Assembly (NCBI RefSeq): GCF_028368975.1
Contig: NZ_JAQNDM010000002.1
Location: forward strand, 4,086,425-4,150,424
Direction: 5' to 3'
From: Stigmatella ashevillena
GTDB lineage: Bacteria > Myxococcota > Myxococcia > Myxococcales > Myxococcaceae
DNA: 64,000 nucleotides
Shown: one piece after another, positions 1 through 64,000 of the stretch
Layout of the letters: each line of letters begins with the position of its first letter
Position numbering within the stretch: position 1 is the stretch's first letter
Notes under the pieces: model-generated
Databases searched by the model: none
The model's input: only the letters and a program-made list of their open reading frames with translations
What the model was told of the DNA's origin: nothing
Position numbers and translations under genes: made by a program

Positions 1-1
1 G

Positions 2-1471
2 GCCAACGTGCCGCTGGACCTGTCCCTGAACGCGATGAAGCAGACGCTCGACGTGAGCACCGTGCCTTTGGACGTGACGCTCCGGGCGCGCGGCTTCGAC
101 CTGGCGTTCCTCTCGGGGGCGCACGACATGATCCGCACCCTGGGCGGGGTGCTCGAGGCCGATGCGAGCATCGCCGGCAAGGTGGGCGCGCCCACGCTGA
201 AGGGCAATGTGAACTGGAAGAACGGCCAGCTCGGATTGGCGGGGTTCGGCTCGTACCGGGACATCGAGGTCGCCCTCGAAGTGAGCGAGGAGCAACTCCA
301 ACTCAAGGAGCTGTTCGCGCGGGCCGGCTCGGGTGAACTGAAGCTCACCGCCGATGCCAAGGCCACGCGGGGCGTGTTCGAACTCACTGGCAAGGCGCGC
401 CTCAAGGACTTCCCCATCGTCTCCGATGACCAACTGCTCGCCATCGTCACCCTGGATTCGACGCTGGCAGGGAGGCTGTCGGCGCAGTCGGTCAACATCC
501 AGAACCTCAGCATCACCAAGGCCGACATCGAGCTGCCCGAAATCAAGCGCAAGGACTTGCAGCCGCTGGAGAAGCCCGGCGACATCGTCCTGGTGCGCAA
601 CGGCCTGCTCGTGAACAAGCGCCGCAAGCCCGCAGCCGCGTCCACGCCTCCTGGCACCGGCGGCACTGGCAACGCGGGCACCGAGCAAGAGAACGTCCCG
701 GAAGAAGAAGAGCCCACAGTGCAGCGCATCTACGAGGTGCACGTCCGCGCACCCAACAACAACCTCCGGGTGCACGGCACGGACTTGAACGTGACGGTCG
801 GCTTACCGCTCAACGATTTCTACGTCTCCTACCGGAACAAGGCGGAGATCTTTGGAACCGTGCGCGTACGCGAAGGAAGTGTGGCGGCGCTGGGCCGCGC
901 CCTGGAGATCCAAAAGAACAGCGAGGTGCGCTTCGGAGGCCCGCCGCTGGCGCCCTACCTGAACATCACCGCCGAGCACAACAATGAGCGCGAGAACGTG
1001 AAGGTCTTCATCCACGTGCGCGGCCAGGGCAAGGACTTCACCATCGAGCCCACCAGCGAGCCGCCCATGTCGGAGACGGAGATCTACACGCTCTTGGCCA
1101 CGGGCCGCAGCACGCTGGAGCGCAACTCGGGCGCGTCCATGTCGGCGGGCGCTCAAGCCGCCTCGGTGGTGGGCTCGCTGGTGGCCTCGCAGGCCAAGAA
1201 GGCGCTGTCGGCCGAGCTGCCCCTGGACGTCTTCTCCGTCGAGGCCGGCGACAGCGGCGGCCTCCAGGGCACCCGCCTGGAGGTCGGCAAGTACATCTCG
1301 GACAAGATCTACGTGGGCTACACCGGCCGCGTGGGCGAGGTGGCCAACGAGCGCGAGAACTCCAACGCCGTCCGCTTCGAGTACCAGTTCAACCCGAGCT
1401 GGAGCCTGGAGGCCAACTACGGCGACGCCCGCTCGGGTGGACTGGATCTCATCTGGAGCAAGGACTACTGA
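2..1471 (+). CDS. tamB: TamB-like translocation and assembly protein, C-terminal part (partial)
   Basis: The frame is open to the left edge, so this is the C-terminal end (about 489 residues) of a larger protein; the GTG at position 8 is an internal codon. TamB proteins are long beta-helical, inner-membrane-anchored periplasmic proteins that work with an Omp85 partner (TamA or BamA) in outer-membrane protein assembly and lipid transport. The visible part shows the repetitive beta-strand character of AsmA/TamB solenoids, a low-complexity Pro/Thr/Gly/Glu insert around residues 208-240, and the C-terminal DUF490-type block with a GRST segment, a YVGYTGRVG-like strand and an aromatic-rich tail (NPSWSLEANYGD). 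It ends six bases before the convergent lipoprotein gene. The family assignment is fairly safe; tamA is not in the window. Confidence 0.85.
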   Translation, partial: ANVPLDLSLNAMKQTLDVSTVPLDVTLRARGFDLAFLSGAHDMIRTLGGVLEADASIAGKVGAPTLKGNVNWKNGQLGLAGFGSYRDIEVALEVSEEQLQLKELFARAGSGELKLTADAKATRGVFELTGKARLKDFPIVSDDQLLAIVTLDSTLAGRLSAQSVNIQNLSITKADIELPEIKRKDLQPLEKPGDIVLVRNGLLVNKRRKPAAASTPPGTGGTGNAGTEQENVPEEEEPTVQRIYEVHVRAPNNNLRVHGTDLNVTVGLPLNDFYVSYRNKAEIFGTVRVREGSVAALGRALEIQKNSEVRFGGPPLAPYLNITAEHNNERENVKVFIHVRGQGKDFTIEPTSEPPMSETEIYTLLATGRSTLERNSGASMSAGAQAASVVGSLVASQAKKALSAELPLDVFSVEAGDSGGLQGTRLEVGKYISDKIYVGYTGRVGEVANERENSNAVRFEYQFNPSWSLEANYGDARSGGLDLIWSKDY

Positions 1472-1477
1472 CGGGCC

Positions 1478-2518
1478 TTACAGCGCGTACATCTCGAAGC
1501 ACGAGCCCGCGGGCCCGGCGCCGGAGACGGGCGCGCTGGAGGCGGGCAGCCACGCCCCTTCCGCGGCGCACTGCTGCCAGGTGCTGTTGCTCGCGGACTG
1601 CACACAGGTGCGCATGGCCACGGAGCGGCCCAGCGTGGACGAGGCGCAGTACGGGTACGAGGCGCTGCAATTCGAGGGCTTCGCCGGGGTGCCGTCCGTG
1701 AAGACGCCCGAGAGGCACTGCCGCCAGAGCGCGTCCGAGGAGCTCTGCACGCACGCGCGCTCGGCGACATTGGCGTCCACCGTGCCCGAGTAGCAGGTGG
1801 CCCCCGCGCCGGTGCCCCACGCATACTCGCCCTTGAAGCGGTTGAAGATGCTGGCCACCAGCGACGAGCCGCCCACCGTCGTCTTGCCACACTGGAGCGC
1901 GTAGGCGCCCACCCAGGGGGTGTACGTGTAGAGCGCCGCGGTGGCCTTGTTGACCGGCTTCACCGAGCACGGATCCGACGTCTGCTTGGTGAGCCCGACC
2001 TTCCATCCGGAGACGGTGGTCCGCCCCGCGTCCAGATCATTGAAGTAGCCCCGGATCTTCTTGGCCGAGCACTCCACCTGGTTGCCGAAGCCCGCGTAGG
2101 AGATGTCACACCCGCTGCTGTCCGGACAGCCACAGCCGGTGGCCTTGGCCAGGTTGGTGGAGGTGCCGCTGGTGATGAGGCTCGACTCGGTCTGGATGCG
2201 CGCCAGCATGTAGAGCGGGCTGATGCCGTAGGCACCCGAGCGCTCGACGATGAGCGCGGAGGCCTTCTTGCCCCAGGTGGGATCCGTGTAGTTGGCCAGA
2301 TAGCTGCCCTTCTGCTGAAGGAACTGCTGCACCTGCGCGGTGGTGATCCACTGCCCACCGGAGATGTCCGCGTCCTCGAGCAACCGATGCATGTCGTACT
2401 TCGTGGTGGCCTCCATCAACACCTGGCCGGTCAGCTCATCCACCACCGGCTCTTCACTGGAGCCACAGCCCACCGCGAGCAGCACGGGCATCACAAGCAC
2501 GCAAGCACGAAGCTTCAT
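1478..2518 (-). CDS. Lytic-transglycosylase-like lipoprotein with C-terminal Cys repeats
   Basis: A 346-residue lipoprotein; the start at MKLRAC gives a short type II signal peptide with lipobox LAVGC (Cys18), better than a GTG/ATG six codons upstream. Residues about 85-215 resemble an SLT/lysozyme-like fold: a helical ARIQTESSLI segment with a candidate catalytic Glu at 111, then TPWVGAYALQC and a VASIFNRFKGEYAW segment. It probably cuts peptidoglycan in the periplasm, or in prey. Residues about 240-346 hold two imperfect Cys repeats (RACVQSSSDALWRQC and RTCVQSASNSTWQQC), possibly a wall-binding module. It is transcribed divergently from the expansin gene across a 219-bp gap. The enzymatic role is inferred from one Glu motif and the overall layout. 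Confidence 0.6.
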   Translation of the reverse strand: MKLRACVLVMPVLLAVGCGSSEEPVVDELTGQVLMEATTKYDMHRLLEDADISGGQWITTAQVQQFLQQKGSYLANYTDPTWGKKASALIVERSGAYGISPLYMLARIQTESSLITSGTSTNLAKATGCGCPDSSGCDISYAGFGNQVECSAKKIRGYFNDLDAGRTTVSGWKVGLTKQTSDPCSVKPVNKATAALYTYTPWVGAYALQCGKTTVGGSSLVASIFNRFKGEYAWGTGAGATCYSGTVDANVAERACVQSSSDALWRQCLSGVFTDGTPAKPSNCSASYPYCASSTLGRSVAMRTCVQSASNSTWQQCAAEGAWLPASSAPVSGAGPAGSCFEMYAL

Positions 2519-2737
2519 CACGATCTCTCCTGGCAAGCGCGAGCGACGGGTGCTCGCGGCGGAAAGTTCGAGTCTTAAAGGGATTCACATGTTTCAAACA
2601 ATCCTTTTCTTTCGACTTTGGCGGATAGTTTTCTTCACGGTGTACTCAGTCGAGGTGCGCAAAGATCCACCTCGGTCCCTCCGCATGAGCCGCTGGTGAG
2701 CACGGTATGATTTGCGCCCCTTCAGGAGGTTTGTTTC

Positions 2738-3460
2738 ATGCGATTCGGGAAGACTTTTTCGTCTCATGCGCTTCTCGTGGCTGCAGTGCTGTCTTTGACC
2801 GCGTGCTCTGACGATGGCGAGGGCGATGGGGACGGAGGAGGAGGTGGTGGCGGCGGCGGCGGTGACGTGGGCATCGGCAAGGATCCCAAGGATGGAAGGG
2901 TCAGCGCCTATGAGACCGAGGGCGATGGCAGTTGCAGCTTCGGCCCTCCCGTGGGCTCGAAATTCGTGGCAGCCCTCAGCTCCTCCGAGTTCTTGGGATC
3001 CGCGGTGTGCGGCGCCTGTGCCGAGGTGAGTGGCCCCAATGGCAAGGTGGTGGCCCGCGTGGTCGACATCTGCACTGCCTGCGAGCCTGATCAGATGTTG
3101 ATCAGCCAGGAGGCCTTCGCGAAGGTGGCTTCAGGTGTCGACGTGAGGATGAGCTGGAGGTTGGTGGCCTGCCAGGTGGAAGGCCCCATCAGCTATCACA
3201 TCAAGGATGGCAGCGGCCCCTACTCCTATTTCGCGCTCCAGGTCCGCAACCACAAGGTGCCCATCAAGTCCCTGGAAGTGATGCGGGGCTCGAACTGGGA
3301 AACCCTCACGCGCGAGAACTACAACTACTTTGTCGGCAATGCGCTGGGATTCCCCCCGCTCCAGGTCCGCGTCACGGCCACCACGGGCGAAGTGCTGGAA
3401 GACACCCTGAACTCCATCGACGGCGATGTGCTTCAGCCCGGCAAAGCCCAATTCAAGTAG
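2738..3460 (+). CDS. Bacterial expansin (EXLX1-like) lipoprotein
   Basis: A 240-residue lipoprotein (lipobox SLTAC, Cys23) followed by a glycine-only linker (residues 33-42) and a two-domain expansin. The double-psi beta-barrel spans about residues 55-148, with the conserved Asp pair at VVDIC (Asp110) and EPDQM (Asp118), equivalent to the functional acids of Bacillus EXLX1. The second, CBM63-like domain has YHIKDGSG, an aromatic YSYF patch where EXLX1 carries its Trp pair, LQVRNHK and YNYFV. Expansins loosen cellulose-hemicellulose or peptidoglycan networks without hydrolysis. A strong ribosome binding site (AGGAGG, 8 nt before ATG) supports the start. A rho-independent terminator follows. 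The glycine linker and lipid anchor suggest a surface-displayed domain. Confidence 0.85.
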   Translation: MRFGKTFSSHALLVAAVLSLTACSDDGEGDGDGGGGGGGGGGDVGIGKDPKDGRVSAYETEGDGSCSFGPPVGSKFVAALSSSEFLGSAVCGACAEVSGPNGKVVARVVDICTACEPDQMLISQEAFAKVASGVDVRMSWRLVACQVEGPISYHIKDGSGPYSYFALQVRNHKVPIKSLEVMRGSNWETLTRENYNYFVGNALGFPPLQVRVTATTGEVLEDTLNSIDGDVLQPGKAQFK

Positions 3461-3481
3461 GGCTTCTTGAGGTGACATGAG

Positions 3482-3513
3482 CAGGGGCGCCTTCCTTGAG
3501 GGCGCCCCTGTTT
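3482..3513. terminator. Bidirectional rho-independent terminator
   Basis: A perfect 10-bp inverted repeat (CAGGGGCGCC / GGCGCCCCTG) encloses a 9-nt loop and is followed by TTTCATT. It sits between the convergent expansin gene and the coiled-coil protein gene and could serve both. Confidence 0.8.
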
Positions 3514-3515
3514 CA

Positions 3516-4301
3516 TTACGGGCGTCCGCCGCCGTTGGGCTCCCTGCGGCCACCCTGGCCGCCGGGGCCGCCTCCACCGCCCTGACGCGACTGGCGCCAC
3601 TCGTCGCGCCGCGTCTCCAGGTACTTCTTCTGCTGATCCGCGCCGAGGAGCTTCTGCATCTCCTCGTCCGTCTGCTTGCGCGCCTCGCGCAACTCGCGCT
3701 GCATGTCTCGGGGCTGCTTGGAGCCCGCGCGCACCTCCTCGATGAGGTTCTTGCGGCGGGAATCCTCGTCCTCCAGCCGCCGCATGAGCTGCTGTTCCTG
3801 GCTGGAGTTCAGCCCTGCCTCGGAGACGAACTTCTTCCAGTTCCCAGAGCGGTCGAGCTGCACCTGGGACATCGCCTGCACCCAGCGCTGCTCCTGCTCC
3901 TGGCGCCGGGCCTCCCGCATCTCGCCCTGCACCGAGGTCATCATCTCCTTGAGGAACTCCCGCCCGCCCTCGGAGTTCAGCGCCTCGCCCGCCATCAAGC
4001 CGCGGATCTCGTCCTTGAGCTGATCCACCTCCGCGGCGAGCGCGGGCGAGTCAGCCTGACCCGGCGCACCCGCCGCGGGGCGCCGCTCGGCCTCCCGCAG
4101 CCGCTGAGAGAGCAGTTGCACGGTGCCCTCCAAGGCCTGAACCCGCTTCTCGAGCGCCTGGACGTCCTGGGCCGCAGCCCCCGAGGAATCTCCTCCAGAG
4201 GGGGGGGGCACGACGATGGGCTCGGGAGAACTCGCCAGCGCCACCACGAGCGCCAGGGCGGACAGGCCAAGGGAAGAGAATCCAAGGAAGCGGTTCATCA
4301 T
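3516..4301 (-). CDS. Periplasmic coiled-coil protein, Spy/LTXXQ-like
   Basis: A 261-residue protein starting at MMNRFLG, with one N-terminal hydrophobic segment (residues about 3-20) acting as signal or anchor. Residues 35-80 are predicted coiled coil. The rest is highly charged and helical, with LNSSQEQQLMRRLEDED and LGADQQKKYLETRRDEW segments recalling LTxxQ/Spy-CpxP-type repeats of periplasmic chaperones and metal-stress sensors. The C-terminal 25 residues are Gly/Arg-rich. A longer upstream frame exists but would overlap the glycosyltransferase gene and lacks a hydrophobic start. Function is unproven; a periplasmic stress chaperone is the best guess. Confidence 0.55.
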   Translation of the reverse strand: MMNRFLGFSSLGLSALALVVALASSPEPIVVPPPSGGDSSGAAAQDVQALEKRVQALEGTVQLLSQRLREAERRPAAGAPGQADSPALAAEVDQLKDEIRGLMAGEALNSEGGREFLKEMMTSVQGEMREARRQEQEQRWVQAMSQVQLDRSGNWKKFVSEAGLNSSQEQQLMRRLEDEDSRRKNLIEEVRAGSKQPRDMQRELREARKQTDEEMQKLLGADQQKKYLETRRDEWRQSRQGGGGGPGGQGGRREPNGGGRP

Positions 4302-4351
4302 GGTCTCACGGACGGAGAAAGCTCCCAGTCTATTCCACCTGGGCCGCTGCC

Positions 4352-6058
4352 TCAGAAAAGCCGAGAGTAGGCCGGGGCGAGCCCCCTCTGGGGAGTCCAC
4401 CGGTGCCCATTTTCGGGCAGCCAGAGCACATGGAACGTGCTCGCCTGCCCCTCGTAGCGCACGGTGTGCGCCCCTCGCCCCAAGGTGAACTCAGGGGCCG
4501 TGACGGGGGCGCCATCGATGAACAAGGTGCCCAGCTCCAGCGCGCTCGCCGGTTCGATGAAGTACGTGTCCGCACGCACGGCGAGGAAGCGAGCCTCGGC
4601 GAGGCCTCCGGAAGGCACGTCGTACCGCTGGCCCCACAGGGAGATGTCCCCGTCGAACGGCTGGTAGTGCTCGTCCAAGAAGCGTCTCAGCGCGAGCGGG
4701 AGCCCCTTCTTGCGCAGATCCTCCAGGAGCAGCACGCACCCCTGGGCCCGCAGCGCCTCGGGCACCTCGCGCGCGAGCGTCCCGGCGATGGCGCCGCGCA
4801 GATAGGCATCCGTATAGAAGTAGAAGTGCGCGTGCGGGCGGCTCACGAAGCCTCCCGAGTTGTCATAGGCTACGTCTCCCGGCGCGGTGAGCGTGTCGAT
4901 GAGGGACAGCACCTCGCGCTGGCGCGTGTTGGGGTCCTGGGCCAGGCGCCGCTCCAGCCGTCCCCACTCCACCCCGAGCAGCGCGAACACCGCCAAGACC
5001 CCTACCGCTTTGCTGGCAGGCGCCTTCAACAGTTCCAAGCCCACCGGCACGCCTCGGGCGGCGAAGACGGCCAGGAGCCCGAGGAACGGCAACAGGCTGT
5101 AGGGAAAGGGGGCTCGCTGAAGCGCGTAGGCGCCCCACGTGGCGGGCAACGCCAGCAGGAGCAGAAGGTCCGGCGCGCTCCACCGGGAGGGGCCCAGGTG
5201 CCACCACCCTCGCACCGTGGCGGCCAGCCCGAGCCCCGCCAGGGTGAAGAGCCAGGGATGCTGCGTCCAGACAGGCTCCAGGTACACGCGCCAGGAGAAC
5301 CCGGGGTAGTGGCGCTGGTGCTCCACCGCCCAGGCAAAGCACCAATGCCACACCTCGGCCCAGGACCCCGTCACCGTGAGGTAGGCCGCGATGAGGGCGA
5401 GCACCGCGCCCATCCCCGCGAGAAAGGCCTGCGGCGAGGCGAGAAGCGCGGGGCGCTGGCCTCGCCGCGCCAGGAGATCTCCCGCGAGCGCCACCCCGAG
5501 GATGCCTCCGTAGAAGAGGACTTTCTGCGAGCCCCACACGGCGGCCACCAGCAACGCCCCCGCCCCGAACGCCCGTGCGGAGGAGCCCTGCCTCCCGGAG
5601 AGCAAGGCGAGGGCGCCCAGGAAGAGGGCGAAGGCGAGCGGATCCGGACGGATCTCCGTGGCGAGCGTGACGAAGGGCGGCGTGGCCAGCAACACCACGG
5701 GCGCCAGGAGCATGGCCGCGAGCCCCTGCCGCCGGTTGAGGCTCGCGGCGGCCACACAGGTCCCCGCGAGCGGAACGAGCATGGCGGCCCGCAGCGCCAG
5801 GATGCTCAGCGGTGTGTCTCCCGAGAACCAGAACACGGGCGCGAGCACCTGGTAGACGAGGGGCAGGTGGACCTCGAAGAAGTCGCGATACGGCACCTGG
5901 CCCTTCGCCACGAGCCACGCGGCGTGGGCGTACTGGAACTCATCGATGCTGAAGGACTTGAACAGCGCCAGGCGCGCCGCCTGGACACCCAAGCCGATCA
6001 GCGCGCCTCCGAGGCCCAGGAGCGCGGCGAGCCGCGCCCCGGCCGGAGTCACCGTCAT
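4352..6058 (-). CDS. GT-C type membrane glycosyltransferase (ArnT/PMT-like)
   Basis: A 568-residue polytopic protein with about ten hydrophobic helices over residues 10-400 and a soluble C-terminal domain. After the first helix comes SIDEFQYAHAAWLV, the acidic Asp-Glu loop typical of GT-C enzymes that use lipid-linked sugars, then GQVPYRDFFEVHLPL. Such enzymes transfer sugars from polyprenyl phosphate to lipids or proteins on the periplasmic side of the inner membrane. The start overlaps the stop of the YdeI-like gene in an ATGA junction, so the two are probably translated together. Substrate cannot be told from sequence. Confidence 0.7.
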   Translation of the reverse strand: MTVTPAGARLAALLGLGGALIGLGVQAARLALFKSFSIDEFQYAHAAWLVAKGQVPYRDFFEVHLPLVYQVLAPVFWFSGDTPLSILALRAAMLVPLAGTCVAAASLNRRQGLAAMLLAPVVLLATPPFVTLATEIRPDPLAFALFLGALALLSGRQGSSARAFGAGALLVAAVWGSQKVLFYGGILGVALAGDLLARRGQRPALLASPQAFLAGMGAVLALIAAYLTVTGSWAEVWHWCFAWAVEHQRHYPGFSWRVYLEPVWTQHPWLFTLAGLGLAATVRGWWHLGPSRWSAPDLLLLLALPATWGAYALQRAPFPYSLLPFLGLLAVFAARGVPVGLELLKAPASKAVGVLAVFALLGVEWGRLERRLAQDPNTRQREVLSLIDTLTAPGDVAYDNSGGFVSRPHAHFYFYTDAYLRGAIAGTLAREVPEALRAQGCVLLLEDLRKKGLPLALRRFLDEHYQPFDGDISLWGQRYDVPSGGLAEARFLAVRADTYFIEPASALELGTLFIDGAPVTAPEFTLGRGAHTVRYEGQASTFHVLWLPENGHRWTPQRGLAPAYSRLF

Positions 6059-6660
6059 GGGTGGAGCTTCTCATGCCGGGCGAGCATCTCCACGAAGAGG
6101 GCGATGCGCCGGGCGCGGGTCTCGGCCTTCTTCACGGTCTGGAGCCGGAAGTACAAGGCGTAACGGTTGGCCGCGTTCAGGGTCTCGAAGAAGGCCTGGG
6201 CCCGGGGATTCGCCCGGAGGGCCGCCAGGAAATCCTCGGCGGCCTCCGCGCGGCTGGGCGAGTCATAGGCGGCCTCCCAGCGGCCCTCGCGCTTGGCCCG
6301 CTCCACCGCCGCGAGCCCCGTGGGCTTCATCTCCCCCGCCGCGATGAGGGCCAGCGCCTTCTCCCGGTTGATCTTCGACCACAGGCTGCGAGGCCCCCGG
6401 GGGGTGAACTTCTGGAGAAAGGCAGCCTCGTCGTGGGCCCGCCGCTGTCCGTCGATCCATCCCCAGGCGAGCGCCACCTCCAGCGCTTCCGCGTAGGTGA
6501 CCGATGCGATGCCAGAGCCCTTCTTGGCGAGCTTCAGCCACACCCCCTTCGACGAGGCGTGGTGCGTGTCGAGCCAGGCCGCCCAGGCACGCGGCTGCGC
6601 GAAGGCCATGACCGGCAGTTCCCCCACGGGCGGCTTCACCGTCTTCTTCTTGGCTCCCAT
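6055..6660 (-). CDS. YdeI/OmpD-associated family protein
   Basis: A 201-residue protein starting at MGAKKKTVKP. It has the family layout: WLKLAKKGS, TYAEALEVALAWGWIDGQ, a FTPRGPRSLWSKINREKA block and a C-terminal helical part with FFETLNAANRYALYFRLQTVKK. The family is linked to cell-envelope stress and polymyxin resistance in some bacteria, but its biochemistry is not settled. It lies between the double-vWA gene (TGATG junction) and the glycosyltransferase gene (ATGA junction), so all three are likely one transcript. A much longer frame in the same phase is a composition artefact; this start is set by the junction and homology. Confidence 0.8.
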   Translation of the reverse strand: MGAKKKTVKPPVGELPVMAFAQPRAWAAWLDTHHASSKGVWLKLAKKGSGIASVTYAEALEVALAWGWIDGQRRAHDEAAFLQKFTPRGPRSLWSKINREKALALIAAGEMKPTGLAAVERAKREGRWEAAYDSPSRAEAAEDFLAALRANPRAQAFFETLNAANRYALYFRLQTVKKAETRARRIALFVEMLARHEKLHP

Positions 6661-9395
6661 CAGCGTCCCCACCTCTTGCGCGCCCGGGCACGGGCGGCCT
6701 CCAGCGCCGAGTCCACGCCCCCCTCGGGCTTCTGAGCCTCTGGAGCCTCCGCCGGCTTCGGCGAAGCGGGAGCGGCAGGCGCCTGAGCGGGCACTTCTCT
6801 CGCGGGCAAGGCGACACTCGTTCTGGCGGGACTCATCCCTGCGAGGACGGGCTTGCGCAGGCGAGGGCTGGAGAAGAAGCGGCGCACCCCCACCTCCGTC
6901 AGCAGCACCAGCACCGCGAACCCCACCAGCCAGGGCGCCAGCGCCACGCGGCCCTCGGACACGGGCGCATCGGCGAACAGGCCCACCAGGGACAGCCGCT
7001 CCACCCCGCCGCCCGCCTTCGCCACCGAGCGCAGCAGTTCCAGTCCCTCCGCCGCGCTGCCCGGCTCGAACTCCGGCGCATAGGGAAACGCCACGGGCGG
7101 CGCCCGCAGCGCCCGCGAGCCCAGCTTCACCACCGGGTGCCACGTTCCTCGGCCCGGCAGCGTGTACTCCCCCACCAGACGGTCCTCGTCCTCCCACCGC
7201 ATCTGCACTTCCACGGGGGCGCCGCCTCCCTCTCCCGGCAGCACCACCAGCGAGGGAAGTACCGTGGGCATCGGCTCCCCGGGCGTCAGATCCAGCGTCA
7301 CCCGCAACAGGTTGCCCCGGCGCTCGGCCCGCACCACCGCCGCATCCCGTGGCCCACTGCCTTCCTGCATGGACCAGCGCACCATGCCTTCCAGCGTCGC
7401 GCGCAGGCCTGCCCACTCCCGCAGCTCGCCGGTGAAGGGCCCATCCACCTCCGCCATGAAGGCCACCGCGCGCCCCATGCCCCGGGGCCACAGCGCCAGC
7501 AGGGGCGCGGCGTTCTCATCCAGCGTGCGCATCGCGACGCTCGCCTGGGGCTTGAGGTACGTGAGGTTGTAGCCTCCCACCTGCGGCAGCCCCAGCGCGG
7601 GCAGCCGTCCCAGCAGCGGCAGGTCCGGCGCCGCCTCCAGCGAGGTGGGCACGTCCACGAAGGCCGCGCGCGCCACGGTGATCGTCTCCTGGCTGAAGAT
7701 GCGCGGCAGGCTCAGCGCGTCATCCGCGAAGTAGACGCGGCCCCCGCCCAGTTGGGCCACCTCCCGCAGCAGGTCCGCGTCCGAGTCCTTCGGCGTGCCC
7801 AGGCCGATGACCGACACCGTCACGTTCTCCCGCCTCAGCGCGGCCAGCGTCGTCCGATAGTCGTCCGGCTCCTCCGAGTCCGCCGCGTCCGAGAACAGCA
7901 GCACGTGCCGCGTGGCCTTGTCGCTGCGCAGAATCTGCGTCTTGCCCTCGCGCAAGGCCTCACCCACGAAGATGCCGCCGCCCCCACTGAAGCCGCGCGC
8001 CACCTTGTTCAGGGGCAACCCCTCCCCCACCGGGCTCAGGGAGAAGATTTCATGCGGCTCGGTGTCCACCATGTGCACCGAGGCATCGTCCTGCTCGTTG
8101 AGCAGGGTGAGCGCCCCCACCACGCCCTCGGCAGCCACCTCCATCTTCGTGCGGCCATCGGGCACCGTCGCCCCCATCGAGCAGCTACAGTCCATCAGCA
8201 CGCTGAGCGCCACGGAGGTGCGGCGTTGCTCCTCGCGCAGCTCCAGCGACACGGGCAGCACGGGCTCCAGGACCGAGCGCCGGTAGCCTCCCTGGCCGAA
8301 GCTGTCACGGCCTCCCGTCATGACGAGCCCGCCGCCCGCCTGCTCCACGTAGGCCGCCAGCGCCTGGAGGCCGGGCTCGCCCAGGGCGTTCGCGTCCACG
8401 TTCTCCAGCACCACCGCGCCCACCCCCTCCAGGTGCTCCAACGACAGGGCGAAGGGCTCGCGCACCTCCAACCGCAGGCCCGCGGCGCCCAGCGCTTGGG
8501 CCAACGTGCCCGCCGGCTGGCGGCTGAGCAGCAGCACGCGCGGCGGCCCTTCCACGCGCAACACCGCGCGGCCCTCGTCGTTCTCCACCACCCCGTCGCC
8601 GGGCGTCTCCACCTTGAGCCGGTAACGGGCCAGGCCCTCCTTCTCGATCAGGTCTCGAAAGGGCAGCACGTTGGAGCCCGGGTGGAACTCGAACGGCCCC
8701 TTCACCAAAGGCTGGCCGTCGCGCTCCAGGAGCACCGTGCCCGTCACCGCCCCCGAGGCCACCACCACGGCGGAGAACTGGAAGGGCTCGCGCGCGGACA
8801 CCGCCGGGGGCACGTCCAGCGAGACGACGGCCAGATCCAGCGGCACCGTCTCGCGCGCCACGTGGCGGAAGTCCACGGCGATGCCCCGGGCCGCCAGCCT
8901 CCGGGCCGCCCCGCGCGCGTCCGCGCCCGTGGCCCGCCCATCCGCTACCACCAGGACCCGCCCGGCGCGCTCGGGCGGAATGAGGGCCTCGGCCGCATCC
9001 AACGCCGCCGAGAGCTCCGAGGCCTCCGCGTCCACCGGCCGGGAGAAGCCTCCGAAGGAGCCCTCCGCGCTCAGGGGCTGCTCCACCCGGGCCTCGCGCC
9101 CGAAGGTGATGACCCCCACCCGGTCCCCCGCTCGCCGCTGCCCCTCCAGCAACTTCACCAGTTCCAGGGCCACCCGGTCCGCGTCCAGCGGCATGGAGCG
9201 GGAGCGGTCCACCACCACCACCACGTCGCTGCCCGCGTGGCGCAGCACCAGTTCGGGCCCGGCGAGCGCCCCCACGGCGAGAATCAACAGCCCCCACCTC
9301 AAGGCCATGGGCACGCCCGGCCGCGCCCCGCGCTTCCAGAGGAAAAGCCCCAGGGGGACCAGCAGCACCAAGGCCTGTGGCAGGGAGAAGCTCAC
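6660..9395 (-). CDS. Double-vWA, BatA-like membrane protein with GATase-like middle
   Basis: A 911-residue protein if it begins at the GTG giving VSFSLPQALVLL; a GTG ten codons upstream (9425) is possible. Two N-terminal helices precede a vWA domain with MIDAS motif DRSRS (Asp63). Residues about 285-380 look like the glutamine-amidotransferase-like region of these proteins (GGGLVMTGGRDSFGQGG). A second vWA domain follows with DCSCS (Asp402) and FSDAADSEE. A final TM helix (about 815-835) precedes a Pro/Ala-rich tail. vWA proteins of the Bat/MoxR group bind Mg2+ and assemble membrane complexes with MoxR ATPases. It heads the vWA-YdeI-glycosyltransferase unit and is divergent from the kinase gene. 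Confidence 0.75.
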   Translation of the reverse strand: MSFSLPQALVLLVPLGLFLWKRGARPGVPMALRWGLLILAVGALAGPELVLRHAGSDVVVVVDRSRSMPLDADRVALELVKLLEGQRRAGDRVGVITFGREARVEQPLSAEGSFGGFSRPVDAEASELSAALDAAEALIPPERAGRVLVVADGRATGADARGAARRLAARGIAVDFRHVARETVPLDLAVVSLDVPPAVSAREPFQFSAVVVASGAVTGTVLLERDGQPLVKGPFEFHPGSNVLPFRDLIEKEGLARYRLKVETPGDGVVENDEGRAVLRVEGPPRVLLLSRQPAGTLAQALGAAGLRLEVREPFALSLEHLEGVGAVVLENVDANALGEPGLQALAAYVEQAGGGLVMTGGRDSFGQGGYRRSVLEPVLPVSLELREEQRRTSVALSVLMDCSCSMGATVPDGRTKMEVAAEGVVGALTLLNEQDDASVHMVDTEPHEIFSLSPVGEGLPLNKVARGFSGGGGIFVGEALREGKTQILRSDKATRHVLLFSDAADSEEPDDYRTTLAALRRENVTVSVIGLGTPKDSDADLLREVAQLGGGRVYFADDALSLPRIFSQETITVARAAFVDVPTSLEAAPDLPLLGRLPALGLPQVGGYNLTYLKPQASVAMRTLDENAAPLLALWPRGMGRAVAFMAEVDGPFTGELREWAGLRATLEGMVRWSMQEGSGPRDAAVVRAERRGNLLRVTLDLTPGEPMPTVLPSLVVLPGEGGGAPVEVQMRWEDEDRLVGEYTLPGRGTWHPVVKLGSRALRAPPVAFPYAPEFEPGSAAEGLELLRSVAKAGGGVERLSLVGLFADAPVSEGRVALAPWLVGFAVLVLLTEVGVRRFFSSPRLRKPVLAGMSPARTSVALPAREVPAQAPAAPASPKPAEAPEAQKPEGGVDSALEAARARARKRWGR

Positions 9396-9507
9396 GGATT
9401 CGGGGCACTTTACCTCTGCTCCCACCTCCGAGGCCCAGAAGGCGCCCCTTTCTCCCTGGGTCCCCTGTCAACTTTCCTGACGGGATTGGTGTAGAGTTTC
9501 TTTCGGA

Positions 9508-11103
9508 ATGGTCCCCTTCCGAGCCGGACACCTTCTGCCCTCGGTACAGGGCGCAGACTCGTTCTCCTTTCACGAGGAGCGCGCGTTCCTGCGGCAGCGG
9601 CTGGTATTTCTGTACAAGACGCTCTTCGTGCTCTCCGCCAGCTTCTTCGGCGTCACCGCGGGGGCCGGACTCCTGCTGCACCATCGGACGTGGGAGCGGG
9701 TCTTTCTCACCCCCGGCGCTTGCTCCCACCTGCTCAGCATCCTGGGCGCGCTCGGGTGCTGGCTGACCTGCCGCAACGCGGTGCTCTCCATCCGGGCGCT
9801 GAAGTGGCTGGAGGGCCTGGCCCTGGTGGGGCTGCTGTATCTCCTGAAGGTCAGCTCCTACGTCACCAACGATGTCTATGCGCTGCTGCTCGGCACCACC
9901 TGTGCGAGCATTTCCCGCGCGGTCTTCATTCCCACCTCCGTGCGCCGGACGTTCTGGCTGTCCCTGGCCTGCGCCCTGCCGGATGCCCCCCTGCTGGCGC
10001 TGAGCCTCCACAACCGCTCCGCCGACAGCATCCTGCAACCCACGGTCGACGCGCTGCTCTGGAGCGCCATCACCGTCATCCTGGCCACCCTCGTCTGCCG
10101 GACCATCTACGGGCTGCGCCAGCAGGTGCGGGATGCCCACCGCCTGGGCCAGTACACCCTGCTGGAGCCTCTGGGCGCGGGCTCCATGGGAGAAGTGTTC
10201 CTGGCCAGCCATGCCCTGCTCCGCCGCAACACCGCCATCAAGGTCCTGCGCCCTGACGCGGGGGGGCAGGATCTCGAGCGCTTCGAGCGCGAGGTGCAGC
10301 TCACCAGCCAGCTCACCCACCCCAACACCATCGCCATCTACGACTACGGCCGCACCGCCGACGGGCTCTTCTATTACGCCATGGAGTACCTGGAGGGGAT
10401 GGACCTGGCGAAGCTCCTGGCCGTCTCAGGGCCCCAGCCGCCCGAGCGCGTCATCCACGTGCTCAGCCAGGTCTGCGGCGCGCTCGAGGAGGCGCACGGC
10501 CAGGGGCTGCTCCACCGGGACATCAAGCCCGCGAACCTCTTCCTCTGTCGGCGCCGGGGCATCCCGGACCTGGTGAAGGTGCTGGACTTCGGGCTGGTGA
10601 AGCAACTGGGGGGCACCGAGGAGCCCGGTTCCGCCGAGGGCCCCGTGCTGGCCGGCACGCCGCTCTACCTGTCTCCCGAGACGTTCGCCGCCCCAGAGAA
10701 GGTGGACGCGCGCTCGGATCTCTATTCGTTGGGGGCGGTGGGGTACGCCCTGCTCACGGGCCACCATGTTTTCGAGGGGCCGAGCGCCTCGGAGATTTGC
10801 GCGCACCACGTGAACACGCCGCCCACGCCCCCGGAGGTCCGCCTGGGCACCGCGCTGCCCGCGGACCTGTGCGCCATCATCCTGCGCTGTCTGGAGAAGC
10901 AGCCCGAGGCCCGGTTCTCCAGCGCCCGGGAGCTGCGCACGGCCTTGGAAGCGTGCGTGCACGCCCGCGCCTGGACGGAGCTGGAGGCCGAGCAGTGGTG
11001 GGAGGCCCAGCAGGACGCGGAGCTGGAGAAGACGTTCGTGCGGACCAACCCCCTGGCGCTCTCCCAGACGCTGGTGACGGACTTGAGCCATCGCGCGGCG
11101 TAA
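9508..11103 (+). CDS. Membrane-anchored Ser/Thr protein kinase
   Basis: A 531-residue protein with an inverted layout: five or six N-terminal TM helices (residues about 36-200) and then a C-terminal Hanks-type kinase domain (215-480). All core motifs are present: LGAGSMGEV P-loop, AIKVL with Lys245, HRDIKPAN with Asp338, and DFG at 360-362 followed by GTPLYLSPE. It should be active and cytoplasmic, with the membrane part as a possible sensor. It sits alone on the plus strand between two Bat-like minus-strand blocks, ending nine bases from the convergent vWA gene, so it may regulate that envelope module. Myxobacteria are rich in such kinases; substrates are unknown. Confidence 0.9.
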   Translation: MVPFRAGHLLPSVQGADSFSFHEERAFLRQRLVFLYKTLFVLSASFFGVTAGAGLLLHHRTWERVFLTPGACSHLLSILGALGCWLTCRNAVLSIRALKWLEGLALVGLLYLLKVSSYVTNDVYALLLGTTCASISRAVFIPTSVRRTFWLSLACALPDAPLLALSLHNRSADSILQPTVDALLWSAITVILATLVCRTIYGLRQQVRDAHRLGQYTLLEPLGAGSMGEVFLASHALLRRNTAIKVLRPDAGGQDLERFEREVQLTSQLTHPNTIAIYDYGRTADGLFYYAMEYLEGMDLAKLLAVSGPQPPERVIHVLSQVCGALEEAHGQGLLHRDIKPANLFLCRRRGIPDLVKVLDFGLVKQLGGTEEPGSAEGPVLAGTPLYLSPETFAAPEKVDARSDLYSLGAVGYALLTGHHVFEGPSASEICAHHVNTPPTPPEVRLGTALPADLCAIILRCLEKQPEARFSSARELRTALEACVHARAWTELEAEQWWEAQQDAELEKTFVRTNPLALSQTLVTDLSHRAA

Positions 11104-11112
11104 CGACCCCGC

Positions 11113-12831
11113 TCACAGCCGCCGCGTCACGTAGAAGTCCGCCAGCAGCGCGCCCAAGAGCACCACCAGCGGCCAGCGCGCCCGTCCCTCCGCGCCCGCG
11201 TCCCGCGCGTCCGTCTCCTCGGCCTGGGCTTCCCGTTCTCCCCGGCCTCGGCCCCGCAAGTCCGACTCCCGGGCATCCAGGGACAACACGTCCGCCACGT
11301 CCACCACGTCGCCCTCCCGCACCAACGCATAGCGGCCGGGCACGGGCGGCGCGGGCAGGGTGAGCGCACCGGCTCCAAACAGGGGCTTCTCCCCCAACGG
11401 CCCTTCCAGGGCGTAGCGGACTCCCGCCTCCGTCACCACGGGCAAGGGCTCTCCCACGTTGAGCTGCCGCCGGGGAAACCCTTCCTTCGTCCGCCTCGCC
11501 TCGCGCAGCACGTTCCCCAGCAGCACCGGCCAGGCCGGCGTGCGCTGGAGGTTGGAGCGGGACAACGCCAGGTTGAGGTGGATCCGGCCATCCTCCTCGG
11601 ACAGCAGCACCGCGTCCTCCGCCGTCACCAAGGGGTGCCCGGGAGGGTTGTCCCCCGCCGTCCAGCGCACGCCCCCCAACTGCACGTCATCCAGCAGCGG
11701 ATGGCCCTTCTCGGAGAAGAAGGGGCCCACGAAGGTGCGCAGCTTGCCTGAGGCGCCCACCGTCAGCCGCGCATCCGTGCCCGGAGGGCCCCACACGGGC
11801 ACGCCTTCCCCCGCCCCCACCTCCACGCCCGGCGCCACCGCCAGGAAGCGCTCCAACGCCTGGCGCGCGGGGGCCTCCAGCGCCTCCCCCAGGGCCAGGC
11901 GCACCGGGCGCACCGCGGAGGGCACCAGCCGCGCCTGCCCATCCTCCGGCAGCGCGTCCGGTGGCAACGTCACCTCCACATCGCCGGCGTTCTCGAAGGT
12001 CAGGCGCACCGTCGCCGCGCCCTCGGCGGGCAGCTCCACCCGCTCGCTTCGCTCGGAGCCCTCCTTCGCACCCGCCCCAGGCCGCGCGAGGATGCGCAGG
12101 TCCACCTGCTCTGGCCCACCGAAGCGCGCCACCCGCAGCGTCACCGTCGCCCGCGCGCCCTCGTCCCGCCGCTGCGCGGACACCAGCGCCACGTTGTCCC
12201 GGGGCACGCCCAGCGCCGTCCACCGCACCGTGGGGGGAACCGCCACCCCCTCCTCCGGCATCGCATCCGTGAAGAAGTGCACGTGCCGACCCGGCCCGGC
12301 CAGCTCCTGGGCCCATAATAAGGTGGCGGTCACCTCGTGACTGGCCCCCAGCGCCTGGAAAGACTCCAGCGCCGCCAGCGCCCGCGAGGGCTCTGCCTCT
12401 GGCCCCGCGAGGACGCGGGGGGACAGGCCACTGGCCAGCACCGTCACCCGCGTGGCGCGCTCTTCTTTCAAACGCAGGGCGGCCTCGCGGCGCACCTGCT
12501 CCAGCACCGCCACCCCGTCCGGCCCCCGGGCCGAGAGCGAGAGGCCGCCATCCACCACCAGCACCACGTGGCGCCCCGAGGCGTCCTCTCCCCAGCGCAC
12601 GTCCGCCAGGAAGAGGGCCGCGGCGAGCACCGCCAGCATCTCCAACAGGAAGGAGGCCTCGCGGGTGAACCGCTCGAAGCGAGGACCCGCCTCGGCCCGA
12701 GGGCGCGGCGTGCGCCAGAGGAACAGGGCACTCACGGTGACGGGCTTCTGCCGCCGCCGCAGGAAGTAGGCCGCCGCCAGGGGCACCCACGCCCCCAGTG
12801 CCAGCAATCCCCAGGGAAAGCCGAAGCTCAC
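11113..12831 (-). CDS. BatA-type vWA membrane protein
   Basis: A 572-residue protein starting at a GTG (VSFGFPWGLLALG) in a GTGA junction with the DUF58 gene. It has the BatA N-terminus: a first TM helix, FLRRRQKPVTVSALFLW, a second TM helix and then a vWA domain. The MIDAS is degenerate (VVDGGLSLS instead of DxSxS), so metal binding is doubtful. A C-terminal TM helix (about 555-570) ends in VTRRL. It is the last gene of the seven-gene operon. Bat proteins are membrane partners of MoxR/DUF58 systems tied to envelope stress and aerotolerance in other bacteria. Confidence 0.75.
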   Translation of the reverse strand: MSFGFPWGLLALGAWVPLAAAYFLRRRQKPVTVSALFLWRTPRPRAEAGPRFERFTREASFLLEMLAVLAAALFLADVRWGEDASGRHVVLVVDGGLSLSARGPDGVAVLEQVRREAALRLKEERATRVTVLASGLSPRVLAGPEAEPSRALAALESFQALGASHEVTATLLWAQELAGPGRHVHFFTDAMPEEGVAVPPTVRWTALGVPRDNVALVSAQRRDEGARATVTLRVARFGGPEQVDLRILARPGAGAKEGSERSERVELPAEGAATVRLTFENAGDVEVTLPPDALPEDGQARLVPSAVRPVRLALGEALEAPARQALERFLAVAPGVEVGAGEGVPVWGPPGTDARLTVGASGKLRTFVGPFFSEKGHPLLDDVQLGGVRWTAGDNPPGHPLVTAEDAVLLSEEDGRIHLNLALSRSNLQRTPAWPVLLGNVLREARRTKEGFPRRQLNVGEPLPVVTEAGVRYALEGPLGEKPLFGAGALTLPAPPVPGRYALVREGDVVDVADVLSLDARESDLRGRGRGEREAQAEETDARDAGAEGRARWPLVVLLGALLADFYVTRRL

Positions 12832-13685
12832 GCGCCGCCTCCCGCCAGGAAGAGGGCCCGCAGCGGGCCTCGCACCAACGCCTCCAGCGGCTCCGGGGCG
12901 GGAGCCGTCAACAGGGCCGCCCGCGCCCGCAGCGCCGAGGTGCGCAGCACCCGCTGGTGCTCCGTGAAGCGGCGCGTGTAAGCGGCCAGCACGTCCTCGG
13001 TGAGCAGTTCCTCCAACGCCGCGCCACTCTCGGCATCCACCAGCCGGGCTCCCTCTCCGCCCGAGGGCTCCAGGTCCTCCGCGTCCAGCACCTGCACCAG
13101 GAAGAGGGCCGAGGCCCCCCGCGACAACCGGGCCACGAGGCCGGCCAGGTCCGCCTCGAAGAGGAAGTCGCTCACCACCACCCGGAGGCCACACGGCCTC
13201 AAGGGCGGGAGCCGTCCCAAGGCCCGTGGCAGATCATCCCGCGCATCGAACACCGAGGCCCGCAGGGCCGCGCGGCAGGCGGGCCCCTGCGTCCGCTCCC
13301 CCCGCGCCCCCGAGGTGAGCACCGTGGGCGTCAGCCCTTGCAGCCCTCCCACCTCCACCGTCAGCAGCGCCAGTTCCCGCGCGCGGGCCTCCTTGCTGGG
13401 GCTGAGCGCCATGGAGCACGAGCCATCCACCAGCACCTCCAGGCGCGGCGACACCTCGTCCTGGCGCACCCGGAGCACCATCTCCCCCGTGCGCGCCACC
13501 GCGTTCCAGTCCACCTGCCGCAGGTCATCGCCGGGCTGGTAGGCGCGGAAGTCATGCAGCTCCATCGAGGCGCCCACGGAGGTGGCGCGCACCTCGCCCA
13601 CCCGTCCCCGGTGAGGCACGCGGGGCAGCGCCAGGGACAACCCCGGGGCCAGCCGGGCCACCGCCTTGTCGTCCATCCCGCTCAC
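12828..13685 (-). CDS. DUF58 domain protein (MoxR partner)
   Basis: A 285-residue cytosolic DUF58 protein. The hallmark ELHDFRAYQPGDDLRQVDWNAVARTGEMVLR lies near residues 42-72 (quoted motif core: YQPGDDLRQVDW), followed by a vWA-like strand LVDGSCSMALS that keeps DxSxS. The GTG start forms a GTGA junction with the upstream permease stop; an ATG three codons in is an alternative. DUF58 proteins are encoded beside MoxR ATPases and are thought to be adaptor or client subunits. Here an ABC transporter pair separates it from moxR, which is unusual. Confidence 0.85.
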   Translation of the reverse strand: MSGMDDKAVARLAPGLSLALPRVPHRGRVGEVRATSVGASMELHDFRAYQPGDDLRQVDWNAVARTGEMVLRVRQDEVSPRLEVLVDGSCSMALSPSKEARARELALLTVEVGGLQGLTPTVLTSGARGERTQGPACRAALRASVFDARDDLPRALGRLPPLRPCGLRVVVSDFLFEADLAGLVARLSRGASALFLVQVLDAEDLEPSGGEGARLVDAESGAALEELLTEDVLAAYTRRFTEHQRVLRTSALRARAALLTAPAPEPLEALVRGPLRALFLAGGGA

Positions 13686-15166
13686 GCGGCGTGCGCCTGC
13701 CGCTCACGCCGGGCGAGCACCCGGTCCGCGACGAAGGTGGCCAGCACCGCCACCCCACACACGAAGAAGAGCAGCTCCGGCGTCATCTTGGGCTGCTCGT
13801 ACATGTATTCGTACGTGGCGAAGTTCACGGTCCCCACGGTGGGATTGAGCAGGTTGAGGAGGCCGTCATCGGACTGGCGCCCCAACAGCAGGGCCACCAG
13901 GGGCGGAATCACGCTGCCCAGGCCCACCAGCGTCACGAAGAGGATGCGCACCGACACGGGAGAGGCCCAGCGATCCGAGCGTGGCATCCGCCCCATCAGC
14001 AGCGCCGCCGAGAGGAACAAGAGCGCGTAGGCCGCCGAGGCACCGGTGGCGAGGATCACCGGCCCGTGGTTGGTTCTCGTGTTGGGGGAGTTCACCTGGA
14101 GCAGCACGCAGAGCGCCGCCCACCCGAGCATCAGCACCACCATGAGCCGGAAGCCGCGCAAGGCCCCCGGACGCAGCAGGGACCACACATGGGTCTTCGC
14201 CCGGAGCGCCCGTGCCTGCCCATCCACATCGGTGACGAGCAGGAGGCCTGCCAGGGTGAGGTGCAGGGTGCCCAGCAGGCCGCCAATGAACGCCACTTCC
14301 TGCTCCTGGGATTGCGTCCACCAGATCCCCACCAGCACCACCGCGCTCAACACCATCTGGATCAACAGCGCGCGGCGAGGGCCTCGCGTGTAGTCCTCGG
14401 TGCTCAGGCTCAACCGCGAGGCGGCTGTCTCGAAGAGGAGCGCGCCGTAGCTCACCATCAGCCACAGCGCCACGCCCACGACATAGAGAAACTCCTCCTC
14501 GCGCATCCAGCGGGGGTTCCCCGTGCTCAGGGCGAACGCCACCCCCAGCCCCTGGGCCACACCCAACCCCAGCACGCCCAGCACCACGAAGTGCATGAAG
14601 GCGCGCCCCAGCCGCCCATCGGCCAGCGTGGCCGCGCACACCGCCAGCACCGTCAGGAAGACCAGCCAGAGCGCCCCCAGCGCCAGCACCACCAGGATGC
14701 TCATCAACTCGATGCCATTGAGGTAGTAGCTGAACAGCAGGAACGGCCCCGCCGCCGAGGCATACAGCCCCGCCTGGATGAGGAAGCTGGCCACCTTGCC
14801 CCGCAGGATGCGCCGGGGCCCCAGGCCGGTGAGGGTCAGCAACACCCACGTCTCATCCTCGCGCTCACGCGCCAGCGACCGGTACGCGCTGTAGGGGATG
14901 ATGAAGAAGTGCACCAGCCCCAGGAAGACGAAGAAGGTGAAGAAGTACGTCTGCCCCTTGGGCCGGTAGCTGCCCCCGCTCATGTCCGCGTACGCCAACA
15001 ACGACACCAGCAGACACGCGAGCAGCATCAGCCCGAAGCACACCCAGAAGAGCCGCGTGCGCAGCCCCTGGCGGACCTCCTTCACCACCAGCGGGTTGAG
15101 CCGCTCCCCCAACCGCTCTGCCAACCGGGCCCACCGGGAGGGCAGCAGCGCCACGTCCTCGCTCAC
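13682..15166 (-). CDS. ABC-2 type transporter permease
   Basis: A 494-residue membrane protein starting at a GTG in a GTGA junction with the ABC ATPase gene. It opens with an amphipathic region and NPLVVKEVRQGLRTR, typical of ABC-2 permeases, and then about twelve hydrophobic segments, roughly twice the six of a standard ABC-2 subunit. The first helix pair flanks an AREREDETWVLLTLTGLGPRRILRGK cytoplasmic loop (core: DETWVLLTLTGL) that couples to the ATPase. It probably exports an envelope component; nothing identifies the substrate. It is embedded in the Bat/MoxR operon. Confidence 0.85.
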   Translation of the reverse strand: MSEDVALLPSRWARLAERLGERLNPLVVKEVRQGLRTRLFWVCFGLMLLACLLVSLLAYADMSGGSYRPKGQTYFFTFFVFLGLVHFFIIPYSAYRSLAREREDETWVLLTLTGLGPRRILRGKVASFLIQAGLYASAAGPFLLFSYYLNGIELMSILVVLALGALWLVFLTVLAVCAATLADGRLGRAFMHFVVLGVLGLGVAQGLGVAFALSTGNPRWMREEEFLYVVGVALWLMVSYGALLFETAASRLSLSTEDYTRGPRRALLIQMVLSAVVLVGIWWTQSQEQEVAFIGGLLGTLHLTLAGLLLVTDVDGQARALRAKTHVWSLLRPGALRGFRLMVVLMLGWAALCVLLQVNSPNTRTNHGPVILATGASAAYALLFLSAALLMGRMPRSDRWASPVSVRILFVTLVGLGSVIPPLVALLLGRQSDDGLLNLLNPTVGTVNFATYEYMYEQPKMTPELLFFVCGVAVLATFVADRVLARRERQAHAA

Positions 15167-16140
15167 GCCACCCTCCCCTTCGTCACCGTCATGAAGGCAT
15201 CCTCGAGGTTCAGCGAGCGATGGCTGAACGCGCACACCGGCACGCCCGCCATCACCAGCACCGCCAGGAGCCGCGCCGCCGCCTCGTCCACCTGCGCCAG
15301 GGTGGACCCTGGCTCCAGCGTCAGCCTCACGCGCAGGCCGCCCGCCTCCTGCGTCACCTGGCCGATTCCCGGCTGCTCCAGCAGCAACCGCTCCGCGCGC
15401 GCATAGGCCGCGTCCCCTTCGGCCCCCACCGCCAGCCGCACCAGCAACTCCGCCCCGTTGCCCGAGCTGCGCGCCAGCAGCTCCGCCACATTCCCCGTGG
15501 CCAGGAGCCGCCCCTGCTCGATGATGGCGCAGGTGTCGCAGATCTCCGCCAGCTCCGTGAGGATGTGGCTGGAGATGAGGACCGCCTTGCCCTGATCCGC
15601 CAGCGCCCGCAGCAGCTCGCGCAGCTCGATGCGGGCGCGCGGATCCAACCCATCCGCCGGCTCGTCGAGGATGAGCAGCTTCGGATCGTGCAGCAGCGTG
15701 CGCCCGAGCGCCACCCGCTGCTTCATGCCCTTGGAGAGCGCGCTGGTGAGCTTGTCCTTCAGCGGGTGGAGCCCCGTGAAGTCCATCACCGAGGCCACCC
15801 GCTGGCGGCGCAAGGCCCCCTTCAAGCCATAGGCCCGGGCGAAGAAGTCCAGGAACTCCCAGACGGTGACATCGTCATAGGTGCCATAGCGGTCCGGCAT
15901 GTAGCCGATGAGCGGCCGGGCCTGATCCGGCGCGTCCACCAGCGAGCGCCCATCCAGCAGCACCTCGCCCTGAGTCGGCGCATCCAACGTGGCGAGGATG
16001 CGCATGGTGGTGCTCTTCCCCGCGCCGTTGGGCCCGATGAAGCCGAGGATGGTGCCCGCATCCAATTCGAAGGACACGTCATCCACGGCGCGCAGGGCGC
16101 CATAGTCCCGCCGCAGCCCCTTCACCTCCAGCAGGCTCAT
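15163..16140 (-). CDS. ABC transporter ATP-binding protein
   Basis: A 325-residue ATPase with Walker [11 protein letters not shown]-loop region [16 protein letters not shown], signature LSKGMKQR, Walker [14 protein letters not shown] and H-loop SSHI, plus a C-terminal extension common in ABC-2 exporters. It overlaps the upstream gene by ATGA and the downstream permease by GTGA, so it forms an exporter with that permease. The close coupling to MoxR, DUF58 and vWA genes suggests the exporter and the chaperone-like module work on the same envelope process. Confidence 0.9.
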
Positions 16141-17990
16141 GGCCCATCCACCTTCCCGCGCACATAGTGCGCTCCCTCATGGAGCTCTGTCGGCAGGGAC
16201 GCCATGAAGCTGAACCCTCCGCCGTCCAGGCAGACAACGAACTCCCCCTCCTCCAACGGCTTCAGGAAGGAGAGCGCCTCGCGGGAGCGCGCTACCAGCG
16301 GTGGGGCGAGTTGCAGGAAGCTCTCCAGCGGCATCTTCCCCCAATCCTTCATCGGCCTGGCGACGAGCTCCTGCCCTTCGGCGCCTTCCCCCAGCGAGTA
16401 GTACTCCCCGCCCAGCCGCAAGAAGCCCTTCCGGAGCGGGGCACCGAGTGCATTCTGCACCTTCACCTGGGAGCCCTCGGACCGAACGATGAGCCGGGCC
16501 CGCGAGGGCATCACGGCCAGCTCGCCCCACTCCATATAGGTCCGCGCCGGCAAGAAGCCTTCGGCCCTCATGCCGCCTCCGGACCAGTCCACGCGCAGCC
16601 CCCACTCGGAAGTCTCATCGGAGGAGAGCAGCGCGCCCTGAGCGGGCACCTGGATGGGCCCGGAGGCCAGGTTGGCGTAGTAGCCCGCCACGGCCGCCGT
16701 GATGAGCCGGTCTCTCGGCCGGTCCAGCAAGGTGTAGCTGTAGCGCGCGGCGTGGGTGACGAAGCCTTCGCGCAACACGGAGTCGGCGACGATGAGGAGG
16801 CAGGTGACCAGCGCCACCGCCGGCACCCCCACCAGCAGCGCCACCGGCCCCCGGCGCCGCGCCAGGTAGAGGCCCCCCGGCCCCACCAGCAGCGTGAAGA
16901 GGAAGATGAGGACGAGGAAGCGCCCCAGGGGCGCCAGGGCATTGGGCAACATCACCTCGTCACCGGGACTCTGGGACACGGGGTAGCGCGCATAGAAATC
17001 GCCCTGGCTGAACTCCCTGGGCTGGAGGGGCAACCCTCTCCTGGCCGAGAGCCCATTCAGCGCGGCCGAGCAGCCCGCCGGGCCCTGGGTGCAGAGGGCC
17101 ACCTGGCCCAGGCCATAGGGCTTCCACGGGCTCCCGTCCTCCCCTGCGGGCAGCAAGGGCAAGCGCTGGAGGACGTCCCGGGGAGGCTGCGCGACCATGA
17201 GCGAGCCCCCCACCGCCGCGTGGTTCTCCAGCGCGGTCCAGAGATCTGGAGGAAGGCTTGCCACCTCCTCGGTCACCATCACCAGGTCATAGCCCACGTA
17301 GGCCGCCAGCTCGCGCGGGGCCTGCTGCGCCGAGAGGAAGACGGTGCCCACATGGGCGGGCTGATCCTCTTCGGAGAGGGGAAGGGCCGTGCCGTGCTCG
17401 AACTCCTTCCGGTCGCCAATCACCAGGGCCGAGAGCGCGCTGGATTGATACAGGTACGCGCCGTTGGTGCGCTCCGTCTTGAACCCCGGACTCATCACGC
17501 GCAAGGAGCCCGACGTCATGGAGGCGGGCACCAACAAGTACGTGGCCAACCGCTGCCGGGGGCCGAGCTCCACGGTGCGGGTGACGGACCCATCCCCGGA
17601 GCGGTATCCACTGAACTCCACCGTCACCCGGTGGGGCACCGCATCGGAACTCTGGAGGATGACCTCCAGGGGCGAATACCCGCGCCGGGCCCGCATCGTG
17701 CTGTTGCGGACCGATACGCGAAGCCACCCCAGGTCCTCGAAGTTCTCCAGGGCACCATTGAGATCGGTGTAACCGATGGGTACCGGCGCCACCTCTTCGG
17801 CCGCCACCTCGGGTGTCCCCGCCACCGCCTCCACCGCCTCCATCACCGTCTGCGGGGATTCCTGCGCCTCCTCTTGCACCGCCTCCTGCGCCACGGGGGG
17901 TGGCTCGGCGGAGGGCTCCAGCGCGGGGGGAGCGGCCTCGCCGGGCGCGGCCAGAAGCAGCACGGCCAGGAGGACGCCGAGGTTACCCAC
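16137..17990 (-). CDS. Secreted/membrane protein of the MoxR-ABC operon
   Basis: A 617-residue protein starting at a GTG (VGNLGVLLAVLLLAAPGEA), which gives a clean signal peptide and overlaps the moxR stop by eight bases. An Ala/Glu/Pro-rich segment follows, then beta-rich periplasmic sequence, a GATase-like stretch (VGYDLVMVTEEVASLPPDLW, VGGSLMVAQPPRD), two TM helices around 310-350, and a further soluble part. This layout resembles large uncharacterised proteins found beside ABC-2 exporters and MoxR genes (auxiliary gliding/export type), but I do not recognise a named family. It probably forms the periplasmic part of the complex. Confidence 0.65.
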   Translation of the reverse strand: MGNLGVLLAVLLLAAPGEAAPPALEPSAEPPPVAQEAVQEEAQESPQTVMEAVEAVAGTPEVAAEEVAPVPIGYTDLNGALENFEDLGWLRVSVRNSTMRARRGYSPLEVILQSSDAVPHRVTVEFSGYRSGDGSVTRTVELGPRQRLATYLLVPASMTSGSLRVMSPGFKTERTNGAYLYQSSALSALVIGDRKEFEHGTALPLSEEDQPAHVGTVFLSAQQAPRELAAYVGYDLVMVTEEVASLPPDLWTALENHAAVGGSLMVAQPPRDVLQRLPLLPAGEDGSPWKPYGLGQVALCTQGPAGCSAALNGLSARRGLPLQPREFSQGDFYARYPVSQSPGDEVMLPNALAPLGRFLVLIFLFTLLVGPGGLYLARRRGPVALLVGVPAVALVTCLLIVADSVLREGFVTHAARYSYTLLDRPRDRLITAAVAGYYANLASGPIQVPAQGALLSSDETSEWGLRVDWSGGGMRAEGFLPARTYMEWGELAVMPSRARLIVRSEGSQVKVQNALGAPLRKGFLRLGGEYYSLGEGAEGQELVARPMKDWGKMPLESFLQLAPPLVARSREALSFLKPLEEGEFVVCLDGGGFSFMASLPTELHEGAHYVRGKVDGP

Positions 17991-18978
17991 GCGGCACCTC
18001 GGGCACGGCCTGGAGCAGGGCATGGACGATGTCGGTGGAGGACACCTTCTCCAGCGAAGCCTCGTAGGCGAGCACGAGCCGGTGGTTGAAGATCGCGGGA
18101 GCCGCCGCGACCACCTCGTCAAAGCCCACGTTGGGCTTGCCGCGCATCAGCGACAGGGCCCGGCCTGAGGCGGCGAGCGCCAGCGCGGCCCGAGGCGAGG
18201 CCCCATAACGGACCAGGCGGCGCACCGCCTCCGGGGCCTGGGGCTGGCGGGGATCCGAGGCCTCCACGAGCCGACCGATGAAGTCCGCCACGGGAACAGG
18301 CAAGTGCACGCGATCCACGGCGGCGAAGAGCCCCGCCAGCCGCTGCGCGTCGAGCAGGGGCTCCAACACGGGGGGTGCCCCGCGCACGCGGGTGGTGAGC
18401 AGGGTGCTGAGCGTCCGGGCCCCCACGGGAGGCACTTGCACCCGGAAGAGGAAACGATCGAGCTGGGCTTCGGGCAGGGGATAGGTGCCCTCCAGCTCGA
18501 TGGGGTTCTGCGTGGCGAGCACGAAGAAGGGCTCGGGCAGGGGGCGCGTCTGGCCCAGCACCGTCACGCTCCGCTCCTGCATCGCCTCCAGGAGGGCCGA
18601 CTGGGTCTTGGGGCTGGAGCGGTTGATCTCATCGGCGAGGACGACGTTGGCGAACAGAGGCCCCTCGCGGAAGGTGAACTCGCGGCGGCCCTCTCCCTCC
18701 AGCACGTAGGTGCCGGTGATGTCGCCCGGCAGCAGATCCGGGGTGAACTGGATGCGGCGGAAGGGCAGGCCCAGGAGCCGCGCGAGCGCTTTGCACAGCT
18801 CCGTCTTTCCGAGACCCGGGAGGCCCTCCAACAACACATGGCCCCGCGCGAGCACCGCCACCACCACCTGCTCGACGACCGTCTCCTGATCCAGCAACAC
18901 CTGGGAGAGGCCCTTCTTCAACTGGGCCGCCACCTCCGCCGCACCCTGCACCTCGGCGGGACTCAAGAGCTCAGACAC
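17983..18978 (-). CDS. MoxR family AAA+ ATPase
   Basis: A 331-residue AAA+ ATPase: Walker A GLPGLGKTEL, the MoxR segment RIQFTPDLLPGDITGTYV, Walker B VVLADEINRS, sensor-1 VLATQNPIELEGTYPLPEAQLDRFLF, and a C-terminal lid with GASPRAALAL (motif cores quoted). MoxR ATPases remodel or insert metal/cofactor into vWA-bearing partners. The start is GTG with GGAG about seven bases upstream. It overlaps the next gene by eight bases and follows the coiled-coil membrane protein by 18 bases. Confidence 0.95.
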   Translation of the reverse strand: MSELLSPAEVQGAAEVAAQLKKGLSQVLLDQETVVEQVVVAVLARGHVLLEGLPGLGKTELCKALARLLGLPFRRIQFTPDLLPGDITGTYVLEGEGRREFTFREGPLFANVVLADEINRSSPKTQSALLEAMQERSVTVLGQTRPLPEPFFVLATQNPIELEGTYPLPEAQLDRFLFRVQVPPVGARTLSTLLTTRVRGAPPVLEPLLDAQRLAGLFAAVDRVHLPVPVADFIGRLVEASDPRQPQAPEAVRRLVRYGASPRAALALAASGRALSLMRGKPNVGFDEVVAAAPAIFNHRLVLAYEASLEKVSSTDIVHALLQAVPEVPRG

Positions 18979-18996
18979 GTCGGCTCCTCTCGGTTC

Positions 18997-20400
18997 TCAT
19001 TCGCCACCAAAATACCGTTTCACGAGGTCGCGGTTGCGCGGCAGCAAGGGGGAGGAGGAATGTCCCGGCGCCGCTTCTCCCTGCGCGCTCGTGCCGCGGA
19101 CCGCCGGGGGCGGGCCCGTGGCGCCGTCCTTCCGGGGCTCCGCGGCCCTCAATCCCCACAGCCCGCCCGCCTCACCGCCCTGTCCGGGAGGCAGGGGCTG
19201 GAACCTCAACCGCTCCGGATCCATCTCGGCCTCGGGCCCGAAGACGAGCGGCTGGCTCTCTCCGCCCCGTCCCACGCCGCTTCCTTCTCCCGAGCGCCCC
19301 TGGACAGACCGGCTCGCATGACCGCCCTGTCCCTCTTGTCCTTCTTGCCCCTCGCCCTCGCCGCCCTCCCCCTGCTTTCCAGAGCCTTTCCCCGCCATGC
19401 CCTGTCGCCGCTGCCCCGGGCGTCCCGCGTTCCCCTGGCCGAACCGTTCCTCCAATTGGCCCTGGCGCCGCTCCAACGTCTTCCGGAGATCCGCAATCTG
19501 ATCGAGGTTGCCCGCCGCCTGCTGGGCCGCAGCCTGCGCCTGGGCCTCCTGAGCGCCCTCTCCTTGTTCGCCCTCGCCTCCCTGGCCTTTCGCGCCCTCG
19601 CCCTCGCCGAGCGCCATCAACGCCCGCTCCAGCTGCTCGCGCTCCAGGGCCGCCCCCTCCGCGCTTCCCGCGGCCCCAAGGGCATCCTCCAGCTCCCGGG
19701 CGGCCTCGGCAGCTCCGGCCAACTCCGCGGCGGCCTCGGCGGCACGCTCGGCCAGACGCTTCTCCACACCGTCCACGGCCTCCCAATCGGCGGAGTCGAA
19801 GCGGCCCTCCGCCGCCTCCTCGGCCAGCCGACGCAGCTCCTCTTCCATGGGAGCGCCCAGGGGCTCCTCTTGAGCGAGCGCCTCGGCCTGGGCCTGAACG
19901 GCCGTCACCAGGGAGCTGGCCGCGGCGTTGCGGGGGCGCACGGTGGGCGGTGGCAAGGGAAGGAGCAGCCCTGCGGCCAGAAAGAGCGCGGCACCGGCGA
20001 GCGCTCCCACGGGGCGGTGCCAACGCAACCTGGGAGGCTTCACGGCCCGGGCGAACTGGTTGGCCGACAGCTCCCACTCGCCCGCGGGCCTTTCCAGACA
20101 GGTGAGCAGCAGTCCGCCCGCCTGGGCCGAGCGGTCCGCGAGCACCGCCGCGTGCTGAAGCGAGACGCTCCGGCCCCGGGCACGCAGCCACCACCCCACG
20201 GCCCCGGCGACGAGAAACACCGGCAGGGCCCACAGCGCCGCGTCGCGCATCAACAGGCGCGCGGCGACGCAGGCGGTGGCGGCGGCCCACAGGGGCGCGA
20301 TGCCCGCCTCCACCCAGGCCATCGCGTTGAGACGCCGCTGCACGCGCCGCACGGGAGCAAGCACGAGAGCCTGAAAGCGACGTTCCGCACTGGAGGCCAT
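18997..20400 (-). CDS. Membrane protein with long acidic coiled coil (DUF4175-like layout)
   Basis: A 467-residue protein; the ATG giving MASSAERRFQ has GGAG four bases upstream. Two or three TM helices lie within about residues 28-70 and 140-162. Then comes an Ala/Glu-rich helical region (180-320), followed by a Gly/Glu/Gln/Arg low-complexity tail and a conserved-looking end (LPRNRDLVKRYF). This resembles DUF4175-type proteins seen in MoxR-vWA operons, but low complexity makes homology unsafe. It is the promoter-proximal gene of the seven-gene operon and lies 139 bases from the divergent exbB. Longer upstream starts would run into the shared promoter region. Confidence 0.65.
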   Translation of the reverse strand: MASSAERRFQALVLAPVRRVQRRLNAMAWVEAGIAPLWAAATACVAARLLMRDAALWALPVFLVAGAVGWWLRARGRSVSLQHAAVLADRSAQAGGLLLTCLERPAGEWELSANQFARAVKPPRLRWHRPVGALAGAALFLAAGLLLPLPPPTVRPRNAAASSLVTAVQAQAEALAQEEPLGAPMEEELRRLAEEAAEGRFDSADWEAVDGVEKRLAERAAEAAAELAGAAEAARELEDALGAAGSAEGAALEREQLERALMALGEGEGAKGQGGEGEQGEGAQEAQAQAAAQQAAGNLDQIADLRKTLERRQGQLEERFGQGNAGRPGQRRQGMAGKGSGKQGEGGEGEGQEGQEGQGGHASRSVQGRSGEGSGVGRGGESQPLVFGPEAEMDPERLRFQPLPPGQGGEAGGLWGLRAAEPRKDGATGPPPAVRGTSAQGEAAPGHSSSPLLPRNRDLVKRYFGGE

Positions 20401-20539
20401 GATCTCCGGGGAGTGTCGGTCACCCAGCCCACCCCCCACAAGCATTCGAGCGAGGAACCGGGCGCCAAGGGAGCGATTCATTTGACTTTTCACCCTGGAA
20501 ACGAATGGATGCAGTGCGCCTTTCCACCCTTGGAGTTCC

Positions 20540-21241
20540 ATGCTGTCCACGTTCCTTTTCGCCCAGCTCGCCCCTCCGGAACAGGTGGGGTGGCTCAGCA
20601 GGAAGCTGCTGGGTGTGACGCTCACCAGCGCCGAGTGGGTGCTCTGGCTCCTGGTCATCCTGTCCGTGCTCTCCATCGCCCTCATGCTGGAGCGCGCCGT
20701 CTACTTCAGCACCCACCGGCTGCCGGACTCGGAGGCCCTGGCGCTGAAGCTGGCCCGGGGTGAGTTCGAGGCGGTGCGCGCGGCCATCCAGGGACGCAAG
20801 GGCATGGAAGCGGCCGTCATCCGCGAGGGCCTGGCCTCCACCGCCCAGGGCGCCGACACCGTCGAGGAGGTGATTGCCTCCACCGTGGCCCGTGAGCGCC
20901 CCCAGTACGAGCGCTACCTGTCGTTCCTGGGCACGCTGGGCAACAACGCGCCGTTCATCGGACTGTTCGGCACGGTGCTCGGCATCATCAAGGCGTTCCA
21001 TGATCTCGGCACCGCCAACGTGAAGGGTGCGGCCATCCAGGAGACGGTGATGGCGGGCATCTCCGAGGCGCTCGTGGCCACGGCGGTGGGCCTGGCCGTC
21101 GCCATCCCCGCGGTGGTGGCCTTCAACGTCTTCAACCGTCAGCTCAAGACGCTCACCAGCCGCACCAACGCCCTGGGCCATGCCCTGGTCGCCAGCCTGC
21201 GCGCCGAGCGCCCCAAGTCCTCCGCCGGAGAAGGGCACTAG
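20540..21241 (+). CDS. exbB: MotA/TolQ/ExbB proton channel protein
   Basis: A 233-residue ExbB/TolQ homologue with three TM helices (about 30-50, 125-150, 165-190). It keeps the family loop [19 protein letters not shown] and a second polar helix [18 protein letters not shown]. With ExbD it forms the inner-membrane proton channel that energises TonB- or TolA-type proteins. It is followed three bases later by exbD and then a tonB-type gene, so it is the first gene of an energy-transduction operon. TolQ is the alternative label; the adjacent TonB domain protein favours ExbB. Confidence 0.9.
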
Positions 21242-21244
21242 GCC

Positions 21245-21685
21245 ATGGCGGGCGGAGCGCAGGACAACGACGAGGAAATCACGGGCATCAACGTCACGCC
21301 GTTGGTGGACGTGGTGCTGGTGCTGCTCATCATCTTCATGGTGACGGCCAACTTCATCGTCCGCGAGACGGTGGAGGTGGACCTGCCCCGGGCCGCCAAC
21401 GGCGGGGAGACGGTGCAGGGGCTGGTCAACGTGGTGCTCGACAAGGACGGGAAGCTCTTCTTCGACGGCACGGAGCTGTCCGAAGCGGAGCTGTCGCGCA
21501 AGGTGACCGAGGCGGTGGCCAAGGACAAGGACACCCGGGCCATCATCAGCGCGGATCAGTCCATTCCCTACGGCCGGGTGATGCGGCTCATCGACGTGGT
21601 GAAGGGGCAGGGCATCGCCAAGTTCGCCCTCAACATCCAGAAGGACGCCGCGCCTGTTCCCGCGGCCGCGCCCTCCGCGCCCTGA
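21245..21685 (+). CDS. exbD: ExbD/TolR biopolymer transport protein
   Basis: A 146-residue protein with a single N-terminal TM helix that holds the proton-carrying Asp22 in NVTPLVDVVLVLLIIFMV. The periplasmic domain follows the ExbD fold, with VNVVLDKDGKLFFDG, AIISADQSIPYGRVM and VKGQGIAKFALNIQ. The tail is Ala/Pro-rich. It partners with the ExbB protein encoded just upstream. Confidence 0.92.
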   Translation: MAGGAQDNDEEITGINVTPLVDVVLVLLIIFMVTANFIVRETVEVDLPRAANGGETVQGLVNVVLDKDGKLFFDGTELSEAELSRKVTEAVAKDKDTRAIISADQSIPYGRVMRLIDVVKGQGIAKFALNIQKDAAPVPAAAPSAP

Positions 21686-21700
21686 GCCGGGAAGTCCACC

Positions 21701-22498
21701 ATGAGTCAGGCGGCCCTCGACAATCCTCTGCCTCCCCGGCGCTCCTCGGGCTGGGCGATGGCGTTCGTGCTCGTCTCGGTGGCACTGCACGGCCTGGGGC
21801 TGGTGCTGCTCAGCCGCCTGAAGGAGCGCCCCGTCCCCACCTTTAATAAGCCGGTGGAACTGGTGATGGTGGACGTGGAGAAGCCGCCCCCTCCGCCCCC
21901 CGAGCCGCCCAAGGAAGAGCCGCCGCCGCCCCCTCCACCTCCGAAGGTGAAGGCGCCGCCCAAGCCGCCCCCTGTGAAGGTGGCCGAGTTGGAGAAGCCC
22001 CCTCCCCCGCCCCCCGAGCAGGCGCCGCCGCCGCCCAACGAGCCGCCCCCCGAGCAACCCGCCAAGCCCGTTCCCCTGGTGGTGGGCATCTCCATGTCCT
22101 CCACCACCAGCGCCGGGGGCTTTGCCGCTCCCGTGGGCAACACCGCCTATGGCCGGGTGGACGGCAAGGCCACGGCCCCGCAGGAGGTGAAGACCTACTC
22201 GGCGCCCAAGTACACCCCCATCTACCAAGTGGACTCCGAGCCCCGCGTGCTCTCCGAGGTGAAGATTCCCTACCCGGACGAGGCCCGGCGCGCCGGCATC
22301 GAGGGCACGGTGACGCTCTCCATCACCGTGGACCTGGAGGGCAAGGTCGTCACCGTCAAGGTCATCTCTGGCCCCGGCTATGGGCTCAACGAGGCGGCGC
22401 GGGATGCCATCCGGCGCTTCCGCTTCAAGCCCGCCATCAAGGGCGGCGAAGCCGTCTCCACCGAGATGAAGTACGCCTACACCTTCCTACTGGATTAA
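21701..22498 (+). CDS. TonB family energy transducer
   Basis: A 265-residue TonB protein with an N-terminal TM helix (about 17-36, containing the Ser/His-bearing VSVALHGLGLVLLS), a long Pro/Lys/Glu-rich periplasmic spacer (about 52-128), and a C-terminal TonB domain. The domain shows IPYPDEARRAGIEGTVTLSI, VDLEGKVVTVKVISG and AIRRFRFKPA (cores). It couples the ExbBD proton channel to outer-membrane TonB-dependent receptors, none of which lie in this window. Its stop overlaps that of the convergent marR-type gene: the palindrome TTAA supplies both stop codons. Confidence 0.92.
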   Translation: MSQAALDNPLPPRRSSGWAMAFVLVSVALHGLGLVLLSRLKERPVPTFNKPVELVMVDVEKPPPPPPEPPKEEPPPPPPPPKVKAPPKPPPVKVAELEKPPPPPPEQAPPPPNEPPPEQPAKPVPLVVGISMSSTTSAGGFAAPVGNTAYGRVDGKATAPQEVKTYSAPKYTPIYQVDSEPRVLSEVKIPYPDEARRAGIEGTVTLSITVDLEGKVVTVKVISGPGYGLNEAARDAIRRFRFKPAIKGGEAVSTEMKYAYTFLLD

Positions 22499-23007
22499 CC
22501 CTCGCGGGCTTCCTCGGCGGCCCCATCCTCCCGGCCGCTCCGGCCCTGGGCCTTCTGGGCCGCCAGCCGCTCCATCGCCTGCGAGAGGATGTCCCTCAGC
22601 GAGCACTTCTCCTGAGAGGAGAGCGCCACGATGACCTCGGGAGGCTCCGACATGCGCTCCTGGAGCCGCTGCCTCAGCGCCCGGCCCGCCTCCGTCAGAC
22701 ACAGCATCTTCACCCGCCGGTCATGCTCGGCGCTGCGGCGCTCCATCAACCCCCGCCCCTCCAGGCGATCCACCAGCCCCGTCACATTGGAGGCGTCGCA
22801 CGACAGGTAATCGGCCAGCGCACTCATGGGCTGCGGCCCACACCCCAACATGCGCAGCACGTGCGCCTGTACGGGGGACAGCTCGAACTCCGCCGCCAGC
22901 GCCGGGAAATGACGCATCTGCTCCTGAATGAGTTCGAACAGGGGCGCCCAGGCCTCTCGCGCCAGCCGCTCCTCGGACGGAGGGGACTTCTTTTGCTCAC
23001 CTGCCAT
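22495..23007 (-). CDS. MarR family transcriptional regulator
   Basis: A 170-residue MarR regulator if it starts at MAGEQKK, which has GAAGG ten bases upstream; ATG at 23016 and GTG at 23034 are in-frame alternatives. The winged-helix core is clear: LSPVQAHVLRMLG, MSALADYLSCDASNVTGLVDRLEGRGL as recognition helix region (core SNVTGLVDRLE), and the wing RRSAEHDRRVKMLCLTEAGR. MarR dimers usually repress a divergent gene or their own gene until a ligand binds. Two tandem near-palindromes lie directly upstream. The divergent neighbour is a DUF547 protein. Confidence 0.88.
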   Translation of the reverse strand: MAGEQKKSPPSEERLAREAWAPLFELIQEQMRHFPALAAEFELSPVQAHVLRMLGCGPQPMSALADYLSCDASNVTGLVDRLEGRGLMERRSAEHDRRVKMLCLTEAGRALRQRLQERMSEPPEVIVALSSQEKCSLRDILSQAMERLAAQKAQGRSGREDGAAEEAREG

Positions 23008-23050
23008 GCCACTCATCCCTTCATCGTAATTCACTCATGGCACATGGACA

Positions 23051-23079
23051 ATTGAGACCCTCAACCATTGAGTCCCTCG
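23051..23079. promoter_or_regulatory. Candidate MarR operator, tandem palindromes
   Basis: Between marR and the divergent DUF547 gene lie TTGAG-ACC-CTCAA (23052-23064) and, 16 bases further, the near-copy TTGAG-TCC-CTCGA. The first is a perfect 5-bp inverted repeat with a 3-base spacer, a plausible MarR site, and the pair are also direct repeats. It is placed to control one or both genes. Confidence 0.45.
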
Positions 23080-23174
23080 AAAAATGCGCCCCGGGGGCCT
23101 GGAGGCAACCCCTGTCGCGGCGCACGCCTGAAGGGTGAGACGGCTTCCGGGCCCGGCCCTACACTGAGCGTCCC

Positions 23175-24071
23175 GTGGCCACCCCCGCTCCCCACCGCCA
23201 CCGCCAGTGGCTGCTCCTCGCCACCCTCTTCCTCGGGGTGCCGGTGCTCTCGGCCACCGGGGTGCTGTACGCATACGGACTGCTTCCCGCGCACATGCCC
23301 CGCCCGGAGGCCCCTTTCGGTTATGCCGGCTATGCGCGGGCGCTGCGCCATGTGAAGCCCGACGGGGACGTGGACATCTCCGCCCTGGGCCATCAGCGCG
23401 CGGAGCTGGATGCCTTCGTCCGCTCGCTCGCCTCCTCCTCCCCCCGCTCCCATCCCGAGCGCTTCGCCCAATCCGAGGATGCGCTGGCCTACTGGCTCAA
23501 TGCCTACACCGCGCTGCTGCTCCAGGCGGTGGTGGATGGGTACCCGGAGCTGGAGAGCGTGAATGCCCCCTGGGCGGGGAGCTTCTTCTGGGGCCGCTCC
23601 TGGCCGGTGGGCGGCCAGCGGCTGACGCTGTGGGCCCTGGAGCACCGCATCCTCCTGAGGGAGTTCGCCGATCCGCGCATCCACCTGGCCCTCTTCCGGG
23701 GCACACGGGGGGGCCCCGCGCTGGAGGGCGTGCCCTTCGAGCCGGACTTCCTCGATGCGCAGCTCAATGACGCCACCCGCCGCTTCATGGGCGACAAGCG
23801 CCACGTGCGGATGGAGGGCACCACCGTCCACCTGGCTCAGGTCTTCAAGACCCACCAGGAGGACTTCCTCGCAGCCTTGCCCGAAGGCCGCCGCGGCAAC
23901 GTGCTCCAGTTCGTCTGGGCCTTCCTGCCGGACACGTGCACCGAGCGCTATGGCTGCGATACCCGGAGCGACCTGGACCGGGCCTGTGGGCCCTCCCTGG
24001 ATCGCTGCCAGGTGGCCTACCTCCCCGAGGATGGGACGCTGCCGGATGCCGCCGTTCCCCCGCCGAGGTAA
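23175..24071 (+). CDS. DUF547 domain protein, membrane-anchored
   Basis: A 298-residue protein starting at GTG, with one N-terminal TM/signal helix (about 11-33) and a periplasmic DUF547 domain over the rest. Family features are the SEDALAYWLNAYTALLLQAVV segment (core YWLNAYTALL), the FFWGRSWPVGGQRLTLWALEH segment, and a Pro-Phe-Glu-Pro loop before LDAQLNDATRRF. DUF547 proteins are widespread but their activity is unknown. Four Cys near the C-terminus (CTERYGC, ACGPSLDRC) may form disulfides. Its position suggests it could be the MarR target. Confidence 0.75.
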   Translation: MATPAPHRHRQWLLLATLFLGVPVLSATGVLYAYGLLPAHMPRPEAPFGYAGYARALRHVKPDGDVDISALGHQRAELDAFVRSLASSSPRSHPERFAQSEDALAYWLNAYTALLLQAVVDGYPELESVNAPWAGSFFWGRSWPVGGQRLTLWALEHRILLREFADPRIHLALFRGTRGGPALEGVPFEPDFLDAQLNDATRRFMGDKRHVRMEGTTVHLAQVFKTHQEDFLAALPEGRRGNVLQFVWAFLPDTCTERYGCDTRSDLDRACGPSLDRCQVAYLPEDGTLPDAAVPPPR

Positions 24072-24083
24072 GCCCGACGCGCC

Positions 24084-25166
24084 TCAGCGGCTCGAGATGG
24101 ACACCCAGCGGCGCTCCGAGTGCGAGCGCCGCACGGCATCCAGCACGCGCATGTTGCGCCACCCATCCTCGAAGGTGGCCGCGCCGGGGAGTGCCCGGGC
24201 CCCGCGGTCCAGCGTCTCCGTGAGCGCGCGCGCATAGCGCAGGAAGCCCCGGGCCCACTCGTTGTCCGGCATGCCCTCGGGCAGGGACTCCTGCGCGGGC
24301 AGCACCACCGGCTCCCACTGCCGGCTGCCCACCGTGGAGCGCCACAAGGCCTCGCCCACCACGCGCAGCCCGCCCTTGGAGCCATACACCTCCATGCCGT
24401 GCAGGGGCTCTCCCGGCTCCACCGCCGAGAGGCTCACCGCCGCGGTGAGCTCCCCGCCAAAGCCCATCAACGCCTGGATTTCATCATCGGAGGTGACGAG
24501 CCGGGATTCGTGGGTCTGCTCATCCATCCGGGAGGTGACGTGGGTGGACATCATCCCCATCACCTCCACCGGCTCGCGCCCCAGCACGAAGCGCAGCGAG
24601 TCCACGGCGTGCGAGCCCATGGCCCCCAACAACCCTCCGCCCCGCGACATGTCCGACCACCAGTCCCAGGTCCGCTCAGGCCCGGCCCGGTGGTCGCTGC
24701 GGTAGAACACCCGGGCGTGATACAGCGTGCCGAGCTCCCCGGCCTGGACGAGCTCCCGCATCCGCTGGCGCGACGGCAGGAAGCGCAGCTCATGGTCCAG
24801 CAGCGCCAGCGTCCCGCGCTGCTCGGCCGCCAGCCACATGATTTCCGCTTCCGCGGCATCCAGCGCGGTGGGCTTCTCGCACAGCACCGCCTTGCCCGCC
24901 TGCAGCGCCGCCAGGGACATGGCGTGGTGCAAGTGCGGCGGCGTCACGATGCTGACCAGGTCCACCTGGGGGTTGTCCACCACCTCGCGCCAATCCCCCG
25001 CGCCGTGGGCAATGCCCAGGTCGCGCGCCACGGCCTCCGCGCGCTCGACCCGGGAACTGGCGATGGACACCACCTCCACCCCGGAACACGCCTGAAAGGC
25101 GGGAACCTGGGTGGATTGAGCAAAGCCCGTGCCGATGATGCCGACCCGAATGCGCTTTGCCGTCAT
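24084..25166 (-). CDS. Gfo/Idh/MocA family oxidoreductase
   Basis: A 360-residue NAD(P)-dependent oxidoreductase starting at MTAKRIRVGIIGTGFAQ, with the Rossmann GxGxxx motif at residues 10-15. Then come the substrate-channel motif VLCEKPTALD and the C-terminal alpha/beta domain. Such enzymes oxidise sugars, inositols or related polyols. It is the last gene of the sugar ABC transporter operon, 34 bases after the permease, so it likely acts first on the imported sugar. Which sugar cannot be told. Confidence 0.9.
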   Translation of the reverse strand: MTAKRIRVGIIGTGFAQSTQVPAFQACSGVEVVSIASSRVERAEAVARDLGIAHGAGDWREVVDNPQVDLVSIVTPPHLHHAMSLAALQAGKAVLCEKPTALDAAEAEIMWLAAEQRGTLALLDHELRFLPSRQRMRELVQAGELGTLYHARVFYRSDHRAGPERTWDWWSDMSRGGGLLGAMGSHAVDSLRFVLGREPVEVMGMMSTHVTSRMDEQTHESRLVTSDDEIQALMGFGGELTAAVSLSAVEPGEPLHGMEVYGSKGGLRVVGEALWRSTVGSRQWEPVVLPAQESLPEGMPDNEWARGFLRYARALTETLDRGARALPGAATFEDGWRNMRVLDAVRRSHSERRWVSISSR

Positions 25167-25200
25167 GGTGTCTCCATGCCCCGTGTAGGGGCTTCTCTGC

Positions 25201-26439
25201 TCAGGCCCTACCTGCGGCCTGCCTCCCTCGGCGCGACAACGCATCGATGGATGCGGCCACGAGCAGAACGGCCCCCGTTACCATGAACTTCACGGACGAG
25301 GACAGGGCCAACAAATCCATTCCGTTGGAGATGGAGCCGATAACAAGGGCGCCCAGCAGCGCGGACCAGGCGGACCCCCGGCCTCCGAAGAGGCTGGTGC
25401 CACCGATGACCGCCGCCGCGATGGCGTTGAGCAGCACGTCGCCGCTGCCCGAGGACTGGTTCACCGCCAGCAGACGCGAGGCCGCGAGGATGCCGCCCGC
25501 GGCGGCCATGGTGGAGGCCAGCGTGAAGATGGTCACCCGGACGCGGTCCACCCGGATGCCCGCCCGCCGCGCCGCCTCGGCGTTGCCACCCACCGCGAAG
25601 GTGTGGCGGCCAAAGCGCGTGTGGCGGATGAGCAGCTCCAGCACCAGCACCACGCCGCCGAAAATGAGCGCCGCCAGCGGCAGGCCCCGGTCCTGGGTAA
25701 ACACGGCGACGGCGGCCACCAGCGCGCCATGCGTGAACACCATGCGCACCACGGTGGAGCGCAGCGGCACCAGCGGCAGCCCCGCCGCCTCGCGCCGGCG
25801 GCGCTCGACGAAAACGGTGGCCACGTGGACCACGACGATCAGCGCCACCACCATCCAGGCGATGACCGGCTCGAAGAAGGTGCCCGCCAGCCCGATGATG
25901 AACGGATCATTCAGGTTCACCGTGCCGGTGTTCCCCAGCACGAACAGCTGCGCGCCCTGCCACCCGAGCAGACCCGCCAGCGTTATCACGAAAGGCGGCA
26001 CGCGAAAGCGCGTCATCCACATGCCGTGAAACGCGCCGATCGCCGCGCCCGTGGCCAGCCCCGCCAGCAGCGAGGGCACCGCGCCGTAGCCCATCTTCAC
26101 GTTCAGCAGGGCCATCACCGCGGCGGACAAGCCGCTGACCGCGCCCGCCGACAAATCAATGTCTCCCAGGAGCAACACCAGCACGATGCCCGCGGAGATC
26201 GTCCCCATGGCGGTGATCTGCAACATGAGGTTGGTGAGGTTCACCGCCGACAGGAACCGATCATTGGCGATGTAGAAGATGAGCCAGATGACGCACAGGC
26301 CGATGATGACCGGCAGGCTGCCCAGCTCACCCTGCGACAGGCGGCGGAGAAATCCCTGCCAGGCGCCCTTCAAGCCCGGAGCGTCCTGAATCAACCGGGG
26401 GTCTACTGCCATGGCCTGCTGTGTGCTGGGCGCGCTCAT
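25201..26439 (-). CDS. Sugar ABC transporter permease, XylH-like
   Basis: A 412-residue CUT2-family permease with about ten TM helices. Family segments include TAMGTISAGIVLVLLLGDIDLS (core LVLLLGDIDLSAGAVSG), the EAARRAGIRVDRVR cytoplasmic coupling loop and the IGGTSLFGGRGS loop. It carries a longer N-terminal cytoplasmic part than ribose-type permeases, as XylH does. The start overlaps the ATPase gene by ATGA. It works with the ATPase and binding protein encoded upstream. Confidence 0.9.
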   Translation of the reverse strand: MSAPSTQQAMAVDPRLIQDAPGLKGAWQGFLRRLSQGELGSLPVIIGLCVIWLIFYIANDRFLSAVNLTNLMLQITAMGTISAGIVLVLLLGDIDLSAGAVSGLSAAVMALLNVKMGYGAVPSLLAGLATGAAIGAFHGMWMTRFRVPPFVITLAGLLGWQGAQLFVLGNTGTVNLNDPFIIGLAGTFFEPVIAWMVVALIVVVHVATVFVERRRREAAGLPLVPLRSTVVRMVFTHGALVAAVAVFTQDRGLPLAALIFGGVVLVLELLIRHTRFGRHTFAVGGNAEAARRAGIRVDRVRVTIFTLASTMAAAGGILAASRLLAVNQSSGSGDVLLNAIAAAVIGGTSLFGGRGSAWSALLGALVIGSISNGMDLLALSSSVKFMVTGAVLLVAASIDALSRRGRQAAGRA

Positions 26440-27224
26440 GCTCCCTCCATCTTCAAAGTCTCGGTCACCTCGGTCTTCTTGGCGCCCGTGATGGCGGAGA
26501 CCACCTCCACCTCCTTGGCATCCTTGACGTCGAACGTGGCCACCCGCTTGCCCAGCCGCATCACGACGATGCGGTCGGCCACGGAGAACACGTCCATCAG
26601 GTTATGGCTGATGACGACCACCGCCAGCCCCTGCTCGCGCAACCGACGGATGAGGTCCAACACCTGCCGCGTCTGGGCCACGCCGAGCGCCGCCGTGGGC
26701 TCATCCAGGAGCACCATCTTCGGCTCGCCCATCATCGCCCGCGCCACCGCGATGGACTGGCGCTGGCCACCGGACAGCGCCGCCACCTGCGTCCGCACGC
26801 TGGGGATGCTCACCGACAGCCGCTGGAGCAGGGCCGTGGCCTGCTGCTCCATGGCCGTCTCATCCAACCAGCCCACGGCCTTGCTGGCGCCCGCCGAGCG
26901 CTGCTCGCGCCCGAGGAACAGGTTGCCCACCACGTCCAGGTTATCGCACAGCGCGAGGTCCTGATACACGGTGGCGATCCCCAGCGCCGAGGCCACCTTC
27001 GGCCCCGACAAGGAGACCTTCCTGCCCTCGAAGAGGGTGTCTCCCTCATCAATGGGGATGATCCCAGAGATGATCTTGATCAAGGTCGACTTCCCGGCGC
27101 CGTTGTCACCACACAGGGCGACCACCTCACCGGCCTTTACCTCGAAGTCCACCTTGGTCAGCGCCTGGACGGCTCCGAAGCGCTTGGAGACTCCCTTCAA
27201 CGCAAACAACGCATTCGCGGACAT
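26436..27224 (-). CDS. Sugar ABC transporter ATPase, single-domain
   Basis: A 262-residue ATPase with Walker A CGDNGAGKST, signature LSGGQRQSIAVARAM, Walker B MVLLDEPTAALGV and H-loop ISHNL. Classical CUT2 ATPases (XylG, RbsA, MglA) are about 500 residues with two fused domains; this one has only one and presumably acts as a homodimer. The order (binding protein, ATPase, permease, oxidoreductase) and the overlap with the permease show it is complete rather than truncated. The ribosome binding site GGGAAG precedes the ATG. Confidence 0.9.
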   Translation of the reverse strand: MSANALFALKGVSKRFGAVQALTKVDFEVKAGEVVALCGDNGAGKSTLIKIISGIIPIDEGDTLFEGRKVSLSGPKVASALGIATVYQDLALCDNLDVVGNLFLGREQRSAGASKAVGWLDETAMEQQATALLQRLSVSIPSVRTQVAALSGGQRQSIAVARAMMGEPKMVLLDEPTAALGVAQTRQVLDLIRRLREQGLAVVVISHNLMDVFSVADRIVVMRLGKRVATFDVKDAKEVEVVSAITGAKKTEVTETLKMEGA

Positions 27225-27242
27225 CGCTTCCCTTTCCCTACC

Positions 27243-28370
27243 CTACTGAATCTGAGCCGACGCGCAGGCGTCCTTGTACGAGCCCGCGCAGAGCTCCTCG
27301 GCCTTCCAGAAGCCGTCCGCCACGATGGTGGACTTCACGTTCTCCTTGGTCACGGAGACGGGCGGCAGCAGGATGGACGGGACGTCCTTCTGGCCGTTGT
27401 TCACCTTGGCGTTGACCTTGCCCTCGGGCACCTGGCCGCGCAGCAGCGCCACGGCCAGCTCGGCGGCGGCCTCGGCCTCCGGCTTGATGGCCTTGTAGAC
27501 GGTCATGTACTGCTCGCCCACCAGCACGCGCTGGATGCCAGCCAGCTCCGCGTCCTGCCCGGTGACGGGGGGCAGCGGGTTGACGCCGGCCGCCTTCATC
27601 GCCGCGATGGCCCCGCCGGCGGTGCCGTCATTGGCCGCGTACACGCCGACGATCTTGTCCTTGCCCAGCGAGGTGACGGCCTGCTCCATCTGCTGCTGAG
27701 CCTTGTCCGGGCTCCAGTCCGGGGTGTCGTACTCGGCGCCCACCACCAGCCCGCTGCCATCGAGGATGCTGTGCGCGCCAGCCTTGAAGAGCTTCGCGTT
27801 GTTGTCCGTGGGCGCGCCGTTGATGATGACGATGGTGCCCTTGTCCTTGCCGTCCGCCTTGAGCTTGTCGAGCAGCGCCTGGCCCTGGAGCTTGCCGACC
27901 TTCTCGTTGTCGAACGAGATGTAGTAGTCGACGTCCGAGTTGGTGATGAGCCGGTCGTAGCTGATGACGGGCACCTTGGACTGACGGGCGCGGGCCACCA
28001 TGGCCGCGGCGGACGCCGAGTCCACCGGGTCCAGCACCAGCACCTGGGCGCCGTTGGTCAGCGCCGCCTCGGTCTGGCTTTGCTGCTTGGAGGCGTCCTG
28101 GTCGGCGTTGCTATAGATGACCTCGCAGTCCGGGCACAGCTCCTTCACCTTGCGCTCGAAGTGCGGCCGGTCGTGGGACTCGTAGCGGGACGTCTTCGAC
28201 TCGGGCAGCAGCAGGGCAATCTTACCGCCCGAGCGCTTCTCCGTAGGAGCCGGCGTGCCACCTCCCGCCGCTGCTTCTTTGTTCTCGCGTTTGCAAGCCG
28301 AAACCAAGACCACCATTGCCGCCAACACCACCGTGGCGCCCACGCGGGACATCGAAGAGCGAGTTTCCAC
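27243..28370 (-). CDS. Sugar-binding lipoprotein, XylF-like
   Basis: A 375-residue periplasmic binding protein with a lipobox (VLVSAC, Cys26). The GTG start is supported by GGAGG five bases upstream. The body follows the xylose-binding protein XylF closely: DRLITNSDVDYYISFDNEKVG, NGAPTDNNAKLF, ANDGTAGGAIAAMKAAG and GQDAELAGIQRVL (cores). It captures a pentose or similar sugar for the permease/ATPase encoded downstream, and is the first gene of the operon. Its cytosolic catabolic partners beyond the oxidoreductase are not nearby. Confidence 0.92.
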   Translation of the reverse strand: METRSSMSRVGATVVLAAMVVLVSACKRENKEAAAGGGTPAPTEKRSGGKIALLLPESKTSRYESHDRPHFERKVKELCPDCEVIYSNADQDASKQQSQTEAALTNGAQVLVLDPVDSASAAAMVARARQSKVPVISYDRLITNSDVDYYISFDNEKVGKLQGQALLDKLKADGKDKGTIVIINGAPTDNNAKLFKAGAHSILDGSGLVVGAEYDTPDWSPDKAQQQMEQAVTSLGKDKIVGVYAANDGTAGGAIAAMKAAGVNPLPPVTGQDAELAGIQRVLVGEQYMTVYKAIKPEAEAAAELAVALLRGQVPEGKVNAKVNNGQKDVPSILLPPVSVTKENVKSTIVADGFWKAEELCAGSYKDACASAQIQ

Positions 28371-28577
28371 TCGTGCCTCCCTCTAAAGAAATAAGAGCTT
28401 GGGAAAGTGCTACCAAACCGGCGCGCATACTGTCGTCAGGCGTGACCCGCCGCAAGACTTTACCCCTCCCGAAAGGGCTGATGCATTGCGTCACCCTCTG
28501 GGAAATGGCCTCCCAATGCCTGTATCCGTTGCCCAACAGATGGCGGCTGCCCCTGGGGCCTATACTCCGCGCCTCGC

Positions 28578-29957
28578 ATGAAGACGGACAACCTCAGGCA
28601 GCAACTGCGGCGCACGCTGCGGCGGGACTTGTGGATCACCATCGTTCCCACCCTGCTCATCATCGGCATCGCGTTCGCCGTCACGCTCTACTTCGTCAAA
28701 CCCGCCCCCCCGAAGACGCTGGTGCTCGCCATGGCCCAGGACGAGGGCGGCTTCAGCTACTTCGCGCGGCGCTACCAGAAGGTCCTCGCGCAGCACGGCG
28801 TCACCCTGGAGCTGCGTCCCACCAAGGGTTCGGTCACCAGCATCCAGCTGCTGACCGAGGCCACCTCCGGGGTGGACGTCGCCTTCGTGCAGAGCGGCGC
28901 CGTGGGGGAGGTGAAAGACTCGAATGTCGTCTCCCTGGGCAGCCTCTCCTATGTGCCCTTGTGGGTCTTCTACCGGGGAGAGCCGCTTGAGGACGTGCGG
29001 GGCCTCAAGGGCCGGCGCATCGCGGTCGGGGATGCCGAGAGCGGAACGCGCGCCCTCGCCCTCACCCTGCTGAAGGCCAATGGCGCGGACCAGGCCCCCA
29101 CGGAGCTGCTGCCCCTGGGGCGCGATGCGTCCATCGAGCAGCTCAAGAAGGGCGAGGTGGACGCGGTGGTCCTCGTCGCCCCAGCGGAATCACCGGCGAT
29201 CCAGAAGCTCACCGCCGTCCCCGGCGTGCGGCTGATGAGCTTCACCCGCGCGGAGGCCTACACGCGCCGGTACACCTACCTGTCGAAGCTCGTGCTGCCC
29301 CGGGGGGTGTTTGACCTGGCCGCGGACATCCCCGCGCACGACGTGGTGCTGCTCGCGCCGACGGCGAACCTCGTGGCGCGCGACACGCTGCACCCGGCCC
29401 TGGCCTACCTGCTCCTGCGCGCGGCGAGCGAGGTGCACGGCAGCGCGGGGATGCTCGACCGCACCGGCGAGTTTCCGGCCCCGCTCGAGGCGGGCTTTCC
29501 CCTGAGCAGCGAGGCGAGCCGCTACTACGAGGCCGGTGTCCCCCTGCTCCAGCGCTACCTGCCGTTCTGGGCCGCCAACCTGGTGGACCGGCTCTGGGTC
29601 ATGCTCGTGCCCATCCTCGCCGTCGTCATTCCCCTGGGCCGGGCTGTCCCGGCGATCTACCTGTGGCGCGTCCGCTCGCGCATCTTCCGCTGGTACGCAC
29701 GGCTGAAGGAGATCGAAATCCAGCTCGACGAGAAGCCGGGGCGGCACCAGCTCGAGGACATGCTGCGGCGGCTGGAAGAGGCCGAGCGCGCCGTGAATCA
29801 AATCCCCGTCCCCCTGGCGTATGCCGAGAACCTCTACTTCTTCCGCGAGCACATCGACGTCGTGCGGCGGCGGCTCGCCCGGGGGCTGGCGGAAACCCCG
29901 GAGGACGGGGCCCCCCACCCGGAGGCCCCGGTGCCCAGCCCCCAAGGGGCCGGCTGA
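28578..29957 (+). CDS. TAXI-type solute-binding protein, membrane-anchored at both ends
   Basis: A 459-residue protein. One TM helix (about 19-40) anchors a TAXI/TRAP-type binding domain (45-320) containing RPTKGSVTSIQLL, VDVAFVQSGAVG, LKGRRIAVGDAESGTRALA and EVDAVVLVAPAES. A second TM helix (about 333-353, VDRLWVMLVPILAVVIPLG) is followed by a cytoplasmic coiled coil (370-440). Ordinary TAXI proteins are soluble partners of TRAP transporters; here no TRAP membrane subunits are encoded nearby and the architecture suggests a receptor or sensor. It is divergent from the sugar operon across a 207-bp gap. Confidence 0.8.
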   Translation: MKTDNLRQQLRRTLRRDLWITIVPTLLIIGIAFAVTLYFVKPAPPKTLVLAMAQDEGGFSYFARRYQKVLAQHGVTLELRPTKGSVTSIQLLTEATSGVDVAFVQSGAVGEVKDSNVVSLGSLSYVPLWVFYRGEPLEDVRGLKGRRIAVGDAESGTRALALTLLKANGADQAPTELLPLGRDASIEQLKKGEVDAVVLVAPAESPAIQKLTAVPGVRLMSFTRAEAYTRRYTYLSKLVLPRGVFDLAADIPAHDVVLLAPTANLVARDTLHPALAYLLLRAASEVHGSAGMLDRTGEFPAPLEAGFPLSSEASRYYEAGVPLLQRYLPFWAANLVDRLWVMLVPILAVVIPLGRAVPAIYLWRVRSRIFRWYARLKEIEIQLDEKPGRHQLEDMLRRLEEAERAVNQIPVPLAYAENLYFFREHIDVVRRRLARGLAETPEDGAPHPEAPVPSPQGAG

Positions 29958-29975
29958 GCCCCCGGGCGCCCAGGC

Positions 29976-30905
29976 TCAGCGCGAGGCGGGACCAAACGCC
30001 TCGCGGTAGCTTCCGAACTCGATGTCCTTCAGCAGCGAGGTGTGCCGGGGGCTCCAGCCGAGCTTCTTGCCCTCGGTGGCGCGCACCCGGCTGTTGGAGG
30101 CCAGCCCGTACCGGGCCGTCTCCTCGCTGATGGCCTGAATGGCCTCTGGCAACTCCCAGCGGAAGGTCCGTCCCTCCCACCCCTCCATGCGGCTGATGGC
30201 GGCGGCGATGTCCTTGAGCGCCGCCTCTCCGTTCTCCGCGAAGAAGAAGCTGCCGGGCGGCGCCTTCTCGATGACGAGCAGGTAGAGCTCGGTCAGATCC
30301 TCGATGTGGACGTTCGACCAGACGTTGAGCCCGGGGCCGATGTGCACCCCGGCCTTGCGGCGCAAGGACTCGCGGATGAGGAGGGGCACCTGGGCGGAGT
30401 CCCGCTTGGCACCCAAGCCATTGCCATAAATCATGGTGGGGCAGACCACGATGCTCCGGATGCCCTCGCGCGCCGAGTCCCGCACGAGCCGGTCAATGGC
30501 GACACGGGCCACCTTCTGGGGCACCGGGGTGAAGGGCGTGGTGTCCTCGAAGACGCGCTCCGAAGGCTCCCCCGTCCCCTCGTCCGCCACGATGGAGGAG
30601 CCACTGGTGTGCACGAGCGTCTTGTTCGTCCCCTTCAGCGCGCCCACGAGCGCCTCGATCGCGCCCCGGTGGTCCGAGTCCGCGGCGTTGACGGTGACAT
30701 CCGCCTCGCGCGCGAGCCGTCCCAGCAGGGCGCTGTCGTCCAGCCCTCCCACCACCGTTTCGACGCCCAGGGCGGAGATGCGCGCAGCGTCCGCCTGGTT
30801 CCGCACCACCCCCACCACCGCGTACCCCTGGCGGCGCAACCCCTCCGCGATGGACCCGCCGATGTAGCCCGTTACCCCTGTCACGAACGCGCGCTTCATG
30901 GTCAT
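29976..30905 (-). CDS. NAD-dependent epimerase/dehydratase (atypical SDR)
   Basis: A 309-residue extended/atypical SDR beginning MTMKRAFVTGVTGYIGGS, with the nucleotide-binding TGxxGxxG motif at residues 10-17, NAADSDHRGAIEALV, VHTSGSSIV and the VVCPTMIYGNG segment typical of NAD(P)-binding epimerase-like proteins. The ATG has AAGGA four bases upstream; a second ATG two codons on is possible. It is divergent from a lysR gene over 98 bases, the usual arrangement for LysR-controlled redox genes. Substrate unknown. Confidence 0.85.
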   Translation of the reverse strand: MTMKRAFVTGVTGYIGGSIAEGLRRQGYAVVGVVRNQADAARISALGVETVVGGLDDSALLGRLAREADVTVNAADSDHRGAIEALVGALKGTNKTLVHTSGSSIVADEGTGEPSERVFEDTTPFTPVPQKVARVAIDRLVRDSAREGIRSIVVCPTMIYGNGLGAKRDSAQVPLLIRESLRRKAGVHIGPGLNVWSNVHIEDLTELYLLVIEKAPPGSFFFAENGEAALKDIAAAISRMEGWEGRTFRWELPEAIQAISEETARYGLASNSRVRATEGKKLGWSPRHTSLLKDIEFGSYREAFGPASR

Positions 30906-30941
30906 GCCGTCCTTGGTTGAAAACCCACCCCCACCATGGCC

Positions 30942-30978
30942 TGTGCCCTGGGAGCATGGTAGGGCCCTGGGGGGCACA
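30942..30978. promoter_or_regulatory. Candidate LysR-type operator in divergent gap
   Basis: A 7-bp inverted repeat TGTGCCC (30942-30948) / GGGCACA (30972-30978) lies in the 98-bp gap between the epimerase and lysR genes. Such spaced repeats can be the recognition site of a LysR tetramer that controls both promoters. Evidence is positional and the arms are GC-rich. Confidence 0.3.
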
Positions 30979-31003
30979 TGGGTTGTGCCGTGGAGGCAAA
31001 GCC

Positions 31004-31924
31004 TTGGACCTGTGGCCCTCTCTCCAGTCCTTCCTCCAGAGCGTGCGCGCCGGGAGCTTCAGCGCCGCGGCCCGGGACGCGGGCACCACCCCCTCCGCCT
31101 TCAGCAAGAAGGTCGCGCGGCTCGAGGCCCACCTCGGCGTCCGGCTCCTCCTCCGGGGCGCCAAGGGCCTGGAGCTCACCCCCGAGGGCCAAGAGCTCTT
31201 CCAGCGGGTGGATCGCGCCTTCGAGGACGTCGAGGATGCGTGCATGCAGGTCACCCGCGCGACCGAACCCCGGGGGCTGGTGCGGGTGAGCGCGGCCATG
31301 GACACGGGGCGGGACTGGCTGATTCCCCGCATCGCCCGGTTCGCCCGTGCCCATCCGCACGTGGCGTTGGAGGTGAGCCTGAGCGACCGCTTCGTGGACC
31401 TGCTGGCCGAGCGCTTCGATGTCGCGCTCCGGGTGGGCGAGTTCGACGATGGGCGGCTCATGCGCCGGCGGCTCGGACGCATGCGCCGTTGCTTCTGCGC
31501 CTCTCCCGCATACCTGCGCGCCCGGGGCGTCCCCCGCCGGCACGAGGAGCTCGCCGGGCATGTGAAGCTGGCCTACCTGCGGGGCACCCAGAGAGATCCC
31601 TGGGAGCTGCCCTCTGGAGGACGGATCCACCCGGAGGGCCCCTTCGCTTCCGACAACAACGCGGGCCTTCTCCAGTTGGTCCGGGCCGGGCTGGGGGTGG
31701 CGTGGCTGCCGGAGCTCACCATCGCGGAGGACGTCCAGCGGGGAACCCTGAAAGTGCTCGTGGAGCATCCGCCGGATCCTGGAATGCCCATCTCACTGGC
31801 CTTCCCGCAGGGCCGACTGCTCGCCCCACGGGTCCGGGCCTTCCTGGACTTCTTCGCCGAGGAGGCGCGCACCTCGCTGCACCCCTCGTCCCCTGCGGCG
31901 CCTAGTCCACGCGAGAGGCGCTGA
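31004..31924 (+). CDS. LysR family transcriptional regulator
   Basis: A 306-residue LysR regulator. I place the start at a TTG giving (M)DLWPSLQSFLQSVRAGSFSAAA, because GGAGG lies seven bases upstream and it matches the usual LysR N-terminus; an ATG 29 codons earlier would add unrelated sequence. The HTH is residues 17-60 (SFSAAARDAGTTPSAFSKKVARLE region) and the ligand-binding domain follows (VRVSAAMDTGRDWLIPRI, FDVALRVGEFDD). It likely regulates the divergent epimerase gene. Its end overlaps the convergent orphan gene by 23 bases. Confidence 0.9.
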   Translation: MDLWPSLQSFLQSVRAGSFSAAARDAGTTPSAFSKKVARLEAHLGVRLLLRGAKGLELTPEGQELFQRVDRAFEDVEDACMQVTRATEPRGLVRVSAAMDTGRDWLIPRIARFARAHPHVALEVSLSDRFVDLLAERFDVALRVGEFDDGRLMRRRLGRMRRCFCASPAYLRARGVPRRHEELAGHVKLAYLRGTQRDPWELPSGGRIHPEGPFASDNNAGLLQLVRAGLGVAWLPELTIAEDVQRGTLKVLVEHPPDPGMPISLAFPQGRLLAPRVRAFLDFFAEEARTSLHPSSPAAPSPRERR

Positions 31925-34202
31925 AGATGCGCTGCGCCTTCTGGTCACCGGAGGCAGGCACCACCGAGAACGTGCGCTCCACGGCTTGCAGTCCCTGAGA
32001 CGTCTTGGGCGCCAGCTCGAGCAGCAGGGCGCCGAAAGCCTTCAGGTGGAAGGACAGCCGCCAGAACTCCTCGAGTTCGTCGAAGGTCTTCTCGAGGACG
32101 CTGGGGTCGCGTCCCTGCATGAGGGCATCGCGAAGCAGGGCCATGCCCGCCACCATGCGCTGCCACCGCACATAAGTGCCCCCATACGACGAGCCGATGT
32201 CCGCGTGCCGCGCGTTCTTGTCGAGCACGTCGGCGAAGGTGTTGGGCTGCGCGATGCCTTTGCCTTCCCAGTAGGCCACCTCTCCCGCCGTCCCCTTCGC
32301 AATGGGATGCCGCTTGAGCCAGTCGGCGGCTTGCGCGGCGGCCGACGCAGGCGTCCAGCCCTTCGCCTTGGCCAGCAGGTAGGCCTTCCACACGGGGGCA
32401 TAGAGCTCCTGGCGGAACTCGGGGTCCACACGCGCCCGGCTGGTGTTCCAGGGCATGACACGGCCCAGGGCCCGAGCGAACGGATCCACATCCCCCGCAG
32501 CCACCCGCGGGATGAGCTCGCGCATCAGGGCATCCGGGAACTTGAGCTCCAGCCGCAGCTCCACCTCCTGGCCCTGGATCGTCGCCTGGATGTCCTTGAA
32601 GACCGTCTCCTCGTCGGCGTCATCGAAGACACGCCAGGTGATGGCTTCATCCAGCGCCTGGCGCAGCTCGTCGGACGAGGGCTTCCCCGAGCGGGCGATC
32701 TGGAAGTACAGCCCATACTGGAAGTCCTGGACCGTGGGCTGGATGCGGAACGCCTCCATGTCGCACTTGAAGTCGATGGACCAGCGGCCCTTGGTCCCGA
32801 AGAGACTTCCCTCGTAGCCGCGCACCCCCAGGAAGGCGATGCGCTGCGGACCGTGGATCGTATCGGGCGAGCCGTACTGCACCACGCGCTGGAGCTTCTT
32901 CTGGTCCCGGCTCTGGAGCTGCCACTTCGAGAAGCCCAGGGTGAAGCCCCACGCCTCCCGCCGTGTCTCCGAGTCCTGGTGGAAGTAGCTGCGCAGGGCA
33001 CCCCGCTCCACCTTCTTCAGCACATCCGACATCTTCCCGAGGATGAGCAGGGAGTGGAGCTGGCGCACCTGGGCGTCCGGCAGCTCCATGCGCAGCAGCG
33101 TCTGCTGCTCGGACAGGCGGGAGTACTCGTACTGGAAGCCCACCGTGAGCTTCTCCGAGGCCATCTGCGTAATGACTGCCCGGGCCTTGGCCTTGCGGTC
33201 CTCCCACGCCTGCTTGATGGCGGACGCGTCGGTCTCGTACTCCTCCATCCCGAGCCGGTCCAACACCCAGCGAAGCAGGTCCTTCTCCGTGTCGTTGAGG
33301 TTCAGGGGTTGAGAGGCCAGCTTGTCCACCAGCTTCTCGAACTGGGCCATGCCGGGCGCGCCGACGAGCGCGTCCACCACCGCCCCGAACACCTCCGGGT
33401 TCGCCGCCTCCACCGTGACGCCCACGTCGGCGGCCAACCGGGCCTCGCGGGCGGCGCCCTTCTGCACGGAGATGACCAGGAACCCCTCCTTCTCGCGCGA
33501 GAAGGTGAGGAGGAAGTCGTCCGTGACGGTGACGGAGCCTGTCACCGAGGCCCCCGCGGACGTCTTGAGGCTCAGGAGCGTCCCCGCGGGCAGCAGGCGG
33601 CTCAGGGCGCTGAGCTGGCTGGTGAAGACGTCGGACCACTTCAACGACATCGACGTCTCCATCCGGAGCCGGGCCTGGAACGCCAGGGCCTCCCGCGGCC
33701 GGAGCTTCAGCACGTGGTCGGTGACGAACGGCAGCCGCAAGTCCTTGGCATCCGCCAGGACGGCCTCCCGGGCCTTCCGGTCGGGCGGGTGCAAGCGGTA
33801 GTCGGCCACGAGCACGGACACATCGCCGCCCACGCCAATGGACAGGAAGGGCATGCTCGTGCCGGCCTGCGCCTTGACGCGGGTGCGCGCGGCGTACTTC
33901 AGCCACGTCTCGTCCGGGCCCAGCACGAGCGGAGGGCTCAGCCGGGAGACGTCCTCCTGCTCCTTCGAGACGGCCTCGCCGATGACGCCGTCCGCGTCCA
34001 CGTCCCCGGGCGCGTTGAAGGCCTCGATGGCGACCTCCACGCCCGCGTCGAGCACGAACGCGAGCCCCTCGAACCCCAGGTTGATGGGCTGCTCCACCCG
34101 GGCCGCGGCGAGGTTGAGGCGGATCTGCGAGTCCTTGAGCTGTGCGTCCGCGACGAGAACCTTCAGCTCATCCAGCTTGGCCAGCTTCCACTCGAAAGGC
34201 AC
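31902..34202 (-). CDS. Uncharacterised 766-residue protein
   Basis: I do not recognise this protein. The GTG giving (M)PFEWKLAKLDELKVLVADAQ has GAGG six bases upstream. There is no signal peptide or TM helix. The N-terminal half (about 1-290) is beta-rich and alternating (GVEVAIEAFNAPGDVDADG, LSIGVGGDVSVLVADYRL, LLSLKTSAGASVTGSVTV), followed by helical stretches, another beta-rich part (FTLGFSKWQLQSRDQKKLQ) and a helical C-terminus ending in WQRMVAGMALLRDALMQ (cores). Codon use is normal for the genome. It stands alone between lysR and the glucokinase gene. The repeated beta character suggests a large cytosolic or contact-dependent effector-like protein, but this is a guess. Confidence 0.6.
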   Translation of the reverse strand: MPFEWKLAKLDELKVLVADAQLKDSQIRLNLAAARVEQPINLGFEGLAFVLDAGVEVAIEAFNAPGDVDADGVIGEAVSKEQEDVSRLSPPLVLGPDETWLKYAARTRVKAQAGTSMPFLSIGVGGDVSVLVADYRLHPPDRKAREAVLADAKDLRLPFVTDHVLKLRPREALAFQARLRMETSMSLKWSDVFTSQLSALSRLLPAGTLLSLKTSAGASVTGSVTVTDDFLLTFSREKEGFLVISVQKGAAREARLAADVGVTVEAANPEVFGAVVDALVGAPGMAQFEKLVDKLASQPLNLNDTEKDLLRWVLDRLGMEEYETDASAIKQAWEDRKAKARAVITQMASEKLTVGFQYEYSRLSEQQTLLRMELPDAQVRQLHSLLILGKMSDVLKKVERGALRSYFHQDSETRREAWGFTLGFSKWQLQSRDQKKLQRVVQYGSPDTIHGPQRIAFLGVRGYEGSLFGTKGRWSIDFKCDMEAFRIQPTVQDFQYGLYFQIARSGKPSSDELRQALDEAITWRVFDDADEETVFKDIQATIQGQEVELRLELKFPDALMRELIPRVAAGDVDPFARALGRVMPWNTSRARVDPEFRQELYAPVWKAYLLAKAKGWTPASAAAQAADWLKRHPIAKGTAGEVAYWEGKGIAQPNTFADVLDKNARHADIGSSYGGTYVRWQRMVAGMALLRDALMQGRDPSVLEKTFDELEEFWRLSFHLKAFGALLLELAPKTSQGLQAVERTFSVVPASGDQKAQRIFSASRVD

Positions 34203-34299
34203 GGGAGACCTCGGGTCGTGAGGGCATCGTAAGAACAACGGCGGCCCGTCCAGTGTACCGGACAGGCCCCACCCGCGTCTGGCCTCCCGAGAGCCCGCG

Positions 34300-35229
34300 T
34301 CAGCCCAGCAACGCCGCGCCGATGATGCCGCTGTCGTCCCCCAGCTCGGCCTCGGCGATGAGCAGCCCTTCGCGGGCGGTGGTCGAGGTCTGCGACTGGG
34401 CAGCCTCCACCACGAAGCGGCGCAGGCCGGGGCAGTTCATCAACACCCCTCCGCCCAGGATGAGCCGGGCCGGGTTGAGCACCGTCACCATGTTGGCGAT
34501 GGCCGTGCCCAACATCTTCCCCGCCCGCGAGTGCAGCTCCACCGCGCCCGGGTCTCCCGCCTCCGCCGCCCGCTCCAGCGTCAGCGGGGTGATGCGCTCG
34601 GCCACGCCCGCGGTCAGCTCGTTCAAGACCGGGGAGCGGCCCGAGGCGAGCAGCTCCTGCGTCAAGGCGATGAGGTTGTGCCCCCCCGCGTAGGCCTCCA
34701 GGCACCCCAGCTCGCCGCAGCCACAGCGCCGGCCGCCCGGAATCACCTTGGTATGCCCCAGCTCACCAGCCACCCCACCCGCGCCGCGGACGAGCTGTCC
34801 GTTGGCGATGATGCAGCTGCCCACGCCCGAGCCCACGAAGGCGACGTACACATCCTGGGCGCCCCGGCCGGCGCCGGCGTTGAACTCGCCCCAGGCAGCC
34901 GCCGCCAGGTCGTTCACCAGCCGCACCGGGAGCCCGAGCCGCGCCCTGAGCAGGCCTCCCAGCGGCACGTTGCGCCAACCCAGGTTGGGCGCCACCGCGA
35001 GCACGCCCGAGTCGCCGGGAATCTGCCCCGCAGCCCCGACGCCACACCCCGCGACCTTGACCCCCGCCAGGGCCACGGCTTCGGCGGCGGCTTGAGCGAT
35101 GGATTCCACCACCGCCGCGGGACTGCGCTCGGTGAGCGCCATCTTGGCGGCGGCGAGAATCTGCCCTCGCTCGTCCACCACGGCGGCGCGGGCGTTGGTT
35201 CCTCCCAGATCGATTCCCAGCGTCGGCAT
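34300..35229 (-). CDS. ROK family glucokinase
   Basis: A 309-residue ROK kinase: phosphate-binding LGIDLGGTNARAAVVD, catalytic Asp in VNDLAAAAWGE, the GELGHTKV motif and the zinc motif CGCGELGCLEAYAGG (CxCGxxGCxE). It phosphorylates glucose or a related hexose with ATP. It lies 48 bases after the phosphoglucomutase gene on the same strand, so the two may interconvert hexose phosphates for polysaccharide or glycogen-type metabolism. A regulator-type ROK protein is unlikely because there is no HTH. Confidence 0.9.
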   Translation of the reverse strand: MPTLGIDLGGTNARAAVVDERGQILAAAKMALTERSPAAVVESIAQAAAEAVALAGVKVAGCGVGAAGQIPGDSGVLAVAPNLGWRNVPLGGLLRARLGLPVRLVNDLAAAAWGEFNAGAGRGAQDVYVAFVGSGVGSCIIANGQLVRGAGGVAGELGHTKVIPGGRRCGCGELGCLEAYAGGHNLIALTQELLASGRSPVLNELTAGVAERITPLTLERAAEAGDPGAVELHSRAGKMLGTAIANMVTVLNPARLILGGGVLMNCPGLRRFVVEAAQSQTSTTAREGLLIAEAELGDDSGIIGAALLG

Positions 35230-35277
35230 CAGTGCGTTCCCTCTCTCCTTATATACGCCGCGTGGCCCCAGCGCCCC

Positions 35278-36648
35278 TCAGGCGCCTGCCTCGCGCTTGA
35301 CGCGCTCCACGGTGCCCTCGATGAGCTGCTGAATCTCCTGGAGCCGCTCGGGCGTGCTCGCCTCGAAGCGCAGCACGAGGATGGGCTGGGTGTTGGAGGC
35401 CCGGATGAGGCCCCACCCGTCCGGGAACGTCACGCGCACCCCATCCACGTCCACGATGTCATGGCCCGCGGCGCGCAGGGTGTCCGTGGCCCGCCGCACC
35501 AGCTCGAACTTCTTCTCCTCGCGGGTGTCCACGCGCAGCTCGGGCGAGGCATAGGTCTTCGGCACATCCGCGAGCAACTCCGAGAGCTTGCGCGGCTCGT
35601 GGGTGAGGATCTCCAGCAGGCGGGCCGACGAATACACGGCGTCATCGAAGCCGTAGTAGCGGTTCTTGAAGAAGATGTGGCCGCTCATCTCCCCGGCCAG
35701 CTCCGCGTGCGTCTCCTTCATCTTCGCCTTGATGAGCGAGTGGCCCGCCTTCCACATCACCGGCTTGCCCCCATGCTTGGCGATGTCGTCATAGAGCGTG
35801 TAGCTGCACTTCACCTCGCCGACGATGGCCGCGCCCGGGCTCTCCTTCAGCACGTAGCGGCTGAAGAGCACCATGATCTGATCGCCCCACAGGATGTTGC
35901 CCTGATCGTCGATGACGCCAATGCGGTCGCTGTCGCCATCATAGGCAATGCCCACCTCGGCCTTCTCGCGCTTCACCGCGGCGATGAGGTCCTCGAGGTT
36001 CTCCACCACGGTGGGGTCCGGGTGGTGGTTGGGGAAGGTGGCGTCCATCTCGCAAAACAGGGGCACCACATCGAAGCCCATGGCGCGGAAGAGCGGCACC
36101 GCCACGGCCCCACCGGTGCCGTTGCCCGCATCGATGACGATGCGCATCCCCTTGCGGCCCACCTTCACCGTCTGCTGGATGAAGTGGTTGTAGGGGGTGA
36201 TGATGTCGTAGGGCGTCACGGTGCCCGGCTTGTCGCCCACCACGAAGTCACGGCGCTCGATGCACTGGCGCAGCGCTTGGATCTCCGGGCCGTGAAAGGT
36301 GCTCTTACCGACGCCAATCTTGAAGCCGTTGTACTCGGGCGGATTGTGGCTGCCGGTAATCATCGCCAGGCCATCCACCGGCAGGGTGTTGGCGGCGAAG
36401 TAGGTCAGCGGCGTGGGCACCACGCCCACATCCAGCACATGCAGGCCCGTCGAGGTCAATCCCCGGCACAGCGCATCCCGGAACCGGGTGGAGGACTCGC
36501 GGCAATCCCGCCCCACGGCGATGGAGCGCCCGTCCTGGCGGCGGATGGCCGAGCCCAGGCCCTTGCCCAGCAGCTCCACCACCTCCTCGGTGAGGTCCTT
36601 GTCCACCAGACCCCGGATGTCGTACTCGCGAAAAATGTGCGTATTCAT
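35278..36648 (-). CDS. Phosphomannomutase/phosphoglucomutase
   Basis: A 456-residue alpha-D-phosphohexomutase starting at MNTHIFREYDIRGLVD. It has the active phosphoserine loop ITGSHNPPEYNG, metal loop AYDGDSDRIGVID, sugar-specificity loop GEMSGHIFF and the C-terminal phosphate-binding segment RASNTQPILVLRFEA (cores). The SGH rather than SHH in the sugar loop fits dual PMM/PGM enzymes. It converts mannose- or glucose-6-phosphate to the 1-phosphate for nucleotide-sugar synthesis. It is first in a likely two-gene unit with the ROK kinase. Confidence 0.93.
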   Translation of the reverse strand: MNTHIFREYDIRGLVDKDLTEEVVELLGKGLGSAIRRQDGRSIAVGRDCRESSTRFRDALCRGLTSTGLHVLDVGVVPTPLTYFAANTLPVDGLAMITGSHNPPEYNGFKIGVGKSTFHGPEIQALRQCIERRDFVVGDKPGTVTPYDIITPYNHFIQQTVKVGRKGMRIVIDAGNGTGGAVAVPLFRAMGFDVVPLFCEMDATFPNHHPDPTVVENLEDLIAAVKREKAEVGIAYDGDSDRIGVIDDQGNILWGDQIMVLFSRYVLKESPGAAIVGEVKCSYTLYDDIAKHGGKPVMWKAGHSLIKAKMKETHAELAGEMSGHIFFKNRYYGFDDAVYSSARLLEILTHEPRKLSELLADVPKTYASPELRVDTREEKKFELVRRATDTLRAAGHDIVDVDGVRVTFPDGWGLIRASNTQPILVLRFEASTPERLQEIQQLIEGTVERVKREAGA

Positions 36649-36813
36649 TGAGTGAGTCTTCGTTCCTCCGCCCCCGGAAGAGGGCACAGAGGGCGGCGGA
36701 CTCTACACAACGCGGGGCCCGCCGGGTACGAACCTCCATTGATTGGAACCTCAACCACACGGGGCCCCGCGAAAGCCCTGCGCATTCAGGATTTAGCAGA
36801 CTAAGCTGTAAAC

Positions 36814-37989
36814 ATGAAGAACCTTCGGAAGACATTCCGGCTCACCGCGCTGGTGCTGTCCGGGCTCGTGGGAAGCGCCTGTGAGAGCACCGTGCCCCCG
36901 GAGGGTGCGCCCGGCGAGCAGGAGACCGCTCCTGGGGAAGCGCTGCCGGGCGAGGAGCCAGGCCCCTACGCCGCCGCGGACTGCCCCGCGGGCAACTCCG
37001 CGGCACTTCAAGACCTCGGGGACGACCTGCCGGACGGCACGGGCACCTCCGTGTCCACCATGAGCATCCTGAACGTGGGCGGCACGGGCTCCTACCAGCG
37101 CGTGACGAACATGCTTCCCGGCGTCTGGGGACAGTCCTGTCCCTCCAATGCCTGTCAGAAGGCCACCTCGAACGTGAGCGGCGCGCTGGCCCCCTTCAAC
37201 GAGGAGATGACGGTCAACTTCCGCGGGCCGATGGAGCTGTATGACATCGCGGTCTACAAGCCAGACACCTCCGCGTGGAAGCGCGTGTCGTCTTGGAACC
37301 GCTGCGCCTCCACCAACCTCACCTTCTTCAACAACCTGGGGGGCACCGGCAGCGGGGAGTGGACCCTGTGCGGCGGAAACAGCCAGAGCTACGCCTCCGC
37401 GGATGGGAAGACGGCCGTGGCGGCCCCCACGCGCTTCACCGGCACGCTCGGCAACCGGGTCGAAATGAACATCCTGGCGGACCAAGCCTGTGTGGGCACC
37501 GGGGACGCCAGCGAGTGCGGCTTCTACCGGGGCGTCACCCGCCACGGCTGGGCGGGCGCGAAGCTGTTCGCCATCCGGGCGCGCATGCCGCGCTACACGG
37601 GGCCCATCACCGAGTACTACGACGATGTGCCCGCCATCTGGATGCTCAACGCGCGCGTGGTGCGCACCGCGCAGTATGGCTGCAACTGCCGGGGCATGGG
37701 CTCCCCGGGCGGTTGCGGCGAGCTCGACGTGGCGGAGGTTCTCCACGGCGGGCACCCGATGCACGCCACCAGCACCATCTACTCCTTTGAAGGGGCCACC
37801 GGCAGCGGGCCGAACTACTTCATGCGCCCGGTGAAGGAGAGCGCCACCTTCATCGTCCTCTTCGACGCGAGCGGGAAGGTGCAGATGCTGCGGCTCAAGG
37901 CGGATGCCTTCAACTTCGCGGACACCGTCTCCAACGCCACCGTCTCCGAGTGGCTGGCCCGGCAGGGCGTCACGATGTCCCTGCCGTGA
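36814..37989 (+). CDS. TOS1-like secreted lipoprotein with GH16-type ExDxxE motif
   Basis: A 391-residue lipoprotein (GSAC, Cys23) with a Pro/Gly/Glu linker (26-52). The mature part resembles the fungal TOS1 (DUF2401) cell-wall glycosidase-like family: a beta-rich first domain, then RHGWAGAKLFAIRARMPR, DDVPAIWMLNARVVRTAQYG, a Cys-rich loop and GELDVAEVLHGG. The last fits the GH16 catalytic pattern E-x-D-x-x-E with Glu303, Asp305, Glu308. It could cleave beta-1,3-glucan, consistent with fungal prey. It stands alone and ends 72 bases from the convergent histidine kinase gene. The TOS1 match is by motif recognition and needs a profile search. Confidence 0.65.
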   Translation: MKNLRKTFRLTALVLSGLVGSACESTVPPEGAPGEQETAPGEALPGEEPGPYAAADCPAGNSAALQDLGDDLPDGTGTSVSTMSILNVGGTGSYQRVTNMLPGVWGQSCPSNACQKATSNVSGALAPFNEEMTVNFRGPMELYDIAVYKPDTSAWKRVSSWNRCASTNLTFFNNLGGTGSGEWTLCGGNSQSYASADGKTAVAAPTRFTGTLGNRVEMNILADQACVGTGDASECGFYRGVTRHGWAGAKLFAIRARMPRYTGPITEYYDDVPAIWMLNARVVRTAQYGCNCRGMGSPGGCGELDVAEVLHGGHPMHATSTIYSFEGATGSGPNYFMRPVKESATFIVLFDASGKVQMLRLKADAFNFADTVSNATVSEWLARQGVTMSLP

Positions 37990-38061
37990 GCCCTCGCGGC
38001 CCCGCGAACGACTGGGGCGCCTCATCGTCGAGTCCAGGGTTACCTCGAGCCCTTGCCACGC

Positions 38062-39222
38062 CTATGGGCCGAGCGGCAACCTCGCCGTGAACAGGGCGCC
38101 CTGTCCCGGCACACTCTCGACGCGCAGGGTGCCGCCGTGGGCGTCGATGACCTGATGGGCGATGAAGAGCCCCAATCCCAAGCCGCCGTAGTGGCGCTCG
38201 GAGACCGCCCGAGCAAAGCGCTCGAAGACACGCACCTGCTGGTCCTGCTCGATGCCAATGCCCTCGTCGCGCACGGCCAGCAGCGCGGTGCCGTCTTCCA
38301 CGCTCACCTGGATGTGAACGGGCTTGCCAGCCCCATACTTGAGCGCGTTGGACAACAGATGGGTCACCACCTGCTCCAGCCGGACCCGGTCCCATGAACC
38401 CTCGACAGGGACGGGGGCCTCCACCACCACCTGGCTGCCCGCCTGGGCCGCCACGCGCACGTAGCGCGCCGCCACGTCCTTCACGACCGAGGACAGATCC
38501 ATCCTCACCCGGCGGATCTGCACCTTGTGCAAGCTGAGACGCGAGACATCCAACAAGTTGTCGATGAGCTCCGAGAGCTTGCGGACCTGGCGGCACGCCA
38601 CCTCCAGGTCCTTGTGGAGACGGGCCGCAGGCATGGCCGCTTCGGGGTGGCTCTTGACGGTCCGGAGCAAGGCGGTCAGCTTGAGTTGCAAGGGGGTAAG
38701 CGGCGTCTTCAACTCGTGGGACGCCACGGACAGGAACTCGTCCTGGGACTGCACGGTCTCACGCAGCCGCTCCAGCTCCCGCTCATCCTCGGCCCGCTTG
38801 CGCTGGGTGAAATCCCGCGTCACCTTGCCGAACCCCACCAGTTGACCGCTCTCGTCACGCAGCGCGGTGATGACGACATTGGCCCAGAAGAGGCTGCCAT
38901 CCTTGCGGACGCGCCACCCCTCTTCCTCGTAACGGCCCTCGCGCTCGGCGATCTCGAGCTCCCGCTGCGGCCTGCCTTGGGCCACATCCTCTTCCGGGTA
39001 GAACCGGCTGAAGTGCTGGCCCAGGATTTCTCCGGCCCGGTACCCCTTGATGCGCTCCGCTCCCGCGTTCCAACTGGCGACGTAGCCCTTCGGGTCGAGC
39101 GTCAGGATGGCATAGTCCTTGACGCTCTCGATGAACAGGCGGAGCTGGTCCGTCGCGTTCCCCGGAGAGCGCGCCTGCGCATAGGTGATGACCCCCGAAA
39201 TGGTCGGCTTTTCGTGGCTCAT
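38062..39222 (-). CDS. PAS domain sensor histidine kinase
   Basis: A 386-residue soluble hybrid-free histidine kinase starting at MSHEKPTISG. A PAS domain spans about 27-140 (WNAGAERIKGYRAGEILG, RKDGSLFWANVVITAL). The HisKA domain carries the phosphorylated His in SVASHELKTPL, and the HATPase has N-box NALKYG, DEGIGIEQ and GGLGLGLFIAHQ. It has no TM helix, so it senses a cytosolic signal, possibly redox or energy given the PAS fold. It lies downstream of the methionine operon by 128 bases and no response regulator gene is adjacent, so its partner is elsewhere. Confidence 0.92.
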   Translation of the reverse strand: MSHEKPTISGVITYAQARSPGNATDQLRLFIESVKDYAILTLDPKGYVASWNAGAERIKGYRAGEILGQHFSRFYPEEDVAQGRPQRELEIAEREGRYEEEGWRVRKDGSLFWANVVITALRDESGQLVGFGKVTRDFTQRKRAEDERELERLRETVQSQDEFLSVASHELKTPLTPLQLKLTALLRTVKSHPEAAMPAARLHKDLEVACRQVRKLSELIDNLLDVSRLSLHKVQIRRVRMDLSSVVKDVAARYVRVAAQAGSQVVVEAPVPVEGSWDRVRLEQVVTHLLSNALKYGAGKPVHIQVSVEDGTALLAVRDEGIGIEQDQQVRVFERFARAVSERHYGGLGLGLFIAHQVIDAHGGTLRVESVPGQGALFTARLPLGP

Positions 39223-39350
39223 GCCCGAGATGCACCTTGTCCAGGGGGCACCAGACCAAGAAACATGCCGTAAATCACCTTCTGTCCACGGCCTCCCGTC
39301 AACCAGCCAACCTCCTGCCCCACAGGGCAATAGCGCCCTTCTGAGGGACA

Positions 39351-41744
39351 TCAGCCTCCGCGGGCCACGTCCAGGAGCCCAGCAAGCACGCCCGCGGCGG
39401 TCACCCCTCCGCCAGCCCCTGCACCTCGAACCATCAGCGGCCAGGAAGAATGCCGCCCGGTGGTGAACGCCACCAAGGCCTCGGCCCCCCGGAGCCCTGC
39501 GGCGGGATGCTCCGGCGGGACGGCCACGGGCTCGACCTTCACCCTGGGCAGCTGTCCCAGCCCCGGAGGCAGTTCGATCCGGGCCAGGTACCGCAACACC
39601 CGGCCCTCGGCGCGCAGGCCCGCCATGCGGGAGGCAAACCTCCGGTCCCACCCCTCCAGCGCGATCAGGAATCGCTCCACATCTTCCTCCTCGAGGAGCT
39701 GTCTGGGCAGGAAGGGCTCCACCTCGATGTCCTCCAGCGAGACCGGCACCCCCAGCTCGCGTGCCAGGATGAGGGCCTTGCGCGCCACATCGAGGCCCAT
39801 CAAATCCTCACGGGGGTGGGGTTCGGTGTAGCCACGCTCCTTCGCGAGCCGGACCGCCCGGGACAACGCCACCCCTTGCGTGAGCTGCTCACACAGAAAG
39901 CCCAGGGAGCCTGACAGACAGCCCTCGATGAGCCGGACACGGTCTCCAGTGTGGACCAGGTCCGTGAGCGTGCGGAGGACGGGGAGGCTCGCGCCCACCG
40001 TGGTCTCATAATTCCAGCTGCGGCGATGGGTCCGGGCCAGGGAAAAGAGCTGCTCCCGGAGCGGCCAGGGCCCCGTCAGGGGTTTCTTGTTGGCGGAGAC
40101 GACGTGAATGCCGCGCTGGAAGGCCGCCGCATAGAGGTGCTCCATGCCCTCGGCCGCGGTGCAATCCACCAGCACGGGCCCCTTCAGGCGGCGCAGGCGG
40201 TCGAGCCCCCCGAGAAGCTCCGGTGTCCCTGGGGCGACGCGGGGCGCGCACGCCAACCGTTCCCTCCATTGGCTCAACGCCACCCCTTCCTCCTGAAAGA
40301 GCAGGTGCCGGGTGTCCACGATGCCGCACACCCGGAGGAAGACCCCCTGCGTCCGCGCCAGGACGTCCTGTTGGCCCTGAAGCTGCTCCAGCAGGTTTCC
40401 GCCGACGGTTCCGTGCCCCAGCAACAGCACGTTCACCTCCGTCACCTCCGTGCGGTGCGCCTGGACCTGGAGCCTGGACGGTGGAGGGCTCTCGGGCGCG
40501 GGCAGGGCGAGCGCGCGCCGCAGCAGTTCCTCCAGCGGCTCCCACTCGATGAGAAAGCCATCATGGCCATGAAGGCTGGAGAGCGCCGCGTACTCCGAGT
40601 GGCGGCCCAGGGCCCGCAAGCGCTCGGACAGCTTCTCCATGTGCTCTGGAAAAAAGAGCTGATCCCGGTCGATCCCCACGCACAGGGTGCTCGCCCGGAT
40701 GCGCGCCACCCCCCACGCCCCCTCCGGGGTGCCCTCGGGCGGGCGCGAGAGATCATGGTGGTCCATGGCCCCCAACAACGCCAAGTAGGACCGGGTGTCG
40801 AAGCGCGCGCGCAGCTGCCGACCCTGATGCTCCAGGTAGCTCTGCACGGGATAGAGCGCACGCGGAGACCAGTCCGAGGCGGGCCTTGCCTGACGCGCCT
40901 CCAGGCTGGGCTCCGCGCGGTAGGTCAACATGGCGAGTTGGCGCGCCAACTCCAGGCCCCGCCGGGAAGCCCCCGGGAACTCCAAGTCCAGGAGCAACGC
41001 CTGCCGCGCCACGTGGTTCCACCCCACCACCCAGGAGCTCGCGGCTTCACAGGCGGCGATGGGAAGAAGCCGCTCGAAGCGCTCGGGGGCCAGGACCGCG
41101 AGGCACAACACAATCATGCCCCCCAGCGAGCCTCCCGCGAGCAGTTCCACCCGTTCGATGCCCAGCGCATCCAACGCTTGAAGAATGGCGCGCGCCTGAT
41201 CCCACGGGGTGATGGTGGCGGGCAAGGAGCGCTCATCAATCCGCTGCTCTGCCTGGGAGAGTGGCTCGGAGGACCCGGTGGGGCGGTCCTCCACGCGGGA
41301 GGGAAAGCCCTCGTCGGCGGGACCCGAGCTGCCATAGCAGGAACCCAGGTTGTTGAAGCACAACAGGCGCACCCGCTCCGGATCCAACGCCCGGCCGGGA
41401 CCGATGAGCGGCTCCCACCATCCCCCCGGTCCCCCCGCGCGCATGTCCCCGGTGAGCGCGTGGACCAACAGCACGGTGGGCACGGAGGGATCAGGCCTCT
41501 GACCCCCCCTCGGTTCCACCTCCGCGGCCAGTTGGCGCCGTTCCTCCCGCGTGCGGCGGACGACCCTGAGCGCGTTCTCCCGCACCGCTTCGTCCGGCAG
41601 GACGTGGCTTCTCGACTGGAGCCACGTCCTGTCTTGCCCAGGGCCCCACCACCAACCGCGGGAGACGTGGGACGTGAGCCATGCGCCCCCTTCGAGAGGG
41701 AGATCCGGGAGCGGCAGATCAAAGACATGGGAAAGGGCGGACAT
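39351..41744 (-). CDS. Homoserine O-acetyltransferase-homoserine dehydrogenase fusion
   Basis: A 797-residue two-domain enzyme. Residues 1-415 are a MetX-type alpha/beta hydrolase with LVHALTGDMRAGG, the nucleophile elbow LLAGGSLGGM (Ser206), a candidate Asp361 in DRDQLFFP and His394 in HGHDGFL. A Pro-rich linker (416-433) leads to a homoserine dehydrogenase domain: VNVLLLGHGTVGG (GxGxxG), SANKKPLTG, YETTVGASLPVL and EGCLSGSLGFLC. It thus both makes and acetylates homoserine for methionine synthesis. It follows metY by 64 bases. GAGG is three bases before the ATG. No aspartokinase is fused or nearby. Confidence 0.9.
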   Translation of the reverse strand: MSALSHVFDLPLPDLPLEGGAWLTSHVSRGWWWGPGQDRTWLQSRSHVLPDEAVRENALRVVRRTREERRQLAAEVEPRGGQRPDPSVPTVLLVHALTGDMRAGGPGGWWEPLIGPGRALDPERVRLLCFNNLGSCYGSSGPADEGFPSRVEDRPTGSSEPLSQAEQRIDERSLPATITPWDQARAILQALDALGIERVELLAGGSLGGMIVLCLAVLAPERFERLLPIAACEAASSWVVGWNHVARQALLLDLEFPGASRRGLELARQLAMLTYRAEPSLEARQARPASDWSPRALYPVQSYLEHQGRQLRARFDTRSYLALLGAMDHHDLSRPPEGTPEGAWGVARIRASTLCVGIDRDQLFFPEHMEKLSERLRALGRHSEYAALSSLHGHDGFLIEWEPLEELLRRALALPAPESPPPSRLQVQAHRTEVTEVNVLLLGHGTVGGNLLEQLQGQQDVLARTQGVFLRVCGIVDTRHLLFQEEGVALSQWRERLACAPRVAPGTPELLGGLDRLRRLKGPVLVDCTAAEGMEHLYAAAFQRGIHVVSANKKPLTGPWPLREQLFSLARTHRRSWNYETTVGASLPVLRTLTDLVHTGDRVRLIEGCLSGSLGFLCEQLTQGVALSRAVRLAKERGYTEPHPREDLMGLDVARKALILARELGVPVSLEDIEVEPFLPRQLLEEEDVERFLIALEGWDRRFASRMAGLRAEGRVLRYLARIELPPGLGQLPRVKVEPVAVPPEHPAAGLRGAEALVAFTTGRHSSWPLMVRGAGAGGGVTAAGVLAGLLDVARGG

Positions 41745-41808
41745 GGGCCTCTTCCTGAGAGGAGCGGGGAAAGACACGGGGAGGGACGGGGGGAACGGCG
41801 CCAGGGAC

Positions 41809-43260
<1,452 letters not shown>

Positions 43261-43369
43261 TCGACAGCTGGCGAAGGCCACGGAGTTCATTGCGGACGGC
43301 AAGATGGGCGCCTTCCGCGATATTGTCAAGATATCCGTCAAAACAGAGGCCTTTTGAGGGACCGGCCGC

Positions 43370-45079
43370 TCAGGGCAACCGGCCTTCGAGGGCGGGCCAG
43401 CGGGTGCGCACCCACTGCCGCACGTACTCCACCTCCTGCTCGTAGGTGGTGAAGTCCTGGCGTGAGTTCCAGCGCGGGAAGTTGGGCTGGCCGATGGTGC
43501 CGGGCGCTCCGAAGGCTTGGTACGCCGTGGACCACTCGGCCCAATCCCGGCGGGCAGCGGGGGCCGTCTCCCGCACATAGCCGTCGATGAGGGAGAGCAC
43601 CGTCTCCAGTTTCAGCTCATCGCGCAGCACCCGCTGGTAACGCTCGCGCATCGGATCCGCGAGGGCCGGCTCGGCGAGCATCCGCGAGAAGAGCAGGTTG
43701 TCCTCCGCGAAGGTGGGACGCGCCGTGGGGCTGGAGCGGGTGGTGTCGAAGTTCTGACCCAGGCTCGCATCCAGGTCCCAAGGAATGAAGCGCCAGGGGC
43801 CCTCGGTGGACGGATCAAAGGCGTGATAGGCATTCTTTCCCTGGGAGTCCGTCCCGAGGATGAGCGTGTTGAAGATCCACCAATCCTGGTAGTCATTGCC
43901 GCCCAACCGCGAGCGGAAGCCCGTGCGGAAGGTGGCGGCGTCCGAATCCGAGACGAAGCCGATGAGGCTGGACAGGGTATCGAACGCGTGGGGCCGCCCC
44001 TCCTCGGGAATCCCCTCTTCCTTCTCGAACCCCTCGTTCAACCCCGCCTTGGGGGTGCCGTCCTTGCGAAGCCGGGAGAAGTTGGCGTCCTTGTCCACCG
44101 CCTTGAAGAGATCCGAGTCCTTGGACAGACCATGGGCCGCCATCAGCCGCTTGTTGATGTGGTCCGCCACCGTGTACAGCCCCTTGTAGCGGTTATTCAC
44201 ATAGAGCACCGCGCTGAAGGTGCGGATCTGCACGTGGGCCGGGTCCATGCGGTTCCACAGATCAAAGGCCAGCCGCGAGCGCAGGTAGGAATTGTCATTG
44301 AAGGTGGTGATGAGCACCACCCGCTTGCGGTCCGTGAAGCCGCCGCCGAACACGGGCTCGTTGAAGAGGTCCTCATCCGGAAACTTGAGGGTGAGGCTGC
44401 GCTTGGGGAAGACGCTGGAGGTGGCCCCGCGGAACTTCGCCTCGATGGAATAGGCCCGGCCTCGGTAGAGGATCTGCACGGGGCGGTACTCACCCGCGGT
44501 GAGGCCCCGCTCGTCGTGGGTCAGGTGCAAGACCGGAAGCCCATACTCCTCGGTATAGGCGGCGGGATTAACGATGGGCACGTTACCGGGTGCGTTCTTG
44601 TTCTCCGCCACGCCCACCTTCAGCGTGCCGGCCTCCCCCGTGCTCTGCTCCTTGAGAAGGAGGTTCCACACCGCCGCCTGGTCCTTGCCCGGCGTCCAGC
44701 TCAGCGTGCCACTCGCCGCATCGAAGGAGGCCCCCGGCGGCAGGTTCTCCACGGCGAAGCGCAACCCTGGAGCGGAATGGCCGGTGCCACAGGCCACCTT
44801 CACGGAGAGCGGCTCCCCCTCGAGCACCCAGCGGGCCTCTCCCGCCGTGGGCGCGCACACCGTGGGCGCGGGCCCTGGGGTCTCCTCCTCGGGAGGCGCT
44901 TCGGGTGTCTCCCCGGGGGGCGCTTCAGGAAGCGTCGGGGCCGCAGGAGGGCCCTCGGACTCGGCGGGCAACTCGGGGCCTCCCTCCGGCGAGGGGGGCG
45001 TGTTCGCCGCCGAACACCCCACCACCGTCAGACACAGCCCCCACCCCAGCACACCCCTCAGCCAACGAATCCCTTTCAA
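43370..45079 (-). CDS. CotH kinase family lipoprotein
   Basis: A 569-residue lipoprotein; a TTG start (LKGIRWLRGVLG) with GGAGG upstream is preferred over a GTG ten codons earlier without one. The lipobox is TVVGC. A Pro/Glu-rich linker of about 50 residues leads to a putative Ig-like domain (FAVENLPPGASFDAASGTLSWTP, core GASFDAASGTLSW) and then a CotH domain: FRGATSSVFPKRSLTLKF, NDNSYLRSRLAFDLWNRM, and the active-site-like WRFIPWDLDASLG. CotH proteins are atypical secreted kinases that phosphorylate coat proteins in Bacillus; here the lipid anchor and linker suggest surface display. It stands between the metY leader and the P-type ATPase gene. Confidence 0.85.
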   Translation of the reverse strand: MKGIRWLRGVLGWGLCLTVVGCSAANTPPSPEGGPELPAESEGPPAAPTLPEAPPGETPEAPPEEETPGPAPTVCAPTAGEARWVLEGEPLSVKVACGTGHSAPGLRFAVENLPPGASFDAASGTLSWTPGKDQAAVWNLLLKEQSTGEAGTLKVGVAENKNAPGNVPIVNPAAYTEEYGLPVLHLTHDERGLTAGEYRPVQILYRGRAYSIEAKFRGATSSVFPKRSLTLKFPDEDLFNEPVFGGGFTDRKRVVLITTFNDNSYLRSRLAFDLWNRMDPAHVQIRTFSAVLYVNNRYKGLYTVADHINKRLMAAHGLSKDSDLFKAVDKDANFSRLRKDGTPKAGLNEGFEKEEGIPEEGRPHAFDTLSSLIGFVSDSDAATFRTGFRSRLGGNDYQDWWIFNTLILGTDSQGKNAYHAFDPSTEGPWRFIPWDLDASLGQNFDTTRSSPTARPTFAEDNLLFSRMLAEPALADPMRERYQRVLRDELKLETVLSLIDGYVRETAPAARRDWAEWSTAYQAFGAPGTIGQPNFPRWNSRQDFTTYEQEVEYVRQWVRTRWPALEGRLP

Positions 45080-45161
45080 ATCCCCTCCCCGCGCCCGTCC
45101 CGTGGCCACGAGGAATAATCATTCGGGGCCCTCCCGGCAGCCCACCCCCTGGCGCCCTGTG

Positions 45162-47924
45162 TCAGCCTACGGACGCACCGGCCTGGGTCGCGTGGCTCGA
45201 CCGGCGATTGTGCCAAGCCTTCTCCGCGCCAATGACGGGCAGGATGACCGCCGCGGCCAGCGCCGAGAGCCCCAGTTCCGTCCACCCCAAGGGGGCGGTG
45301 CCGAACAGCTTCTGCATGAACGGCAGGTAGATGAAGCCCAACTGGAGCAGCAGCAACACGCCGATGCCCAGGAACACCATGGGGTTGCTGAACAAGCCCA
45401 GCCGGAACAGCGAGCCATGCAGGCTCCGGCACATGAGCAGGTAGAAGATCTGAAACAGGATGACGGTCGTCACGGCCATCGTCTGCGCTTCGCGCATCGC
45501 CTCCTCAGAGCCGACCCGGTCCGTCTCCGTCCGGAACTCCCACGAGAAGAGACCGATCGCGCCCGCGGCCATCACCAGCGCGGCGACGGCGGTGCGGCCC
45601 ACCACGAAGCGGCTGAGCACCGGCTCGGTGGGAGCACGGGGGGGCCGCTGCATCAAGTGAGGCTCCTTGGCCTCGAAGGCCAACGGCAGCGCCAGCGCCA
45701 CCGTGGCCACCAGGTTGATCCACAGGAACTGCACGGGGAGCATGGGCATCAGCGGCGCCAGCGCGCCCCCGGCCAGCTCCTGGATGGGAAAGAAGGCCAC
45801 GCTGAAGGCCAGGATGAGCGCCAGCCCCAAGTTGGTGGGCAACACGAAGGCCAGCGACTTGACGAGGTTGTCGTAGACGCGGCGACCCTCCTCCACCGCG
45901 GAGACAATGGTGGTGAAGTTGTCATTGGTGAGGACGATGTCCGCCGACTCCTTGGACACCGCCGTGCCGGTAATGCCCATGGCCACGCCGATGTTGGACT
46001 GCTTGAGCGCGGGGGCATCGTTGACGCCATCTCCCGTCATGGCCACCACGTGGTGTCTGGCCTGGAGTGCCCGCACCAGCCGCAGCTTGTGCTCCGGGGC
46101 CACGCGCGCGAAGACATGCGAGGAGACCGCCACCTCCTGCATCCGGGCATCGTCCAGCTCCGCGAGCTCCTGCCCCGTCACCACCTTCCCCTCTGCGAGC
46201 CCCAGTTGATGGCCAATGCTCTCCGCCGTCTTCTGGTGGTCGCCGGTGATCATCTTCACGGCGATGCCCGCCTCGTGGCACGCGCGCACCGCCGCGATGA
46301 CCTCCTCGCGCGGGGGATCGATCATCCCTTGCAGGCCCAGCAGCGTGAAGCCACCCTCCACGTCCTCGGGCTTCAGCCCGGTGTGAGCGGCGGACACGGA
46401 CTTGCTCGCCACGGCGAGCACCCGCATGCCCTTTTCGGCCATGCGATCCATCTCCGAGAGCACCGCCTCCGGTGCGGCCCCCTCTGACTGGCAGCGCTTC
46501 AGGACGACCTCCAGGGCGCCTTTGAGGAAGATCGACCGTTTGCCCTCCCCGTCCTCGTTCAGGGTGGCCATGAACTGGTTCTCGGACTCGAAGGGAACGG
46601 CGTCCACCCGGGCGAAGCGCCCACGGGTCTCCTCCACGCGCATGCCCGCCTTCTCCGCCACCACCAGAAGCGCCCCCTCGGTGGGATCTCCCGTGATGGC
46701 GCCCTTACCCTCCTGGGAGTGGAGCGACGCATCGTTGCAGAGCACCCCGGCCCGGAGCAGCTCCGTGGCCGTCCGAGGCACCTCGCCCACGGACCGGCCC
46801 TCGCACTGAAGCTCGCCCTGAACCGCATAGCCCACACCCGAGACAGTCCACGCCCCCTCGGGGGTCCACAGGGCCTGCACCGTCATCTCGTTGCGGGTGA
46901 GCGTCCCCGTCTTGTCCGAGCAGATAACGGTCGTGCTCCCCAGCGTCTCCACCGCGGGCAGCTTGCGGATGACCGCCTGACGCGCCGCCATCCGCTGCAC
47001 CCCAATGGCCAGCGCGATGGTGACGATGGCGGGCAAGCCCTCGGGGATGGCGGCCACCGCCAGGGTGATGGCCACCAGCAACGCCTCGCTGATCTCATAA
47101 CCCCGCAGGAGCCCCACCCCGAGCAACACCACGGACATGGCCAGAATGGCCACCGTGAGGTAGCGCCCGATGGTGGCCAGCGCCTTGGTCATCGGGGTCT
47201 GCATGTCCGTCGCCTCGCCCAGCATCCGCGAGATGCGCCCCAGCTCCGTGGTGTCCCCGGTGGCGACCACCACGGCCCGGCCCGTCCCAGAGGTGACGAG
47301 CGTTCCCCCGAAGGTCAGGTTGGTGCGATCTCCCAGCGAGGCGTTCTCCGCCACGGGGGGCAACTGCTTGCGGACGGGCACCGACTCGCCGGTGAGCGCG
47401 GCCTCCTCCACCTGGAGGTTGCGCGCGGCGATGAGCCGCATGTCCGCAGGGACCTTGTCTCCCGAGGCCAGCTCCACCACATCCCCGGGCACGAGTTGCT
47501 CTGCGGCCAGCGACACCTTGGCCCCGCCGCGCAACGCCGTGACGGTCTCCGGCACCATCCGGGCCAGGGCCTCGATGGCCTGGCCCGCACGAAATTCCTG
47601 GATGAACCCAATCAGGGTGTTGAGCACCACCACCGCGAGGACCACCATCCCATCCGTCACCTTGCCCAGCGCGACGGCGAGCACCGCGGAGCCCAGGAGC
47701 ACCCAGATGAGCGGGTTGTTGATCTGCCGGAACAACACCCGCCAGGGGCCATTCTGGCTCTCCCGCTTCAGGATGTTCGGGCCGTGCTGCTCCAGCCGCT
47801 GCTGGGCCTCTGTGTCGGACAGTCCCTCCACGGAACTGTGGACCCGCTCCAGCACGGCTTCCGGCGCCAGGGCGTGCCACGCGGCGACCGCCGAGTCATG
47901 AGGAGAGGGCTTCGCAAGTGTCAT
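45162..47924 (-). CDS. P2-type cation-transporting ATPase
   Basis: A 920-residue P-type ATPase starting at MTLAKPSPHD, with an N-terminal cation-ATPase domain, actuator motif TGES (178-181), ion-site helix IPEGLPAIVTIALAIG (PEGLP at 294-298), phosphorylation site CSDKTGTLTR (Asp337), KGALEVVLKRC nucleotide region, MTGDGVNDAPAL hinge and a C-terminal transmembrane bundle. PEGLP and overall layout fit the SERCA/PMR1-like group (Ca2+/Mn2+, or Na+/K+). It is transcribed alone; flanking genes do not reveal the ion. Confidence 0.92.
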   Translation of the reverse strand: MTLAKPSPHDSAVAAWHALAPEAVLERVHSSVEGLSDTEAQQRLEQHGPNILKRESQNGPWRVLFRQINNPLIWVLLGSAVLAVALGKVTDGMVVLAVVVLNTLIGFIQEFRAGQAIEALARMVPETVTALRGGAKVSLAAEQLVPGDVVELASGDKVPADMRLIAARNLQVEEAALTGESVPVRKQLPPVAENASLGDRTNLTFGGTLVTSGTGRAVVVATGDTTELGRISRMLGEATDMQTPMTKALATIGRYLTVAILAMSVVLLGVGLLRGYEISEALLVAITLAVAAIPEGLPAIVTIALAIGVQRMAARQAVIRKLPAVETLGSTTVICSDKTGTLTRNEMTVQALWTPEGAWTVSGVGYAVQGELQCEGRSVGEVPRTATELLRAGVLCNDASLHSQEGKGAITGDPTEGALLVVAEKAGMRVEETRGRFARVDAVPFESENQFMATLNEDGEGKRSIFLKGALEVVLKRCQSEGAAPEAVLSEMDRMAEKGMRVLAVASKSVSAAHTGLKPEDVEGGFTLLGLQGMIDPPREEVIAAVRACHEAGIAVKMITGDHQKTAESIGHQLGLAEGKVVTGQELAELDDARMQEVAVSSHVFARVAPEHKLRLVRALQARHHVVAMTGDGVNDAPALKQSNIGVAMGITGTAVSKESADIVLTNDNFTTIVSAVEEGRRVYDNLVKSLAFVLPTNLGLALILAFSVAFFPIQELAGGALAPLMPMLPVQFLWINLVATVALALPLAFEAKEPHLMQRPPRAPTEPVLSRFVVGRTAVAALVMAAGAIGLFSWEFRTETDRVGSEEAMREAQTMAVTTVILFQIFYLLMCRSLHGSLFRLGLFSNPMVFLGIGVLLLLQLGFIYLPFMQKLFGTAPLGWTELGLSALAAAVILPVIGAEKAWHNRRSSHATQAGASVG

Positions 47925-48031
47925 GTCAGGCTCCCTCGCTGAAGGGTGGTGATGCGCCCCCCACAACGCTGCCTCCCCTGCTCGCGGCACAAGGGAGGAA
48001 GCAACGGCCTACCCTCTCATGAAAGGCACGG

Positions 48032-49585
48032 CTAGGGGGAATCCGAGGTGGAGGGACGCTGGGACGGGGCCATGGGGATGTAGCAAGCGCCCTTCCACTC
48101 ATAAGCGTAGTCCTCGCAATCCTCCGGCTGGGCGGCGATCTTCACCCAGCAGCCCTTGCGAATCTCCACCTCTCCCTTCCCACAAGGCGGGCGGCGCTGC
48201 CCCTGAAGGGGTCCCTGCGGCATATCGAGGCTGATCGCCGACCCCTGGGGCACGGGCGCTCCCAGTGGGACCGTCACCGTCAACGCGGCATCTCCCATGC
48301 CCACGGTGCCTCCATCCTCCAACCCCCCGTCCCGCGAGGGGCCCTGCCCCAGGGGGGCTCCCGGCCCGACCCACGGCCGGACTTCCGATCGAATCCAGAG
48401 CAGCAGCGTCACCCCCAGCACCGCCACCGACAGACAGTGCAGGAACTCCCGAGGCAGCGCCCGGGCCCCCACCCGCTCCGTCGGAGCCTGCGCACGTGCG
48501 AGCGCCTGGGCCTCCTGTCGCAAGAACGCCGCCCGCTCCGAGGAATCGCGCTGCGCGGTGGCCTTCAGCGCCGCCCCATCCCGGTACCGCGGCCGATGTC
48601 CCAGGTACACCGCCGCCGCGGCGTCCTCTGTCGGCCACGCCTCCTGGGCCAGCCGCTCTTCCTCGAAGAGCGGCACGTCCGCCTCAGGCCCCGCGCGGTC
48701 TGCCTCCCGCTCCAATGCCGCGGCCAACTCCCCCGCCTCTCCGCGCAGTCCAGGCTTCACCGACACCATGCGCTGGATGAGCGCATCGAGCGCCGGCGCC
48801 ACCCGCGCATTGAGCGCCCTCGGCGCCCTCGGCCCAGAACCTCCCTCACTCCAACACCCGGACAGCGGATGCACGGGGTCGGTGGGAGGCGGGTACTCAT
48901 CGGTCACCAGACGGTAGGCGCTCACCCCCAGCGCAAACACATCGTCCGCGGGTTGGTAGGCATAGCGGGCCGAGGGGGGCCGGCTGGGACGTTGCGAGAA
49001 GGCCCACGCCTCGGGACTGCGGTAGCGCGGGGTGCCCGGCGGCAACAGGTTCCAGGTCAGCGGTACGGCCCCTCGGTGGTACCCCGCGCCGAAGTCCACC
49101 AGCAGGGTCCGCTGCTGGGCGGGATGGACCAGCACGTTGTCTCCCTTGACGTCCCGGTGCACGCCGTGGGCCGCCACCGTGGCCTCCAGCGCCCGCGCCA
49201 CCTGCGCCACCAGCCGCATCACCTGACGCGAGGTGGGGCTGCGCGCATGGGCCCATTCGTACAGGGGCACCCCGTCCATCCACTCCATCACCAGGTAAGG
49301 GAAGGCCACCGGCCGCGTGGGGTGCTTCCAGAGCCCATGGTCCAGCAGCCGGGGCACGCTGGGGTGGCGGATGCGCGACAGCAGGCCTACCTCGCGCGTG
49401 AAGCGCTCGTCCCAGGCATGCAACGCCAGCTTCAGGGCCACGGGAGCCGACAGGGGGTGCCCGGTCCTGAATGCCAGGTACACCGAGCCATAGCTGCCCC
49501 TGCCCTTCCATGCCCGCACCTGCCAACTCCCCACCTCCGTGCCAGGGGGCAGCGCGGCGGGATCCAACGGGGAAAGTGTCTCCAT
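48032..49585 (-). CDS. Ser/Thr kinase with TM helix and Cys-rich extracytoplasmic tail
   Basis: A 517-residue Hanks-type kinase: GRGSYGSVY P-loop, VALKLAL with Lys52, VHRDVKGDN with Asp145 and VDFGAG with Asp164, then PPGTPRYRSPEA. A long helical linker leads to one TM helix (about 384-402) and a periplasmic tail of about 115 residues that ends with six Cys (CGKGEVEIRKGC, EDCEDYAYEWKGACY). This topology (kinase inside, small Cys domain outside) is common among myxobacterial kinases and the tail recurs in that group; ligand unknown. It marks the last typical-GC gene before the island. Confidence 0.9.
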   Translation of the reverse strand: METLSPLDPAALPPGTEVGSWQVRAWKGRGSYGSVYLAFRTGHPLSAPVALKLALHAWDERFTREVGLLSRIRHPSVPRLLDHGLWKHPTRPVAFPYLVMEWMDGVPLYEWAHARSPTSRQVMRLVAQVARALEATVAAHGVHRDVKGDNVLVHPAQQRTLLVDFGAGYHRGAVPLTWNLLPPGTPRYRSPEAWAFSQRPSRPPSARYAYQPADDVFALGVSAYRLVTDEYPPPTDPVHPLSGCWSEGGSGPRAPRALNARVAPALDALIQRMVSVKPGLRGEAGELAAALEREADRAGPEADVPLFEEERLAQEAWPTEDAAAAVYLGHRPRYRDGAALKATAQRDSSERAAFLRQEAQALARAQAPTERVGARALPREFLHCLSVAVLGVTLLLWIRSEVRPWVGPGAPLGQGPSRDGGLEDGGTVGMGDAALTVTVPLGAPVPQGSAISLDMPQGPLQGQRRPPCGKGEVEIRKGCWVKIAAQPEDCEDYAYEWKGACYIPMAPSQRPSTSDSP

Positions 49586-49639
49586 GGGGAGGCCTCGTGG
49601 CGATGGACGGACCGCTTCCGTCCGGATCCACCCTACCTC

Positions 49640-50007
49640 ATGGGTAACTTCGAAATCATCCTCCCTGTTGAGTTCTCACCGGCGCCCCCAGCCCCCCCGC
49701 TTGCTTGCCCTTCGGCCAACCCAGCCATCCGGTCCGCCAAGACCAAGCTGCTCGGTAACCGGTCACCACCTCAGGCAGCGGCTGCTGCACCAATTCCGAG
49801 AGTGCCCGACAGAAAGGCGATGGAGGCCGTCCTGTTGATGCTGCGCACAGGGATTCAGTGGCAGACCCTCAAGGCCACGGGAATTTGCCATCCGTCCTCG
49901 GCGTACCGACGCTTTCGCGAGTGGGCCAAGGCAGGCGAGGACACCTTTTTAGCCATGATTCACCTGGCACTGGGCCTCATCACTTGGTTCCACTTCCTAC
50001 CGAATGA
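49640..50007 (+). pseudogene. Internally deleted IS5-type transposase remnant
   Basis: The frame contains RVPDRKAMEAVLLMLRTG, IQWQTLKATGICHPSSAYRRFREWAKAG, the recognisable N-terminal third of IS5-like transposases, and then passes straight (about 49937) into DTFLAMIHLALGLITW, which resembles the extreme C-terminus of the same family. The catalytic middle, including the DDE residues, is missing. Sequence before RVPDRK looks degenerate. A TGA at 50005 in a shifted frame may be the original stop. No terminal inverted repeats could be fixed. It forms the left edge of the mosaic island. Confidence 0.7.
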
Positions 50008-50022
50008 GCCTCTTAATGGGCT

Positions 50023-50048
50023 GAGCTGGCGCTGTCGGACGCGCACTC
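50023..50048 (+). repeat. 26-bp repeat, single upstream copy
   Basis: This 26-bp sequence (starting GAGCTGGCGCTGTCGGACGC) matches 24 of 26 bases at 51912-51937, the first short unit of the array behind the immunity gene. The two copies are direct repeats that enclose the lipoprotein-nuclease and immunity genes. Confidence 0.7.
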
Positions 50049-50149
50049 TCCTCCATCGGCTCTCGCTATCGGGGCATGCTGATACGCTCCAGCGGAGCAC
50101 CGGCGTAGCCTTGACCCGCAGCACCTCGCTGGATTGAACGGACGTGGCC

Positions 50150-51067
50150 ATGCGTATCCGAACTTGCAGCGCCCCCCTGCTCCTTCTCCTTCTCTCGGCC
50201 TGCGCCACGATGGATCCGAGCCCGGGAGAGTTTGAGGACCCGAGCCCGAGGCTCGCCAACCTCCAGCGGGCGGCGCTGTATCCCTGGGCGGATGACGGTC
50301 ATTGCGTGGTGCGCGAAGCCTCCAACGAATGGCCTATCCTTGCGGAGCGGTGCTTTTACGCTCTAGAGCGCGACAGGATGAGGTTTCGGGATGTGACAAA
50401 GAAATGCGCCGTCGCCTCAGCGCCTGCGGTTGCGGCTGCCGTGCCCTTCGCCTTAGCGCTCTGCGTCTTTGCGTCGCCGGCAGTCGTAACTGGAACAGTG
50501 GTTGTGATTGGCGCGGTGGTGGTGGCAGCCGCCATCCAAGAGGCGATTAACACTCATCAACGGAACGCATCCCGTGAGCGTGCGAAGCTCCAGACGCAAC
50601 CGACACCAGCCGAGGAGCCGCTAGCGAACCAAACACCTAAGCCAAAGGGGTCGCCCATTGGAGACATCTTCCCAGGACCAACTGACTCCCCTACGGACCG
50701 CTTGAAGTGCGAGCCTATCCCGGTACCCCGCGCGTCCAAGGATGATCCGCATAACGAGTGTGCCGACAAGTTTCCGCCCAACCGTTATCCCGGCATGGAC
50801 GTGAGCGTGGGTGGTGTGCGCTTTGATGCGCTGCAAGTCGGCGTGCGTGTACTGTGGGAGATCAAGACTCATCAATTTGATAAGTACAATGCCTTCGTCC
50901 AGAAGATGGAAATCGACAAGGAAATCAAGCAGATTCAAAAGGAGCGAGCCATCGCAGCGGCCTGTGGGTATGAGTTCGTCGTTGGGGTGAGCACCCAAGC
51001 GCACAAAGAAGCACTGCTGCGGCGGGATGATTCCCTCAATGTTGTCGTCACGGGATGCACGCGATGA
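50150..51067 (+). CDS. Lipoprotein with PD-(D/E)XK-like C-terminus (DUF6310-like, candidate SitA-type toxin)
   Basis: A 305-residue lipoprotein; the ATG giving MRIRTCSAP is preferred over a GTG two codons earlier. The signal peptide ends in LSAC (Cys18). After a Cys-bearing segment comes a long hydrophobic, possibly membrane-inserting region (about 88-133), then a Pro/Lys-rich hinge (145-195), and a C-terminal domain with CADKFPPNRYPG, FDALQ (Asp226), VLWEIKT (Glu237, Lys239) and ACGYEFVVGV. The D-ExK order fits a restriction-endonuclease-like fold. It resembles a family I recall as DUF6310, seen only in myxobacteria. It overlaps the next gene by ATGA. I infer a nuclease toxin passed between cells; activity is unproven. 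Confidence 0.7.
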   Translation: MRIRTCSAPLLLLLLSACATMDPSPGEFEDPSPRLANLQRAALYPWADDGHCVVREASNEWPILAERCFYALERDRMRFRDVTKKCAVASAPAVAAAVPFALALCVFASPAVVTGTVVVIGAVVVAAAIQEAINTHQRNASRERAKLQTQPTPAEEPLANQTPKPKGSPIGDIFPGPTDSPTDRLKCEPIPVPRASKDDPHNECADKFPPNRYPGMDVSVGGVRFDALQVGVRVLWEIKTHQFDKYNAFVQKMEIDKEIKQIQKERAIAAACGYEFVVGVSTQAHKEALLRRDDSLNVVVTGCTR

Positions 51068-51822
51068 CTAAGCAAAGAAACCTCGACCTTATCGTCTACG
51101 CGCCTGCGCTCGTGGGCAGAGACGGTCGCACGGTCGACGTCATCCATGGGATGGAGAAGGCGCTGCCCGGCTTGCGTCTGGCATGGCGGCTCTCCGCAGG
51201 AGGGCGCCCCATCCCTTTGCCACAGCGCGATGCATGGCTCTTGGACAACATTGAAGACGGGGGATTCCCCATTGTATGCAACGGGGACAAGAGTTACCCA
51301 GTGACGGTTTCTGGAATGGAGAAGTCGGGACTCTTCACCGCAGGCGGTCAGCCCCAGTTTGAAGTCCACGCAGAAGTGCCACTGGACGAGCCAGTGATCG
51401 CGGCAGCGGCGGCTGTGCTTGAAGCCGTGGCGGAAGGCGCACGCGCGTTCTGGGGACGTGCGACGCCGGACGCCGCTGCGGTGGATATTGCGTATCAAAC
51501 AGCACCCACGCTGCAAGGACCGCCGTCTCCACGCCGGGGGCTGCCTGCCCTAAGACTCCCCCAGCACATCCGCTCGCCCGAGATTCCTCGTTACCTCGGG
51601 TGGCTGAACTACTGGTCTGCCGCTTCCGCACGAGTCATCGGCTTCCCGGATCCTGCTCGCGACGCCGACCTGCTCTCGCGGACGAGACGCACGGCAACGG
51701 GTGGGTGGGTCGTGCAGCTCACGGATTCGCCGCTCGATCTCGACAACCCCGCGCACCTGGACGCGCTGAAGCGGGCCTATGAGCGCTTCCCGGAGATCGG
51801 CGGGCGCGTCACTCCGGGCTGA
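51064..51822 (+). CDS. DUF5953-like protein, candidate immunity partner
   Basis: A 252-residue soluble protein starting at MTKQRNLDLIVYAPALVG in an ATGA junction with the lipoprotein gene, implying coupled translation. It has no signal peptide. Recognisable segments are DVIHGMEKALPGLRLAW, GFPIVCNGDKSYPVTVSGMEK, VAEGARAFWGRATPD and RSPEIPRYLGWLNYWSAASARVIGFPD (cores), which match a myxobacterial family I recall as DUF5953, similar in style to the Imm52 immunity group. A cytosolic product directly downstream of a lipoprotein with a nuclease-like domain is the expected layout for an immunity gene. Function is inferred from this pairing. Confidence 0.65.
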   Translation: MTKQRNLDLIVYAPALVGRDGRTVDVIHGMEKALPGLRLAWRLSAGGRPIPLPQRDAWLLDNIEDGGFPIVCNGDKSYPVTVSGMEKSGLFTAGGQPQFEVHAEVPLDEPVIAAAAAVLEAVAEGARAFWGRATPDAAAVDIAYQTAPTLQGPPSPRRGLPALRLPQHIRSPEIPRYLGWLNYWSAASARVIGFPDPARDADLLSRTRRTATGGWVVQLTDSPLDLDNPAHLDALKRAYERFPEIGGRVTPG

Positions 51823-51839
51823 AGGCGGCTGCTGCGCGT

Positions 51840-52440
51840 CTCCTGGCGCGCTCCACAGGCCCGCGCTGGGAGCCCTCGACGATGGCTGCCCCCGGCACGC
51901 GCCACCGGACCGAGCTGGCGCAGTCTGACGCGCACTCCACCGGCCCGAGCTGGGGAGCGCTCGACGATGGCTGCCACCCTGGCGCGCTTCGCCCGGGCCG
52001 AACTGGCACTGTCTGCCGCGCGCTCCACCCGGGCGGAGCTGGAGCTGTCCGACGCGCGCGGCTCCACCGGGCCGATGCGGGCGCGGCGATGATGGCTGCC
52101 ACCCTGGCACGCGCCACCGGGCCGAGCTGCGCGGCGACCCTGGCTGCCGTCCGGGCGCGTACCACCGGCCCGAGCTGGCCCTGTCAGACGCGCGCCCCCA
52201 CCGGGCCGAGCTGGCGCGGCGCGGCATTGGGGCCTTTCCTGGGCCCCCCGGCCGGACTGGCGCTATTCGCGTCGAGTTGGCGCGCGGCACTGGCGCCTTT
52301 CCCAGCGGCATCGGCTGGACCGGCGCTATTTGCTTCGAGCTGGCGCGCGTCAGACATTCGCTCCCTCGGGCTGGACCGGCAATATTCGCTCCGAGCTGGC
52401 GCGGCGTTGGCGCCTTTCCCGGGCGTCCCTGTGAGCTGGA
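51840..52440. repeat. Degenerate tandem-repeat array behind the immunity gene
   Basis: About 600 bases of imperfect GC-rich repeats with no credible gene. A short unit (about 36 bp, core GAGCTGGCGCTGTC-GACGCGCG, flanked by CCACCGGGCC) recurs near 51912, 52000, 52036 and 52172. A longer unit carrying GATGGCTGCC recurs at 51881, 51966 and 52091. The last 180 bases hold a third form with GGCGCTATT or GGCAATATT followed by GAGCTGGCGCG at 52262, 52325 and 52381. Encoded peptides change frame between copies, so it is not a coding repeat. The copies vary too much for a CRISPR. Confidence 0.75.
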
Positions 52441-52504
52441 GGCTACTACGCGCCCGCCCTATATTCACATCTGCACGCAGGCCAATGCGGTGGAAGGATT
52501 TCAA

Positions 52505-53902
52505 ATGAAGGCGCTTCTTTTGGGGCAACGTGGAGACGTCTACGGCAATCTCATGTGGTACATAGAGTTTCCGCACGACCTTAAATCCGCCCTTTCCCAA
52601 GGTTTAGCTGCGTTAAAGGCAAAAGGATATTGGGCGAGTGCATTTCCGGAGGGCGATGGAATCACGTTTCGAAAGGACCCGGAGGATGCGGTCCAGGCGC
52701 TTACCGATTTCCGGGCCTGCCTGCCCTTCCTGGAAATCGAAGCCGCGAAAGAAGGAACGGCCCTTACGGCCCAGCGAGCCGCAATTGAGGGGGCCGAACT
52801 CATTGACTGCATCTGCCTTACGCCGATCGAGGGATTACGCCTGTTGGGACCGGTCGCGGATGGCAATACCCGCATCCATCCACCCGTCGATGGTGAGGAG
52901 GTCCCACTGTCTGGACATCCGTGGGGAGCTATCCTGTGTGACGAGGTGGGGGCGGATATCACACCGGGCTGGCATCCATATCTAAAGAAAACAGGCGGCA
53001 CCACCAAACTGTTGGGTTATCCCCTTATCGAGCGTAAGCTCAAAATACCGGCCTCACTACTCCTTGAAGCAGCGCAGTCAGGGCGGGGGCAGGAGAAGCT
53101 AATTGCCTTCGTAATCGAGGATGCCGACAGCGCGGTCGATCCTATACGTCTCGCCTTTTGCAATTGGCATCGGCTCGAATACCTTCCGAACAAGGCGGGC
53201 TGGGTTGGTGAGTTCGCTGAAGTCTACATTGAGCCTCAAACGCGCCGTTACAAGCCAAACAACTATGGCGGCAAACCTTCGGCACTGCGTGTCAGCAACA
53301 ACTGGTTAGGCCTCGAAGTGGGGGAAGAGGCGAGTATCGAGTCGGCGCCATACTCCGACGTTATCGACGGCGCGCGCACCGACAAAATGGCTCTGGCGAT
53401 GAAGTCGGCGATCCGATCAGCAGGCCGAGCCTTTTACCTCGTCGACCCCGAAGCCGCATTCCTGCACATGGTTTATGCGATCGACGGCCTCTGTAATCCC
53501 GGCGATCTCAAAGGACCCCGACAAAGGTTCTGGATATGCGCGAGCACGGTCGCGGCAGATGAGGGTGATTTCAAGGCGCTGTATGCGAGGTATAATCGCA
53601 GCTACGAGGTCAGAAACGCCCTCGTCCATGCTGGTAAGACTTTCGCGGCCTTAGGCGAAGACCCCGTTATGCACCTTCAGGCCATGATGGATGTCCTTGT
53701 CCGCATTCTGAAACAATGCGTGCTTCTCGGCAAAGCCACACGTGAGGAATTTGTCGACCATGTGATCAAGCAGTTGCAACGTCCCGAGATTGATCAAGCT
53801 CAAAGAGACATCCTCCAAGCCAAAAACATCACGAATATCAAAACCCTACTCCAGACGGACAAGATATTCGCCGATATCAAGGCGAACCGGAGCACCGAGT
53901 GA
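52505..53902 (+). CDS. Uncharacterised 465-residue protein with HEPN-like RxxxxH motif
   Basis: The start MKALLLGQRGD follows the repeat array; an earlier in-frame ATG lies inside the repeats and is rejected. GC content and codon use are clearly lower than in the neighbours, a sign of transfer. The N-terminal two thirds are unassigned. The C-terminal part is helical and contains ARYNRSYEVRNALVHAGKTF (core RNALVHAG, Arg370 to His375), the Rx4H signature of HEPN or Apea-like HEPN ribonuclease domains, preceded by an extended helix with VYAIDGLC. HEPN proteins often act in toxin-antitoxin and phage defence. It ends before a bidirectional terminator. Confidence 0.65.
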   Translation: MKALLLGQRGDVYGNLMWYIEFPHDLKSALSQGLAALKAKGYWASAFPEGDGITFRKDPEDAVQALTDFRACLPFLEIEAAKEGTALTAQRAAIEGAELIDCICLTPIEGLRLLGPVADGNTRIHPPVDGEEVPLSGHPWGAILCDEVGADITPGWHPYLKKTGGTTKLLGYPLIERKLKIPASLLLEAAQSGRGQEKLIAFVIEDADSAVDPIRLAFCNWHRLEYLPNKAGWVGEFAEVYIEPQTRRYKPNNYGGKPSALRVSNNWLGLEVGEEASIESAPYSDVIDGARTDKMALAMKSAIRSAGRAFYLVDPEAAFLHMVYAIDGLCNPGDLKGPRQRFWICASTVAADEGDFKALYARYNRSYEVRNALVHAGKTFAALGEDPVMHLQAMMDVLVRILKQCVLLGKATREEFVDHVIKQLQRPEIDQAQRDILQAKNITNIKTLLQTDKIFADIKANRSTE

Positions 53903-53977
53903 CATGAACCTGTGCGCAGATGCCGGTGCGTCCGCTGAAGCGACGTTCCAATGCATTTGCCCAGGTTGCTTCAGCTA

Positions 53978-54007
53978 GGAGGGATGAACTTTAGGGCTCA
54001 TCCCTCC
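53978..54007. terminator. Bidirectional hairpin terminator
   Basis: A perfect 10-bp inverted repeat GGAGGGATGA (53978-53987) / TCATCCCTCC (53998-54007) with a 10-base loop lies between the convergent HEPN-like gene and the truncated lipoprotein gene. There is no strong T-run. Confidence 0.6.
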
Positions 54008-54015
54008 CGACGCAG

Positions 54016-54462
54016 TTATGCGGCAGATTGATCATCGCCCTCGAAACCATGGGCACTCCGGCACCACGCCTTATAACGGCTAACGAATTGCATCTCCCCC
54101 TCGGTTAACGCCCCTTCCAGAATCATCCCAGGCGACTCCAGAGGGACAATCTTTCGCTCACTGAAAAGGTAGAGGTAATCCCCATTGAGTGCGTCGAGTT
54201 GGAACAAGCGCTCCACCGTCGCCCGGGGTGAGCCTGTCAGGCGCACCTCGCGCGCCAGTTTCCGGATCGCCTCTGTCACTTGCTCCTGCGCCACCTCCAC
54301 CGGTTCCACCGTGGCGGCGCGGGGAATGGAGATCAGGGTTTCTCCCTCTGCTCCAATGTCCACCCGTATCACTGGCTGAGCAGCGCTGCACCCAACCAGC
54401 AAGGCAAGCAAGAACGCTTCAGCGCACAGATGGGCCCTGGTCACCGCCCTGTCCATGCTCAT
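54016..54462 (-). CDS. Truncated SitA-like lipoprotein (delivery half only)
   Basis: A 148-residue lipoprotein starting MSMDRAVTRAHLC, lipobox LLVGC (Cys25). The mature part (PVIRVDIGAEGETLISIPR, PVEVAQEQVTEAIRKLAREVR, RLFQLDALNGDYLYL, MQFVSRYKAWC, cores) resembles the conserved N-terminal region of long myxobacterial SitA-type lipoprotein toxins that I recall, where the equivalent of YKAWCRSAHG is followed by several hundred residues including the toxin. Here the protein stops ten residues later, so it has no toxin domain. Its first ten codons coincide with a transposase fragment, so the start was probably acquired. It may be an orphan delivery domain or a dead remnant. Confidence 0.5.
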   Translation of the reverse strand: MSMDRAVTRAHLCAEAFLLALLVGCSAAQPVIRVDIGAEGETLISIPRAATVEPVEVAQEQVTEAIRKLAREVRLTGSPRATVERLFQLDALNGDYLYLFSERKIVPLESPGMILEGALTEGEMQFVSRYKAWCRSAHGFEGDDQSAA

Positions 54463-54537
54463 CCACTTCCAACCGATGCCCACCAGTTCGTCATAGGCCA
54501 CGAGCCCTAAACGCCAGAACTCGCGGAACACCCCTGC
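54433..54537 (-). pseudogene. IS5-type transposase fragment (middle part, inverted)
   Basis: Translated on the minus strand this gives AGVFREFWRLGLVAYDEL, VGIGWKWMSMDRAVTRA, which matches the segment of IS5-like transposases that comes right after the WxxAG helix, up to the region of the first catalytic Asp (family form roughly GIDWxWxSMDGAMTKA; here the family Gly is Arg). The left-hand remnant breaks off at just this AG, so the two pieces are complementary. The fragment runs into the lipoprotein signal sequence. Confidence 0.55.
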
Positions 54538-54595
54538 AATAGTCTCCAAGGCCGAAGTGTTTTCGAGGCCCGAGTTCCTCGCACGCATGGTCGAG

Positions 54596-54625
54596 TTCGA
54601 CCACAAAGGAAATCCTCGATAGAAT
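54596..54625 (+). promoter_or_regulatory. Possible sigma-70 type promoter of the acetyltransferase gene
   Basis: TTCGAC, an 18-base spacer and TAGAAT lie 19 bases before the ATG of the acetyltransferase gene. The elements are only moderately close to consensus. Confidence 0.3.
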
Positions 54626-54643
54626 ACAACCTTCGAGCGAGCC

Positions 54644-55207
54644 ATGCGGCCCCTCCCCCACGAACGCCCACCGCGCATCGAGCCCCTGGGGCCCGAGCAT
54701 TCCATGGCCCTCCACCGCCTCGCCCAGGCGCCAGGGCTCGCGGACGTCCTCTTCGACGGTCCGGCTCCGACGTACGACGACGTCTGGAGGGCCATCGAGA
54801 GCGCGGAGGAGCTGCGCACGAACGGCAGGGGGGATGTCTTCGCTGTCCTCCTCGGAGAGGAACTCATCGGCGTTTGTCGGCTCGATCGCGACAGCCCGTG
54901 GCTCGCGGCCGCCGAGGTGGGTTATTGCATTGACGAGCCGTTCCGCGGCCGCGGTCTGGCCACCGCCGCGGTGGGCCTCGTCGTCGAGCAGGCCTTCGCT
55001 GCGCTGGGCGTGGAACTCGTCACGGCGCGATGTCTGCGCACGCACCTGCCTTCACGGCGCGTGCTGGAGAAGCTCGGCTTTGTCACGACTCACGGCGCGG
55101 AAGAGACCCCCGCGCCGTTCATCGGCTTCGAGCTGTCGAAGCGCGACGCCTCCCGCCCAAGGCTCACTTCCACAGCTTCGCGTACTTCTTCCAGCGGCCC
55201 GAAGTGA
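54644..55207 (+). CDS. GNAT family N-acetyltransferase
   Basis: A 187-residue GNAT enzyme of the RimJ-like type. Motif A, which binds acetyl-CoA, is FRGRGLATAAVGLVVEQAF, and ARCLRTHLPSRRVLEKLGF is the typical end of the fold. It transfers an acetyl group to an amine, such as a protein N-terminus, polyamine or antibiotic; the target is unknown. Its last 44 bases overlap the convergent 700-residue gene, so the final Ser/Thr-rich residues are probably not conserved. Confidence 0.88.
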   Translation: MRPLPHERPPRIEPLGPEHSMALHRLAQAPGLADVLFDGPAPTYDDVWRAIESAEELRTNGRGDVFAVLLGEELIGVCRLDRDSPWLAAAEVGYCIDEPFRGRGLATAAVGLVVEQAFAALGVELVTARCLRTHLPSRRVLEKLGFVTTHGAEETPAPFIGFELSKRDASRPRLTSTASRTSSSGPK

Positions 55208-57266
55208 TGGCATCGGACAGCAGGTACAGCTTCTTCATCAAGGGAACGTATTCCCCCCGCAGCTCCCAATCCTTGGGCAGGACGCCCTGGCTGATGTCGT
55301 TCACTTCCCGGCCGGCGAACACCTCCACCGCACGGGCGGACAGCCGCGCAGCCAGATCGCTGGACGGCTTCTGGGAGCCGGACTTCCAGGGCACCAGGAT
55401 CTCCCCTGACTGGTACCTGTCCAAGGAGCCCGTGTTGTACTTCAGGTTCGAGCGGAGCAGGATCACGCGCCGCAGCTTCTCCACGTGAGCCTTCAGCGCA
55501 CCGGCCATCACCGCGAGGAGGGGGTAGAGCTTGCTGTTGGGCATGTCTCCGGTGATTTTCGTGTAGTCAATGACGAGGCAGACCGATTGGTTCGGGACGC
55601 AGGCCTCGATGCATTCGCGCATCAGGGTCGCGAGCTTGAGCCCAGCATCCTCCGCCGACAGGCCCATGAACTCCGAGTGGAGTCCGTCCGACAGGTTCAG
55701 CCACAGTTGCACCTTCGGCAGATCGCCGCTGAGGCTGGAGACCTGCTTCTCATTGAGGAAGGCGTCCTCTTCCAGATAGAACTCAAAATAGGGCGTGAAC
55801 GTGGAGAGCTTCGAGCGATCGAGCTTGTACGGATGAGGTTTGAATCCGCGCTCGACCAGGAGTTCGTGCAGCACCGTCGCCGCACTGGTGCCCGAGGGGA
55901 AATAGATCCTCTCGAATGCGAAGGCTGTGTCGCCAAGCAGCACCATGTCCCGCACGTCATGCTCGTGACCACGGGAGAAGCCGACCGACGGCTGCCAGGA
56001 CTTGAGGGACATCAAGCGCCCGAGAGCCTCGCGGATCTCGTCCGCCGACAAGCAACTGGCGCCCAGGAACGCGAACTCCCACAACGTGGACTCGAACACC
56101 CACACATACTCGAAGGCCTCGGGGTTCGCGACGACCTTCTCGAGTTCGAGCAGCTTCGTGACGCGCCCTTGGATCTTCTCCTCAATGAACTGGAAGAACG
56201 CCGCCAGCTCCGGCTTGCTGTTCTCCCTCGCCCTGGTGACCAGCGCGCATGCGATATCCGCCAGCTCGCGGACCCAGTCACAAGCGAGCTTGAGTCCCTT
56301 CTCGCCCAACCGGTCCTTCAGCGCCCCGACGTGCTTCTCTCCGACCCCGCCGTACTTCTTGTATCCCTCGATGGCGCCCTCATCCATCGCGTCCATCACG
56401 AACTTCAGATGCGCGAGGTACGTGGGGTGCAGCGAGTACGCTCCCAGCGAGAGGCGCGTCCCTGGGTACTCCCCGTCGCCCTCCCCCCACTCGCTGTAGC
56501 CCGGCTCGGCGAACCCGAACGATCCCAGGTAGGCGTATTTGATGGGAGCCGAAACGGGGAACGGCTTGCCGGTGACGTGCGGATTGACGAGCGTCTTCTT
56601 GTCGTCGGTGGGGGGTGTCCTCGCCAGGGTGAGCGGAAAGGTCGCCGTGAACCGGGTGGGCGGCACGTACATGCCACTCACCTTGAATGGGAGCTTGATG
56701 ACCTCTGGGTCTGAGGGCTTCGCGTCGATTGCGTCCGACTTGGGCACGACCGAGAGCCAGGCACTGGCGGCATAGGGGAGGGGTCCCGCGAAGGGCCGCG
56801 CGTACTCGTACACGCCTGCTCCGCTGCGCAGGACCTGGGTGGACTTCCTCGCCCTGCCCCCCCCCGCCGTCCTGAAATCGAACAGCGCCAGATTCACCAC
56901 GAACTGCCTGTAGCCAGGCCCCAACTTCCCGAAGACCTTGCTGAGCATGGCGCGGACCTCCATGACGAAAGGGACCGACTGCTCGAGATTGGAGACCCAC
57001 GCAGGATTGTAATTGTACTTGGAGGCCCTGCTGAACGGGTCGTTCAGAGAGTCCGGACTCGCCAACTCACTTTTCAGGAGCCCCTCATAGTCACGGGAGA
57101 ATTTCTTCCGCGCTTCGGGAGTCCAGTCCCCACTCTCTTCCAAGACAGCCTGGTACGCGGCCCAGATGATTCCGAGCTGCTCCAGGTCGCCCGTCTTCTT
57201 CTTTTCGTCGATCGGCTTCGTGGGGAACTTGCGAAACACCTGAACTCCTTTGTCGAGGCGGGGCAC
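55164..57266 (-). CDS. Uncharacterised 700-residue protein
   Basis: I do not recognise this protein. It begins MPRLDKGVQVFRKFPTKP with no signal peptide or TM helix. The N-terminal third is helical and charged; the middle has a Gly/Glu/Tyr-rich loop (GEGDGEYPGTRLSLGAYSLHPTYL); the C-terminal third looks alpha/beta, with an SVCLVIDYTKITGDMPNS strand-loop and VEKLRRVILLRSNLKYNTG, as in a Rossmann or nuclease-like core. Codon use is typical of the genome, unlike the island next to it. It might be a cytosolic effector or enzyme; no neighbour suggests a role. Confidence 0.6.
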   Translation of the reverse strand: MPRLDKGVQVFRKFPTKPIDEKKKTGDLEQLGIIWAAYQAVLEESGDWTPEARKKFSRDYEGLLKSELASPDSLNDPFSRASKYNYNPAWVSNLEQSVPFVMEVRAMLSKVFGKLGPGYRQFVVNLALFDFRTAGGGRARKSTQVLRSGAGVYEYARPFAGPLPYAASAWLSVVPKSDAIDAKPSDPEVIKLPFKVSGMYVPPTRFTATFPLTLARTPPTDDKKTLVNPHVTGKPFPVSAPIKYAYLGSFGFAEPGYSEWGEGDGEYPGTRLSLGAYSLHPTYLAHLKFVMDAMDEGAIEGYKKYGGVGEKHVGALKDRLGEKGLKLACDWVRELADIACALVTRARENSKPELAAFFQFIEEKIQGRVTKLLELEKVVANPEAFEYVWVFESTLWEFAFLGASCLSADEIREALGRLMSLKSWQPSVGFSRGHEHDVRDMVLLGDTAFAFERIYFPSGTSAATVLHELLVERGFKPHPYKLDRSKLSTFTPYFEFYLEEDAFLNEKQVSSLSGDLPKVQLWLNLSDGLHSEFMGLSAEDAGLKLATLMRECIEACVPNQSVCLVIDYTKITGDMPNSKLYPLLAVMAGALKAHVEKLRRVILLRSNLKYNTGSLDRYQSGEILVPWKSGSQKPSSDLAARLSARAVEVFAGREVNDISQGVLPKDWELRGEYVPLMKKLYLLSDAITSGRWKKYAKLWK

Positions 57267-57314
57267 CAGGAAGCGCCAGCGAATTCACGATGTCAAGCCC
57301 CCCCCGGGTGGCCG

Positions 57315-57419
57315 TTGGATGACTCGCTGGGCGAGAGGCCCCAGGCGCAGCTCGCCGCCGAGATCCTCTTTCTCACCCGCAACGAGCGCCTGCACGAGCG
57401 TGTGCGCTACGCGTTCTGA
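57315..57419 (+). pseudogene. Possible C-terminal gene remnant
   Basis: In the 246-bp gap before the P450 gene a short frame reads LDDSLGERPQAQLAAEILF then LTRNERLHERVRYAF and a stop. It has coding-like amino acids and third-position GC but no start or ribosome binding site, so it may be the tail of a deleted gene. Otherwise the gap shows nothing. Confidence 0.3.
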
Positions 57420-57512
57420 AGCCTGTGCGTCCATTGCACGGGATTGGCCCCTGCTGACATCTTCGCGGTGCTTTCGAGTGCCGTGAGTTCCCGTCAGCCC
57501 AGGAGCCGCCCG

Positions 57513-58700
57513 ATGCCAGCCGCCGCCGATCTGATGACCCCCGAGAACTGCCGCAACCCCTATCCGCTCTATGAAGCGTTGAGGCGCGAGCGGCCCGTGT
57601 GCCACGTCGAACCTGGGGGGCTCGTCGCCGTCAGCCGGTACAAAGACGTGGAGCATGTCCTCAAGCACCCCGAGACCTTCTCCTCTCATGGGTTCCGCGT
57701 CGCCTGGGAGCCAGAGTGGGTGATTGACAATCCACTGGCCCACGGCATCGTCGCCCAGGACGGCGCGGAGCACCTCCGCCTGCGCTCCGTCGTCAGCCGC
57801 GCCTTCACCCCCGTGGCCATCCATCGGCTCAGCGCCCAGGTTCGCCAGACCGCCGAGCAGCTCGCCGATGCGCTGCTCGAACAAGGCGAGGCCGACTTCA
57901 TGGATGGGTTCGCCACCCCCCTTCCCTCCCGGGCCATGAGCGGCATTCTCGGGCTCGATCCCTCACTCGAACGCCACTACAAGCGATGGACCGAGGCCGT
58001 CGTCGGCATCACCCCGGTTCCGCTGAGCGAGGAGCACATCCACTACACCCGCGCCACCATCGCGGAGATGAAGAACCACATGCAGCAGGCCATCGACGAG
58101 CGGCGGCACCAGCCCAAGGATGACCTCTTGGGGCTCATCGTCCGGAACAAGGCCGACGGCGAGCCGCTGAGCAACTCGCAGATGATGGCCCTGTGCTTCA
58201 ACCTGCTCACCGGGGGACTCGAGACGACGAGCTTCTTCTTCTCGAACGCCGTGCGGCTGCTGGCCGAACGTCCCGATGTGCATGCCCAATTGCGCGCTGA
58301 CCGCACGCTGCTGCCCCGGTTCATCGAGGAAGTCTTGCGCTACGATGGACCCGTGCGAGGCCTGCCGCGCATCGTCACCTCCGAGGTGGAGCTGTCCGGC
58401 GTGCGCATCGAACGGGGCGCTTGCGTCCTGTTGCTCGTTGCCTCCGCCAACCGCGACGAGGCCCAATTCCAAGCGCCGAACCATTTCGATCTTCAGCGTG
58501 AACAGAAAGGCATCTCCTTCGGCTATGGCACCCACTTCTGCGTGGGCGCCTTCCTGGCCAGGCTCGAGGCGCAGGCGGGGCTGGAGGCCTTGCTCGACCG
58601 GTTCAGCGGCTTCTCGCTCGTCCCGGAGCGATTGGTGTGGAACCGGGGCATCATCACCAGCGGCCCCGAGAAGATGCCGGTCCGCTACCTGCGGGCCTGA
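57513..58700 (+). CDS. Cytochrome P450
   Basis: A 395-residue soluble bacterial P450. The ATG giving MPAAADLMTP has AGGAG eight bases upstream. The haem-binding loop is FGYGTHFCVGAF (Cys343), the I-helix segment is TGGLETT (233-239, Gly-Glu-Thr-Thr in place of the usual AGxxT), and the ExxR motif is EVLR (273-276). It should hydroxylate or epoxidise a small molecule with electrons from a ferredoxin system encoded elsewhere. No biosynthetic cluster is nearby, so it may serve xenobiotic or stand-alone tailoring functions. Confidence 0.93.
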   Translation: MPAAADLMTPENCRNPYPLYEALRRERPVCHVEPGGLVAVSRYKDVEHVLKHPETFSSHGFRVAWEPEWVIDNPLAHGIVAQDGAEHLRLRSVVSRAFTPVAIHRLSAQVRQTAEQLADALLEQGEADFMDGFATPLPSRAMSGILGLDPSLERHYKRWTEAVVGITPVPLSEEHIHYTRATIAEMKNHMQQAIDERRHQPKDDLLGLIVRNKADGEPLSNSQMMALCFNLLTGGLETTSFFFSNAVRLLAERPDVHAQLRADRTLLPRFIEEVLRYDGPVRGLPRIVTSEVELSGVRIERGACVLLLVASANRDEAQFQAPNHFDLQREQKGISFGYGTHFCVGAFLARLEAQAGLEALLDRFSGFSLVPERLVWNRGIITSGPEKMPVRYLRA

Positions 58701-58712
58701 GCCCGCCGGGCC

Positions 58713-60227
58713 TCACCGCCTCGGCTTCGGAGCGCCCCTCAACCCGGGCGACACCACGAGCCGCTCGAGTCCTCCGCACAGCGCACTGACGGCCAAGGCC
58801 ATCAGTGCGGCGGGCACGGCCCCCTCCAGGATGAGCCCCGTGTCATCCAACCGAATCCCCGTGAGGATGGGCTGCCCGTAGCCCCCTGCCCCGATGAGCG
58901 CCCCGAGCGTCGCCGTCCCCACATTGATGACGGCGGCCGTCTGGATGCCCGCCAGGAGGGAGGGAGTGGCCAGGGGCAATTCGATGCGCCACAGCCGCGC
59001 ACGGGGGGGCAACCCCAGTGCCTCCGCCGACTCGCGCAGGTCCCCGGCGATCCCCGAGAACCCCGCCGCGGTGTTGCGGACGATGGGCAGCAACCCATAA
59101 AGGAACAGGGCCACGATTGCGGGCCGTGTTCCAATGCCGAGCAGCGGAATCATGAACACCAGGAGCGCCAGCGACGGCACCGTCTGGATGATGCTCGCCA
59201 ACCCCAGCACGAGCCGTCCCAGCCGGGCCCGCCTCGTCACGAAGATGCCCAGCGGCACCGCCACCGCGACCGAGGCCACCAGGGACACCGTCACGAGGAA
59301 CACGTGCTCCCGTGTCCTGCGCCAGAGCCGGGAGGTCAGCCCTTCTGTCCGGACCTCTCCTTCCACGCTCAGGTTGCGCGAGAGGAACTCCGCGGCCACG
59401 CGCGTCTCGGGAACATGCTCGAGCCGGGCACGCGCGTTGAGCGCCACCATCTCTCGCTCGGAAATCTGTCCTTCCAGCCGCAGCAGGGAGGCGAGCACTC
59501 CGGGCGCTCCCACAGCCCACGCCTCCCGGTAGAGCAGGACGGCGTCATAGGTGGGAAAGTGCTTCAAATCGTCCTCCAGCACGCGCAGGCCATACGCGGC
59601 GATCTCCGCGTCGGTGGAGTACAGATCCGTCACCTGGAGGGCGCCGCTCTCCAGTCCCCGGTAGGCAAGATCATGATCCAGCCCCCGCACCTCGCGCTGG
59701 GGAAGCTGGTAGCGATCCCTCAGCGCGGGCCAGCCATCCGCGCGGTCCATGAACTCGTTGCTGAGCCCGAACCGCAACTCTGGATGGCGCCGCAAATCCG
59801 AGATGCGCCGCAGCCCCAGGCGCTCGGCCTCGGACTCTTTCATCCCCAGAGCATAGGTGTTGTTGAAGCCCAGCGGGGCGCTCATGCGGAGGCCCTCCGC
59901 CGCCAGGGCCTCCCTCAGGGCGGCATTGTCCCGGAGCGCCCTGCCCACCAGCAACTCCTGGCGCAAAGTCCCCGTGTATTCCGGATACACGTCCAGTTCG
60001 CCCCGGCGCAGCGCTTCCCAGAGAACAGTGGTGCCCCCCAGCTCGCGCCGGTGGACCGCCTGGGCGCCCGCGTCCCGGGCCAGCCGCGCCACCATCTCCC
60101 CGATGATCACCGACTCGGTGAACTTCTTGGAACCCACCCGCACCTCGGCGGTGGCCGCAGTCGGCGCGGGAGCACACGCCCCCAGCCAAGGGCCCATCAA
60201 CAGCAGGCACAGCCCCAGTCCCCTCAC
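58713..60227 (-). CDS. Osmoprotectant-type ABC binding protein-permease fusion
   Basis: A 504-residue fusion. A lipobox-like signal (LGAC, Cys18) leads to an OpuBC/ProX-like binding domain (about 28-285: VGSKKFTESVIIGEMVA, GELDVYPEYTGTLRQELL, LEDDLKHFPTYDAVLLYRE), then six TM helices of an OpuBB-like permease (about 300-490) with the coupling EALGLPPRARLWRIELPLA loop. Domain order is binding protein first, the reverse of the usual permease-first fusions such as EgtUBC. Likely substrates are betaine, choline, carnitine or ergothioneine. The GTG start overlaps the ATPase gene by GTGA. Confidence 0.9.
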   Translation of the reverse strand: MRGLGLCLLLMGPWLGACAPAPTAATAEVRVGSKKFTESVIIGEMVARLARDAGAQAVHRRELGGTTVLWEALRRGELDVYPEYTGTLRQELLVGRALRDNAALREALAAEGLRMSAPLGFNNTYALGMKESEAERLGLRRISDLRRHPELRFGLSNEFMDRADGWPALRDRYQLPQREVRGLDHDLAYRGLESGALQVTDLYSTDAEIAAYGLRVLEDDLKHFPTYDAVLLYREAWAVGAPGVLASLLRLEGQISEREMVALNARARLEHVPETRVAAEFLSRNLSVEGEVRTEGLTSRLWRRTREHVFLVTVSLVASVAVAVPLGIFVTRRARLGRLVLGLASIIQTVPSLALLVFMIPLLGIGTRPAIVALFLYGLLPIVRNTAAGFSGIAGDLRESAEALGLPPRARLWRIELPLATPSLLAGIQTAAVINVGTATLGALIGAGGYGQPILTGIRLDDTGLILEGAVPAALMALAVSALCGGLERLVVSPGLRGAPKPRR

Positions 60228-60949
60228 CGCTGCGCCCGGATGAAGCGGGTGACGAAGGGATCTGCGGGAATTGACTCCAGCGTCTCCAGGAGCCCCTGCT
60301 GGACCACCCGGCCCTCCCGCAGCAGCACGATGTGGTGTCCCAGGAACGCCGCCTCCCCCAGGTCATGCGTGACGAGCACCACCGTCTTTCCCAGCCTCTC
60401 GAAAATGGCCTTCAGGTCTGCTTGCAACTCGGCGCGCACCATCGGGTCCAACGCCCCCAACGGCTCATCCAGCAACAGCCCAGCCGGCTCCAACATCAAG
60501 GCCCGCATGAGCCCGACCCGCTGGCGCTGTCCACCCGAAAGCTGTGAGGGATACCGCTCCAGCGCGTCGCCTGGAAAACGCGTCAGCTCCACGAGCACGT
60601 CCAGCCGCTCACGCACCCGCCGCGCGGGCCACCTCAAGTGCTGGGCCACCAGGGTGACGTTCTTCTCCGCGGTGAGATGGGGGAAGAGCCCGCCGCCCTG
60701 GAGCGCATAGCCCAGGCGGCGGCGCACCGCCAGCAACGGGCCCTCGTCCTGAGGCAGCAACTGGCCTTCAAAGCGCACCTGGCCGGTATCGGGACGAATC
60801 AGGCCATTCATCAGCCGCAGCAGGGTGGACTTGCCACACCCACTCGGGCCGATCAGAACGGTGGTGCGCCCTGGCGCCAGCGTCAGGTCCACCGCGTGCA
60901 GGGCCTGCGTCGCGCCGAAGCGCTTGGAGATGCCGATCAGCTCGAACAA
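60224..60949 (-). CDS. Osmoprotectant-type ABC ATPase
   Basis: A 241-residue ABC ATPase with Walker A GPSGCGKST, signature LSGGQRQRVGLMRAL, Walker B LLLDEPLGALDP and H-loop VTHDL. It starts at TTG ((M)FELIGISKRFG). It lacks the CBS domains found in many OpuA/OpuC ATPases, so ionic-strength gating through CBS is absent. It pairs with the downstream fusion protein to form a complete two-gene importer. Confidence 0.93.
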   Translation of the reverse strand: MFELIGISKRFGATQALHAVDLTLAPGRTTVLIGPSGCGKSTLLRLMNGLIRPDTGQVRFEGQLLPQDEGPLLAVRRRLGYALQGGGLFPHLTAEKNVTLVAQHLRWPARRVRERLDVLVELTRFPGDALERYPSQLSGGQRQRVGLMRALMLEPAGLLLDEPLGALDPMVRAELQADLKAIFERLGKTVVLVTHDLGEAAFLGHHIVLLREGRVVQQGLLETLESIPADPFVTRFIRAQR

Positions 60950-60979
60950 GGTCGGAACCGAGGATACGCGGGCAGGACG

Positions 60980-61046
60980 AGGACGCCTTCCTTCAAATGA
61001 GGCGTCCTGTCCACTGGCCGTCAGCTGCGGTTCCTGACGAACCGCA
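60980..61046 (-). terminator. Two hairpins behind the Cys-rich lipoprotein gene
   Basis: Two perfect 8-bp inverted repeats lie in the gap: TGCGGTTC/GAACCGCA (61026-61046, 5-base loop) and AGGACGCC/GGCGTCCT (60980-61008, 13-base loop). They follow the small lipoprotein gene and precede the ABC ATPase gene on the same strand. Neither has a T-run. Confidence 0.4.
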
Positions 61047-61064
61047 CCTACCCGTCAGCGCGCA

Positions 61065-61352
61065 TCACGGGCAGATGCAGGTGCCGTTACACGCGTAGTC
61101 GCGATAACAGGTGTTGGTGCCGCAGGCGGTCGTACACGCCGCCTTCGTGGCGTAATACGCGGAGTAATCGCACGTCCACTTCAGCGGGCAGGGGCCCACC
61201 AGTGCGGAGCTGCTCTGCTCGGAGCCGGTCTGCTCAGAAACTCCTTGCGTGGAGACCTGCTCATCGGTGGAGACAGGCTGAGCGTTGCCGCAACCCGTTC
61301 CAGCCAGGGTGAGACCCGCAACGAGAACAACCATCAGAGAGGTGATTCGCAT
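61065..61352 (-). CDS. Small Cys-rich lipoprotein
   Basis: A 95-residue lipoprotein (lipobox AGTGC, Cys21), a Ser/Gln/Glu/Thr linker and a 45-residue domain with eight Cys (CPLKWTCDYS, CTTACGTNTCYRDYACNGTCICP). All eight could form four disulfides, like small knottin-type modules attached to myxobacterial secreted proteins. The role is unknown. It is divergent from the GH26 gene across 146 bases. Confidence 0.75.
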   Translation of the reverse strand: MRITSLMVVLVAGLTLAGTGCGNAQPVSTDEQVSTQGVSEQTGSEQSSSALVGPCPLKWTCDYSAYYATKAACTTACGTNTCYRDYACNGTCICP

Positions 61353-61498
61353 GGGACAAGACTCCTCGGTGAGTGGAGATCAGGACGACCCACCATGTTA
61401 CGGCCGGTGAAACCGCATCACAAGATCGCGACAAGTTAATCTTTCTCGTTTTTACCGTATTCCAAGTATACAGGGCCCTCCTCCGGAGGACCCACGGT

Positions 61499-62716
61499 AT
61501 GCAACGCATCCCCGCAGCCACCCCGCCATCCACGCCTGAAACAGCGCGCTCCCGCCTTTCGCGCCTGCGCATGGCCACCCTCACCACCGCGATGGCCTTC
61601 TGTCTGGGAGCCAGCCCCGCCCTGGCCCAGGTCTCCAAGACGCTGAGCACCCCAGGGCCCACGGCTCAGGCCCAGAAGGTCTACAACCTGCTCGCCGATC
61701 TGGAGAACAACAGCCGCAACGGCGGCCAGAAGCAGACCATCATGGGGCAGCACTGCGAGGCCCAGAAGGAGAGCTTCGCCGGGGAGTACTGGGTCAAGGT
61801 CGGGGATATCTCCGGGAAGCGGCCCGGCTTCGTGGAGTTCGACTTCGGCCCGGGCAATTACACGTCTTCCTACAGCGCGGCCTATGTGGACAACGCCGTC
61901 GGCTTCGCCCGCGACCGGTTCATCTACGGCGAAGGCATCGTCGGCTTCAGCTTCCACCAGTCCTATCCCGGCGCCTCGGTGAAGAGCTGGGAGAACACCT
62001 TCCGCCAGAGCTGGATGGACTACAACTGGATGGGCCGGGTCATCAACTGGCAGGCGAACACCTCGGAGTATCAGGCGCTCCTGAGGGACCTGTCCTTCGC
62101 CGCCGACAAGCTCGTCTATCTTCAGCAGCAGGGCGTTCCGGTGCTGTTCCGCCCGTTCCACGAGATGAACAAGAAGGGCTCTGCTTCACCGTTCTGGTGG
62201 TCCAACCAGGATCCCTCCCAGTACAAGCAGCTCTGGAACATCGCGCATGACTACCTGGTGAAGACGCGCGGACTGAAGAACCTGATCTTCGTCTGGTCCC
62301 CCTATGAGTGGGATGGAACCTATGGCGGCGATCCGTGGAACTATTACCCGGGCAATGATCGCGTGGACGTGGTGGCCGTGGACATCTACCACGGCAACCC
62401 GTACTTCCCCGCCGCCTTCTATGATGGGCTGAAGGGCTACAACAAGCCGCGCATGCTCGCGGAGAATGACAAGCTGCCGGTGCGCTGGGGAGACAGCCGC
62501 TATGGCACCGTCTCGGAGATCGACTCCCGCCCGTGGGTGATCTGGTCGGTGTGGGGCGACTCCCTCCTCTACAACCTCGGCACCCAGAACGCGAACGACT
62601 GGAACGTGTCGAGCAACCACAAGGCCATCAAGGACACGTACAACTACTACTCGGGTTATTGGCGGGTGCTCACGGGTGGCAGCGGGGCGACCTACAACTG
62701 GGGTGGGCTGCGCTAA
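61499..62716 (+). CDS. Secreted GH26 beta-mannanase-like glycoside hydrolase
   Basis: A 405-residue protein; ATG with GGAGG nine bases upstream. A signal peptide ends near SPALAQ (residues 39-44). The catalytic domain shows the GH26 acid/base site VLFRPFHEMN (Glu222) and a candidate nucleophile at RMLAENDKLP (Glu322), with IYGEGIVGFSFHQ, FWWSNQDPSQYKQLW and NLIFVWSPYEWDGTY as substrate-site segments. GH26 enzymes cut beta-1,4-mannan. It lacks an extra carbohydrate-binding domain. The stop overlaps that of the convergent haem protein gene (CTAA). It fits a polysaccharide-degrading or fungus-preying lifestyle. Confidence 0.9.
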   Translation: MQRIPAATPPSTPETARSRLSRLRMATLTTAMAFCLGASPALAQVSKTLSTPGPTAQAQKVYNLLADLENNSRNGGQKQTIMGQHCEAQKESFAGEYWVKVGDISGKRPGFVEFDFGPGNYTSSYSAAYVDNAVGFARDRFIYGEGIVGFSFHQSYPGASVKSWENTFRQSWMDYNWMGRVINWQANTSEYQALLRDLSFAADKLVYLQQQGVPVLFRPFHEMNKKGSASPFWWSNQDPSQYKQLWNIAHDYLVKTRGLKNLIFVWSPYEWDGTYGGDPWNYYPGNDRVDVVAVDIYHGNPYFPAAFYDGLKGYNKPRMLAENDKLPVRWGDSRYGTVSEIDSRPWVIWSVWGDSLLYNLGTQNANDWNVSSNHKAIKDTYNYYSGYWRVLTGGSGATYNWGGLR

Positions 62717-64000
62717 AGGGAGCCGCTCGCGGCGAGCTCCGGTGTCTGCCATCCGGGGCTCACCGGCTCGTCAATCCCTGTCGCCCCATCCTGCTCCAGC
62801 CTGGGGTGAACCTTGGGCGGGGCGCCCAAGAGGACGTCCCGCCCCCGCTCGAACCGCTGAGAGCGCACCAGGGCCAGATAGGCCCTGTTCAGCATGAGCG
62901 CCCGGCCCGGTGAGGGCAGGAGCAGCGTGGAGATGTCCTGGGACAGCGCCTGGACCGCACGAGGCTGGAGTGAGCCATCCTTCTGGAAGAAGCGCGCCTG
63001 TACCTCACCGTTGCTGCGGTAGTCATCGCCTCCGCCCACCTGCTCGAGCCAGTGGGCGTACTCTCCCTGCCCATCCGCGCGCTTCGGCTCCGGGATGCCT
63101 TTCAGCCCACGCGCCCCCCAGTGGTACCAACCTCCGTGAGGCGCTCCGCCCGCATCGAGCTTCCGTGCGAAGCTGAAGGTGGAGTCCGTGGTGGCTCCCA
63201 CCCCGCCATGGCATCCAATGCACGCGGCGGTCTCCTCCACCGTCTGAGGCCGCAGCGCTCCCGCAGCGTCCTCGATGAACCCCTGCATCACCCAGCCCGT
63301 GCCGGTTCCCATCCCACGCTCCACGTCCCCGAGCACGGTCTTCAACGTATCGGGCTGCCGCGACTTCTCGAGCACCTCCGCCTCTGCCGCCATCTGGAGC
63401 TCGCCGTACGTCAGCCAGCGGGTCTTCCGCATGTAGCGCAGCTCCTTCATCCGCGCGGCCATGCGGACCTCGCCCTCTTCGACATCCAGGTAGCGCAGGC
63501 TGTGCAAGAACTCGGTCCCCCGGGGATAGAGGCCCGCCGCGGGCCAGCCATCCCGTCCCCGGTCCAGCTCCGCCGCCTTGCCCACGTAGTGGAAGGACCG
63601 TCCTGGCTCTGGAGGCCAGAGGAAGGCCACGCGCTCGGCGGTCCCCAGCCGGCCATCCCCATCCAGGTCCACGCCCAACTCGCGCTCGTCCACCGGAGCC
63701 AGAGGCACATCCACCCTCCGGATGAACGCCTCCACGATGGCGAGGTTGATGCGGTAGATGGCCTCGCTCTCGTGCCCTTCTCTGTCCTGGCGGAAGGCCT
63801 CGGGAAGCCTCAGGAACACATCCCCCATCGAGCCGTTGGTAGGCCAGAACATCCCGGGGAAGGGCGCATAGGCAAAGGCTCGCCAGCCGCTCAGGCGCCC
63901 GTCGGGTGCGCGATCGAAACCCTCGGCATCGGGCCGGAACCAGCAATCCGGGATGTACCCTTCCCACTGGCCATCGCCATCGCCCTCCCACGCCGAGGGA
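62713..64000 (-). CDS. Large c-type haem protein, C-terminal part (partial)
   Basis: The frame stays open past the first ATG (63852) to the right edge, with continuous sequence such as YIPDCWFRPDAEGFDRAPDG before it, so the gene starts outside the window; at least 428 residues are visible. It has one haem c site AACIGCHGG (CxxCH), a Ca-binding-like VDLDGDGRLGTAE loop, and tails of Pro/Gly-rich sequence. The upstream part also shows repeated DGDG-type motifs at the edge. It probably is a secreted or periplasmic cytochrome c family protein with unknown partner. Confidence 0.75.
   Translation of the reverse strand, partial: PSAWEGDGDGQWEGYIPDCWFRPDAEGFDRAPDGRLSGWRAFAYAPFPGMFWPTNGSMGDVFLRLPEAFRQDREGHESEAIYRINLAIVEAFIRRVDVPLAPVDERELGVDLDGDGRLGTAERVAFLWPPEPGRSFHYVGKAAELDRGRDGWPAAGLYPRGTEFLHSLRYLDVEEGEVRMAARMKELRYMRKTRWLTYGELQMAAEAEVLEKSRQPDTLKTVLGDVERGMGTGTGWVMQGFIEDAAGALRPQTVEETAACIGCHGGVGATTDSTFSFARKLDAGGAPHGGWYHWGARGLKGIPEPKRADGQGEYAHWLEQVGGGDDYRSNGEVQARFFQKDGSLQPRAVQALSQDISTLLLPSPGRALMLNRAYLALVRSQRFERGRDVLLGAPPKVHPRLEQDGATGIDEPVSPGWQTPELAASGSL

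Follow-up and report, generated by a model that had tools for sequence, protein, structure and literature searches.

The window, i.e., the whole stretch of 64,000 nucleotides of the Stigmatella ashevillena genome analysed here, contains a gene for a lipoprotein resembling the fungal TOS1 proteins. In the window, genes for a sugar-binding protein, a TRAP-type receptor, an SDR, a LysR protein, an unknown protein of 778 amino acids, a ROK kinase and phosphoglucomutase are followed by the TOS1-like gene, homoserine genes and a gene for a CotH protein. The genes adjoining the TOS1-like gene are divergently oriented, and no glucanase genes are found beside it. The features of the gene are as follows (E values from hmmscan against Pfam):

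36814..37989, + strand: TOS1-like lipoprotein gene with ATG start, 391 amino acids plus stop, containing PF10287 and PF10290; eight full-length orthologues in the phylum
36814..36882, + strand: lipoprotein signal peptide, recognised by visual inspection of the sequence; C23, the presumed lipidated cysteine, is its last residue (LVGSAC)
37066..37263, + strand: Tos1 N-terminal domain PF10290, residues 85-150 (67.3 bits, E 1.6e-18)
37273..37953, + strand: Tos1 C-terminal domain PF10287, residues 154-380 (178.1 bits, E 2.6e-52)
37567..37782, + strand: GH16-like catalytic core, approximately residues 252-323, with approximate boundaries (hhalign against myxobacterial GH16)
37720..37737, + strand: putative catalytic motif E303-L-D305-V-A-E308 (E-x-D-x-x-E), read from the sequence and kept in 13 of 13 active-type homologues

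The protein consists of the signal (residues 1-23), a Pro/Glu/Gly-rich linker and the two TOS1 domains. PF10290 (YJL171C_Tos1_N, formerly DUF2403) precedes PF10287 (YJL171C_Tos1_C, formerly DUF2401), the latter match covers positions 2-228 of the 228 in the profile, and both exceed the Pfam cut-off of 27 bits that applies to either domain. Judged by these matches, the protein is a member of the TOS1/YJL171C family, and the relationship is strong and full-length. The first-pass annotation had noticed a TOS1-like segment around residues 272-289 (VPAIWMLNARVVRTAQYG) and 300-309 (GCGELDVAEV). This identification was right, and it is stronger than claimed because a second TOS1 domain, PF10290, is present too. 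That the protein is lipid-anchored, as was also proposed, agrees with the lipobox-like N-terminus (LVGSA-C23), which was read by eye, and close relatives start similarly. None of the NCBIfam models matched the protein, and a search of the PDB by sequence revealed no relative. In the host genome (10.95 Mb in two contigs), it is the sole PF10287 protein found by Pfam profile search. The same genome contains five GH16 matches and three GH64-type matches.

The neighbourhood is conserved in three other genomes (G095, G096, and G097) and thus represents one syntenic site in four species, including that of the window. The three remaining members of the genus retain the left side as far as the phosphoglucomutase gene but have neither the TOS1-like gene nor the right side at this place. 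The synteny breakpoint lies at window positions 36730-41891; the part to its left, which encodes the 778-amino-acid protein, the ROK kinase and phosphoglucomutase, is kept in 7/7 genomes of the genus and the part to its right in 4/7. The 778-amino-acid protein (31902-34238), whose gene occupies this site in each of the seven genomes, matches no Pfam or NCBIfam family over threshold. A gene for a PAS-type sensor histidine kinase (38062-39651) also adjoins the TOS1-like gene, and of G095, G096, and G097, only G096 was found to have a copy at least 50% identical at the same site. Outside the genus, the TOS1-like gene sits at different sites.

Relation of the core to GH16

GELDVAE had been taken by the first-pass annotation to fit the catalytic pattern of GH16. 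At the level of family profiles, this was not borne out: the Pfam GH16 models do not match the window protein (PF00722, E 0.1; hmmscan), and its relatives do not match PF00722 even at E 10. In a profile-profile comparison, however, the GH16 pattern was recovered, with GELDVAE in register. When the profile of 13 active-type homologues was aligned with that of 20 myxobacterial GH16 (PF00722) proteins using hhalign, a score of 48.7 was obtained, whereas 150 column shuffles gave a mean of 15.0 and a maximum of 23.9, which establishes a relation of the core to GH16. The alignment pairs RARMP..VPAIWMLNA..GGCGELDVAE with RIKLP..WPAFWMLGA..ACGEIDIME. Since the match spans RARMP..VPAIWML..CGELDVAE, the residues E303, D305, and E308 fit GH16 catalysis, and the nucleophile, its helper and the acid/base of the two families are in register. 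Thus, the window protein shares with the GH16 laminarinases (PF00722) a significantly aligning core, RxxMP..PAxWML..CGExDxxE, but it differs from them in having no Pfam GH16 match and a fold that is unaligned outside this core.

According to two papers citing Steczkiewicz et al. (2010), a circular permutation of the GH16-type fold has been proposed for TOS1-type proteins (PMC5872309, PMC4176579). In our comparisons, neither a doubled GH16 profile nor the TOS1 N-terminal domain alone against the C-terminal strands of GH16 scored above shuffles. Two AlphaFold models are beta-rich (pLDDT 62 and 69; pTM 0.72 and 0.78), but neither had a significant match when the PDB was searched for similar folds. 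One suggestive hit, to the circularly permuted lichenase 1ajo (E 0.17), was not recovered with the better model and was therefore rejected as a fold match.

Bacterial relatives and their glucanase neighbours

The active-type gene, designated clade A, is found in 9 of the 195 genomes of the phylum, including that of the window. The eight further clade A genes are full length, and their products are 76-93% identical to the window protein and distributed over three genera. A weaker homologue, clade B, is present in eight other genomes, and clade C, which was added by a search with PF10290, in three genomes that each contain clade A as well. When 84,980 prokaryote genomes were scanned with two peptide patterns, four loci in three MAGs were confirmed, all of them more distant copies of the active type; this number is a lower bound because the scan detects only proteins containing the two peptides. 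Two of these proteins (L018 and L020), from MAGs labelled Proteobacteria and Myxococcales, are ~50% identical to the window protein. The others (L019 and L021) are paralogues with ~31% identity; of 58 genomes in the phylum of their MAG, 1 was positive. Eukaryotic contamination was considered for this pair and rejected on account of the bacterial neighbour genes, although both loci are from a single MAG. Searches of plasmids (tblastn) and of IMG/VR viral contigs revealed no homologues.

In the tree, clades B and C together form one side of a split with 100/100 support. All their proteins have Q-x-N-x-x-E where the active-type proteins have E-x-D-x-x-E.

Several of the relatives are encoded beside glucanase genes. 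At L018 and L020, a gene for a GH64 beta-1,3-glucanase lipoprotein begins 23 bp downstream of the TOS1-like gene. The clade B gene in G040 is followed by a GH64 gene (gap of 32 bp) and a GH128/Glyco_hydro_cc gene (gap of 5 bp), and that in G432 has a 4-bp overlap with a GH128 gene, after which a thaumatin-domain lipoprotein is encoded. Genes located downstream at L055, L056, and L060 encode TIM-barrel lipoproteins that match GH2_C, and clade C adjoins a gene for a GH43-ricin lectin protein. Since related loci form operon-like arrays together with GH64 and GH128 genes, a glucan-directed role is well motivated; GH64 is named Beta-1,3-glucanase in Pfam, and GH128 is a family known for beta-1,3-glucan. 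GH64 matches were present in 16/17 TOS1-positive genomes vs. 3/176 others in the phylum (Fisher p 1.7e-19, relatedness ignored) and, within genus g19, in 4/4 TOS1-positive genomes vs. 1/23 others (Fisher p 2.8e-4, relatedness ignored). A bacterial branch of TOS1-like lipoproteins linked to GH64/GH128 was not found in the literature searched, the scope of which excluded most subscription journals. The TOS1 family itself is already known.

Two side observations concern these neighbourhoods. At L061:8296-11176, three lipoprotein genes, i.e., a TOS1-like gene of clade B, a GH128 gene overlapping it by 4 bp and a thaumatin-domain gene, resemble a small operon for beta-1,3-glucan utilisation. The ricin-lectin protein encoded beside clade C at L058:6133-8130 has a weak NPP1 match below the cut-off (18.7 bits; cut-off 21).

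Proposed function

The window protein is probably a TOS1-type enzyme, anchored at the surface, that hydrolyses or transglycosylates beta-1,3-glucan and helps to breach the walls of fungi or oomycetes. Family membership, a lipobox-like N-terminus, a GH16-like core with an intact motif and the GH64/GH128 linkage of relatives are all present; activity, substrate and location at the outer membrane are predicted, and fungal prey is inferred from the lifestyle. A role in attacking walls is probable because the family is one of fungal and oomycete walls and because the genes of relatives adjoin those of enzymes cutting beta-1,3-glucan. The folded part of the lipoprotein would act on this glucan as a GH16-related glycoside hydrolase or transglycosylase, with E303 as the presumed nucleophile, D305 as its helper and E308 as the acid/base. 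The lipid anchor would keep the enzyme on the cell surface. There, together with the enzymes of GH16 and GH64 type that the same genome encodes, it would help to cut or open up the beta-1,3-glucan in the walls of fungi or oomycetes when the cells feed by contact.

The closest counterparts are eukaryotic. Fungal TOS1/YJL171C has PF10290 and PF10287 in the same order over the full length, the E-x-D-x-x-E motif and secretion to the surface in common with the window protein, but it is attached to the wall, whereas the latter has a bacterial host and a lipid anchor. In the OPEL proteins of oomycetes, GH64-TLP and TOS1-like domains are combined within a single chain (PMC7219551). They resemble the bacterial proteins in their TOS1-like domain with E-x-D-x-x-E and in the association with GH64, by fusion in OPEL and by adjacent genes in bacterial relatives. 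However, OPEL is a free secreted eukaryotic protein, and the window protein has neither a GH64 domain nor an adjoining GH64 gene. The bacterial neighbourhoods, which mirror the fusion in OPEL, the co-occurrence across genomes and the fusion itself thus all point to beta-1,3-glucan. Among myxobacteria, GluM of Corallococcus is an outer-membrane beta-1,6-glucanase that is used on fungi (PMC10800785), which makes a surface glucan hydrolase plausible. The antifungal role of this surface-held glucanase is the one proposed for the window lipoprotein, but the two belong to different families: GluM forms a beta-barrel in the outer membrane and attacks beta-1,6-glucan, and the window protein is a lipoprotein.

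It is doubtful, but deserves consideration, that the window protein binds glucan or is purely transglycosylating, with little hydrolase activity, and serves in attaching to glucan-coated surfaces or in remodelling, not in digestion. Recombinant OPEL proteins, which retain the motif, had no activity on laminarin (PMC7219551), and in the account that a review gives of Chang et al. (2015), OPEL was likewise inactive on laminarin, whilst mutation of the motif abolished its elicitor activity (PMC4915311). A yeast TOS1-family protein is listed as a wall component without demonstrated remodelling activity (PMC10932003), and a whole bacterial sister branch lacks the nucleophile and helper and is still encoded beside glucanase genes. 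However, the OPEL assays relied on eukaryotic protein that was incomplete or had been produced in bacteria, a limitation that the authors point out (PMC7219551), and neither the window protein nor any of its active-type relatives has lost one of the three catalytic residues.

A role without any connection to fungi appears improbable. In such a role, the substrate would be another polysaccharide, for instance an exopolysaccharide produced by the bacterium itself, a glucan of plants or algae or a polymer of bacterial walls, and the protein would function in development or nutrition. GH16-type folds accept many substrates, and the window gene adjoins those of phosphoglucomutase and a ROK-family sugar kinase, which belong to general sugar metabolism. 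Moreover, the substrate of OPEL was left unidentified (PMC4915311). Against this stand the link of relatives to GH64 and GH128, both beta-1,3-glucan families, the divergent orientation of the neighbouring genes and the different site of the gene in other genera.

If the preferred role as a wall-directed glucanase is true, TOS1-like lipoproteins add to the means by which predatory myxobacteria attack fungi. In addition, the predicted glucanase activity of the fungal and oomycete TOS1 family has no demonstration in the papers found. The failed tests on oomycete members were perhaps due to folding, and the compact bacterial homologues, which may be expressed more easily, could settle this question.

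Origin and the Q-x-N-x-x-E branch

The first-pass annotation had considered a transfer between kingdoms. That the myxobacterium took up a TOS1 gene from a fungus in recent times is very unlikely. It would fit with the description of the family mainly from Ascomycota and oomycetes, with its apparent rarity in prokaryotes (four confirmed loci in the two-pattern scan of 84,980 genomes) and with the position of the gene where synteny breaks within its genus. However, the gene bears no compositional or intron sign of recent arrival: its GC3 is 0.918, vs. 0.85-0.92 in its neighbours, it is a single ORF, and it encodes a bacterial lipoprotein signal. Furthermore, the gradient of identity among orthologues, from 76-93% in three genera via ~50% in distant MAGs to ~31% in another lineage, implies a long bacterial history. 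As the only fungal comparator, a yeast YJL171C sequence that does not come from a database record was used; it is ~35% identical to the window protein and scores 293 bits to PF10287, and is thus at least a family member. In a tree with this single fungal row, its branch measures ~3 changes per column and has no resolved place, which is why the topology of this tree was left out of the argument on transfer. The large distance of the lone, provisional comparator, the native composition and the absence of introns together make a recent transfer from fungi unlikely. An ancient transfer, in either direction, may have occurred. A more speculative scenario, which we regard as rather unlikely, is that the TOS1-like proteins are old bacterial lipoproteins for attacking glucan with an early link to GH64, that TOS1 and OPEL descend from them by ancient transfer, and that clades B and C became a non-catalytic glucan-binding partner accompanying GH64 and GH128.

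The sequences of clades B and C suggest possible glucan-binding pseudoenzymes, because the nucleophile and helper became amides while the genes stay near those of glucanases. Dead-enzyme receptors for glucan are known in insects, and the proteins of the Q/N branch may be their counterpart in bacteria. TOS1-like lipoproteins with Q-x-N-x-x-E are encoded at L010-L017, L039-L041, L046, and L061, and some of these genes adjoin GH64, GH128, thaumatin or GH43-lectin genes.
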